From NCBI RefSeq assembly GCF_020520425.1, contig NC_079491.1:34339449-34403448 (forward strand): 64,000 nt of DNA, read 5' to 3'. A program made the position numbers and the translations under genes. Shown in pieces: positions 1 to 64,000 of this stretch (within the stretch, counting starts at the first letter, position 1; each line of letters opens with the position of its first letter). The notes under the pieces were generated by a model, which saw nothing but the letters and a program-made list of their open reading frames with translations, ran no database searches and was not told the origin of the DNA. The stretch comes from Spinacia oleracea (Eukaryota; Streptophyta; Magnoliopsida; Caryophyllales; Amaranthaceae).

Positions 1-1474
1 AGTTATAAGTAAATAAATAAATAAAATCACATTATGTATGTGTTAAGGTTATTACTAATTTAATCTAACAACATTTAGTGAATGATGAAAATGTAACATA
101 TAATATAATGTCTATAAAAACAAACGGTTATTAAAATAATCATAATAAATTGACGAAAATTGTTATTTTGCCATAGAAAAAAAAAAAGAATACACACACA
201 AAGTAAAACACACATTACCTCTGAAAATGTGTGATTATATATAGTTGATTGTGCAAGTGATGTAACGAAAATGGTACGTGGTTAATCAATTTATTTATAA
301 GGAGTGCATTGAAGATGGGAAGTTGATGGCTCATCCTGGCAAGATGTTTAGCTTCTTATGCATTCTATTTAGTAAGAACTAATGTTTATTAATGTTATTG
401 TTATAAAATATTAATAACAATTTAACGTAGCTCATTAAATTATGATTATTTATTTGTATGAATGTCTTTTAGTTTTTTGAGGTTTTTTTTATTTTTTTTG
501 GAGGGGAAGTCTTTTGAGTTTTCCCTCTTTAAACACAAGGACATGTACATTAATAATGATGTATTTGATTTTTGCCTTTTTTTTAAGAGAAGATTGTGAT
601 GTGATGACACATGTCACATTATAACATATGATTACATGTCACATTCTAACATATGGTTTCAGTTTTTAAATACTAGGTATAGATTAGTTAGATTGTACTA
701 TGTACTTTATTTACTTTCTCAAGGGGTCTACCTTCTTGTTCACCAATAAATTTTGAGTTAGAAAATTTTCTATTGGTAATAATTCGGTATTTCCCAAAGT
801 ATTATTCTTGAATTCTCTTTAGCAGGTTACCACTAATCATAGCCTCAATCGTAATTAATGAACTAAATTTAATAAAAAATTTAGATTATATTTGAACGAA
901 ATTTATTCAAACAAAAGAAAAGATTATGAAGTTAAAAATATGCACAAAATCTTTATCTCATAGATATATTATCCTATCCAAACCCTTCTTTCTAATGGAC
1001 ATTGAGGAAAATTTTCACCCCTACTTAACTTAGTTTCATACTCTTAGCTAGCAATCTTATTAGTCCTATATTGCAATTAAAAAATTTAAAATAATATTTT
1101 TCGTTAAACAACGCAAAATATAATTTATAGAAGATAAATAGGAATTTATTGAGATATATATTAGGAAGTAAGGGGGAAACTTAATTTTATACCAAATTTA
1201 GGTGTAGTAACCTTTAGGAGATAATTTTTCTACAGCATAGCACTATAGTCTTTGTTTATATTTTATATACTCCCATTCGCTAATAAAGTTGATATAATAA
1301 AGAATTCTTAAAAGCTAACAAAAGTAACAAAAAATAATTGTATGACATGCTTTTACCAAAGCTGACAAAATGTGTCTATGATAAACAATACGTTTTTAAA
1401 TTTTATGTCCATATTTAGTACTGTACAAAATAGTAGAATCTTTTGGAAAAATAGTTCATATATATTTCCAGAAT
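1..1474. other. AT-rich sequence, no gene seen
   Basis: The stretch is AT-rich with many short A/T runs and no convincing open reading frame. The only local structure I see is a short direct repeat containing ACATGTCACATT near 606-658. The open frame reaching left to 1353 has no recognisable domain and lies mostly in the adjacent repeat, so I do not call it a gene. Confidence 0.6.
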
Positions 1475-1870
1475 AGGTTGTGCTTGTACGGGCACGACGA
1501 AAAACCGCAGTATCGAGTGCTCGTCCCCTATGACAAGGCATCGTCTCCCTGCGGATTAAGACCAACCCATGGTGATGGTTTCCCAACACAACGACTCTCC
1601 CGAGCACAATAGGTCGTGCTTGCCTGCGCGCGACGAGCCTGCAACAAGTGCTCGCCCCTGCAATAAGCCCTCATTTCCCAGCGCACTAAGGACAACTCAT
1701 GGAGATGGTCACCCAAGAAAATACTTCCCCTAACACGGGAAGCCATAATGTTCTCCCATACACATGAAGACAAGTCCGATGACGAGTCTCGCCAAATGCG
1801 ACTTGCCATAATTGCCCAATGCATCAAGACCAACCTATGTTAACAGTCGCCCCAAGCAAAGATCGCCCCA
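1475..1870. repeat. Imperfect tandem repeat of about 135 bp, two to three units
   Basis: Two units, about 1475-1608 and 1609-1740, align over most of their length. Each starts with AGGT(T/C)GTGCTTG, then has a GC-rich CGACGA part, a GTGCTCG(T/C)CCC block, a TCTCCC or TTTCCC block, and a CATGG(T/A)GATGGT block. A third, weaker unit may reach 1870. The base composition is richer in GC than the flanks. It looks like part of an old repeat rather than a gene. Confidence 0.5.
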
Positions 1871-1887
1871 CAGACTGTTGCAGGCCC

Positions 1888-3817
1888 TGATGTGCTTGTA
1901 ATTTGCAAATATTTAGGAGCCAAATAAGATCTCTTATGTGTACATATTAGCGTAGTTTAGTTGCATTAAGAGGAAATCCTACTACTTTGCCTTTATTTTC
2001 TTATTTTGTAAGGAGAGATCTTCTCTCCCTATTTTCTGGTCAAGTCAAAGAAAGGCAATGGAATAAGGAGTCTCGCTAATCTAAAAGAGAGAAAAGCCAC
2101 ATCCACGAGGAGAGACCGTAGCTCCAAGGCTTCCTTGCTTCCCCCTGATCACCAACTTTAAAGTACTTGTACATGAATGAGGATCTAGAATATAAGGCTC
2201 CCACAAGTTAAATTACATGGGACAAATAAATATATATGCAAACGAGAAACACCTCGAATAGTTTGAAGTCATTGCGGAAGGATTCGAGAGAGTACTTGCA
2301 CAAGGGTCAACTTCAACTGCCCATATATCCCGATCCACTCAACATGTTGAGGTGATTCTAGTTGGAGGTGATATCTTATCTCAATACCTTTCCAACGAGT
2401 GATCACACGCCCATTTTCGATGAGTATAAATGGAGCTATGATTTTTTAAGGGACGTAGTACATCGCAGCCCGCTGCACGGACCTTACAGCTTTACCAAGG
2501 TCGTGCATGCAGTGGCTCGTGAGAAAAATCAAAAGTTAAGGTGCACGACTCGTGCAAGACCGGATGATGCCTGTGAAAGGTCCTACGGTAACCCTACTTT
2601 TTGGGAACATGTTCCCCTTATTATAAATAGAAGGCTACGCTTAAGTCCACAAGTGTGGAGTGTGTATTAGACCCATTTTTCTGTCATTTTATTTTCCTTT
2701 GGGATTTACACACTCCCACCACTTTATTTCTTTCTAGATTTTTAATTTCTGCACATTTGGGAACAAGATCTGATCTTCCAATTCAAGTAATTTCTTTTGT
2801 TTTCATGCTTAGTTCCTTTACATCTTTTTATGCATTTGCTTTAGTTTCAATTTCTGGATTTTTAGTTCATGATTTGTGGTTGAGTTTCTTTACCCAATTT
2901 GGTATGTTTTTGGTGTTCATCCTCAAATTCATCTTTTAAGTTGAATTTCTTTACCCAAAATAGAAAGTCGTGTTTTCATGTATGGTTTGCTTAGATCTTA
3001 TATGTTTAAGTTCCACTATGTATGAGTAGTTTCCTTAGGCCTAGGGGTTGGGTGACCTCTAGCAGAATTATGACATAATTCTCTTTCTCTTGTACTATTT
3101 TCTTTTCTATAAATTGTTGTGATGATTTGGGCCTTTCTCTTAGTAGTATGACCATCGGAAAGCCGACTCAATGCTTTAATCTTTTTCCTACACCCCTTGG
3201 GCGACTTACAGTGGTACCTAGGAGGGTTTGGGGGGTATTTATCACTTCGTTCTTATGAGATATTACTAAGTGTATTCTGAAGTCTAGCGACCGTGACCAT
3301 CGGGGCTAGGTAGGATTATGTGTTCACTCATGTCGATGTTCACCCACTTAGGGTGGATTGAGATGACTATAGTGTCGTGATTAATGTCTTAGGAGCATTT
3401 TGACTATCCGCTAGGAGAAGCGTGTCTCGCCGGTGAAAATCGGTTGGCACGTACTTATAGGGTGCGTAGGTCCTTTTCATGTTTTGATTCATAGTGCAAG
3501 AGTTGTGACTTGTCATAGCTATACTAGGTGGAATCCCTCTTCCTTAGTCCTATCTTTTATTATTGTTGTTTTCCCGTTTGTACAATTAGTGACAACTTGT
3601 GCAAACAACCCAACCATTAATTATTGTTTAGAGTAAATTGTACCTAGTAGCTATATGTGTCTTGCAAGTATGGAAAACGCTTGATCCCCGAGAGTTCGAC
3701 CCCATACTTACCCCTTGTCTACTATACTTTGTGTAGTATCATAGGATTGAGTCAAGTGGACTAAATTGTATTACTTGTGTGCATGTTCCTATTATAACGA
3801 CTAGGGGGAGTACATCA
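1888..3817. mobile_element. LTR-like segment, possible solo LTR
   Basis: The segment is bounded by TGATGT and its exact inverse ACATCA, as LTRs are (TG...CA). It contains a promoter-like TATAAATAG at about 2631-2639 followed by pyrimidine-rich sequence. I see no gag-pol and no clean 5-bp target duplication at these borders (left GGCCC, right ACGCC), so borders and class are uncertain. The open frames at 2362-2939 have no recognisable domain and are probably chance frames. An alternative is part of an older element continuing from the repeat on the left. Confidence 0.35.
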
Positions 3818-4325
3818 ACGCCCATTGTCCTGCTGCAGTGTGGCTGCCTACTATCCATGGCTCACACCCTGGACAAGAAATGGCAATGCTCGTCCACATG
3901 AACCATTTCTCTAAAAACAAACTCTTTTCCCATACACAAGTCATTTACCAAACACAAACACTCTGCCAAACCCCTGAATTCTCAAGAGTCCGTACACTCA
4001 GACTCTCTCTATCTATTTTCTCTCACTTCAAACACTAACTTGAGCTCCGAAGAGGGTTTCTCGGGAACACCCCCGAGCCAGCTTACCTTGTTGCCTTGTG
4101 CAGGACCACTATCACCTCGAGAAAGGACTAAGACCTCCAAACGACGAGCTTTCCCAATTATTTCCAATTTAGAATATCTTCGCAGAAAAACTCTCCCAGC
4201 AGTCAAACAACTAATCACGACACCATTTTTTAGCTCAAAAGAAGCAAAATAAAAAGAACTGGTAAATAAATAATACCGCAACAAACAAAAATCACTCAAC
4301 AACTAACTGTACGATCAGTGGCGGG

Positions 4326-4367
4326 ACTAGTAAGGGTTCAGTGGGTTCAAACTGAACCCTTACTAGT
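4326..4367. repeat. Perfect 17-bp inverted repeat with 8-nt loop
   Basis: Arms at 4326-4342 and 4351-4367 are exact inverse complements (left arm begins ACTAGTAAGGGTTCAGT), separated by eight bases. The flanks beyond (GCGGG and CCGGG) nearly pair as well. Sequences with GTGGGTTCAA next to GAACCC are common in plant transposon debris. A transcribed hairpin is possible but nothing around it looks like a gene. Confidence 0.6.
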
Positions 4368-4442
4368 TCCGGGAAAAACTAACAACTTAAAAACAGTAAA
4401 ACAAAACAGCTAAATAAACGCATATGTGAAATATATCACAAA

Positions 4443-4515
4443 ACCAACAGGCGCTTCATTGGTTGGAGCTAGGATAAGTGTTAGGGGCTCGAATCCCAAT
4501 CGTACCATTTTTCTC
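4443..4515 (+). mobile_element. tRNA-like (SINE-type) head, weak
   Basis: A segment with GGTTGGAGC followed about 30 bases later by GGCTCGAATCC resembles an RNA polymerase III A box and a B box (consensus GGTTCGANNCC, one mismatch). The downstream sequence is AT-rich without a clear tail or flanking duplication. I regard this as a weak SINE candidate only. Confidence 0.25.
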
Positions 4516-5269
4516 GCCTTATTTTTAGTTTTCTTGGTGGTTTTTCTTTACATTTAAAATACTATAAGGTAAAAGTTTTTCTTACGTTTGAATCCCAATT
4601 GGACCATTTCTCTTCCCTTTTTCATTTTTCTTAGTGGTTTTTCTTTAAATTTGCAAAACTATAACTTATAAAATCTTTAGTAACGTTCTTGTTCGGTTAT
4701 CCATTTCTTCTCTTTTTTAAAAAAAAAACTTTTTAAAAAACCAAAACGTATAATCTCTCCACTACTTTTTTTGCTTGTTAATTTGTAATTACTTTTTGCA
4801 AATTTGTTAGTAATTAGAAATTTATTCAATTGAATAAATGTTAATTATTTGAACAATAAAATGTAAGATTACAGTATAGAGTTATAATTCATTTGTTGCT
4901 TTACTGAAACTTATGATTTTGAATAGGTTGATACTTCGTATGAGATGAAGGCTTTAAACTTAAACACCCTCGCCTTGTTTAATTATAACTAGTATGTGCC
5001 AGTGCTATTGCACGGGTACGTATAAGTACTCGGTATAACAAATATATTAATTGACAATGTTAACTATAATGTTTACTGTGTGGCAATAATAAAATGTTCA
5101 TTTTTTTTTTTTGCTAAGCAAGAGAGAAATATATTAATTGGATCAAACAATTACACCTTAAGCCAATTCCAAGTCATACAAACCAACTAGGTTGGACTCT
5201 ATGCCCTTGAAATCAGAAAATACAAAGCTAAACAAGCTCCAAAACACAACCAGAATGCCTAAAAGGCTA

Positions 5270-8200
5270 TTACAAATTTGTGAACCATTCACTATCTCTC
5301 TTGCTTACATGTTTTGGCAGAACAACCTGAATTCTGCTCTTGACCATTTGCTTCAAATCCTTCATACTCTGACTGACAGTGGGAATGGAATTATCCCAAA
5401 AACTTGTGTTTCTACACCTCCAGATCAGGTAGACAGCAGCACCAACAGCTGCAAAATACACCTGCTTCCTGAACTTTGAAGCTTTACTTTGTCCAGCTTT
5501 TCTGACTAACTGAACCAAATTGCCATGAATAGAGAAACCTATCCACTGATGTACTGCTATAATAATTTGCTTACTATACTGGCACTGAAAGAAGAGATGC
5601 TGATGAGTCTCATCATCCAAGCCACAAATCAAGCAACTAGCAGATTGACTAATGCCTATCTTTGCTAGTTTGTCTGTAGTCTGAAGCTTTGATTGAACAG
5701 CCAACCAACAAATGAATCTATGTTTTGGAATATTCAGCCTATTCCAAACCATTTTGTCCCAATGCACCCTTGGCTTGTCCCCTAGGAGTTTCTCATACAC
5801 TTGTTTCACTGAATAATGAGGCATGTTCTCAAAATCTACACAAGTAAAAAACTGTTTGAGCTGCTCCTTTGTATTGCACACTTGCTTCCAGTACCAGCTA
5901 GCAGTAGAACCAGGCTGATACTCCCACCAATCCCCATCCTTTAAGTAGACTGAATTAATCCACCTAATCCACACATTATCCTGCTTCTTGACTAAAGCCC
6001 AAACATATTTCCCCATAAAGGCAATATTCCACTTCTGAACATCTCTAAACCCCAACCCCCCAGTGTGCTTGTCACTACAGACTTTATCCCAAGCTATGTT
6101 GCTTGGTTTATGACTGAAAGCATGGCCACTCCATAGGAAGGCTCTGCAGATCTTCACTATATCTTGAAGAACACCTTTTGGAAGCACATAAATTTGTGCC
6201 CAATACATGTGCAAACTTAGTAAAACTGAATTAACAAGCTGCATTCTTGCTGTATAGGATAAATTCCTAGAACTCCAAATTTTTATCCTAGTGATCATCT
6301 TATCCACCAAATGAGCACACTGAGCCACAAAGATCTTCTTAGAGCATATAGGGACCCCCAAATATTTGAATGGCAACATACTTCTAGAAAAACCAGAAAC
6401 ATCTACTACCCTCTGAATATCAGATTCATGCATGCCATGACAGTAGATAGAAGATTTTTGCTGATTTGCCTTTAAGCCAGAAGTATTAGAAAACAACTTG
6501 AAAGCTTGAAGCAACAAGTAAATAGACTGATAATCTCCCTTGCTACAGATAATCAAATCATCAGCAAAACATAAGTGAGTAAGACCAATCCCCTTACACC
6601 TTGGATGAAACTGGAACTGATGCATAGAGCTCACTCTATTCAGAATTCTAGACAAATATTCCATGCAAATGACAAATAACAGAGGAGAGATAGGGTCTCC
6701 TTGCCTCAATCCTCTCTTGGATTTAAAGAACCCATGCATAGAACCATTCAGCATCAAAGAAAACATGGGAATAGTAACACATTGCATAACCATATCAAGA
6801 AATTGCTTTGGGAAGTCCAAAAGAACCAGCATCTCCTGTAAGAACTTACAATCAACAGTATCATAGGCTTTTTGAAGATCAATCTTCATAAGGCAGCTAG
6901 GCTTAACCCCTTTCCTCCCATAATGCTTGACTAAATCTTGCACAACCATAATATTATGAACTATGTATCTCCCATGAACAAAACCTCCTTGATTTTCCAT
7001 GATGAGATCATGAAGAACTTGTCTTAATCTCCCACACAAAACTTTTGTTATGCACTTATAAATGGTGTTGCAGCAAGAAATTGGCCTGAACTCACTCACA
7101 TCCTTTGGACATTTAGTCTTGGGAATAAGAGTAATCACAGTGTGGTTCACCTCCTTCAAGATTCTTCCTTGCTGTAACATATCAAGAATGGCTGCAATGA
7201 CTTCATCCCCAACAATATGCAAAGCATCTTTGTAAAAATAAGAGCCAAAACCATCTGGACCAGGAGCTTTAATACCTGGAATGGAGAAAAGAGCCTTCTT
7301 AACTTCATTTGCTGTATAAGGAGCATTGAGTATAGCTTTATGATGATCCAAATAGAATGGCCCCTGCTGCACCACCTCCTTGTTTACTGGTGTTCTATTA
7401 TCAGAAGTACTACCTAGGAGCACTTTATAATAATCCAAAAAAGCTTGGGACACCCCATCAGCTGTATCTTTCCATTCTCCTTGCATATCATAAATGCTAT
7501 ACACTTGGTTCTGTACCTTTCTAGTCTTGATACTCTGATGAAAAAGAGAAGTATTCTCATCTCCATCTTTAAGCCAAGACAATTTTGCTTTCTGACTGAG
7601 GAAAGCCAAATAAGCATTATGTTTCTCCTTATAATCCTGAATTGCAATCAACTCTGCATCTGCAAAACTTTTATCAGAAGGATTATTATGCATTGCAGTT
7701 TGTGCACTCACCATAGTCTGATAAGCTCTCAAATCTGCTGCTTGAATACCTGTAAAACCTACTTTATTCAACTCTTTAAGAGCCAGTTTAACTCTTTTCA
7801 GTTTATTAATCAAAATGAACATTTTAGTGCCAATAAACTGAGTATTCCAAGCCTGCTGAACAATATCAGAAAACACATTTGAAGACTTCCACATAGTAAA
7901 ATACTTAAATGGTTTCTTCCCTCCATCATCTCTGGGAAACACAGAAAGAAGACCAGGAGAGTGATCAAAAAGCCCTTCTGGCATAAAACACACTTCAGCA
8001 ACAGGAAAGCAAGTTTGCCAAGCTTGATTAGCCATAAATCTATCAATTTTTGAAAAAACCTTGTTGTTACCTTGTTGCTTTTTGTTCCAGGTGAAAAGAT
8101 TACCCACACACTTAATGTCCTCCATACCACAAGCATGCATACAATTGCTCACATCCACAACATCTCTATGTCTGACAGGAGCTCCAATTCTTTCATCTAA

Positions 8201-8635
8201 TGCCATAACACAGTTGAAATCCCCACACACAATCCAGGGTTCTTGAGTGTTAAGCAACAACAAATCCCTCCATAGATCTTGTCTCATACCAGCATCATTA
8301 AAAGCATAAACAAAAGTGCAATAAAAGGGTTTCCTACCACTTACAGGAGTAACATGGCAATGAACAAACTGACTGGATGCAGCAACAATGTTAACTGTGA
8401 AGCAACCAGCCTTCCAGGCTACAACTATCCTACCACCAGAGTGGTAGCTAGAGTTGCTAGTAAAGCACCAATTTACAAAAACTTTCTGATAAAGCTTCCC
8501 TAGATTAAAGAGCTTTACCTTATGTTCCAGGAGCCCCACCAAACCCACTGCATACTTCTGAATAAAGTGATTCACCTCATTCTGTTTTTGAATTGAGTTT
8601 AGGCCCCTGACATTCCAAGCTAACACTCTATCCAT
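5270..8635 (-). CDS. LINE ORF2: endonuclease-reverse transcriptase polyprotein
   Basis: An uninterrupted 1121-residue frame. The N-terminal ~230 residues form an APE-like endonuclease: WNVRGLN at the start, EHKVK, GDFNCV and FDHSPG match the family's catalytic blocks. The reverse transcriptase occupies about residues 460-760, with MKIDLQKAYDTVD, GLRQGDPISPLLF and the catalytic FADD near residues 690-693, followed by FKYLGVPI. Around residues 955-1020 is the plant zf-RVT region (HWDKMVWN..., then CLIC...H...C). No RNase H domain is visible, as in the plain plant L1 group. The enzyme would nick the target and copy the element RNA in place. The ATG at 8635 directly precedes the endonuclease motif, so the start is likely right. 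The frame has no stop or shift, so it could still encode protein. Confidence 0.92.
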   Translation of the reverse strand: MDRVLAWNVRGLNSIQKQNEVNHFIQKYAVGLVGLLEHKVKLFNLGKLYQKVFVNWCFTSNSSYHSGGRIVVAWKAGCFTVNIVAASSQFVHCHVTPVSGRKPFYCTFVYAFNDAGMRQDLWRDLLLLNTQEPWIVCGDFNCVMALDERIGAPVRHRDVVDVSNCMHACGMEDIKCVGNLFTWNKKQQGNNKVFSKIDRFMANQAWQTCFPVAEVCFMPEGLFDHSPGLLSVFPRDDGGKKPFKYFTMWKSSNVFSDIVQQAWNTQFIGTKMFILINKLKRVKLALKELNKVGFTGIQAADLRAYQTMVSAQTAMHNNPSDKSFADAELIAIQDYKEKHNAYLAFLSQKAKLSWLKDGDENTSLFHQSIKTRKVQNQVYSIYDMQGEWKDTADGVSQAFLDYYKVLLGSTSDNRTPVNKEVVQQGPFYLDHHKAILNAPYTANEVKKALFSIPGIKAPGPDGFGSYFYKDALHIVGDEVIAAILDMLQQGRILKEVNHTVITLIPKTKCPKDVSEFRPISCCNTIYKCITKVLCGRLRQVLHDLIMENQGGFVHGRYIVHNIMVVQDLVKHYGRKGVKPSCLMKIDLQKAYDTVDCKFLQEMLVLLDFPKQFLDMVMQCVTIPMFSLMLNGSMHGFFKSKRGLRQGDPISPLLFVICMEYLSRILNRVSSMHQFQFHPRCKGIGLTHLCFADDLIICSKGDYQSIYLLLQAFKLFSNTSGLKANQQKSSIYCHGMHESDIQRVVDVSGFSRSMLPFKYLGVPICSKKIFVAQCAHLVDKMITRIKIWSSRNLSYTARMQLVNSVLLSLHMYWAQIYVLPKGVLQDIVKICRAFLWSGHAFSHKPSNIAWDKVCSDKHTGGLGFRDVQKWNIAFMGKYVWALVKKQDNVWIRWINSVYLKDGDWWEYQPGSTASWYWKQVCNTKEQLKQFFTCVDFENMPHYSVKQVYEKLLGDKPRVHWDKMVWNRLNIPKHRFICWLAVQSKLQTTDKLAKIGISQSASCLICGLDDETHQHLFFQCQYSKQIIIAVHQWIGFSIHGNLVQLVRKAGQSKASKFRKQVYFAAVGAAVYLIWRCRNTSFWDNSIPTVSQSMKDLKQMVKSRIQVVLPKHVSKRDSEWFTNL

Positions 8636-8741
8636 TAGAGTTGGAAGAGTTCCCTCCTCCAGGCATCACTATCCTTTGTTCATCCCCTTTATACTGTTCT
8701 CCTACCAGTTCCTCCTTATCAACCAAAGAGGCCTCCAATAT

Positions 8742-10012
8742 CTAAAAAGTATTAGAAGTTCTAACTGGAGTTTCTAGACCAACTCTCACTCTAATTGGTC
8801 TCAAAGATCTTTGAAAACCTTCTTGATCCACAATAGGACTAACCACATGTTCACCCTGCTCAGTTGATTGAACTGGAATTGAAACAGATGGTTGAGCTTT
8901 CCTAATCCAGATCTTCTTCTGACCTTGTCTGCATTCAGTCTGTGGGGTGACCAAACATCTTGCATTTAGTGCAAATTGTTGGCCTCCATTAATAAAATAT
9001 GGGAACTCTCACCATCATGCCATTCTCATCTCTGAAAGAAATAAAATCAGGCAACTCTTGAGACAATGGTACATCCACCATGACTATAGCAAACTGAAGT
9101 TTATCTCTACTGATTGTGGCCTGATCCCTCCTTAGTGGCTTGCCTAACTGTGCTACAATCTTAAACAAAGCCTTTTCCCCCCCAATACTTGAAGTTTAGC
9201 TTCAATTGCACCCAAATTGGCATAGATTGAAGTTCTGGTGTATCCATGTTCATATCAGAGTTCCAAGGTTTCAGAATAAGAGGCTTACTATCAAAGAAAT
9301 AGTGTCCTCTCAACACCTTATCTCTCGAGTCCATAGTAAGAAATCTCACCAGAAAAACCCCCTTTCTCACCATGACAACCTTATCAACATTCAACTGTTT
9401 CCAAATCCTTCGAATGAATCCCTCCATGACATTGATAGGAGGATTAGCCCCCACAATGTAACACACCACAGTAGAACTCCAAAATTCAATCTCCTCTTGA
9501 ATATCATCAAAACCAATTTCAACAGGGTTACTATCATCACTATGAATTTCACTAACATCAACATTATCAGAAAAAATCTGTTCTGGATTCAATTTCATAG
9601 GTATTTCAACATTATTATCAAAAATAGGTGCATTATCAGTAGCAGCAACCTCATCAAATTGCTGCAATATAGGAATTGAAATCGTACCCACTTCCATATT
9701 AGATCGAGCAGTACCTTGTTTCATCTGATTTGCTGAGCCATGAATCACCTCCATAAACTCATTAAAAGAATGCCTCACTTCTGATCGAGTTTGAAGATGC
9801 TGCAAACCTGATTTTGGCGTGAAAATTTCATTTTCGAGCCCAAAATCCAGTGCCTCTACCCCCATAACCTCCTCAATACTGCGTGTTTTCAAAGCTTGTG
9901 AATCTGATGATGGACCTCGAGGTTTGCCTTTGCCATTTCCATGCTTGCTGCTTTGAGATTTCGAGCCAGATTTCCTTGCCATGGCTACGGTGCACGTTAA
10001 GCTAACATGCAC
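8742..10012 (-). pseudogene. LINE ORF1, DUF4283-type RNA-binding protein, frameshifted
   Basis: The intact part is 283 residues (10012 to 9161). It has a basic Ser/Lys-rich N-terminus, an acidic middle and a DUF4283-like domain ending in MPIWVQLKLNFKYWG. This domain is typical of ORF1 of plant L1 elements, where it binds element RNA. The frame is broken in a run of seven C at 9177-9183 on the plus strand (G on the coding strand). The downstream homology continues in another frame, meets a TAA just before a CCHC zinc knuckle (CTKCKMFGH), and shifts again in a run of four C inside the knuckle near 8945-8950. The tail is then open to 8742. Two of the three lesions lie in homopolymers. Confidence 0.85.
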
Positions 10013-10094
10013 CGAGAGAAAACTTGGGGAGAAAGTCTCTCAGCGAGGGAGAAATTGTCATTTTTATTTGTAATGTTGTAATAAAATGTTCATT

Positions 10095-10702
10095 AGTAGT
10101 ATTCTCAACAATATCATAATAATTGCTCGTACTAATGCATCACATCTATATTATCAAAACTAACTAAATGGCCTGCTCGTAATTTTCCAAATTAATAAAT
10201 ATGGAACCCAATATCTGACAACTCGTTCACCGGTTAGTGATTAGGAATTAGTCGAATTAGACTAAATCATATGCAAATACACGAACTTAATGAATTTATT
10301 GTCTCTGTTAGACATCTTTAGAGGATTAACACAACACAATTTTTTAATTTTATAAAGTAGGCTCCACATTGTAGACATGTCTTTTTTATTAATTTGATGC
10401 TAATCCAATCAATTACCTATAGTATTAGAAGGGTTTAAACTATAATCTTATTTGAATTCAAAAAGAAGTAAATACCAATGTGTGGTAGATTTTTTCTTGT
10501 TAAAGTAATGTGGCACGCTATCAAAGTCTTTAAACCTGAAATTGTATCGTGGTATATCTTCAACTTCATCAAGTACCTCCAATATCCCAGCTTTCTCACC
10601 AAATTTCAATTTATTATAATAATTATCTGAAACATATTTATAGCTCGAATGGTTTAACCATTTGACTAAAGTATCTGCCTTTTTTATTAAATTGATTAAA
10701 TA
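10095..10702. other. AT-rich spacer, nothing recognised
   Basis: This follows the LINE target duplication. It is AT-rich and has no open frame with recognisable coding character. I see no structural RNA or transposon end in it. Confidence 0.6.
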
Positions 10703-10999
10703 CTCCCTCCGTATTTATTTAAGAGATACACTTGGTCGGGCACGCGTATTAAGAAAAAGAATTGAATGAAATAAATTAATAAAACAAGTGGGGTGGCCGC
10801 CTTTGCTCAATTTGGGTCAGACCTTGATGCTTTTAATAAGTAAAACAAGTGGAAACCATGTCATTTTTGGGGATGGGGGTGTAGATAGATTATTTAATTA
10901 GATGGTGGGGTTGATAAGTTACTAAAAATGGCAAGTGTATCTCTTAAATAAATACGGCCGGAAAAGACAAGTGTATCTCTTAAATAAATACAGAGGGAG
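10703..10999. mobile_element. Stowaway-type MITE, 297 bp
   Basis: A TA dinucleotide flanks each end (10701-10702 and 11000-11001). The ends CTCCCTCCGTATTTATTTAA and its inverse are those of Tc1/mariner-derived MITEs in plants. The right end is doubled: the sequence AAGTGTATCTCTTAAATAAATAC occurs twice in tandem (about 10930-10992), so one TIR has been duplicated internally. There is no coding capacity. Confidence 0.85.
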
Positions 11000-11423
11000 T
11001 ATACATCAAATGCAAAACTAAAAAATGACGTTTTCTAAATTTGCTAGATTGATTAAAATTATTTTTCAATTTATTTCATAATTTTTGAAGATTTATTTTG
11101 AAATAGCCCGTCATTATATTTATGTTATTCAAATTTTCATGCTAAAGATATACAACCTGGTTTTTTTTTTTTTTTTCCAATTTTAGTTTCCCTGTTTATT
11201 TGTGTTTATATTCCATTCATTTTTCCCTCAAAAATATGTTCCATTCATTTAATACAAAATTTGCTATTTCTTTTTTTTTAAAATGGTTATATTTCCTTTT
11301 ATTCCTAGTTTGAATTCTCCTTTATTTTTCTTGCTTGTTTGGTGCTTGATTGAAATTGTGCATTGATTACTTAGCTTTTAAGTGGGTATGATGTGGCAAT
11401 TGATGTAGCATAGGTGAGAAGTG

Positions 11424-12921
11424 GAGTAAACTGTACTGAAGGTCCCTAAACTTTGGCAAAAGGAGCAGTTAAGTCCCTCAAGTTTCGAAAGGAGCATTTT
11501 AGTCCCTCAAAATGGATGGAATCAGCTACTTTTGTTAACTCCGTTTCATTTTCCGTTAAGTTCAATAAAATAATAATAAAACCTCTTTAAAGAAAAGGAA
11601 AATTAATTTACACGTGTATAAATAAATGAAAACAGCTGATTTTGATTATGACTTAGCTTTTTCAACTTACTTAGTTTTTTCATATGGCTTTTTCTCCATT
11701 TACACGTTTCACCCTTTATCTTCCCCTTTTCTAGGTTCTTCCACAACTCTTCCTAATCAAATTGAATTTAGTGTGTAACCCAAGCAAATTTACTCTAAAT
11801 TTTCAGCAATTATCGCCATCAACTTCAGCTAATTGTCGTTCTTCTACAACTCTAAAGTTTCAAATTCTCTTCTCCTAGATGTCTGCTACTACCACTAGTT
11901 CTTCTTCTACCTTTTTCTCTCTCTTTCTCTCTCCTCTTTTATTATGGATTTTCTACAATCTCTTCTCCTTCTTAATTCTTGGATTTCTCCAACAATTCCA
12001 TTGTAATTTTACATTTTCACTGATTTCCCCCTTTTTTTGTTCCCCTGTATTTTATTTATTTTGGGTTGGTTTCGATTTTTTTCTTATTTATTCTGGGTTG
12101 GTTTCAATTGAAGAGATTCTGGGTTGGTTTCGATTTTTCCCCTGTAATTTCACATTTTCACTAATCTTTGGCTCGTCTTTAAAACTCGGAGAAAGAGAGC
12201 TGACCCTTTTCAGAATTTCGACTAATTTTTCCAAGTAATCCCTTCTCCATTGTTTAATTTTTGTATGATTTTGGTAAATTACTGTTACATTATAGGTTGA
12301 TTGTTGCCCTTTAATTTTATTTTTACTTTTTATTCACGCCATTATTTAATTTGGTTAATGATCAATTGAGCGGATGAATTCGATTGAGGTTTTGGGTTTT
12401 AAGTTTGCTTTTTGCACAATATCTACGATTTGCAAGGTAAGTAAGAGGGAACACATAATCCCAAGAAATTTGTAACTACTCAAACATAATCATTTATTTG
12501 GTCCAATGAAATCATATAAATATCTAATCAAGAGAGATCAAGGGGATATTTTGATTGACCATGTTATGAAATTGCAAAGATCTATTTTGTGTTAATTAAT
12601 TTTTCTGAAAGTGTTAATTAATTTGTGTAAATATCCTGTTAAATACGCTGTTTTTTAGAGCTTAAACCGCTAGTTTTTAGAAAATATGAATTTTGCCTTT
12701 ATTTTTTAAATGTTTATGGGTAAAAGTAACTGTTATTTGTCACTTTCTACCTTTTATATTAATTTTCCTTTATTTTTAATTCATTTTAACAGACGTTAGT
12801 AACAGAAAACAAAAAGCAGCGGTTTCCATCCAAACGCAGGGACTAAAATGCTCCTTTTGAAACTTGAGGGACTAAACTGCTCCTTTTGCCAAAGTTTAGG
12901 GACCTCCAGTATAGTTTACTC
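11424..12921. mobile_element. Mutator-like non-autonomous element, 1.5 kb
   Basis: The element starts GAGTAAACTG and ends with the inverse. The terminal inverted repeats are about 85 bp with few mismatches and include GGTCCCTAAACTTTGGC and AGGAGCATTTTAGTCCCT. A 10-bp direct duplication GTGAGAAGTG sits exactly outside both ends (11414-11423 and 12922-12931). Long TIRs and a 9-11 bp duplication are the hallmark of MULEs. There is no transposase. The interior has a pyrimidine-rich stretch and a 119-codon low-complexity frame (11879-12238, Ser/Phe/Leu-rich) that could be a captured 5' region of a host gene (inference) or chance. Confidence 0.88.
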
Positions 12922-13350
12922 GTGAGAAGTGAGTATTGAGGGTTTACTCACCTCTCATTAACCATCATTTTGCTTTAATTATATAGATTTCTTTTATTAT
13001 TATTATAATAGCACATGTGCATCATCGATTATTAGTTGTAATTTGGATTTTTGGTTAATGATGTTTAATTTTATTATATTTGTCTGAAAATTTCGAACCC
13101 TTAATCAAGAAATTATAACACCGCCACTGTTACACCCTACCTCGATATAATATTTTGTTGATGTTATAGATAAGAAACGAAAATGACATAGTGGACACTC
13201 GTACCCAAATATATGTAGACTGAGCACATCATTTGACCCTACAGTGCCTCCTATCAGTTCTCAGCTCATATTGTTTCTTGTCATTTCTTCGCCACTTATT
13301 TTTCTCTTGTTCCACTAAAAAGTAAAAATAGTGGTTCTAATATTTTAACT

Positions 13351-13412
13351 ATATATATAGAGAGAAACTAAAAAAATCCCCATCATTAAAGATTCTCTCA
13401 GCTTATATAAAT
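13351..13412 (+). promoter_or_regulatory. TATA elements upstream of the DEVIL-like gene
   Basis: Two TATA-like runs lie before the start codon at 13439: TATATATA around 13351-13358 and TATATAAATA around 13404-13413. The second is only about 27 bp from the ATG and would leave almost no leader. The first gives a leader of about 55 nt and is the better candidate. Confidence 0.45.
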
Positions 13413-13438
13413 AGTTCTGTTTTTGGTTGAAAAACAGA

Positions 13439-13462
13439 ATGGTGGAGAACGAAGCAGCTGAA

Positions 13463-13496
<34 letters not shown>

Positions 13497-13648
13497 ACAA
13501 CAACAGTAACAGTAGCAGCAACAAGTCATTCGGGAAGAAATGCAGTAATGTAGTGAAGAAGCAAAAGACTAAATTCTACATTCTTCGTCGATGTGTTGCT
13601 ATCTTGCTTTGTTGGCACGAGCCGCGTGACAATGCTCAAGAAGGTTAG
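13439..13648 (+). CDS. DEVIL/ROTUNDIFOLIA-like small polypeptide
   Basis: A 69-residue protein starting at the ATG at 13439; the frame extends upstream only through a TTG. Residues ~10-30 are a Ser/Asn run encoded by an AGCAAC-type microsatellite. The C-terminal part contains the family signature: SFGKKCSNVVKKQ, then KFYILRRCVAILLCWHE, matching the conserved ~29-residue RTF domain (...FYI-RRC-...CWH). In Arabidopsis, overexpression of DVL/RTFL peptides alters organ shape by limiting cell proliferation along one axis. They associate with the plasma membrane. The gene has no intron, as usual for the family, and is convergent with the CDC48 gene. The homopeptide run is likely length-variable. 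Confidence is high for the family, low for which paralogue. Confidence 0.9.
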
Positions 13649-14955
13649 ATACAAATACAACTTCATTACTACTACAGAGTATAGACTATACAACTATAGA
13701 CTACTCCCTATTATTTACAGTTGTTAACTACAAAAACCAATTTTGTAACTTTTTTGTCAACTTGAGCAAAAGGAAAGAAAATGTGTAGGATCTTTTTGTT
13801 TTTGAATTTATTATTTTTTATTACTTTTTTGTGTAATTCATTATTGTTTATTTTTCAAGGGCATTATCTCATGAATTAATTATTTGTCCAGATCTGAATA
13901 CTGTTTTTTAGCTAGTAGAAAGTAGAATCTTTGAATAGATTGCAAGCTTTGAATTTGTCTCTTCTGTTTTAACATGAATTTTTGGGTTTTGTTCTGTTTT
14001 GGAGAGGAGAGGAGGGAAAAATATATGTTCGCACTATAAATGAATAGCTGAAAAAATAATAAATGAATAGGTGAAAAAATAATAAAGAAAGTTGAAAGAG
14101 TGTACCAAGATTGGCAGCTAATGGATAAAATTTAGTGCTAAAGTTGAATCTCTGGATCACTATGACATTGTTCTTTCCATTAACTTTTTCTTGTTGAATA
14201 AATACTGGTGGTCAATGATCGTGCTTATGCACAGGGTTTTTATAAAGAAATGGATACAAACGTTACACATAATTCTATAAGTAATTAACCTCAAAGGTTT
14301 TATATAAGTGTATTTTATTCCCTATGTTAAATTTACCATATGAATAGTAGATACGCAACGCTCAAAGGTGATACATCTTTGTTAACTCTTTTCCGTTCCA
14401 AGATCTTCAGTGAAAACTTCTATTCTCTGTCTATTGTAGTTGCAGAAGAAAGTGGGTACTCCACCACTCGTATTCCATTCAGTTTCTAGGAAATGATCCA
14501 ATCCCGATCGTTGTTTTGAGGTTTAAGTTTTCATAACTTTTAATAATAAAACCCTTTTCTACTTGTTGATAATTATCAAAACTAACATGATTAGACGTGA
14601 GTGGAAAATGATCGAAAAGGAGAAAATCATTGTTCAAGATAATATTTTATACCAAATCAGGAGAAATGATAACCCTGAGACAGCAGACCCAACTTGATAT
14701 ACTGGTCTACAGTTCTCCCCAAACCACAGTAAGATAGACAAGAAATTAAACGAAACAAGTAGAATCACAGCAAAAGCAACTTGTCATCTTATATATATTA
14801 ACAAGTCTACGATAATTCACATTAACTACTCCCATCAACCAAATTCAATACTATGATGAATTCTACAGGTTGATAAAAAAACAAACCGTTACAGTAGAAG
14901 AAACCAGATTATAGACGTCCTCTTACATAATATTGGTCGGATGCAAAAGAGAGAC
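13649..14955. other. Intergenic region between two convergent genes
   Basis: It should contain the 3' ends of both the DEVIL-like gene and CDC48. It is AT-rich. I found no transposon ends and no convincing additional frame. The frame at 13969-14160 is low-complexity and I reject it. Confidence 0.6.
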
Positions 14956-24980
<10,025 letters not shown>

Positions 24981-25102
24981 AGATATAGCTTGTTGTTGAT
25001 TGATATAGCTTGTTGTGGATTGTATGCAGAGAAGATTGCAGAGCGGTGAGAGAGAGGAGAGAGAAAACGAATAATATGAAAGGAGTTAAAGAGGAGGTGA
25101 GA

Positions 25103-25110
25103 TATTTATA
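25103..25110 (-). promoter_or_regulatory. TATA box of CDC48
   Basis: TATAAATA on the minus strand, 123 bp upstream of the ATG at 24980. It is followed by a pyrimidine-rich CT tract that is typical of plant core promoters and leaders. The inferred leader is about 90 nt. Confidence 0.6.
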
Positions 25111-25240
25111 GAGGTTGCAGTTCAGTGGGGTAAGAATTGTAAGATGAGTAGGTACGGCTTCCTTTCGTGCGTAGAAAGAAAGGAGCTTTTTCATTTTACA
25201 TATTTTATTTTTTAGAAAATTTTAAATTATTCAAATTGCT

Positions 25241-25633
25241 GGCCCTGTTCGGCAAAATTAGCGGTAGCGGTTAGCGGTTGAGTAGCGGGTAGCGGTTAAA
25301 GTAGCGAGTAGCGGTGAATAGTAGCGGGTAACGGTTAGCTGTCAAAGTAGCAGTAACTAATATGAGTGTTCGGTAAAAGTAGCGGTTGATATTATAAAAA
25401 TAAAAATAAAAGCAAGAATATTATTTAAAACTATATTATAAATTTGTATAAAGCTACCCGCTACCTTAAACACTACTAATTTTAACGTTTGACAAAAGCT
25501 ACCCAACCGCTACCTCAACCGCTAACCGCTACCTAAATCGCTACTTTACCAAACACTTACAAATTTTACAAGTAGCGTCTTGACTAGGTCAAAACGCTAC
25601 CCGCTACCTCAAACGCTACCGCCGAACACGCCC
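25241..25633. mobile_element. Fold-back MITE built of GTAGCGG-type repeats
   Basis: The ends GGCCCTGTTCGGC and GCCGAACACGCCC are imperfect inverted repeats. Inside, the left half repeats GTAGCGG/TAGCGGTT many times and the right half repeats the inverse CCGCTAC, so the 393-bp element can fold on itself. The end sequence resembles hAT or PIF/Harbinger MITEs. I could not find an exact target duplication, so class is open. It lies just upstream of the CDC48 promoter. Confidence 0.7.
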
Positions 25634-26277
25634 ACTATCTAGATCTTTAGAGCATGAGTAGTGGTAAGTCACTACCCTACTTACTCACAATCATATATGA
25701 TCTTATCTCTCCTCCACATCATCATCCACATCACTTTCCACTATCTTGAGTCACTGTTATGAGTCACCTCATTTATTTTATTCAATGGTGAGGTTGCCCA
25801 CCACTCTCTCTCCTAATTTTATCAATACCCCACCATTCATTCTCTCTCTTATGTATTACTCCCTCCATTCCCTTTTGTTCTTCCCCTAAAGAATGTTGGG
25901 TGTGGTTTAAGAAAACTGAATCTTGGTTTGTATTGGGATATGAGTAATGATTGGGTGTAAGAATAATGATTGGGTGTAAGAAATTGAATAAAGTAAAGAG
26001 AGAGAAAGTATTTAATTAATAGGGAGAAAAGTAGATATTTTATTAAAGTAATGAAAGAAATCAGCAAAAAATTTCAGTCACATGGGGTATGGGACCCATC
26101 AGCTGTTACATGGACCAATCAGATTTAATCATACAATGACTCACGTTTTTTTTGGCTGGAAATTAAGCCCAAACAATTGATTTCAGTTTTCCCTCCAAAT
26201 TTTCCCCCCAAATAAAAAAACAGGGGATTTTTAATTTCCCTCCAAATTTTTGAGGGGTTGACATAGTGAATTCCCTT

Positions 26278-26285
26278 TATAAATA
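26278..26285 (+). promoter_or_regulatory. TATA box of the mariner transposase
   Basis: TATAAATA lies 128 bp upstream of the transposase ATG, giving an inferred leader of about 95 nt. A CCAAT motif is found near 26113. Confidence 0.5.
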
Positions 26286-26405
26286 GGGTCACTTTCCCCC
26301 CACAAAAGACCAAAATCTGACTTTTACCAAGTTCAATAAATACAAGCAAAACACCAAAATTTATTCCTCAATTCAGCATTAAATAGCAAAAAAACAGGGG
26401 ACTTA

Positions 26406-28052
26406 ATGGCTTCAGATCAAGAGGATGACGATTTCCTCGGATTTTCTGATGATGAAGGCGATGGCATTAACTCCGATTCTGACTCAGAGGTAGGTGATGA
26501 TGCTGCTGACTTGGTACAAGCTTCTCAAAATACTGCTGCTGATTTTGGGGACATTGGGTTTAATGAAGATGTACCAAACAGCACTGAATATGTACAGCAA
26601 GTACCAGAAGTAGAAGGGGAAGGGCAGCAGCAAACTACCAACTTTCAAGAGGTACCATTTCTTTTTGATTTGAACTTTCCACCACCATCAGAAAATGCAT
26701 CACCAATTCATCATCAAACAGCAACACCCAGAACAGATCATCATAAGCCTAGGACTCCTAGAATAAATAATGAATTGAGGCTTGAAATTTTGGTGTACCT
26801 GCTGAATAGAAAAATTCCAGATTCAGAAACTCTTTTGTTTGGGACAATAAGGGATGCAGCCATAGAATTTGATTACAACAGAAAAACCATAGGGTCAATA
26901 TGGGACAAAGCAAAGAAGCAGAAGGCAGCACTGAATTCATATGTGGTGGAAAGTAAGTATCACAAGTGTGGCAGGAAAAAGGTTCAAGTCACATATGACT
27001 CTATTGCACAAATAGCCATGGGGGACAGAACATGCATTGTAGATCTTGCAAGAATTCTCAATTTGGGACCAACAACAGTATGGAGGCTCATCAAGAGGAA
27101 AATTATTAAGCCACACTCAAGTCCCTTGCATCCAGGCATTTCAGATGCATGCAAAATGGCAAGGATGAGGTGGGTACTCAGACTAATAATGGATTACACT
27201 ATACCACAAGAACCAACATATTACAGCATGTATGACTTCATTCATATTGATGAGAAGTGGTTTTATTTGACTCAAAAAAACCAGAGAGTTTATCTTGCAA
27301 ACAATGAACCCTATCCACATAGAAGTGCAAGTTCAAGAACCAAGATACCAAAATTCATGTTCATGGCAGCAGTAGCCAGACCAAGGTGGGGTGAAAATGG
27401 GAATTGTGAATTTGATGGTAAAATAGGCATATTTCCATTCACAAATGCAGTTGCAGCCAAGAGGACATCAAAAAACAGGGTAAAGGGGACCATTGAAACA
27501 AAGCCAGTGAAGTCTGTGAATCAAATTGAAACAAGGGCAATGATGATCAACATGCTAATTCCAGCAATCAAGGCAAAGTGGCCACCACATGAAGGGGAAA
27601 AGGTCATCTATATCATTCAAGATAATGCAAAGGCACATATATTGCAAAATGATCCTGAATGGCAACTACACTACAAACAAGATGGGTTCACTTTTGTGTT
27701 GACTCAACAGCCAGCAAACAGTCCAGATTGCAACATCTTGGACTTGGGATTTTTCAGGTCAATACAATCACTTATGCACAAGAAAATGCCTAAAACTGTG
27801 GAGGACTTAAGTGGAGCAGTGTATGATTCTTTTAATGAGTTGCATCCTAAGACATTGTCTAATGTGTGGATGACATTACAGTTTGTTTCTAATGAGATTC
27901 TAAAACACAAAGGCAACAATGATTACCAACTTCCACACAACAAGAAGAAGATTTTAGAAGATGAAGGCAGACTGCCAGAGCAAGTCAAGGCACCTATATG
28001 GGCAGTTAATGAATGCATGCAACTCTATGATGAATGGAAAGCAAACCAGTGA
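26406..28052 (+). CDS. Mariner-like transposase, DD39D, intact
   Basis: A 548-residue frame with no intron and no lesion. The N-terminal ~110 residues are acidic (DEDD-rich) and low in complexity. Residues ~115-235 contain two helix-turn-helix-like parts (RLEILVYLLNRKIP... and IVDLARILNLGPTTVWRLIKRK), the TIR-binding region. The catalytic aspartates are D282 in HIDEKW, D406 in IIQDNAKAH and D446 in NSPDCNILDLGFF; 39 residues lie between the last two, the DD39D spacing of plant mariner-like elements. The enzyme cuts and pastes at TA. The ATG at 26406 fits the leader and the acidic start. With the nearly perfect TIRs around it, this copy could be functional (inference). It may also act on MITEs with matching ends elsewhere in the window. 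Confidence 0.95.
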   Translation: MASDQEDDDFLGFSDDEGDGINSDSDSEVGDDAADLVQASQNTAADFGDIGFNEDVPNSTEYVQQVPEVEGEGQQQTTNFQEVPFLFDLNFPPPSENASPIHHQTATPRTDHHKPRTPRINNELRLEILVYLLNRKIPDSETLLFGTIRDAAIEFDYNRKTIGSIWDKAKKQKAALNSYVVESKYHKCGRKKVQVTYDSIAQIAMGDRTCIVDLARILNLGPTTVWRLIKRKIIKPHSSPLHPGISDACKMARMRWVLRLIMDYTIPQEPTYYSMYDFIHIDEKWFYLTQKNQRVYLANNEPYPHRSASSRTKIPKFMFMAAVARPRWGENGNCEFDGKIGIFPFTNAVAAKRTSKNRVKGTIETKPVKSVNQIETRAMMINMLIPAIKAKWPPHEGEKVIYIIQDNAKAHILQNDPEWQLHYKQDGFTFVLTQQPANSPDCNILDLGFFRSIQSLMHKKMPKTVEDLSGAVYDSFNELHPKTLSNVWMTLQFVSNEILKHKGNNDYQLPHNKKKILEDEGRLPEQVKAPIWAVNECMQLYDEWKANQ

Positions 28053-28421
28053 AGCAAGGTGAAAACAATTAGATAACTTTTTGTGTTTTGGGGACATGTT
28101 TTTAAATTGACAAGTAAAACCAATGTGTCACTTTTGTAAGCTTAAATGCAAGCATAACATGTAGGCAAAACATTTTGTAAGCATATCTTTTGGAAGCATC
28201 AATGAATGAATCTCATGTTTAAGTTTAGTAAAGTTTTTTTCCATCATTCTTATTCACATCAATGTATAGTAATCAAGGCAAGGCAATAAACATCAAATGA
28301 GTACATAACAAGAACAAGGCAGCATTGGCAGAAAAAGTACAAGGCACAAGAGGTAAGGCAGCATTGGCAACACTATAAACAAGGCAGCATTGGGTTCTTA
28401 AGAACAAGGCAGCATTTGCAA

Positions 28422-28534
28422 TATCACAACTCTAAACACATCGGCTTCAAAATGGAAATAAATAATAATATCACATCATTTTCAGATGGAAATTATTCCC
28501 ATTTTGAAAGCGATGCGTCAAAAGATGTAATTTT
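28422..28534. repeat. Hairpin A1
   Basis: The left arm around 28435-28460 (ACATCGGCTTCAAAATGG) pairs with the right arm around 28494-28519 (CCATTTTGAAAGCGATG). The pairing extends loosely outward to TACATC/GATGTA. The loop holds TCACATCATTTTCAGATGGA, which recurs in hairpin A2. Confidence 0.8.
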
Positions 28535-28619
28535 GACAAAAACAATCAATTCATCATTGATAACACATGGAATATGCCTCACATAAACAAAGATTCATAA
28601 ATATCTCAGAATGTCCCCA

Positions 28620-28722
28620 AAAATCATTGAATCAAACCCTTTCCAATTAAACTTAGCTCCTGAAAAACATCATGGATGCTAATGGTGCATGAGTTTGATT
28701 GAAAAACAAAGGGTTTGACACT
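28620..28722. repeat. Hairpin B1
   Basis: The left arm 28633-28671 starts CAAACCCTTTCC and ends AAAAACATC. The right arm, about 28675-28719, runs from GATGCTAATGGTGCAT to AAAGGGTTTG. The outer 9-10 bp pair perfectly, followed by a bulge and AATTAAACTTAG opposite CATGAGTTTGATT. It is followed by a unit flank ending GACTCATCACAGATCAC. Confidence 0.8.
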
Positions 28723-28775
28723 CATAAAATGAAGACTCATCACAGATCACAAGGCATAAGTACAAAAACTTTTTC

Positions 28776-28884
28776 ACATCACATCTCTAAGCACATCGGC
28801 ATCCAAATGGAAAGAATGCATATCACATCATTTTCAGATGGAAATTCTTCCCCATTGGATGCCGATGTGCCAAAAGATGTAATG
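28776..28884. repeat. Hairpin A2
   Basis: The 14-bp core GCACATCGGCATCC (28791-28804) pairs exactly with GGATGCCGATGTGC (28857-28870). The inner stem continues AAATGGAAAGAA opposite TTCTTCCCCATT. The outer stem is ACATCT opposite AGATGT. The loop is shared with A1. Since both arms differ between A1 and A2 while pairing is kept, the stem looks maintained. Confidence 0.85.
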
Positions 28885-28983
28885 GTAAGGAAACAAGAAC
28901 AAAGCAGCAAAAACAAGGAAGCAATGAACAAGGCAACATCATTGACTCTCAGTTAAGTTGTTTTACATCATTGACAGATTTGT

Positions 28984-29099
28984 TTCTAAATGATTTACAA
29001 CCTCACCACCAATTCACCAAAGGGGATACTAGATCAATCAATGATGTGACATGATCTGTATTCCCTTTGGTGATTGGTGGTGAGGGACATGTTTAGAAT
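28984..29099. repeat. Hairpin C
   Basis: The core CCTCACCACCAATTCACCAA (29001-29020) pairs with TTGGTGATTGGTGGTGAGG (29067-29085) with one bulged base. Stems outside (TTCTAAA with TTTAGAA) and inside (GATCA with TGATC) extend the pairing to about 45 bp. This is the longest and best paired hairpin of the cluster. Confidence 0.88.
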
Positions 29100-29248
29100 C
29101 AAATATCTCAGGTTATCAACACATACATCACAGATCAGAAACACTAACTTCATTGAATATCAGAAACACATTATACATGTTTTGCAATACATGAATTGCC
29201 TCTCCTGTCTAACCTGACATAAGATCTCAGAATGTCCCCAAGCATCAT

Positions 29249-29342
29249 TGACACAAACCCTATCCCCTAACACTTAGCTCCGGAAGAGCATCAATGATGC
29301 TAATGGTGCACAAGTGTTATTGGAACATTGGGTTTGAGTCTC
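29249..29342. repeat. Hairpin B2
   Basis: The left arm 29254-29292 (CAAACCCTATCCCCTAACAC...) pairs with the right arm 29296-29337 (GATGCTAATGGTGCACAAGTG... to GGGTTTG). It is a diverged copy of B1: the inner stem GATGC/GCATC and the CTTAGCTCC opposite TGGTGCA(C/T) feature are kept. It is preceded by TCAGAATGTCCCCAAGCATCATTGA. Confidence 0.82.
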
Positions 29343-29575
29343 AGCAAATGAAAGACTCATCACAGATCAAGCATAACAATATCAATCAACAATGCATCAG
29401 ATCACCATGAACTGATCAAAACATAGGGTTTGAACCTCATCAAATGAAAGACTCATCACAGACCTCCACTGATTCATGGGACATGAAGCATTAAACAGAT
29501 CATTAACATGTAGGGTTTCATTTCTCAGACATATTGACACACATCATTGATCAAGTAGTTTCAATACTATCATAT

Positions 29576-29665
29576 CTTTAACATTCTTCTGCCGAACGGA
29601 ATGATTGATATTCACATTCCATTGTGTGAAATGACATTCACTCCGTTCGACAAAAGAAGTTAAAG
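29576..29665. repeat. Hairpin D
   Basis: The left arm starts CTTTAACATTCTTCTGCCGAA and the right arm ends TTCGACAAAAGAAGTTAAAG. The inner stem is CGGAATGATTGATATTCAC opposite GTGAAATGACATTCACTCCG. The arms are ~40 nt with scattered mismatches and the loop is short. It is not related in sequence to A, B or C. Confidence 0.85.
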
Positions 29666-29761
29666 GACAATTATCAAAACAAAGATCTCAGAATATCAAC
29701 AATCACATCATTGAAGATCACAAACCTCCTAATATTGATCTCAGAATGTCCCCAAGCATCA

Positions 29762-29860
29762 TTGAAACAACTCCAAACCACAAACACTTAGCGCCCGAGA
29801 AATATCATTACTGATACTAATGGCAGCACGAGCATTTGTGGTTAGTTGGACTTGTTCCTC
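29762..29860. repeat. Hairpin B3
   Basis: The left arm 29764-29808 (GAAACAACTCCAAACCACAAAC...) pairs with the right arm 29811-29857 (TGATACTAATGGCAGCACGA... to CTTGTTCC). It is the most diverged B copy, but pairing is preserved by matching changes in both arms. It is preceded by TCAGAATGTCCCCAAGCATCATTGA and followed by AGACTCATCATCGATCACA. Confidence 0.82.
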
Positions 29861-30379
29861 AGCAAAAAAAAGACTCATCATCGATCACAACAAATAAAGG
29901 GACATTATTGTATCCTTAAGGGACATGCTTGGACATTAAGCATTCAACACCAGGCCACACTGAGAGGACTGAAATAACTCAAACCCTATCCCCAAATTAT
30001 ATTCATTTCATGCCTTTACTAATCCAAAACATAGTTATACTGATCAAATCTCATACTCACCAAAGCATCATATTTATCATACACAAAACATACCATAAAA
30101 CAGGGGACATTAAGCCATCAAATCATGTTCATCACACAGACAACATTCCACAAAATTTCATAACCATATGGAAACACCATCATCCAATCATCATTATCAA
30201 TATCAATATCATAACATCATTATCTAACATCAACATCCATACAACTAATCACAACATCATCATCCAAACAACAACACCCCTGGCCAACAACAGATCACAG
30301 TTGTTGGCATCCACCTTATGACTCCACAGCTAGCCAGCATTCAATAAAATGAAAAAAGGGAGAAAGGAGACAGACTTAT

Positions 30380-31565
30380 CTAAGCATCATCAGACGCTGA
30401 AGCCGATTTTTTTCCCTTTTCTCCTTTCTTTGAGGAGGGATAACCAGATGAAAGTTGTCCTGGAGACCCAACAGCATCAGCATTCTCATTTTCACACTCT
30501 CCAACATACACCAGATCAAATGAATCAGACCCACTTGGTTCCTTGCAATCAATAGGGGACAAACAACATGATTAGTGCCATCATAAAATAACAGGGGACC
30601 ATGAATTAAAATCAGATATCATCAAACAACTCAAAATAAAGTGCGAAATAATTTCAGATCACCTAGGTTACCACATGCAATGAGATAAATGAGAGCAAAT
30701 CACACAATAATTCCATTAAAATCCAACTAATTTTCCGAATACATCCAGATCCCATTTTTACCCAAAAATTGTGAAATAAAATCTCAAATACATCCAGATC
30801 CCATTTTTAACCACATGCAATGGGAAAACAGATCAACAAAACACATGAATATTCCGATTTTCTTCAAATAATTTCCAAATAGCTCCAAATAAAATCAGAA
30901 CTCAATTTTAACAACATGCAATGAAAAAACAGAGCACAAAATACAATCAGAACTCAATTTTAACAACATGCAATGAGAAAACAGAGCAAAGAATAACATA
31001 AAAAGCCCGAATGAATCCAACAGATCTCCAAAAAATTCCCAAAAAATTCGAAATAATACCAGATCTGCATTTTTAACACATGCAATGGGAAATCAGACCA
31101 ACTTATCCAAAAAATAATCCGAGTTTAATGAACAATACTCCAAATAAATCCAACATTTATCAAATCCCACTTTTTTAGACATGCAAACAATCATCAAACC
31201 ATTTTAATAACACCGACATCAATAACCCTTAAAAAATCGCAAAAAATCAAAAGTAATACCTCATCGGAATCTCCTTCACCGAAAAAACGCAGATCTGAGG
31301 GAGTGGGTTTCCGATCGTCATATTTTGACTCAACCTCCTCTCCTGGCTCCACTTCCCTCTTCCGAAACCATTCTTCCAAATAGTTTCGAGTACTCGTATT
31401 TTCTTTTTGGGCCAAATACAGATTGTTTTTATATTCGGCGGAGTAGGAATGCTCGTTATTGGGACAGTTGCACTTGGATCCCCAATCACAGTTGGAATCG
31501 GGGATTCTTTGACCAGAAGTTCCCACCCCAGAATCACCTCGAGTTCTAGACAAAGAAGAACCCAT
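30380..31565 (-). CDS. Two-exon cargo gene in the mariner, unknown 155-aa protein
   Basis: Exon 1 is 31565-31260 (102 codons) and exon 2 is 30541-30380 (53 codons plus stop). The 718-bp intron starts GTATTACT and ends TTGCAAG; both junctions are in phase 0. The protein starts MGSSLSR, which fits an N-myristoylation site (Gly2, Ser/Thr at 6; inference). It then has a small cysteine group (C...CNC, residues ~27-34), a charged middle (RNYLEEWFRKRE, KYDDRKPTPSDLRFFGEGDSDE), and a Ser/Lys-rich tail ending SASASDDA. I do not recognise the family. The gene has its own TATA and a CT-rich leader, and faces the transposase tail to tail. It could be a captured host gene or an accessory gene of a mariner lineage. 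The intron has repeated ACATGCAATG(A/G)-containing segments. Confidence 0.55.
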
Positions 31566-31870
31566 AAAGTACCAGAAAAACAGAGATCAGCGACGATTAG
31601 GGACCAAAAAGGGGACAAAAATAGAGGGGATCTGATCGGAAAATGAATCCGAGTAATTTTTATGAACGTTTTTCGGCGAAAACGTTTCAGATTTGCGAGA
31701 TTTGGAGAGGAAAACCCAGATCAGAGGCGGAAAACCTAGGGTTTTCTCAAGAACAGGGGAGGGATTTTAAGAGAGAGAGAGAGTGAAATAAGAGAGAGAG
31801 AGAGATCCGAAGAGGTGAGAGAGAGAAATCAGAATGAGAGGTGAGAGAGGGATTGTGAGATAGGGACGGG

Positions 31871-31878
31871 TTATAAAG
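31871..31878 (-). promoter_or_regulatory. TATA box and CT-rich leader of the mariner cargo gene
   Basis: CTTTATAA on the minus strand lies about 310 bp upstream of the ATG at 31565. It is followed by long CTCTCT tracts (about 31757-31805) and an AAACCCTAGG telo-box-like motif near 31735-31745. These are common in plant gene promoters and leaders, and unexpected in the terminal region of a mariner. Confidence 0.5.
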
Positions 31879-32333
31879 GGAGGGGGGTGGGGTTAGGTTA
31901 ATTAATTAAATAAGGTGGGTGGGGTAAAAGTGGGTGGGAAAGGGTAGAATCTTAGGGTATTTTTTGTAAATAGTGGGGAATCTTAGGGTAAATTGGTAAA
32001 AAAACTATGGCCAAAAATAGTAAAGATTCAGTAGGGGAAGAACAAAAAGAAATGCTAAAAAAGGAAATGGGAAGAACAAAAAGGAATGGAGGGAGTACTA
32101 ATTATTTTTAATTATTGAGCTTACATAATTAATTAATAAAACTAATGACATCGTTAATTATTATTTTTTAATTAAAGCATTTTATTATGTAAGCTATTTA
32201 ATTTATTTATTTTGAATTCGAATGAAAATTAAAATAACATAAAATTTAGATCACATAATTTATAAAACAACGAAATGCATAAACATTTAAAATACAATCT
32301 ACATTAACAACGACTTTGGTCTTCTTAATCTTT

Positions 32334-33725
32334 TCATTCGTTGCCGAAACGACCCCATATATGCTCAACCAAGTCATTTTTTAATGCAATATGGGTCTCC
32401 CTATCACGAACATTATTTCTGTTCGCCATGTAACCACTTAAATTGGGCCTATCTAATCGTCCATTTCTCACGGGAAATGGTTGGTTGTTGTTACCGTTTG
32501 ATGATCCAACTACATTTTGAGGTTGGTCATTGATAAATTCCGATGCATCGTAATGCAAATATCCATCTCGCTCATCTTCGACAATCATATTGTGCATGAT
32601 AATACATGCCATTACGATTTTCCATAAAATTTAATCGACCAAGCTAGACCTGGTTGACGTATTATTGCAAATCGAGCTTGTAACACTCCAAAGGCACGTT
32701 CAACGTCCTTTCGGTAACTCTCTTGCTTCTTGGTAAATAATTTATGCTTACCGGTTTGTGGATGTTTGATTGCTGGGATAAATGTTGCCCATTTTGGATA
32801 GATACCGTCGGTAAGATAATATCCCATATTGTATGTATTTCTGTTGACATTGAAGCTAACATCTGGAGCTCTACCCTCACAAATATCAGAGAACACCGGC
32901 AACCGCTGGAGGACATTTATATCATTACAAGAACCTGGTGTACCAAAGAAAGCATGCCATATCCACAAGTCTTGTGAAGCAACAACCTCTAAGATTATAG
33001 TCGATGTTTTACTTCTCCCTTGATACATTCCTTTCCATGCACGTGGATAATTTTTCCACTCCCAGTGCATGCAATCAATGCTTCCCATCGTATATGCCAG
33101 GAAATCCACGAATATGACTTTCGCGGAGGAGTCGCTCAGTATCCGTAGTATTCTCCCTCCTCAAGTACCCCGGTCCAAATTCAGAGACGACCCCTTCAAC
33201 AAAGTGAGAGAGACATTCCCTTGCAATACTTGATGCGAGTTTAAGATATTTGTCAACTGCATCGGCTGATGTACCGTATGCTAACATTCGAATTGCTGCA
33301 GTGCATTTTTGGAGGGGGGATGCACCTAGTATTCCGGTGGCATCTGGCCTTTGTTGAAAGTAAACATTACTTTCTCTTAACTGGTTAACAATGCGTGTGA
33401 ACACATTTTTACGCATGCGAAATCGTCGGCGAAACATATCGTCTGTGTACAATGGTCGGGGACTAAAGTAGTCGTTATATAGTCGTACATCAGCATCTTC
33501 TCGATCTCTTGGTACATACCCCCTTTGGTACGTAGGTTCAGGAGTGAAGGGGACCTGATAAGTAGAGGTTACCAGGGGAACAACAGATGCATAGATCGCT
33601 TCCTCGATCAATTCATCTTCTTTTCGCCTTTCAGTAATTGATTCATGCCACTCTACAAAGTCGTTCACCATGTAGTCAAATAACCCTGAACTAGATGAAC
33701 TAGAAGAATTTGAATCAGAGTTCAT
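32334..33725 (-). pseudogene. PIF/Harbinger transposase (DDE_4), two frameshifts
   Basis: Three frames together give a complete transposase. Residues 1-216 (33725-33075) start MNSDSN with a Ser run, then the conserved N-terminal region with an HTH-like part (LQKCTAAIRMLAYG...). The next frame, 33109-32612, holds catalytic blocks SIDCMHW, YYLTDGIYPKW and DVERAFG, matching the D-D-E of this superfamily. The last, 32612-32334, starts MACIIMHNMIVEDERD and gives the C-terminus. The first break is near 33089-33095, where four extra bases split GFPG from MGSIDC. The second is one missing base near 32616-32620. The enzyme would normally work with the Myb-like protein encoded upstream. Here it is inactive. 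Confidence 0.9.
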
Positions 33726-34347
33726 TTGTTATATTTTTTGTTGAGAGGAGGAGAGTGTTTTGTTGCAGAAATGATACTTATATTTGTGTGTTGAACTATG
33801 AAGTAAAACCCCCTTATATAGACCTTGTGAAATAATTCAAAGCAAATAACTATTGTTTATGATGTACGGGCACAAAAGTATAACAAATGTGATTTTTGAT
33901 AAGGTTTACAGATTTTTTTCATTGATAAATAAATAAATGGGGAACCAACTCCAAAATATTAGATTTCTGATCAGGTTTGTAGATTTCTTTTGTGTGAGAA
34001 TTCAATGTATGGGCAAACATAACTGTAAAAGATGATAATTTTCTGACAATTCAATGTATCAAATGTGACAATTCAATGTATCAAATGTGACAATTCAATG
34101 TAGCATGCAGTAAATTTTGCAGGTGTATAGAATATTTCTCATTGTGGAGTTAGTATTAATGATATTATTATTTGCAAGAAATAATTTTTAAAGTTAATAG
34201 AAATAGAGAAATTATAATAAAAATATGAACTTCATTACATTAAGAAATAACAATAAAATATTACAAAGGAAATTTAAAACAATAAAGGTAACATTACATC
34301 AATTAAAACTAATATAGATAGTTTGGCTAACTTAATTGATGCCTACA
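33726..34347. other. Spacer between the two Harbinger genes
   Basis: AT-rich and non-coding. It contains a short direct repeat of GACAATTCAATGTATCAAAT, two full copies plus a partial, around 34040-34105. It should hold the transposase promoter and the 3' end of the upstream gene. Confidence 0.6.
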
Positions 34348-35683
34348 CTAGCCTAAAAGATGTGCAAATTCTTGCTTTAATTTCAGATAATTTTCTTTTT
34401 CGTCTTCAGATAGATTTGGTTTTGCAAGAAGGACACTGAATAACTTGAACCTCTTTTCCCCCTCTTTTTTCCGAGCTTTGATGGCATCTCGTTCCTTTTG
34501 ATACTCGAGCATACGTTCCGCTACATCAATACGCCTCTCGTCAACATCTTTGTGTTTTCCTTTTATCACATTCATCTCTGACAAGGCTTGAGTAAAAGAC
34601 TCTAAATTTTGAATTTTAGAACTACCAACATTTTGAATACCGGAACTAGCAACAGATTTACCTTTCCTTTTTGTTTTTTCACCCCATCAGGACGACGACG
34701 ACGAGTACGAGTTATTGGACCTTCATCAGTTGGAGTATCAGGTTCTGATCTTTTCGAATTGCCACCACCACTAGAAGGTACTTCTAGGTCTATTGGTCTC
34801 CATTTGTCTAAGTCTCTCAACATCTCCCAACAACCAATTAAACCAAAGCGTGCACCATTACACGTCCCTCTATATATTTCATGAGCTTCAGTCATCTCAT
34901 CATGAGTGTTGGTGCCACTCTTATATCTTTTTATTGCCTCACCATAACAACCAACCCATGTACTCACATCTCTATTTATTCTTCCCCACCGACTTTTCAT
35001 AGATCTCAAACTTCTAGGGCGCATGGTGGATGGAATATCTTCTCTAGCTTGATCATACAAGGCCATAATGTTTCTCCACATTATAGCCAAACTTTGATCC
35101 GTTGCCGTCTCTGGATCTTCAACTGCACATTCTATCCAAGCTGATATGAGTGCATCATCTTCTTTTGCACCCCATTTTTCTCTCGACACAATGGTGTTGC
35201 TTTCATATGGAGTTTCAACAACATCATCATCGGCATCATCATTAGCACCATCAACATCATTACCAGCTTGTTGTGAACCCCTTGGATCTTCGGGTGGGGT
35301 TAGGTTACTGCTTCTTTCTCCCCCGGGAGTTGTTGGTCTGTTTTGAATTATTTGGTTTACACCATATTGTTGTGACATTGGGAACATAAAACCAGATGGA
35401 TAATTTTGGGGAATTTGGGGAAAATTTTGATTTGGAAATGATTTGGGAATTGTTGTGGGAAATTTGGGTTTGAAAATTGATTTGGGAATTGTTGTACAAA
35501 TTGTTGGTTTGGATGCATTGGTTGGTTAGGCATGTTATAAAATAACATCCTTTGAGCATTTGGATTAGTAAGGTTATTTGGATCAAAAGGAAAATTAATT
35601 TGGAAATTTGGAGAATTGGAAGATCGGTAATTTTGATTATTTTGAGAGGAACCACTTTCGTAATTAGGATTATTAAGATCCAT
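34348..35683 (-). pseudogene. Harbinger Myb/SANT-like accessory protein, frameshifted
   Basis: Three frames make up one protein. The first, 35683-35357, begins MDLNNPNYESG and is Asn/Gln/Pro/Phe-rich. The second, 35387-34602, has an acidic linker and then a SANT/trihelix-like domain (REKWGAKEDDALISAWI ... SMKSRWGRINRDVSTWVGCY). It ends in a basic stretch (RTRRRRPDGVKKQKGK). The third, 34584-34348, is a coiled-coil-like C-terminus (DVAERMLEYQKERDAIKARKK). Plant Harbingers need this protein, with the transposase, to bind and cut the element. Frame changes near 35385 and 34620-34640 break it. It shares orientation with the transposase. Genome annotations often mislabel this family as glutathione S-transferase T3-like. 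Confidence 0.85.
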
Positions 35684-36247
35684 AATTACGAAATATATTT
35701 ATATGTGAATACTATGTAAATTTGATTTTACAATGATAAAGAGAGGGTAAAATTTAAAGGATGCAAAACTATATCAATATTAGGCTCTATTTATAGATAA
35801 AATAACAAGAATCCCGTTGGTGTAATTATTTTTTTGAAAAAAATTTAAATAAGTTATCAAGTGAACGTTATAAAATTAATGAGTGAAAAATAATAGCCGT
35901 TGTATTGTCATATTGTTTCATGCCAATATTTACCGTTGAAATCAAATAAACCCAACAAAAGATTCTAGCAAGGGACACTTGGCGAATTTTGGTTGGACCT
36001 CAAAGTACTGCTGACGCGCGTCAGAATTGTCAGGTAATTTTTTTTAATTATTTTTTTTAAAATTTCAGCGATTAACGGCTAAGATTTAAGATGGATGTAA
36101 CGTGGGTCCCGCGCGTCAGGTCCCCCTTCAGAAGTTGCATCCCCTTGCTATGGTCTTGTTGTGAGTCACCCTCCTCAATAGTGAGCTAACTCACAAGTAG
36201 GAGAGAAGGTGTTGTGAGTTAGAAGCAACTCACCATTGATGGTGCTA

Positions 36248-37043
36248 TTAGTGACTTTGCAAGTTCCTACTTATCTTGTTAAAAGTTGTACTCTTTTCGT
36301 CCTCTTTTTGTTCTTTATGTTTGGTACTTTTCACGCGTTTTAACGGTTAATTAATTTGCATCGAGATTCCTCAATTTTTTTATTTAAGCAAGAAAAATTA
36401 CGTTTATTTATAATTTTTTCACTTTTATCAAAATTCTGATATTGGGAAATGAGAAAATTTTAATGCCCCAATGGAAAAGTGTGAGAGTCTAAATGACTCA
36501 ATAAATTTAATTAGTTAAAATAATAATTGGACACAAATTTTGATAGAATACTAAGTCATTTATGTGATAATATAAAAGGAAATGTAAAATTTTGAAATAC
36601 CCAAAAAGGAAAACGTAAAGAACAAAAAGAGACGGAGGGAGTACGTAATTGCTATTTAGATGTTTAGTTATTATTGCCAATTACTACATTAGCTCATATC
36701 TCGACCGATTAATCACTAATCATATCATAATCAACAGTTAATCATACTTTAATTATTTTAATTAATTAATAAATTTAAAAATAAAAATAAAATTTTGTAT
36801 TTTTTAAAAAAAATCATAAATATTTCATAATCAACATTTAATCATACTTTAAGTTTTTTTAAAATTAAATTTTATTAATTAAGTAGAATAGTTAAAATAT
36901 GATTAACGGTTGATTATGATATGATCAGTGACTAGTTATCCGAAATATGGGCTAAGGTAGTAATTGACAACAATAACTAAACCCCTGCGTAAGTAATTGA
37001 CAACTTTTAACAAGTTAGGTAGTAATTTGCAAAGTCACTAATG
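36248..37043. repeat. Long fold-back sequence holding a MITE
   Basis: The left arm starts TTAGTGACTTTGCAA at the right border of the Harbinger, and the right arm ends TTTGCAAAGTCACTAA. Between them GTTAAAAGTTG/CAACTTTTAAC, TTTAGTTATT/AATAACTAAA, and TAATCATATCATAATCAAC with its inverse pair in order. The whole 0.8 kb can fold into one long stem, interrupted on the left by the MITE at 36291-36641. It could be a fold-back transposon whose left end coincides with the Harbinger target TTA. Confidence 0.6.
36291..36641. mobile_element. Mariner-derived MITE, 351 bp
   Basis: TA flanks at 36289-36290 and 36642-36643. The right end, inverted, reads CTCCCTCCGTCTCTTTTTGT, and the left end reads CTCTTTTCGTCCTCTTTTTG. 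Both go on into GTTCTTTA, resembling the termini of the autonomous mariner at 25859-32095 (CTCCCTCCATTCCCTTTTGTTCTT). It is homologous along its length to the MITE at 40790-41183. Confidence 0.85.
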
Positions 37044-38303
37044 AAGTAGGCAGTAATTTGCAAATTTTCCTACTATTCGAGACCAATATTTACTTAAAAT
37101 GCCCACTCATAAGAAGAGATTATCTTCCGTACCTATACACTCACCCCAACGTTCACTGCTTCACCCTTACATTGTCTGCATAAGGCTAGCTACGACCACC
37201 ACCACCGCAAACATTATGCCCAGTATTGCAGTCACCGCCACCACTGTCGCCACAAAATTTTCACTTTTTTAACGAATTTAACAAAAAAAATAATAAAAGA
37301 ATTTTAACCAAATTAATTATCACTAATAAACGTACTTATTTCACAAATATAAAATAATAAAAAAAATATTATTTTGACCAGCAAAACCATAAAAATCGGG
37401 TAATGTTTTCGATTTGGCTTGGGCGAAGAATCAGGTACCCTGTTCCATTCCACCTAGGAAAAGTCGAGAGTAATACCCGATGTCATGTGAACAAATATTT
37501 AAAATAATTTGAAAATCCTTGAAATTCGACTAGGATCCCAATTGGCCTAGGCGAGGAATCGGGTACCCTACCCAATTCCTTCGGGAAAAAAAAACTTACC
37601 CGATTCCATGTGGAAAAAATCTCCTTGGAATCGGGAATTCGGGCCGATTTCAAGGCAAATTTTTTATATATAAAAAATGCTATCGGCTCCGATCTTCTCT
37701 TGACGGCGAATGAAGGGCTCGATTTGCTAACTCGGTTGATTGATGGACGGTGAATACATGCTCTGATCCATCAACGAAGTGAAGGCATGGTGGCAAAGTC
37801 ATGTGCTTCTGCGCAAATAGAGGTGATGTAGTTAGAAGGGGGCGAGGAAGGGAATTGGGCAGGGGCAGGGGCGGTGAAGGGGTTGGGTGTGTTGAAGTGA
37901 GAGATCGAGAAAGAGCAGAGGGTGGTGGGTTGAGAGAAAAGTGGGCGACAAGGGGGCGGTGAAAGGATGGTGGTTGCTGGCAAGAGGGACTGTGGTAGAA
38001 GTTAAAGAGAAGGAGGGTTGAGTAAGAGAAAAGAGGATTAAGTGTGGTGAGGTAAGAGATAAGGCTATAATCGGTCTCGTTATTAGTTGATGGCCGACAT
38101 AAGTAAATATGGGGCGTCGAATAGTTCCCGTGGGCCCGTGACACAAAAATTAACTCCAACACTTTATCTGGTACTCTGGTAGTACAAAGTACGAAGTTTA
38201 CATTAGTAAAGGAATGAAGGGAAAGAAAAAGAAGGAATGAGAAAGGAAAATAATGAAAAGGGAAGTTAATTTATTTCTCATTGTTTGGTTTGATATAAGG
38301 AAG
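37044..38303. other. Non-coding region with weak repeats
   Basis: Around 37395-37640 are two loosely related segments, each with (A/G)ATC(G/A)GGTA, a GGCTTGGGCGA or GGCCTAGGCGA block, and GGTACCCT. A 160-codon Pro/Ser/Leu-rich frame on the minus strand (38162-37680) has biased composition and no recognisable domain. I do not call it a gene. Confidence 0.45.
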
Positions 38304-38771
38304 TAGGGGTGCTCAAAATTCGGTCCAGACGTACTGGTTGATTCCGGTACGATCTTTGATCCTTTAAATTTTGGTTTCTAGGTTTCTGGTCTGGTCCGGT
38401 CCGGTCGGGTTGACCCAGTTTATATTAAATAAATCATTAATCTTCTTTAGTGCCCTAAAATCATGTGTTATTTTATGTTGTTTTCCTACTCTTTTGTCTT
38501 CTGCATCTATATCTACTCCCTTAAAAATGGAGAATTAAAATTTGAAAGATTTTCAAACTATATTTTTTGGGAAATAAATAACCTAGAAAATTGCATTGAG
38601 GCATTTCAGTAATTTCATTCCAATCTGGTCTAAACCCGGACCGGGCCAGAAAAAACAGGTGGGGCCCGGTCCATACCAGAATTTTTTCGGTAAGGTCTTC
38701 GTTCAATAATTTTCTTGATTATAGTTCTGGTCTAAAACAGTTCTGGCCCCGTCCAGTTTTGGGCAGGTGTA
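38304..38771. mobile_element. hAT-like MITE
   Basis: It starts TAGGGGTGCTCAAAATTCGG and ends GTTTTGGGCAGGTGTA, an imperfect inverted repeat of the hAT style. The interior has several GGTCCGGT/GGGCCCGGTCC-type repeats in both orientations. The flanks ATAAGGAAG and GGTAAGAAG could be a decayed 8-bp duplication. Confidence 0.5.
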
Positions 38772-38797
38772 GGTAAGAAGAAAAGAAAGAAAAACTA

Positions 38798-40362
38798 GGG
38801 TGTGTTCTCTTCGTCGGATGAATCATGAACTTATCTGAACTTATTGGAAATAATTTTAAGTAATTGGCCTTATAAACCTAATCATGCCTTATTGGAACTT
38901 ACTGGTGTTAGGTTATGAACAATCTAAAGTCATGCGGAAAAACCATAAATGCCAGAATCCAAATAAAATGCACATAATCATTTAGCATAATTTAGCGAAC
39001 ACACTTTGTGATGCGTGCTTTGTCTTGCTGCTACCGAACCGAACAAGAACAAGATAGAACGCCGAACGTCGTCCCTTCGTAGATAGTCCACAATACGTTT
39101 GGATCTGCCTTAAATCGTACCAACAAGGATATAATATAAGGTTTTATGGTTTCGGGATCTCACTTTAGGTGATAGGCAAAGAGTATTGAATTGTCTTTCA
39201 ATTGATGTGTTTATTCATGACCATAGGCCATGTATTTATAGGAAATAGAAAAAACCCTAGGAGCCAAAACCTTAGAACTATTTTAAGAAAGTCTTGGAAA
39301 TATACCAAAAACCAACTTTCCTAAAATGCTAGGGTTGGCCGGCTGCTTGCAAGGCAAGCAAACCGACCAACAAGGTCTTGTGTGCACGCAGCCTTGCGGC
39401 CCAAGCAAGCTTGGCGCCATGGACCAAGCAACGCACAACCCGCACAAGGCAAGCACAACTTTGTGCCGAGCGCTGGGCCTTTGTGCCTGGCGTGCTTGCG
39501 CTGGGGCTGGGCCTTGGTTCTTGGCGCTGCGCTTGGCTCATCGAGCGATGGGCCATTGCTTCGTGCAATGGTCCGTCGCTCGTTTCGTGCTTCCGATTCG
39601 TTTTTCCGATTCCGGAATTTATTTCTGATTCGAACAATATTTACGTTTATGATAATATTTTCGATTCCGATAATATTTCCGATTCCGATAATATTTCCGT
39701 TTCCGGTAATATTTCCTATTCCGACAATATTTCTATTTCCGATAATATTTCCGATACGAAACATATTTCCGTTTCCGGCAATATCTTCGACTTCAATATT
39801 ATTTATATTTCTGTTATGAACCATATTTTCGTTTCCGGTAATATCTTCATTTCCAGCAAATATTCTTTCTTTGCCTTTTGACAGTTTGTTTAGCTCCCAC
39901 TGAAACCAACATCCGTCATTTCCGAATATCCATAATTAGAGTATTTATTGAATATAATATTCAACTAAATACTTGATCCGTTCACGTACTATTTGTGTGA
40001 ACCTACGGGTTCAGAAAAGAGTAAGTTGTGCAATTAATAACATTAATTCCACTTGAACTGAAGCGACCTTTAGCTAGGCATTCAGATCACTTGATCTCAC
40101 TGAATAATTAACTTTATTAATTAATACTGAATCGCATTTATTAGACTTAGCATTAAATGAAAACTTAGACCAAGGGAATTATTTCCTTCAACTGGGACGA
40201 AGCAGACCTGATTTCAAGAGAGTAAACTTGAGAAAGTCAACTTATAGGACCTAATTAATAGTAACTTATTAGCGTGATAAGATTAATTTGATTCCAATTT
40301 ATCTGAACTTTTTTGAACTTACTGGATCTGAAACTTATTTTTTAAGGTTAAGAGAACGTCCC
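38798..40362. mobile_element. Small inverted-repeat element interrupted by a solo LTR
   Basis: The ends GGGTGTGTTCTCTTCG and AAGAGAACGTCCC are imperfect inverted repeats. Subterminal sequence consists of repeated ATCTGAACTTATTGGAACTTA-like units. A related element with the same units lies at 41291-42060. The solo LTR at 38906-40190 splits it; without that insert it is about 275 bp. Confidence 0.5.
38906..40190. mobile_element. Solo LTR, 1285 bp, TSD ACTGG
   Basis: It begins TGTTAGGTTATGAACAATC and ends TTTCCTTCA, flanked by exact ACTGG duplications (38901-38905 and 40191-40195). There is no internal region, so this is a solo LTR left by recombination. Inside are a GC-rich block rich in AAGGCAAGC/GGCCTTG-type short repeats (39345-39600) and a run of TTCCGATAATATTTCC-like repeats (about 39600-39860). 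All long overlapping frames here arise from that repetitive sequence. Confidence 0.85.
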
Positions 40363-40789
40363 TTAGTTGATAGCTTTTAATGTTCTTTTTCCTTCCAACT
40401 TCCCTCACTTTTGGGAAGAATGGAAAATGAAAGTATATTAAAATAGGGTTTTCCTTCCATTTCCCTTACTTTTCCTATCAAATCTCATACTCCATCTGTC
40501 CCTTAATACTCGTTCCGCTTTTCATATAAAGTCGCTCCTTAATACTCGCTTTGTTTCTATAATGGCATACTTTTACTAATATTATATCATTTCTCTCACT
40601 TAACCACATGGACCCACCTATATTTCTACTTCCTAACAAAACATTAAAACTTCAACCCCAATCCCCCCCGCCACCGCCACCACCACCTCCCCCTCACAAT
40701 TTATTTAGTGATCCCATACATCCTCACTCTCCTGCAAAATATTGACATATTTTTCACTAAATACGTTAAAAAACCCCCACTATCAAATA

Positions 40790-41183
40790 CTCCCTTCATC
40801 CTTTTTTTTATGTTTACGTTTGGTATTGTGCACACAATTTAACGACTAATTAATGTGCATTGAGATTCCTCTATTTTTTTATTTAAACAACACAATTTAC
40901 GTTTATTTATGATGTTTTCACTTTTATAAAAAATCTGACATTATGAAAATGGGAAAGATTTAATGCCCCAATGAAAAAGTGTGAGAGATTTAATGCCCCA
41001 ATGAAAAAGTGTGAGAGATTTAATGCCCCAATGAATTTAGTTGGTTAAAATAATCTTTAGGCACAAATTTTGATAGAATATTAGACATTTATGTGATAAT
41101 ATAAAAGGAAATATTCTCAATGTAAAGAAAAAATTGGGACACCCTAAATGGAATACGTAAAGAACAAAAAGGGATGGAGGGAG
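40790..41183. mobile_element. Mariner-derived MITE, 394 bp, with internal triplication
   Basis: TA flanks at 40788-40789 and 41184-41185. The ends are CTCCCTTCATCC and the inverse of CTCCCTCCATCCCTTTTTGTTC. It is a full homologue of the MITE at 36291-36641. The extra length is explained by a ~30-bp unit starting AATGCCCCAATGAAAAAG repeated in tandem near 40960-41035. Confidence 0.87.
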
Positions 41184-41290
41184 TACCACATAATTAAATA
41201 ATAGGTCAATTAAATTGCATTAAACTCTGTGCCGGTCAAACCAAGACGAGTATTCCGGAACGGATGGAGTATAATTTTTGCAAGAGATTA

Positions 41291-41860
41291 AGGGGGCGCT
41301 CTACAACTTATCTAAACTTATTTGAACTTATTTGAACTTATTGGATCTTATTTGAACTTATTGGAACTGATCAAACCTGAATGGAACTGATAGGACCTTA
41401 TTATTAATAATAAATTAATTAGTAATAATTAATAATAAAAACAATAATAATAATTAATAGTTAATAGTTAATAATAATAATAATAATAATATTAATAATA
41501 ATAACAATACAAATTATAATATTAAATATATATAATAAAAAATATAATAATTATAATATTAATAAATAATTATACTTAATAATTATTATTAATATTAGTA
41601 ATTATTATAATTATAATAACAAATATTACTAATATTAATATTAATATAATTAATTATAAATATATTATTAATAATTAAAAATAATAATTAATACTCCGTG
41701 AAATTAATAATAACAATAATATTTTAATAACAACAATAATTAATTATAGTTAATAATAATAATAAAAAATAATATATAATTATATTAAATATACTTATTA
41801 ATAATAATATTCATTAATTATAATTATTATTAATAATAATTAATAATATTAACAGTAGTA

Positions 41861-41899
<39 letters not shown>

Positions 41900-42060
41900 T
41901 AATAATAATAATAATAAAAATATTAAAACTTATTGGACCTGAAACTTATTTAGAATTATCTGAGGTTATCGGAAGTTATCTGAGGTTATTGGAAGTTATC
42001 TGAACTTATCTGAACTTAATGAACTTGAAACTTTTTTTTAAGGTGAACATAACACCCCCT
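41291..42060. mobile_element. AT-rich inverted-repeat element with (AAT)n
   Basis: The ends AGGGGGCGCTCTAC and ATAACACCCCCT are imperfect inverted repeats. Both subterminal parts consist of repeated TTATCTGAACTTATTGGA-like units, as in the element at 38798-40362. The middle ~500 bp is almost only A and T, with long AAT/ATT microsatellite tracts. There is no coding potential. Confidence 0.6.
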
Positions 42061-42366
42061 GAATTTGCAATGAACAAACACTGACAATAGAAATAGTAAA
42101 AACAACATAAAGTTTATTGTGTAGGATAAACTAAAATTCACACCTTTCTTATTTTAGCATGAATTTTATTATTTATATTGTATTGATGTATTAGTTTATA
42201 TAATTACATGTAACAAACAAAATATAATATATCTATCATTCTGTATAATTAATTCATTAATATAAAGTAGGTGATGCGCTCTGCTTATTTCACATATATT
42301 ATTTTCTATATATATCTCGTACTTTCAATTGTATTACCCATTATGCTACATGTTGTCTCCAAAAAA

Positions 42367-43255
42367 TTTGATACCAGAGCCAAAATATGGCTACAAGCAA
42401 CTCAACCCCAACTATCTCGTATTCTCAACCAACACTTCCTATATTCGATGGAGAACATTATGATTATTGGAGTATTTAATACAAACCTTCTTTATTTCTC
42501 AATATTTATGGTATCTCGTGGAAGATGGTTATGAAGATCTTCCCGAAAGTGCTAATGAAGCACAACAAAATATGTACAAGGACAATAAGAAGAAAGACGT
42601 ACTCGCGTTACTATATATGCATGCAGCCATGAATAAAACAATATTTCTCTGTTTATATGGATTTAAAAATATCAAAGATGCTTGGGATACATTAATTAGA
42701 GAAGTAATTTCTCAAAAATGAAAAAGTATTACAATTAGCTAGATTGCAAACTTAATGGGCAATTTTTTGATAATTTGGAGGTCAAAAAGACAGAAAACAT
42801 CCAAGTATAATTTTCACGAGTTACGGAGATAATTAATCAAATAAGAAGCCTCGGTGACACCATAGAAGAAAACAAAGTTTTCCAGAAAGTTTAAGAAGTA
42901 TGAATGATAAGTATAATTCTGCCGCATTTATAATAGAAGAGCCAGATTTGTCACCACTCACAATGCATGAGTTGTGGAATCCTTGGAATGATAAGAGCAA
43001 AGATTGAAAAGAAATACAAATGTTGATCAACTTGTTGAGCTAGCATTCCAATCGCAATAGAATGTATCAAACAAATTATACCATGGAGATTTAGAGAATC
43101 GGGGAGAAAATGAAAATGGGTATAAACATGGAAGAGGCCATGATACCCAAAAATTTGGTGCATAGGAAGAGGTCGTGGGCAATACCAAAATTACAACAAA
43201 GGTCAAATAACTATTATCGTATTTATGGTAAGCCTAGCCATCAATCATCAATCAA
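42367..43255 (+). pseudogene. Ty1/Copia gag remnant
   Basis: At 42367-42380 is TTTGATACCAGAGC, close to the initiator-Met primer-binding site of Copia elements. An ATG at 42388 opens MATSNSTP... LPIFDGEHYDYWS, the standard start of plant Copia gag (DUF4219/UBN2). After a frame change, LWYLVEDGYEDLPE... DAWDTL follows, with further pieces to about 42900 and a degraded zinc-knuckle-like IYGKPSH near 43220. There are many stops and shifts. The copy is cut off at the fold-back element that starts near 43267. No LTR or pol was found. Confidence 0.8.
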
Positions 43256-43266
43256 TTAGTAGAAGG

Positions 43267-44030
43267 TACACCCGGTTGCACGTAGATCTACGTGCAATTG
43301 GGTCGTTTTATTACTTTTGACCCCTTAAAAAGCACATTTTTATAGTTAAAAGCACATATTTACAGAGTAATAGCACATTTTCACAGCTTAAAAACACATA
43401 CGTTTTAAAAGAACATATTGTTAATAATACGAAGTATAACATATTATTAAAAGGTATACAACTAACCGTTTAGGAAATTAGAATCTACACTTGAATAAAT
43501 TGGGGTTCTCAAACTTTAGTGCAAAGGATTTGAGAGAATATGTAAATTTTTGGTATTGGTTATTCACCTATTATCATTATCATTATCATTACCCCGTTGC
43601 CTCAAAGAGGCTCCCGCAAGAAGCGGGGGTAAAGGGGGTCTGGTGTACGCAACCTTACCCCTGCAATTGTAGAGAGCCTGTTTTCAATTGACCCAAAAGC
43701 GATAACGGGACGACAACGGGAAGATGATCTTCTAATTTATGGAAAGGAAGCGAAGAGATTTTAAGAGCTATTTTGATTTATTCCATTACTCCGTATTATA
43801 GTATTATAGCCAAAAGAACAAATGAATCTTAGGTTTAGATTTTTTCTTCATTAGAAAAAGGTACTTCGTATTATAGTATTTGAAAAATTATATGTGCGTT
43901 AAAATTGTAAAAATGTGCTTTTAAACCGTAAAAATGTGCTTTTAAACTAAATTTTGTACTTTTAGAAGGGTTAAAAATTACGAAATGACATGGTTGCACA
44001 TAACTCTACATACAACCGGGTGGAGGAAGT
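43267..44030. mobile_element. Imperfect inverted-repeat element
   Basis: The left end CACCCGGTTGCACGTAGATC and the inverse of the right end, CACCCGGTTGTATGTAGAGT, match over ~45 bp with mismatches. Further in, AAAAGCACAT and ATGTGCTTTT recur in both halves. The middle has a (TTATCA)n microsatellite and a GGGGTCTGGTGTACGCAACC stretch (about 43590-43670) that resembles a widespread plant dispersed repeat. Confidence 0.5.
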
Positions 44031-44391
44031 ATTGATCCATAATAGCTTGCGTCCAAAATGGACACAAGTACCAATATAATAATATAAACAGGTGAAATTT
44101 AAAGGTGATAGAAAACAGGTAAAAAGTATGATACTATTTTTGAAATTTAGTACACTAGAAATACGTTTAAACTAAGGTTGGTACTTCATTAGTACCATTC
44201 CTTAAATTAATAGTAAAATTATATTCACTGTGTACCATGATGCAAATTTGGTATTTAATTTGTACGTTACATAACAGTTTTGTGGAATGGTATGATTTAT
44301 GTACCAAATTTAGTACCGGACATAAATTCTGGTATTTTAATTTATACCATATGTGAATTTAATAAAAATTAGTATTAAAACAATACCATAT

Positions 44392-45861
44392 TGTGAGGGG
44401 GTCGAAAAAGCACGAGGCTAATGCATGACCCCGTCCCTCGTGGGCGTGACGTTGTCAGATCAAGTGTATTTGGATTTCCTGTGAGTTTACACCCAATCGA
44501 CTAGTAATATAGGAGTCGCCATTCAGTTTTTAACGACAATGAGAAAAACTGACAAAACCCGGTTATCGTGACATAAAGGGAGTGCAATTATGTTCGACCA
44601 CAACGGCCATAGGTTCCCTTGTGATCCCTGGTGTGGGGATCGCTCAACGTACACCCGCAGGGCAGAGATTGAGAGTTCGGGGGACTGTAGCTACCGAGAG
44701 GAGTGCTCATCGATAATACTCCAGAGGCAGGTTATCCTTACTAGCTCAGCATAAATAATTGAATGGACATGCGTTAAACTATTAAACTATTCTTAATTGA
44801 TTTTAGCAATATGCAACACATAATACTAAATCGATCGTGATTATCTAATTTAGATTGATTTAAGATACCTAGCATGATAATTCAATTGTCCAAGTTATTA
44901 TCTTATTAGGCGTGATAGATCAATCAAGTTAATAGTTTGACAATTTTATAAAAGGGTGATGAAAGCGATTAAATTATATGAGGGACACATTACAACGCAC
45001 CCTTGAGAGCTGCGTTGTGGTTCTCAGAAAACTAACCACTTGGCTTTGCTATTTCTCCTTTTATTTAACAAATCTCGGGTTTCCAAGCAACGTTCTAGTA
45101 TTTAGGCTTAATTCATCAAGCTACAAGGGACAGGACGCGTTTTGTTCGACTTTTGGGTCGATTGCGACAGAATGCTGGATCAATTTCGCAGCGTGAGGCT
45201 TAGGCTTAAGGCTAGAGTCAATACTCAGGTTATGCACTTGTGTGTCCTCTTTCATGTCGGTTTTGAGGCTGTATTTATAGGAAAAGGGTGCGTGGAAAGA
45301 TAGATTTTAAGATACGGATCCAAAAAGAATCCTGAGGTAAAACGGCCCCAGGCATTTTCAGCGCCCAGGGCTGGGCGCCGAAGATTTCGGCGCCCAAATC
45401 CAGGCGTTGAAAATGGGATCTGGGTCGAGTTTCTTTGTCAGATTTGGACTCTTAGAATTCGGAGCTTGTGAGATTTATCCGAGTCTTTTAGTGCGTATTA
45501 ATTTTATGACGGAATGCGTCTGGGCCCGTTACGAACTCTAGGTTCCTTAGGAATTTAATTAATACGTAACTCTTGTTTTCGAATTAAACCAGGAATGCAA
45601 ATTCTATCTCTTTTAGGATTTATGTTGGAGTGCAACACCTAATTCTGACAGGTTTCTATCTTTTATGACTTTGCCACTTTTAACAACTTCCTTTTACGGC
45701 AGTTACTATTCTTAGCAGGTTTCTATAAATAGCAGCTTTGACTGAAATGAATGGGTGATTGAGATTCGTTATTTTATAGGAGACGCGTTGCCAAGTGGAG
45801 ATTTATGTTCTCATCATCGAACCTCCCCTTTCGGGAATGGGGACAAAAGTAGGTGTCTACA
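44392..45861 (-). mobile_element. Solo LTR of the Tat/Retand-like family, TSD CATAT
   Basis: It reads TGTGAGGGGGTCG to GGTGTCTACA on the plus strand and is flanked by exact CATAT duplications (44387-44391 and 45862-45866). It is homologous over its whole length to the LTRs at 52044 and 63098, but more diverged from them than they are from each other. It carries one copy of the paired GC palindrome (45355-45413). The frames within it are not genes. Confidence 0.9.
45355..45413. repeat. Paired GC palindrome module, locus 1 (solo LTR)
   Basis: Two back-to-back palindromes: TTTCAGCGCCCAGGGCTGGG and TTTCGGCGCCCAAATCCAGG, each closing with GCGCCGAAA or GCGTTGAAA. Each arm is about 12-14 bp, with a loop of a few bases. 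Confidence 0.8.
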
Positions 45862-46034
45862 CATATGCAAAAAAATGTTAATATTTGGTACGTATTATGT
45901 ACCATATCATAAATTTACGAAGAAAGGTATTAAAATAATACCAAATTGTTCTGAAACTTTAGGGTTTAGGCATAAGGGTGCATTAAAATAGAACCAATGC
46001 CTACTTAACTACTTAGTACGTACATTTATATATA

Positions 46035-46262
46035 TATATGCTTAAAAAAATTAGGTTGTTCGATGTTCGGGGAAGGCCCCCAAAGAGGTCGTTCCTGGTC
46101 TGTCCAACGATATCCGACGGGTTCGGTATATTAACACTGCTTAAAAAAAGGTATTTTAGAATACCTTGTTTTTTTAGACAGTACGTAATCACAGTCGTAC
46201 CAACCCTCGAACCCATGATCTTAGGGTTATAATTTGTAAGCATTCCCACTGGGCCATGGAGA
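46035..46262 (-). mobile_element. tRNA-derived SINE-like sequence
   Basis: On the minus strand, TGGCCCAGTGG (46256-46246) matches the A-box consensus TRGCNNAGYGG and GGTTCGAGGGT (46213-46203) resembles the B box, at tRNA-like spacing. A body of about 150 bp follows and ends near AATTTTTTTAAG. No flanking duplication was confirmed. Confidence 0.45.
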
Positions 46263-47435
46263 GTTGGTGAGACATAACCTTTGAAAAATAGTAATAACAT
46301 TACATGGCTAATGTGGGCATTATTTTAATACATTTGTACAGAATCCTATGATACGTTTCGAAGTTCTTATTCTATTTCAATATATATTAAATAATAAATA
46401 TTATTTTCTATCACGTTTCAACCCTATCAATTGAACTACAAAAAAATAAAAAGATTAAACAAAACAAACTGATAATATTACTGAATAATAATTCTTTTTT
46501 TTTCAAATATAACTTCTTACGCTGATTACTAATATGTAGATATATGTTTAAACTAAGATATGTGATGTAAATATATGTTTAAATTTAATACAAGCAAATG
46601 CATATAATGAAGAAAAAATGTTAATTTATGTACCATTATAATTTGTTTGGTACTTTACATGTAACAATTATGAAAAAATGTACCCTACATAGATTTGGTA
46701 CAAAATTCATACAATAAAGATAACTATTGTACCATTTGTTTAAAGAATAGGAAGTTTGGTACGACATAAAAGTCGTTTGATTATGTTCAATGACGAAATT
46801 TGGATCTTTATTTGTACCAAGTATATAAATTTTGAAAATTTTGAATATAGATGGAATTATTTGGATATTTTTTACCTTTTGAAGGTCTTATTTGTCAGAG
46901 CACATTGGTTCCCTTATTTCGACACGTCACTGTCTAACAAATATTTAACATAAAAGGGGGGAAATTATGTAAATGAAGGGCGGGAAAAATAGAAAGCACA
47001 GTACTGAGGATTCTATCGATTATATTAGGCTTAGTTTAGAATTTAGGGTTCTTAGTGTTTTTGGAGAGATAAAGAAAGCATAATTGAATTTGGTATTCCA
47101 CAAAAATAAACATTTGGTCGAGCTTATTTAAGGTATGTGTTTATCTTAATTTTGTAAATCAGTATATAAATTTTGCATTTCAATTAACGAATTAGGGTAA
47201 TTTGCTATTGATAAATTGCAATTATATTTTGAAAGTCGCACATGAGCAAAACAAATTTTGGTAATTTATAAGAATTGAGACTTGATTATTAATTATGTGT
47301 GAATATATATATTTTGTATTGATAATTAAATAAGTGTGAATATATAAGCCTTGAGAATGGATATTGAAAACGTTGTTAGGGTTAGGGTTTTGAAAGGGGT
47401 TTTTACTTAATTGAAATTTACAATGTTGCATAAAC

Positions 47436-47508
47436 ATGGTTGAATTTGTTGGGAATGATAATAGTGAGGATGTAATTGATGATTTACTTGAGGAAGTAAA
47501 CATTACTG
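47436..47508 (+). pseudogene. Truncated N-terminus of an unidentified gene
   Basis: An ATG opens MVEFVGNDNSEDVIDDLLEE, an acidic start that runs 24 codons until the sequence switches abruptly to retrotransposon LTR at 47509. Upstream is leader-like sequence with a possible intron donor (AAGGTATGTG near 47130). This may be the start of a transposase gene of the surrounding DNA transposon (inference). Confidence 0.3.
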
Positions 47509-48039
47509 ATGACTGAAATGAAAGGGTGATTGAGATTCGTTATTTTATAGGAGACGCGTTGCCAAGTTGAGATTTATGTTCTCATCATCGAACCTTCCCT
47601 TTCGGGAATGGGGACAAAAGTAGGTGTCTACAGTTAGCCCCCACTTTGACTGAGTCTCGAGATGAGACGATGGTCAAAGTACTAGACGGAGTGCGTCATA
47701 CAAGCCATGGTGTATGTGACCTGTTTTGCGAGGGTCTCACGAGCCCCCGAGTGATAACATTTGACTTTAGGGTCATCACTTGAAGTGTTTAACACATTCC
47801 TCACGTGTCATTGGAATTTGTTAACTGATAGTATAGAAACTTCCTCACTTTGTCATTGGAAGTATCTAACATGTTTTCGAAATCAAAGCTATAAAGAGTA
47901 ACTAGGCCTGGCCAAGCCCAATCACGAGGTAAATTTTTTAAAGATTCTCATTTTCAGGGTTAGCTAAACGAGAAAACCCCCTTGTTTTTATAGGATGTAA
48001 AACGAAGGAAAATCTAGCACATCGCTCTTTTTTGGAAAA

Positions 48040-48232
48040 ACGGAAAACCAATCCTTTGATTTTTGGAAAAGGGAAACCATCTTTTGATTTTTGGAAAAAG
48101 ATAAACTATCCTTTGATTTTTGGAAAAGGGAAACCATCCTTTGATTTTTGGAAAAGGGAAACCATCTTTTGATTTTTGGAAAAAGATAAACCATCTTTTG
48201 ATTTTTGGAAAAAGATAAACTAGGAAAAGTTA
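48040..48232. repeat. Tandem repeat of about 30 bp
   Basis: Six or so units of CTTTTGATTTTTGGAAAA followed by AGATAAAC(T/C)A or GGGAAACCA. The 68-codon frame with repeating SKNQK/FSK on the minus strand is a product of the repeat. Copy II has only about two units at 54005-54055, so unit number varies within the family. Confidence 0.85.
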
Positions 48233-48239
48233 TCGCTGC

Positions 48240-48560
48240 AGCGACTAAGGACCTGCGTGGTGAGTGACGCAGACCCCGCCCGCTGAAGGTGGGCGAGCCT
48301 GTCCGCTGAGGGTGGACGCCCCGTCCGATAGAAGTAGACGAATCTGTTTTGATGTTTTGTAAATAAGGATCTACGCGGTTTGTGACGTAGACCCCGCCGG
48401 CTGAAGATGGCGAGCCTGTTTTTTTGTTTTTGAAGACTTTATTTTCTTTTCATTTTCGAAAACTGAGGACCTACGCGGTTAGTGGCGCAGACCCCGCCCG
48501 CTGAAGGTGAGCGAACCTGAATTCGTCTTTTCGATTTGGGACTCGCATGGTACGTGCCGC
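48240..48560. repeat. Degenerate GC-rich repeat of the retrotransposon
   Basis: Units with GGACCTGCGTGG or GGACCTACGCGG, GACGCAGACCCCGCC and GAAGGTGGGCGAGCCTG recur three to four times. The corresponding part of copy II (54080-54575) has more units, with GTCCGCTAAGGGTGGAC insertions. The array is non-coding and lies on the 3' LTR side of the family. Confidence 0.75.
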
Positions 48561-49492
48561 GATCTTGCCCGATTGAGGTGGGCAAGTCCCTATTTCATTT
48601 GTTCTTGTGATTTCTTTTGAGAATTTCTTTTTATTCATTCTTGTAAGAGAAAATTCTTCTGAGGGATGCTCGGATTTAGTTGCAACCTGAACGTGGGTTG
48701 ACAACGTGCTTAGACGGACCATTGTCTTGTGGTCATCATCTTTCATGGTTTTGAGCTAGTCTTTACGGCTCAATTTTGCCACTACCCGGGTCCTTGATCA
48801 GGGGACTACGTATAAGTATCAACGGTGACCTTTGTCTTGAGGTCGTAATCCGATTTTATCTTTTGAGATTGTCCAAACACGGGACTTCGTACAGCGTAGT
48901 CTAGGAATATTGCTTTTTAACTTTGCATACTCTCTTTTGAAATATATATTTTCTTTCGAGCCCCCAAGCACTCATGCTTGACGGTCAGTTCTTGTCAAAG
49001 AGGTTCTTTGGGGATACGCATTTTGTAATGTCTTTGATCGTGTTTGGGATCGTGTTCGTAAGTGCGAGCGATCTTTGTAGTGGTATGCTACTTTGATGAA
49101 CTCGTGGAGTGCGACTTCATTTTCCGGGCGACAAAGTTTGCTTCATTTTTCAATAATTAATACATCGAGCTTACTTTGGCCCGGATTGATCTTTTGACAA
49201 ATAAACGCTTTTAAATTTGAGAAACCAACGACTTGATTTTTTTTTAATTTTGATTTTTTTCGTTTCGAAGAATGACCTTGATTTTTTATTTTTTCTATAT
49301 TGCCTTGAAAAATGTACACATATTTTTTCCTTGAGATGAGTCTAAGTCTCGACAAGTTTTAACATTTGTTTTCACTATTCGGGCTCTAAAGGTGCTTTGG
49401 GCTTGATCTTGATTACAGCAGGGCCTCGTGTCCATTAACACGGTTCTAATTCCTTTCCCGCTCCGTGTTTTGGATCCGGGCCTTGGGCTTCA

Positions 49493-49551
49493 TTTCCGGC
49501 GCCCCTGGCCAGGCGTTGAAAATTTCGGCGCCCAGCCTTGGGCGCTGGAAG
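49493..49551. repeat. Paired GC palindrome module, locus 2 (copy I)
   Basis: CGGCGCCCCTGGCCAGGCGTTGAAA followed by TTTCGGCGCCCAGCCTTGGG and CGCTGGAA, 170 bp upstream of the antisense ORF. The two palindromes abut as at the other loci. Confidence 0.8.
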
Positions 49552-49721
49552 TTCTATTTCAGCAGTTCCCGGATTTTTTTGCGCGTTTCCGAATGGGATT
49601 GGGATGTCACTCGATGCTCTCTTGTATATATAGGGGGTTAAGTACGTCTTTCTTTTTCACCACTCTCAATCTTCCTCTTTTTTTTGCTATTGCTTAGCTT
49701 TTATTCTTCCCTGCTCTTGCC

Positions 49722-51572
49722 ATGTCGATTCCTCCCTTCTCCCTCCAATGAGTTGTTAGGCGCTGGTTAAGAGCCCTTAATCCCACATAAAAGGCTTTGT
49801 TGAAAGGATACCACTTAGAGGCACTCTTAGGCTTACAAAAAATTAATATTGATTATAATTTTCTGTATGCGGCCCTGGACTTTTGGGATTCTGATCACCA
49901 TGTTTTTGTCTTTCGGGGCAATGAAGTATGCCCTTTGCCAGATGAATTTGCCGTGATCCTTGGTTATCCTACCAACGCTACTCCTGCTACCCCTGGCACT
50001 GTTGAAGAGGGTAAAACAACCATAAGGGATTTCCTAGGACTAGATGCTAATATGCTCGCTGAGATCGTTGTGGGTGATAAGGTTAATTTGGCAAAGCTTG
50101 TAAAACATCACTTTAGACCTAGTAAAAATATGACCGAACAGAAATTGAATATTCGAGCACTTGTATTCTGCCTGTTGAACCACTATTTACTGTCGAATAA
50201 CAATGGCGATTTCGGTGACATAAGGTTGATCCCTTTGATCAGCCAGATGGAGAGTTGCTATTCCATTATGCCGTTGGTTGTTGCCGAGACCTTACTGAAT
50301 GCGGATGAGTTGAAAAAGGATGCCAAGTCTGAAATTTTTAAGGGGAGCCCCTTATTGCTGCAGGTAATCGATCGTTTATTCGCGCAAAGTAATACGCCTA
50401 TTTTTTCTTTTTCTTTCCTTTTTTCGTTTGCCTCGACAGCCCCCTGCCTGGAGCTGATTTTCAGTGCCCAGAGCTGGGCGTCGGAATTTCTGGCGCCTGG
50501 TCCTGGGCGTTGAAAGTGCGCCCCAGGCAGGACTTTCGTTTTTTTTTTTTTTTTTTTTTTTTCTGATCGTACCCGTTTTTTTTGCAGATTTGGCTCATGA
50601 AACAACTTAGGCTTTTAGAAGCTCCTGCGGATCCTAAACGTTATCGCCCTATAGCCTTGGGTAACCGAAAGTATTTGCACCAAGGCCAGGACGAGGCCGA
50701 GTGGGCCTCCTATTTTACTCATGGCATATGCTCTATTAAGTGGGTGGTACCGTGGTGGTGTTTGACTAATATGACGGGGGGTTCCGAGGCACTAGTTTAT
50801 GTTTCTTGGTTGGGGCTATCTCAGCCTGTTTACATCTTTCCTTACCGGGTCATGCGACAGTACGGCTTAAGGCAGACTATCCGATTTTCCGATACGGTAC
50901 CACCTAAAGTAGAGGTATTTTCCTAAGCACGGGTTCGAGCGTGGGCTAAGTATTACGGTGGTCTCCCGCGTTGGACCGTGGCTAGAGATGCCTTTGTGGG
51001 TCTTTCGAAAACTACAAGTTGTGGATGAGTTCTGATGATAAGGCTGTGAGAACTAAGGCTCGAAATGAAGAGCCGACTGAGCTTTTGATACCTCGAGGTA
51101 GGGCAAGTATGAGAGCCGTGATACTGCTAATCCTCGCGATCATGGTATTAAGACTGTAAAAGCTCGTCCTGATCGAAAGCGAAAAGAAGTTCCTCCCCGT
51201 TCCAGTTCTATGCCTAAAAAGGTGCTTAACACGAAGGGGCCTGCCGTTCACAAAAGAAATGCAAGCTCTCGCGGAGATCGTCGCCGGAATAATGTATGGG
51301 TTAGGAAAGTTCAGCCCCTAGTAGAACCAATGGCTAATCCAATTGATGTTGATAATCCTCCCCCTCCCATTGTTTGTGCCCTTGAGGCTGAGCGGGCTAT
51401 AGCTGTTCAAACTGAAAATGTTTCTGAGGCCTTGGCATCCTTGGAAGTTAGTGTCAAGGAGCCTGTTCTTATGGAGATTGATATAGAGGCAGTGCAGAAG
51501 CCTGTGGAGGTGGACCCTGCGAACATTGCCCTCTACAACACTTTATTTGATGATCCGGAAGAACTCGAGTAG
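49722..51572 (+). pseudogene. Antisense ORF of the retrotransposon, plant-mobile-domain type
   Basis: Exon 1 (49722-50363) starts ATG at 49722; it contains RWLRALNP, YHLEALLGLQKINIDYNFL, ALDFWDSDHHVF and CPLPDEFAVILGYP. Exon 2 begins at 50588 after an intron 50364-50587 (GTAATC...TTTTGCAG), with IWLMKQLRLLEAP and IALGNRKYLHQGQDEAEWASYF. The last part, to 51572, is basic then acidic (KKVLNTKGPAVHKRNASSRGD...). The middle resembles the plant mobile domain/DUF7745 family found in transposons. It runs opposite to the retrotransposon, between its coding region and 3' LTR, as the extra antisense ORFs of Tat-lineage elements do. Stops at TGA (~49749) and TAA (49788), TAA near 50924, and frame changes near 51015 and 51108 show decay. 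The intron holds a palindromic module (50458-50515). Confidence 0.7.
50458..50515. repeat. Paired GC palindrome module, locus 3 (intron of antisense ORF)
   Basis: TTTCAGTGCCCAGAGCTGGG and TCTGGCGCCTGGTCCTGGGC, each followed by CGT-type closing bases. It lies inside the antisense ORF's intron, so insertion or retention there was tolerated. Confidence 0.78.
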
Positions 51573-52043
51573 TGTAGTTCTTGTTAGGGTGTAGGTGCCC
51601 TTTATTTATTTCAGTTGTGTTTGTTTTTCATTCCTTAGCACTTTTTGTTTTCCTTCTTATTTATATTTAAATATTAATAAAGGCGTAATTTTATTTTTCT
51701 TGTTTTCCTTTTGCTTCTCCTTTCTTTTTTATTTGCTCATTTCCAACACTTATGCACATTATATTTTCATTTGATTGGACCGAATCCATAAATAGGATTG
51801 CCTACGTATCCTTGCTAAATAACATTAACTTAGAATCAGGTTGCGCGTAGTTCTAGCTAGAATAATTTCTAGGATGTCGAATTTGATAAATATGTTCTGA
51901 GATGGAAACATATTATTCGAAACGGTAGAATAAGTGAAGTTTATTATTATTTTAATCTGCTGCTTTGCCGTAAGCTAAGAATTTGTTTTATTTTTTGAGT
52001 ACATGTATTTGCACAAAAATCTTTTCATGTGTTTTTTGATACG

Positions 52044-53558
52044 TGTGAGGGGGTCGAAAAAGCACGAGGCTAATGCGTGACCTCGTCCCTCGTGGATGTG
52101 ACGATTCTTTTTTATTCAATCAAGTGTAATTGGATTTCCTGTGAGTTTACACCCAATTGACTAGTAATATAGGAGTCGCCATTCAGTTTTTAACAACAAT
52201 GAGAAAAACTGACAAAACCCGGTTATCGTGACATAAAGGGAGTGCAATTATGTTTGACCACGACGGCCGTAGGTTCCCTTGTGATCCCTGGTGTGGGGAT
52301 CTCTCAACATACACCCACAAGGTAGATATTGAGGGTTCGGGGGACTGTAACTACCGAGAGGAGTACTTCGCTCGTCGATAACTCCAGAGGCAGGATATCC
52401 TTAATAGCTCAGCATAAATAATTGAAGGGACATGCGTTAACTATTAAACTAATCTGAGTTGATTTTAGCAATATGCAACATATAATACTAGATCGATCGC
52501 GATTATCTGATTTAAATAGCATTAAGGGACCTAGCATGATAATCCAATTTCCCAAACATATTATATTTGTTAGGCGTAGTAGAACAATCAGATTTAGTTA
52601 GTTTAACAGTTCATAAAAAGGGCGAGGAAAGCAATTAAATCATAGAAAAGGGACACATTACGACGCACCCTTGAGAGGTGCGTCATGGTTCTCAGAAAAC
52701 TAACCACTTTGACTTTGCTATTTCTCCTTTTTATTTAACGAATCTCAAATTATGGGACAAGATACGTTATGTTCGATTTATGGATCGATTGAGACAGAAC
52801 GCATGATCAATTTCGTAGCGTGAGGCTTAGGCTTATGGGTTGGAGTCAATACTCATAATATGAATTGTATTGTGTTCCTTTCACGTCGAATTTGGGGCTG
52901 TATTTATAGGGAAGAGTTCGTGGAAAGATAGAATTGCAGAGTTCTAATCCACAAAGAATTAGGAAAAAAACACGTACCCTGGTATTTTCAGCGCCCAGGC
53001 CTGGGCGTCAAAGATTTCGGCGCCCTCTGGGCGTTGAAAATAGGACCCATGCAATTTCAGCGCCCAGGGCTGGGCGTTGAAATTGATGTTTGGGCTGTTT
53101 TCTTAGTCAGATTCGGATTCCTGAAATCCGTAGCGTTTGAGACTTAATCGAGTCTTTTAGTGCGTATCAATTTCATGACGGAATGCGTCTGGGCCCGTTA
53201 CGAACTCTAGGCTCGTTAGGATTTTAATTAATACGTAACTCTTATTTCCGAATCATATTAGGAATAGGATTCTCGCAGTTTTCTATCTCATTTAGGATTT
53301 ATGTTGGAGTGCAACACCTAATTCTGACAGGTTTCTATCTTTTATGACTTGCCACTTTTAGAAGCTACCCTTTACGGCAGTTACTATTTTTAGCAGGTTT
53401 CCATAAATAGCAGTTTTCTATAAATATCAGGTTTCGGGTGAAATGAACAGGGGATTGAGATTCGTTATTTTATAGGAGATGCGTTGTCAAGTGGAGATTT
53501 ATGTTTTCATCATCGAACCTTTCCCTTTCGGGAATGGGGACAAAAGTGGGTGTCTACA
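52044..53558 (-). repeat. 3' LTR of copy II, 1515 bp
   Basis: On its own strand it runs TGTAGACACC to CCTCACA, with terminal TG...CA. It carries palindromic modules at 52985-53083, one module more than the solo LTR at 44392. Next to it, at 53559-53573, is the polypurine tract region (AAAGTGGGGGCTAAC on the minus strand). Confidence 0.9.
52985..53083. repeat. GC palindrome modules, locus 4 (3' LTR), three palindromes
   Basis: TTTCAGCGCCCAGGCCTGGG, then TTTCGGCGCCCTCTGGGCGT, then after ~12 bp TTTCAGCGCCCAGGGCTGGG. This is the only locus with three. Confidence 0.8.
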
Positions 53559-54079
53559 GTTAGCCCCCACTTTGACTGAGTCTTGGAGTAAGACGATGGT
53601 CAAAGTACTAGACGGAGTGCATCACACAAGCCATGGTGTATGTGACCTGTTTTGCGAGGGTCTCACGAGCCCCCGAGTGATAACATTTGACTTAAGGGTC
53701 ATCACTTGAAATGTCGACATATCCCTCACGTGTCATTGGGATTTGTCAACGGGTAGTCTAGAATACTCCCTCGCTTTGTCATTGGAAGTATCTAAAGAGG
53801 CGTAGAAACTCCCTCACTTTGTCATTGGGAGTAGCTACAGATGTTTTCGAAATCAAAGCTATAAAGTGTAATTGGGCCTGGCCAAGCCCAACCACGAGGT
53901 AAAAATGTTTTTTAAAGATTCTCATTTTCAGGGCTAGCTAAACGAGAAAACCCCCTTGTTTTTATGGGACGTATAACGAAGGAAAATCCAGCACATCGCT
54001 CTTTTTTGGAAAAAACGGAAAACCAATCCTTTTGATTTTTGGAAAAGGGAAAACCAGAAAAAGTTATCGCTGCAGCGAC

Positions 54080-54575
54080 TAAGGACCTGCGCGGTTAGTA
54101 ACGCAGACCCCGCCGGCTAAAGACGACGAGCCTTTCCGCTAAGGGTGGACACCCCGTCCAATAGAAGTGGACGAATCTGTTTTTGAAATTTGAAAATAAG
54201 GACCTACGCGGCTTGTGACGTAGACCCCGCCGGCTAAAGATGGCGAACCTGTCCGCTAAGGGTGGACACCCCGTCCGATAGAAGTGGACGAATCTATTTT
54301 TAAATTTGTTTGTGCTTTTTTGAAAATAAGGACCTACGTGGTTTGTGAAGTAGACCCCGCCGGCTGAAGATGGCGAGCCTGTTACATTTTTGTTTTTGAA
54401 GATTCTATTTTTCGAAAACTGAGGATATGCGCGGCTAGTGACGCAGACCCCGCCCGCTGAAGGTGGGCGAGCCCTGTCCGCTAAGGGTGGACGCCCCGCT
54501 CGCTGGAGGTGAGCGAACCTGAATTCGTCCTTTTTGATTTGGGATTCGCGTGGTTCGTGGCGCGATCTTGCCCGA
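54080..54575. repeat. GC-rich degenerate tandem repeat of copy II
   Basis: This is the counterpart of 48240-48560: GGACCTACGCGG-like, GTAGACCCCGCCGGCTAAAGA-like and GTCCGCTAAGGGTGGAC units recur in varying order. Expansion relative to copy I shows that the array is unstable. It has no coding capacity. Confidence 0.75.
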
Positions 54576-55190
54576 TTTAGGTGGGCAAGTCCCTATCGTG
54601 ATTTCTTTTGAGAATTTCTTTTTGTTCATTCTTGTAAGAGCGAATTCTTTCGAGGGATGCTCGGATTTAGTTGCAACCTGAATGTGGGTTGACAACATGG
54701 TTGAACGGACCATTGTCTTTGTGGTCATCTTCTTTCATGGTTTTGAGCTAGTCTTTATGGCTCAATTTTGCCATTACCTGGGTCCTTGATTAGGGGACTA
54801 TGTATAAGTATCAATGGCGACCTTTGTCTTGAGGTCGTAATCCGGTTTTATTTTTTGAGACATCCAAACACGGGACTTGTACAGCATAGTCTGGAATATT
54901 GTTTAACTTTGCATACCCTTTTTTTTTGAGATATATTTTTTCTTTCGAGCCACCAAGTACTCGTGCTTGGCGGTCAGTTCTTGTCAAAGTGGTTCTTTGG
55001 GGATATGCATTTTGTAATGTCCTTGATTGTGTTTGGGATCGTGCTCGTAAGTGCGAGCGATATTCGTAGTGGTGTGCTACTCTTGACAAAGTCGTGAGGT
55101 GCAACTTTCAGTAAGGAAATTGGCAATTTTCGAGTCAAATGGATGCGGCAGGGCCCAATAGAAGTTAGGGCCTTTTTTGAGCCTGGGTTC

Positions 55191-55250
55191 ATTTTCGGCG
55201 CCCAGGCCTGGGCATTGAAATAATTCACGCCCAGGTGGGGCGTTGAAAGT
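55191..55250. repeat. Paired GC palindrome module, locus 5
   Basis: TTTTCGGCGCCCAGGCCTGG with closing GCATTGAAA, then TTCACGCCCAGGTGGGGCGT. It lies in the internal region of copy II near its GC repeat arrays. Confidence 0.78.
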
Positions 55251-55269
55251 GTTGTTTGGGCTGGTCTTT

Positions 55270-58200
55270 TGATGACACAGTTGGCCTCTTGTTCATTCGT
55301 TTATTTCACTTGGAAGTTCTATGTATTCTCTTTTCTTTTGTTTTTTGCTTTGTTTTTAGAACGTGATGATTTTCTTGAGAAGCCGTAGCCGATTGGTGGA
55401 CTACGGTGCTTGTCGCTTTGGGGCGATTATTTTAAGGAACTGTTGCTCTTAAGGTGTACAGTTATTGCAATAGTCGGACGAGTCTATATGGCCCGAGGAA
55501 CATACCTTGAGGTGTAAGACTTTGATCGCTCTTATATATTTTTGAACGTGTTCGTGAATGTTCGATACTTAGAATGATGATATGTATGTGCGAACGAGCG
55601 TTCATGGAATGGCCGTTGTGTGCGGTCCATTAATCAGTTTGCTTGAATCATTTTTTTTTGAGCAATGACTGATTTTGAATAGTTTGCTTAGAAGCTTGAT
55701 AGGGTTCAGGCCCATTCATGAAGTGGGCTCAAACATCGTGCCCTTTCGTTTGTTCAAACATTTGCTTCGAGATTTTTTATTTTGCTATGGTTGTTTCGTA
55801 GCTTGGAGCCCCCAAGTATGCATGTTGGGATGCTTCCTTTTGGCGTACGATTTTGGTAGGTTCTTTCGAGACAGATGCCCTGGGGTTCCGCTCGTGCAGG
55901 TGCGAGCTATCCTTTTCGTGGTAGGTAATGTTTTGCTACCTTTAATCCTTAATGTAGAAGTCGTGTGGCTTGCATTTGGGCGATAAGTAGTCTTTGCCTC
56001 TTACTCTTGGTCGTGCTTGCATTAGTGCAATGTGCCTTACTTTTTTAGACTTGTACTGTGGGATGGTTGAACTTATGGTGCGACGTAGGCTTGTGTGGCC
56101 TAACAGCGTGTCTTAGAGCATTCCTCCAGGTGTTGGTATATCATTATTTATTTTTTGCATTGGAGTACTTTATCACGCCTCGTTCAGGTGTTCGAACAAG
56201 TGTAGCACCTTTTGCGTGGGTTTGCACGGCTTATTACTTCGTTCGATGCGAGGATTCATAGATGTTTATTTCTCGTTTTTATATCTGGGAAAAATTTGGC
56301 TAGCAGAAAGATTCAGCGCCCAGGCTGGGGCGTTAAAGATATCGGCGCCCAGCTCTGGGTGTTGAAAATGATTTCTGGGTATATTTTGACGGTTCTTATC
56401 CTTGATTTTTTCTTTCGCTTTTGCTTTGGAACGAGGTAGACTGTGTAACAGGCGCTTGTAGGGCGAGCGTTATGTGCAGTAGTTTGATCGGAGTTTTGGT
56501 GACTCGCGATTTTCAGTTACCCTTGTTAGTGGGGTGACTTTATATATTCTAAGTAGTGCTTAGAATTTGGGATGGGTTGTAGCCATTCTAAGGTTCGTTT
56601 TACACGATTAAGCTTAGGATTGTGCCCCTATGATGTATGTATAGCATTAGCGTCGAGAATTTGCGATAAAATCGTCATTTCGAGCATTTTTAGAGTGTTT
56701 TTCTCAAGCCCCCAATTGTAGCTACGGGATTGGCTTGGTGTTATAATGCTTGGCATACGTTTTTATAGTTTCATGGTGACATGGATCATGAACAGTTTGA
56801 ACCAGACTCGTTTAGTGCGAGGCATGTTCGGGTAGTGATTTTGCTACTTCTCTTGTAGATGTCGTATTGTGCGACATTGCCTATGGTCAAGGTAGTCACA
56901 TGTTGAAGTGTGCCTTGTCCAAAAGCTAGGTGCCTTTCTTTACCCATAATCATATTTGGAAAGCCTTTGACTTACTTGCAACATTGAGATAAACGCATAC
57001 TTAGCTTAAACCAACGACACTTTATTATGTTCGAAAAAGTCTTTTAAAAATCATTTGAAAATTATTTAAAATCCGAGTCCTACTGTGTACAATCCGAGGT
57101 GTCCTAAGTAAGTTTACTTATAGAAGGGTTCGTACATGATTACATGAATGAATCAAAATACTGTTACGATTTTTGGAATGCTGTCTAAGGATTTGCTGGA
57201 AGCCAGGGTGCAGGCGTCAAGATATACTTGTGCCCATTTGGCATATGCTTTAGGCTTTTAAGGACATCTTTTCCAGAATTGCGGGAATATAAATCGTTTT
57301 CAAATTGACTTAGATTTACTTGGTGTATGTCTGCACAAAAGGTCAAGGTATACTTAGTTCTTTCCCTAGCTCTTTCATTTCAATTTTTTAGCCCCCAGTT
57401 GCTGTTATGTCTTCCCATTAATGATGCTTTCAGATTTCGATTTTTAGATGCCCGTGTCATATGTTTGAGTAGGGTGAGCCTTGGTTAAGTGCCAAGTCCT
57501 ATTGACAATTTCTGATTTTTTTTTCCAAGGGGATTAGCAAGCATTTGAATTACCATGAACGGGTGTCCTGAGTTCGAAGGAACGATGGGGCGATGCCGTA
57601 GAACAATCTTTTCCATTGCAAAGTTACTGCCTTTACTACTTGTTGGCGATCATGACTGTGTCTAGTGGTGAAAGAAGGTCTTTAAGCGAACGACTATGTC
57701 TAGTGGTGAAAGAAGGTCTTTAAGTGAGTTAGTTCGCTTTAGGGAGGGTCAAGTCGAGTACTTTAGAGGTCATGGACGCTTGCGCTAGCCCCCATTCAAT
57801 TTAGGCAAAGCGATCTTTTGGGTCTTGGCTAAGTGCCTAGGAGTGTGAGTGCTCCTTCTGGCAAGGGTACGTGCCCTTATTATTTTTCGATGTGTGCTCA
57901 TTAATTTTGGCACCTTGATGACTTGTTTTTTTCCTTTAACTTAATTTTTTCTTTCGACTTGGGTTGCAAGTAATTAAATTTCAATAAGGGACTCTATTTC
58001 TTATTCTTGTTATTCTATAGGCTTTAATATTTTTGCAAATTGGTTGGACCGAATCATGGATTGCCTACGTATCCGCCTTAAATAGTTTTAATTTGGAATC
58101 TGGTCTTGCGTAGTTCTTAGCCTAGAAAATAGTTTCTTAGAATGCCGATTTTAAACAAGTACGTTCGAGTGGAATCGTAATGTTTGAAATAGGGTGAAAT
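55270..58200. other. Non-coding internal part of copy II
   Basis: This replaces the antisense ORF of copy I. It has moderate GC and many short frames but none longer than ~100 codons, and no domain that I recognise. It contains the palindrome locus at 56311-56370 and a ~40-bp tandem duplication (ATGTCTAGTGGTGAAAGAAGG, about 57655-57725). The last ~200 bp match copy I after its antisense ORF. Confidence 0.6.
56311..56370. repeat. Paired GC palindrome module, locus 6
   Basis: ATTCAGCGCCCAGGCTGGGG and ATCGGCGCCCAGCTCTGGGT. The sequence just before it (AATTTGGCTAGCAGAAAG) is nearly the same as that before locus 7, so these two loci derive from one duplicated segment. Confidence 0.8.
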
Positions 58201-58405
58201 AAGTGAAGTTTGTTTATCTTAATCTGTCGCTTTGCCGTAAGCCAAAAATTTGTTTTATATTTTTTTTTCGAGTACATGTATTTTTTGGTGGTAGTATATC
58301 TGAATACGTGTTACGTGTTGTACCCCTCCAAGTGTTCGTTATTTTTCCGTGCATGTGCGGATAAAATGACGAGCACTTCTGGACAAAATTTGGCAAGCAG
58401 AGAGA

Positions 58406-58463
58406 TTCAACGCCCAGGCTGGGGCGTCAAAGTTTTCGGCGCCCAGGTGTGGGCGCTGGAAAT
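58406..58463. repeat. Paired GC palindrome module, locus 7
   Basis: ATTCAACGCCCAGGCTGGGG and TTTCGGCGCCCAGGTGTGGG, preceded by AATTTGGCAAGCAGAGAG as in locus 6. Confidence 0.8.
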
Positions 58464-58648
58464 GTTTCCTGGGCGAATATTTTTTGGTGCACTAAATGCT
58501 TCTTTTCCCTTTTTAGACTAACTTTAGAGGCGTTTTGCAAAGTTTCTTTTTTACATTTTTTTTTATTTTTACGTTGAGCGTAGAATGTACTCTTCATTTG
58601 TCTCTTTTTTATTTGTGACTCGAGACGGCTTGAAAGATGGGTTGAATG

Positions 58649-60246
58649 TAGGGATGGCAATTGGGCGGTGCGGGTACGGGGGCCCCCTCCCCCGCACCCG
58701 TACCCGCCAAAAAAATTTACACCCATCACCTACCCGCCACCCGCAGCGGGTATAATTTTTTCGTCCACACCCGCCTATGCGGGTACATTCCTATAACCGT
58801 ACCCGCTCCACCACCCACGTGGATATCCACCAACCGCTTTTACCCGCCTGTACCCGCCTCCTTAATAATATAATAAAATAATAAAATAATAAAAAAAATC
58901 TTGTTTATATGACATGTTTATCAATGTTCTTAAACTAACAATAAAAGTATTTTTAGAACGTTCTTAAATACCGAAAATTAATATTTTCACCATAAATTAC
59001 TTAAAGAAATACATAAATCTCAATCAATACACACAACATTTGCTCCCATATACAATCTTGCATCATCTTCATCTTCGACATCGTCCTCAATATCATATAT
59101 ATTCACCACCTTAACGACACCACCACCTGCAAAATTGCATAAATTTATATAATTAGAGTTTACATTAGATTTTAATATATCATAAATTATTACTCTACGT
59201 CTGAAAATAATTTGCTAATGCAAATTGCCAAGTTGAAGCGCATCTCAGGGAGATCCTCAATTAAAACATCAAATAATAAAATAGCAAAACTATTGACTAT
59301 TTACCAGTTAATAATAATTTGCTAATGTAATTGCCCTTTTTTATTCTATTTCACACAACATTACTATTTACCAGTTACTACATCCATAATTTTCAATTCC
59401 AGAAGTATATTGTTCATCAGTACACAGTCCAAGCAGAGGAACAGACTGAGACTTCAAATATGCTTTTTAAAAATAGCTGAATAAAGAAAAGTCCTTCCAT
59501 ACTCCATATTCGATACCAAGTATTAAATTTCTTAGCTACTCAAGTCAAAATATAGAGAAATTTCTAAACCAAATTCTCATTATTATTCTGTTTCAAAGGA
59601 TTAAATTCGACACATAATTTCAGAATTTGAATTATTCAGTGTAATTAACAACTCCCAAAAATCACATTACTATTATAATCACCAAAAAAACGAAAGAGGA
59701 ATTCAAATTAATCGAATAGGAAGTAGATAAACGAATTGTAAATAAACGAATTATAGATAAACGAAGTGTAGATAAACGAAGTGTAAAACTGACTTTGAGG
59801 GATGAGATGCGGCTCGCCGGCTCGACTGAAGACGGAATGAGAAGGAGGCTCGACGGAAGACGGAATGAGATGGAGGCTCGCCGACGAAGAGAAGGAGGCG
59901 CCGGCTTCACTGACTAAGTTACTAGGGTTTTCAACTTTTCATCCAAATGTGCAAATGGAGTAAATGGGCTTATTTAAAATCTGGGCTAATATATTAGTAA
60001 AATTTGTAAAAAAAATTCAAAGAATGCGAGTATAAGACATGCGGGCGGGTAGGAGGCGGGGCGGGGCGGGGCAGGCGGGTATGGAGCGGGTATGACCTAA
60101 AATCCACTACCTACCCGCTACCCATGGCGGGTATGGATTTCATACCCACCACCCGCCTACTATCCGCCAAAGTTGTACCCATCCCCGCCCCAACTGGGGC
60201 GGGTGCGGTGCGGTATCCGCAAATTTTTACCCATCTGCCATCTCTA
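58649..60246. mobile_element. hAT-type non-autonomous element, 1.6 kb
   Basis: It begins TAGGGATGGCAATTGGGC and ends with the inverse of TAGAGATGGCAGATGGGT. The 8-bp duplication GTTGAATG is exact on both sides (58641-58648 and 60247-60254). The subterminal parts on both sides are dense in CCCGC/GCGGG and TACCCGC repeats. The middle has no transposase frame. It sits inside copy II of the retrotransposon, so it is younger than the assembly of that element's internal region. Confidence 0.9.
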
Positions 60247-60279
60247 GTTGAATGAGATAGGATAAGTTGTATAGGTATT

Positions 60280-60669
60280 AGTCGAGCATGAGGATTACAT
60301 CTGCTAGGACTCACAATTTACACCCTCAAGCTAGTGTCATGAGTTTACATCAATCAAGGCCAATGAGTAGTATGGGGACCGCGCAAGGGTATATCAACAG
60401 GATGTATCCACACAAGTTATATGGTCATTATGCTAATGGTGGTGTAAGAACAGGTTTTGGGCTTTGGAAATAATGGGTATGACGCACGTGTCAATGGCCG
60501 TGCGTGGTTTGCGGTTGACAACAAGTTCAAGAACGAGAGTCGAGGTAATGGTTTCTTGGGTTATGGCAATGAGAACATGGATGGGTTAAATGAGCTGAAC
60601 AAGGACCCCAGAGCGAAGGCGTCTAAGAGCATAAGGATTGGAAAGGGTAGACATCGTAGAATCTTATGA
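60280..60669 (+). pseudogene. Captured fragment of an ECT (YTH-domain) gene
   Basis: Two frames make up a stretch of about 125 residues like the low-complexity region just before the YTH domain of plant ECT proteins, the m6A readers. The first frame (60288-60473) has HQSRPMSSMGTAQGYINRMYPHKLYGHY. After a one-base shift near 60455, the second (to 60669) has GFGNNGYDARVNGRAWFAVDNKF, then RGNGFLGYGNENMDGLNELN. The latter matches the conserved RGNG-YGNEN-DGLNELNRGPR block of ECT family members. The YTH domain itself is absent. The fragment is antisense to the retrotransposon and lies a few dozen bases from the hAT insertion. It is best read as a piece of host gene carried by the element. Confidence 0.75.
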
Positions 60670-62225
60670 TTTGGATTGGTTGACTCAATTCTTTTCCTTC
60701 GTTTACTTGGGTAGATTTCGCACTTTGGGAGGTACGGGCTAAGTATTTCATGGCTCTTTTCGCTCTCCCTTTTCTTTTTCTCTTTTACTTTTTGCATGGG
60801 ATTTCTCCCCAACATAAATCCTTCAAATTTTTCATTTGGGCTAAAAGGTAGATGGTTGTGGTTTTTGAGTCACGAGGCGAGACTGAGTGAGCCTCGTTTG
60901 GTAGGCCTATAGTGGACCTTTAATTTTAGTAGGCCTAGGGTGGACCTTTTAAATTGTCTTACTTTGCAAGCGTATTTAGTCGTTTCTTAAAATGTGCAAA
61001 TAGCGTAGATTCAAAATGTTGTTTTTACCTTATTGAAATTTAACGAAAGAATTGCATCGAAAATAACTTTTTGCTTCTTTTCAGATTCCAGTTTCTGGGA
61101 TTTAATTGGAAGTTGTGATTTAGAATCGAACTTTCATTAATCTTTCTGATTATAACCCGTGTGTGAATACAAGGAGGTGGCCTAGACTCAAAATAATGAC
61201 GTGGCGTAAGCCTATAACACTTGACCAAGCGACTCTCAGACTTAGGCTAATTGGACCATAACTTTCGTTAGTTGACACTTTAGATTTTAACCCTTGGGTG
61301 TTCATTTGTCATGTGCCATTTTGCTTAATGTTGGCAAGGTAGTTAATCGGGGAGATCGAATTTTTATTTTTACAAGACTAGAATCATTAGTGCGGCTTCT
61401 CTCTCTGAGTGTGTATTGCTTTACCCCAATGGTAGCCTTATGGTATGCCGATTTGGGTATTTTCATGGTTGGTCATGTTGCATTCATGGAAAATCTTTTA
61501 GTCCGTACTTAGTAGTATTTCAAGGGGCGAGTGACTCGAGAGGACTATGATAGTCGTGACCCAATGTGATTATAAGCCTTGGGGCCATTAATTTTTCTTT
61601 GCCACTGGTATTAACACCTTAGGTTCACTTTGGGGGTTGTGCGACTATGGGGAATGATTTCCAGAATGTGACCGTTTCCATTTTGCAAATACTATAATAT
61701 ATTCTTTTATTGGTGAGAGAGAGTATTGAGGCCGTGGATTCTTAGCAAGGGATGACAATTACATATGGGTGCTTATTGATTTAAATGTTAGGAGGGGAGA
61801 CTCAATATGGTTTAACCTTTTAACTTGCAGAACGACACCAAGCATTAGGACCGATTCTATGGATAAGACAACTAAGACTTAGGATTTGGATTGTACTTTG
61901 GCATAGCCTAGTCTAGACTCGGATTTATTTGAACATTTATTTTTTCCTTGAAGACTTTATTCGAACATTATTTTTTTGAATACTTTGCCCGTGTGACATT
62001 CAAGGTCGTTTAATTAGCATGCTCGGTTTTGGTGCCGAGCATTGTCGTCGTAGGAGGCCTAACAACGACACAAAGTGTTATTTATTTTTATTTTTTTAGT
62101 CGCTTTTAGAATCGAGTGCCTTTTCATACGCCCTTGCAGCAATTTTTACGAAAAGTTTTTTTTTGCTACGTGGTTTTTTTTGCGCGGGCACCGAGGCTGC
62201 TGTGCCTGACCAAAAGGCCAGGCAG
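60670..62225. other. Non-coding internal part of copy II
   Basis: No frame longer than ~75 codons and no recognisable domain. There is a local direct repeat around 60900-60955 (GTAGGCCTA(T/G)(A/G)GTGGACCTTT). I see no gag sequence on the minus strand, where it would be expected. Confidence 0.6.
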
Positions 62226-62229
62226 CAAC

Positions 62230-62288
62230 TTCGGCGCCCAGCGTTGGGCGTGAGAAATTTTAACGCCCAGCCAGGGGCGTTGAAAATG
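62230..62288. repeat. Paired GC palindrome module, locus 8
   Basis: CTTCGGCGCCCAGCGTTGGG and TTTAACGCCCAGCCAGGGGC, closing with GTTGAAAA. It lies about 0.8 kb inside the primer-binding site of copy II. Confidence 0.78.
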
Positions 62289-63079
62289 CGTCTCTGGCTG
62301 GTTCTCGTTTTCAGTTTTCGTCTACTTTTGTTTTTGCGACTTTAATTTTGCGTGCTTGCCTTATAACGTCCTTTACGCGTTGTGCAGCGTTTGTGGGATT
62401 CGTTACGGCCATCCCGAGCGTCGCTTATTTTTGTGGCGATCGTTCGGGCTTGCGGAACACGTATGTTGATATAACTCTTTGGCCAATTGGTTCATGAATG
62501 TTTGGGAAATTTTTAAGTTCGTTGGTTTTCTAGCATTATTTGTCTAGCATTAATTGTACGCATAATCATAACATAGTCACATAGTTCGCTACACATAACT
62601 ACATTACAAACATGGATTTGAAAAATAAATATGTCACGTAGTTTATGATAGGCTGCTATGGGTAGTATTTGCGCCTGGCTTGGTACCGCTTCTATCGTAG
62701 ATCCAACACATGCCCCGGTCGAGGTAGTGTATTCAACAGACGAATTTCGCTCAAGAGGCCAACCCGCAAGTGCAAGCCAAGGGGGCATGCAGGCGAGAGG
62801 GACCTAATGAGCGAGCAATTGGGTTCGGGATAGGTGTACTACCTGCACAAGTACCAAGTGGGCAACATGCGCGGCGTATGCACCCCCCTATTGGCGAAAA
62901 AAGGTATCCTTAGTCCCAACTCCCGAGGGAGCCGAGATTCGTTATGCGGTTCTGCCCGTTCACATTAATATGCTGATTTTCAAGTCGTCCCAACTTGATG
63001 GGGAAATAAACGCGGGGTAGGATCGTTTCACCCTTCGGCTATTTTGATTACCTACAAGCACGAGTATTTCCTTCACTAT

Positions 63080-63096
63080 CCCCAGCGGAGTCGCCA
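63080..63096 (-). promoter_or_regulatory. Primer-binding site of copy II
   Basis: TGGCGACTCCGCTGGGG on the minus strand, one base inside the LTR ending CCTCACA. A TGG start complementary to a tRNA 3' CCA end is diagnostic. The sequence resembles sites reported for Tat/Ogre-type elements (tRNA-Arg), which is family knowledge and not proven here. It fixes the element's orientation. Confidence 0.8.
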
Positions 63097-63097
63097 C

Positions 63098-64000
63098 TGT
63101 GAGGGGGTCGAAAAAGCACGAGGCTAATGCATGACCTCGTCCCTCGTGGGTGTGACGATTCTTTTTTATTCAATCAAGTGTAATTGGATTTCCTGTGAGT
63201 TTACACCCAATTGACTAGTAATATAGGAGTCGCCATTCAGTTTTTAACAACAATGAGAAAAACTGACAAAACCCGATTATCGTGACATAAAGGGAGTGCA
63301 ATTATGTTTGACCACGACGGCCGTAGGTTCCCTTGTGATCCCTGGTGTGGGGATCTCTCAACATACACCCGCAAGGTAGAGATTGAGGGTTCGGGGGACT
63401 GTAACTACCGAGAGGAGTACTTCGCTCGTCGATAACTCCAGAGGCAGGATATCCTTACTAGCTCAGCATAAATAATTGAAGGGACATGCGTTAACTATTA
63501 AACTAATCTGAGTTGATTTTAGCAATATGCAACATATAATACTAGATCGATCGCGATTATCTGATTTAAATAGCATTAAGGGACCTAGCATGATAATCCA
63601 ATTTCCCAAAAATATTATATTTGTTAGGCGAGGTAGAACAATCAGATTTAGTTAGTTTAACAGTTCATAAAAAGGGCGAGGAAAGCAATTAAATCATAGA
63701 AAAGGGACACATTACGACGCACCCTTGAGAGGTGCGTCACGGTTCTCAGAAAACTAACCACTTTGACTTTGCTATTTCTCCTTTTTATTTAACGAATCTC
63801 AAATTATGGGACAGGATACGTTCTGTTCGATTTATGGATCGATTGCGACAGAACGCGTTATCAATTTCGTAGCGTGAGGCTTAGGCTTATGGGTTGGAGT
63901 AAATACTCATAATATGAATTGTATTGTGTTCCTTTCACGTCAAATTTGCGGCTGTATTTATAGGGAAGAGTTCGTGGAAAGATAGAATTGCAGAGTTCTA
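63098..64000 (-). repeat. 5' LTR of copy II, incomplete at window edge
   Basis: It matches 52044-52946 with few substitutions. The remainder lies outside the window, so the flanking target duplication cannot be checked. Confidence 0.88.

Follow-up and report, generated by a model that had tools for sequence, protein, structure and literature searches.

Introduction

Small-RNA hairpins and transposons are linked in several known systems. The miR-548 hairpin derives from MADE1, a palindromic mariner MITE. Polycistronic plant MIR clusters hold several stem-loops in one orientation and show tandem duplication of units; they are not known as a conserved transposon module. In Arabidopsis, VANDAL transposons reportedly counter silencing with a protein factor of their own, VANC. 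To our knowledge, few transposon-encoded small RNAs act on the host, miR820 being the clear plant case. It is carried by rice CACTA elements and targets OsDRM2 (PMC3459959). miRNA-like structures are furthermore common in maize transposable elements, Tc1-Mariner included (PMC10760457). For a mariner with a hairpin array, no description was found in the open-licence literature (titles and abstract starts).

Here, we analyse a 64,000-nucleotide stretch of the Spinacia oleracea genome (NC_079491.1, positions 34,339,449 to 34,403,448), hereafter the window. Within it, a mariner carries seven stem-loops at 28415-29862, which fall into four families (A1/A2, B1-B3, C and D). We consider it probable, though with considerable doubt, that they form a transposon-borne, MIR-like hairpin cluster on a minus-strand transcript, with putative small RNAs acting in trans. 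The wide occurrence of such arrays in the genome and their reading from the minus strand are new with respect to the original prediction, which was made from the letters of the window.

The mariner element and its two genes

Plant mariner-like elements (Tc1/mariner, DD39D) have terminal inverted repeats (TIRs) that begin with CTCCCTCC and a TA target duplication. The window element has such TIRs and a flanking TA. Its left end reads TA followed by CTCCCTCCATTCC... at 25857, and the inverse ends at 32097. The parts of the element other than the hairpins are:

25857..32097, plus strand: whole mariner, flanking TA at both ends, TIRs at about 25859-25885 and 32069-32095
26406..28052, plus strand: transposase, 548 aa, open and intact
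about 30380..30541, minus strand: inferred exon 2 of ORF2, splice sites by eye
31260..31565, minus strand: exon 1 of ORF2 (second gene, convergent), start ATG at 31565

The transposase motifs HIDEKWF, IQDNAKAH and NILDLGFF, identified by eye, are presumably those of a DD39D enzyme. Pfam gave weak matches below cut-off only, mostly to helix-turn-helix families, a PDB sequence search gave no match, and no relatives were found in viral and bacterial collections. ORF2 likewise matches no Pfam family above cut-off. Its exon 1 frame breaks near the exon end in one of five copies (L025); the exon 2 frame is kept in five copies and matched in two diverged relatives, L035 and L038. Because the exons are closer to L038 (95.1% and 90.3% identical) than the intron is (79.8%), ORF2 looks like a real gene. 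The original prediction described an apparently intact mariner with a polycistronic-like block between two convergent genes. The TIRs, the TA at both ends and the open transposase agree with the first part of this description. The second part holds as an arrangement, with the array in one orientation between the transposase (plus strand) and ORF2 (minus strand).

A PIF/Harbinger transposase gene (32334-33725, minus strand; Plant_tran, E 4e-76) adjoins the mariner on the right, and the mariner may be nested in this neighbouring element. Elsewhere in the window, a 1121-aa open frame at 5270-8635 (minus strand) resembles a LINE endonuclease/reverse transcriptase by eye, and exon-like frames at 15272-17963 (minus strand) resemble a CDC48-type AAA ATPase, also by eye.

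Folding of the hairpins

Each hairpin interval was folded on both strands and compared with 200 dinucleotide shuffles. The hairpins and their z-scores are:

28415..28540, minus strand: hairpin A1, z -9.2 (plus strand -4.8), A-family covariation
28628..28722, minus strand: hairpin B1, z -3.8 (plus strand -5.2), the weakest, fails the plant duplex rule
28770..28890, minus strand: hairpin A2, z -11.2 (plus strand -8.7), A-family covariation
28972..29110, minus strand: hairpin C, z -9.0 (plus strand -10.1), the minus-strand value for 28985-29105
29250..29341, minus strand: hairpin B2, z -4.3 (plus strand -4.8), conserved motifs flank the stem
about 29371..29509, minus strand: possible eighth, weaker hairpin
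29558..29680, minus strand: hairpin D, z -10.2 (plus strand -8.2)
29763..29858, minus strand: hairpin B3, z -5.8 (plus strand -3.5)

In each of the 14 folds, 0/200 shuffles were as stable as the real sequence. Folding of each interval, which the original prediction had proposed as a check on its seven imperfect hairpins in four families, thus returns all seven as imperfect hairpins that fold far better than shuffles. Hairpin C itself folds with no strand preference, because its z is also low on the plus strand (-10.1 versus -9.0). When 150 nt of context are added, the B hairpins stand out less, at z -2.6, -2.3 and -3.8, with 4, 3 and 0 of 200 shuffles as good.

A scan of the window that is neutral to strand, treating G-T and A-C alike, was compared with 10 shuffled windows. 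Nine stems exceed the best shuffled stem (21.0), among them hairpins A1, A2, C and D at 26.0-34.5. None of B1-B3 is among the 60 listed of 64 stems, so the B family is to be judged by comparison between loci. Other inverted repeats above the shuffle maximum lie at 20422-20592, 36737-36907, 41491-41661, 41785-41927 and 50443-50531; these five are possibly MITEs or AT-rich palindromes. The division into four families holds, although by eye hairpins C and D have a similar base of the stem (TGAGATnTTTG...TGTCC on the 5' side), which suggests one scaffold with different duplexes.

Near-identical copies of the array

The genome searched comprises 894,210,420 bases in 242 contigs, and the six contigs with loci measure 115-189 Mb. 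Hairpin A2 has 352 candidate places, and the 40 of them that were scored are 97-100% identical; another 40 of 80 rows are the opposite arms of these. Among the best 79 of 695 transposase candidates, amino acid identity is 93-100% and 70/79 lack an internal stop. Twenty of the 39 other A2 copies, all chosen by hairpin A2, were analysed whole. Both TIRs with TA are present in 17/20, and an intact transposase frame is present in 15/20, suggesting recent activity. All seven hairpin types were matched in 19/20; A1 is missing in L017, and L011 is cut within B3. A tandem duplication adds an extra B2 and D in 11/20 copies (L013-L023). The array is part of a recently spread family and is able to grow by duplication. 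Copies and relatives were picked via hairpin motifs, and these counts are no measure of the share of mariners without an array.

Compared with a near subfamily (L025), the window has 5/792 changed bases in the hairpins, 8/1173 in the spacers up to ORF2 and 74/1647 in the transposase gene. Between near subfamilies, hairpins and intervening spacers are both >99% identical, and this likeness possibly stems from recombination.

The state of the family also bears on the idea that the hairpins are substrates for host silencing of the element, giving hairpin siRNAs and no benefit to the element. In maize, miRNA-like structures in transposable elements correlate with small RNAs and methylation (PMC10760457), as this idea would have it. 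A harmful feature should vanish, yet here pairing is kept and arrays have expanded, and many transposase copies of the family are open (the 70 of 79 scored, best of 695). We therefore regard silencing substrates of this kind as improbable.

Diverged mariners with related arrays

The 3' flank of B is conserved, and a pattern built on it, with the known B arms excluded, gave 10 matches against 0 in the control. Five of six loci from these matches resemble the element and carry hairpins; one B-flank match, L033, has no similarity to the element. Measured over tblastn pieces, transposase identity to the window is 77-91% for most of the protein in L035 (one piece 51%), 63% in L034, 55-58% in L030, 49% in L037 (one further piece 45%) and 29-30% in L036. 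L038 has no transposase in the stretch examined, and its ORF2 is at 89-95%. ORF2 of L035 is at 43-79%, and an ORF2 match was sought in L036, L037, L034 and L030 with none found. The stem-loops of the diverged relatives lie downstream of the transposase and in L038 adjoin ORF2, as in the window.

Strand-neutral hairpin counts are 12 in L035, 10 in L036, 3 in L037, 7 in L038, 3 in L034, 2 in L030 and 5 in the window, a total of 42 in 7 loci against 3-12 in 20 shuffled sets. Five more loci, found via A, C and D target patterns and each covering about 3 kb, contribute 47 hairpins. Not all of these need lie within the spacer, and three of the loci (L041, L042 and L044) seem to belong to a single family. 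The B flank motif itself has 383 genome sites at up to 2 mismatches, versus 0 for the reversed control.

As judged from these sequences, the array is an inherited, reshuffled module in several diverged mariners. In L036, hairpins B and D share 77-85% identity with those of the window despite a transposase at about 29%. Simple descent therefore fits badly, and exchange of the hairpin module between mariner families seems more likely. The original prediction also treated the hairpins as borne by the element and not as scattered insertions, and the presence of the array in near-identical copies and in diverged mariners supports it. The ends of the A1 and A2 duplicates, which lie near the stem ends, might be taken to mean that every hairpin entered the mariner separately, as a MITE of its own. 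The common flanks of B1-B3 outside the stem, the arrays downstream of the transposase in diverged mariners and the leaning of the hairpins to one strand make this hardly credible.

Strand of the array

Where selection maintains a stem as RNA, G-U pairs are tolerated on the transcribed strand only. The seven window hairpins have 31 G-U wobbles on the minus strand versus 8 on the plus strand. The 42 strand-neutral hairpins of the 7 loci have 210 versus 85, and the second set (47 hairpins of 5 loci) has 217 versus 80. As a control, 60 other window hairpins show 226 versus 235, and two non-array loci in arbitrary orientation show 10 v 9 and 8 v 20. Taken singly, the window, L035, L036, L038 and L030 show the bias, and two loci, L037 (7 v 6) and L034 (4 v 4), do not. 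G-U sites are not independent, so that small p-values derived from these counts are overstated. The excess on the minus strand points to an RNA read in the direction of ORF2, not of the transposase, and indicates that pairing is maintained in the RNA of this strand.

Strand-biased mutation could be behind part of the G-U excess. A further reading would dispense with selection on RNA altogether: DNA-level correction of imperfect palindromes in replication would maintain the pairing, and strand-biased mutation in the transcribed region would give the G-U bias. The spacer is indeed T- and G-rich on the minus strand, and if mutation alone gave 66% minus wobbles, the window's 31 v 8 would have p = 0.05. 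Correction against a template, however, should not leave wobbles on one strand. Moreover, six other loci, when their 37 hairpins are pooled, show the bias again, as do the 47 hairpins of the second set of five loci, and the other hairpins of the window do not have it. We consider a purely DNA-level origin very improbable.

Selection on pairing

Covariation was measured on minus-strand alignments, with partners slid or shuffled (500 times) as control. Standard pairs make up 92.6-95.1%, versus 35-54% with partners slid. Both sides changed in 11/26 pairs in B (15 sequences), 9/45 in A (6 sequences), 6/46 in C (4 sequences) and 7/44 in D (8 sequences). The corresponding numbers of cells, 47, 14, 8 and 13, compare with shuffled means of 19.1, 6.3, 3.5 and 6.8; the structures were derived from these very alignments, and the relatedness of rows makes the counts too high. 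The pair number was reached by 0 (B), 1 (A), 11 (C) and 55 (D) of 500 shuffles, and the cell number by 0, 0, 0 and 1. For D with 5 sequences, there is no excess of co-changed pairs (316/500 shuffles reach it).

A two-sequence test compared the window with L038 over six hairpins (B1 left out, B2 unchanged). Here, 9/269 stem pairs changed on both sides and 9/9 are still paired, against an expectation of 2.2 (permutation p 5e-5). Hairpin C accounts for six of these pairs. Among one-sided changes, the pair is kept in 10/24. Both the covariation and the L038 pairs speak for the earlier suggestion that arms changed in both halves with pairing kept, and hence for selection on structure. We take the pairing of the hairpins to be under RNA-level selection, the signal being weaker for D.

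Evolution of the hairpin parts

Different parts of the hairpins change at different rates. In B, identity is 84.3% in the tip and 83.8% in the 3' flank, 73.5% in the 5' flank, and 60.3% and 68.5% in the lower stem arms. In A, the tip is at 92.7% and the arms are at 77.7% and 84.9%. The 5' arm of C is lowest (69.6%), and its 3' arm (82.4%) equals its tip (83.0%). D differs in that its 5' arm is the most conserved part (84.3%). In plain sequence, hairpins are not conserved above spacers with respect to L038 (92.4% v 95.1%): substitutions number 59/781 in hairpins and 32/650 in spacers (p 0.05), and gapped bases number 12 and 146, respectively. Purifying selection on the plain hairpin sequence was discarded, as the hairpins are less conserved than the spacers in this comparison. 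Together with the compensated change in the arms, the low identity relative to spacers indicates that the shape is kept and the arm sequence moves. Arms change no less than tips in families A, B and C, and pairing is kept, which would fit a fixed scaffold with changing guides.

In plant MIR genes, loops usually vary most and conserved tips are unusual. Hence, the main rival to a small-RNA cluster is a decoy or protein-binding RNA. The array might work as folded RNA and not through small RNAs: it could act as a sink or decoy that occupies Dicer-like proteins or others that bind dsRNA, or it could form a protective tail on the ORF2 transcript. Sequence conservation in the tips of A and B, and in the B 3' flank, is as if a protein reads the tip, the arrays are long with many hairpins, and near-perfect targets were not found in the screens described below, which catch part of the possible sites. 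The fast, compensated change in long duplex arms, on the other hand, is more than a decoy would need, and we hold a folded-RNA function to be unlikely, if less so than the other alternatives.

Duplex, Rfam and target screens

The plant MIR duplex rule asks for a 21-22 nt duplex with at most 5 mismatches, of which at most 3 asymmetric. In the window, 6/7 hairpins pass (B1 fails), as does the eighth hairpin. In a set of 39 hairpins, 36/39 pass on the minus strand and equally 36/39 on the plus strand, and 17-51% of shuffles pass as well. As proof of MIR identity, the rule was rejected because it is too permissive, with both strands and shuffles passing. At gathering score, Rfam has 0 matches in the 64 kb; a permissive search gives 14 sub-threshold matches, most of them to miRNA families, the best at 31.5 bits versus a gathering score of 100. 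A search of open-licence literature text for arm sequences (five 15-mers and one 14-mer, written as RNA and as DNA) gave no paper.

Near-perfect target sites were sought genome-wide with A, C and D patterns. Since the patterns barred certain flank letters so as to pass over the hairpins, these screens catch only part of the possible sites. The D pattern has 2 matches in the genome, one being a D hairpin and the other without a long frame over the site. The A pattern has 27, whose letters suggest that they are arms of hairpins in other copies; both loci analysed turned out to be arrays. With both arms excluded, the A pattern leaves 1 match, about 0.7-1.2 kb from B motifs. The C pattern has 353 matches in the genome (reversed control 4), and the two best are arrays. 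Nearly all C matches listed belong to one LTR-like repeat that looks non-coding (by eye, in one copy), and they were taken as chance and dropped as targets. None of the A, C and D matches makes a convincing target.

Targets within the element and its surroundings were screened with guide 21-mers. Against nine mariner gene regions, 4024 guide 21-mers gave 98 matches versus 62 in the reversed control, which is not convincing, with a best penalty of 2.5. Scanned over the window, 21-mers gave 103 matches outside the hairpins, again with 2.5 as the best; those inspected are mostly low-complexity or partial B copies. A period of three in arm variation, as if guides tracked target codons, gave p 0.65 for A, 0.054 for C and 0.021 for D; this comparison was post hoc and no claim is made from it.

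Apart from the screens, we observed a dispersed multicopy AGO gene fragment: in addition to AGO-like genes, the genome has numerous short Argonaute (Piwi) fragments. These have a common layout, with a 91-aa frame and matches to profile positions 240-274 and about 212-255, with examples at C1:60680773, C4:109638944, C6:54856279, C6:21395294, C4:172149851 and C2:53698551.

A spinach miRNA study dropped tags mapped to repeats and limited novel miRNAs to at most 20 genomic copies (PMC9029227). These filters would probably have removed the array loci described here. Public small-RNA and degradome data could test the reading of the array once multi-mapping reads are kept.

Model and comparison with known systems

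The anatomy of the locus fits a polycistronic small-RNA precursor downstream of ORF2. A minus-strand transcript would start near the right TIR, run through ORF2 and carry the stem-loop array as part of one RNA, with 7 stem-loops in the window, 9 in many copies and 10 or more in some relatives. Dicer-like enzymes might then cut the stem-loops into small RNAs, as with plant MIR clusters. Once loaded, the small RNAs could act on targets in trans; going by precedent, host silencing would be the most plausible target. Such an action would help the element to stay active. If so, a mariner lineage with structure-conserved multi-hairpin arrays and many near-identical copies in a crop would turn an anecdote into a system.

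More tentatively, and in our view rather less probably than the small-RNA cluster as such, this could be an autonomous mariner lineage with an expandable array of structure-locked hairpins that is exchanged between families (transposases down to 29%), its scaffold of flanks and tips constant and its duplexes fast-changing. An exchanged, expandable array of this kind would give a transposon its own re-programmable bank of small-RNA genes.

Among the known systems, MADE1/miR-548 is also a mariner-derived hairpin, but there the source is a MITE, whereas here the array lies inside an autonomous element. In VANDAL/VANC, anti-silencing is based on a protein; ORF2 of the spinach element belongs to no known family. 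With polycistronic plant MIR clusters, the spinach array has in common stem-loops of about 85-150 nt, one orientation and tandem duplication. It differs from them in being a conserved module in a transposon, and the loops of such clusters usually vary most. In contrast to the hairpin regions of maize transposable elements, it is a conserved multi-hairpin array with covariation, features that the available part of the maize study does not describe (PMC10760457). As in miR820/CACTA, which sets the precedent for a transposon small RNA directed against host silencing, a DNA transposon carries a MIR-like stem-loop (PMC3459959). In both cases sequence changes and pairing is kept, in miR820 between the miRNA and its target (PMC3459959). 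Unlike the array described here, miR820 has one precursor type with five copies in Nipponbare and resembles its target gene (PMC3459959); in the spinach mariners each element carries 7-10 or more hairpins, which belong to several families, and the genome has 383 B-type flank sites.
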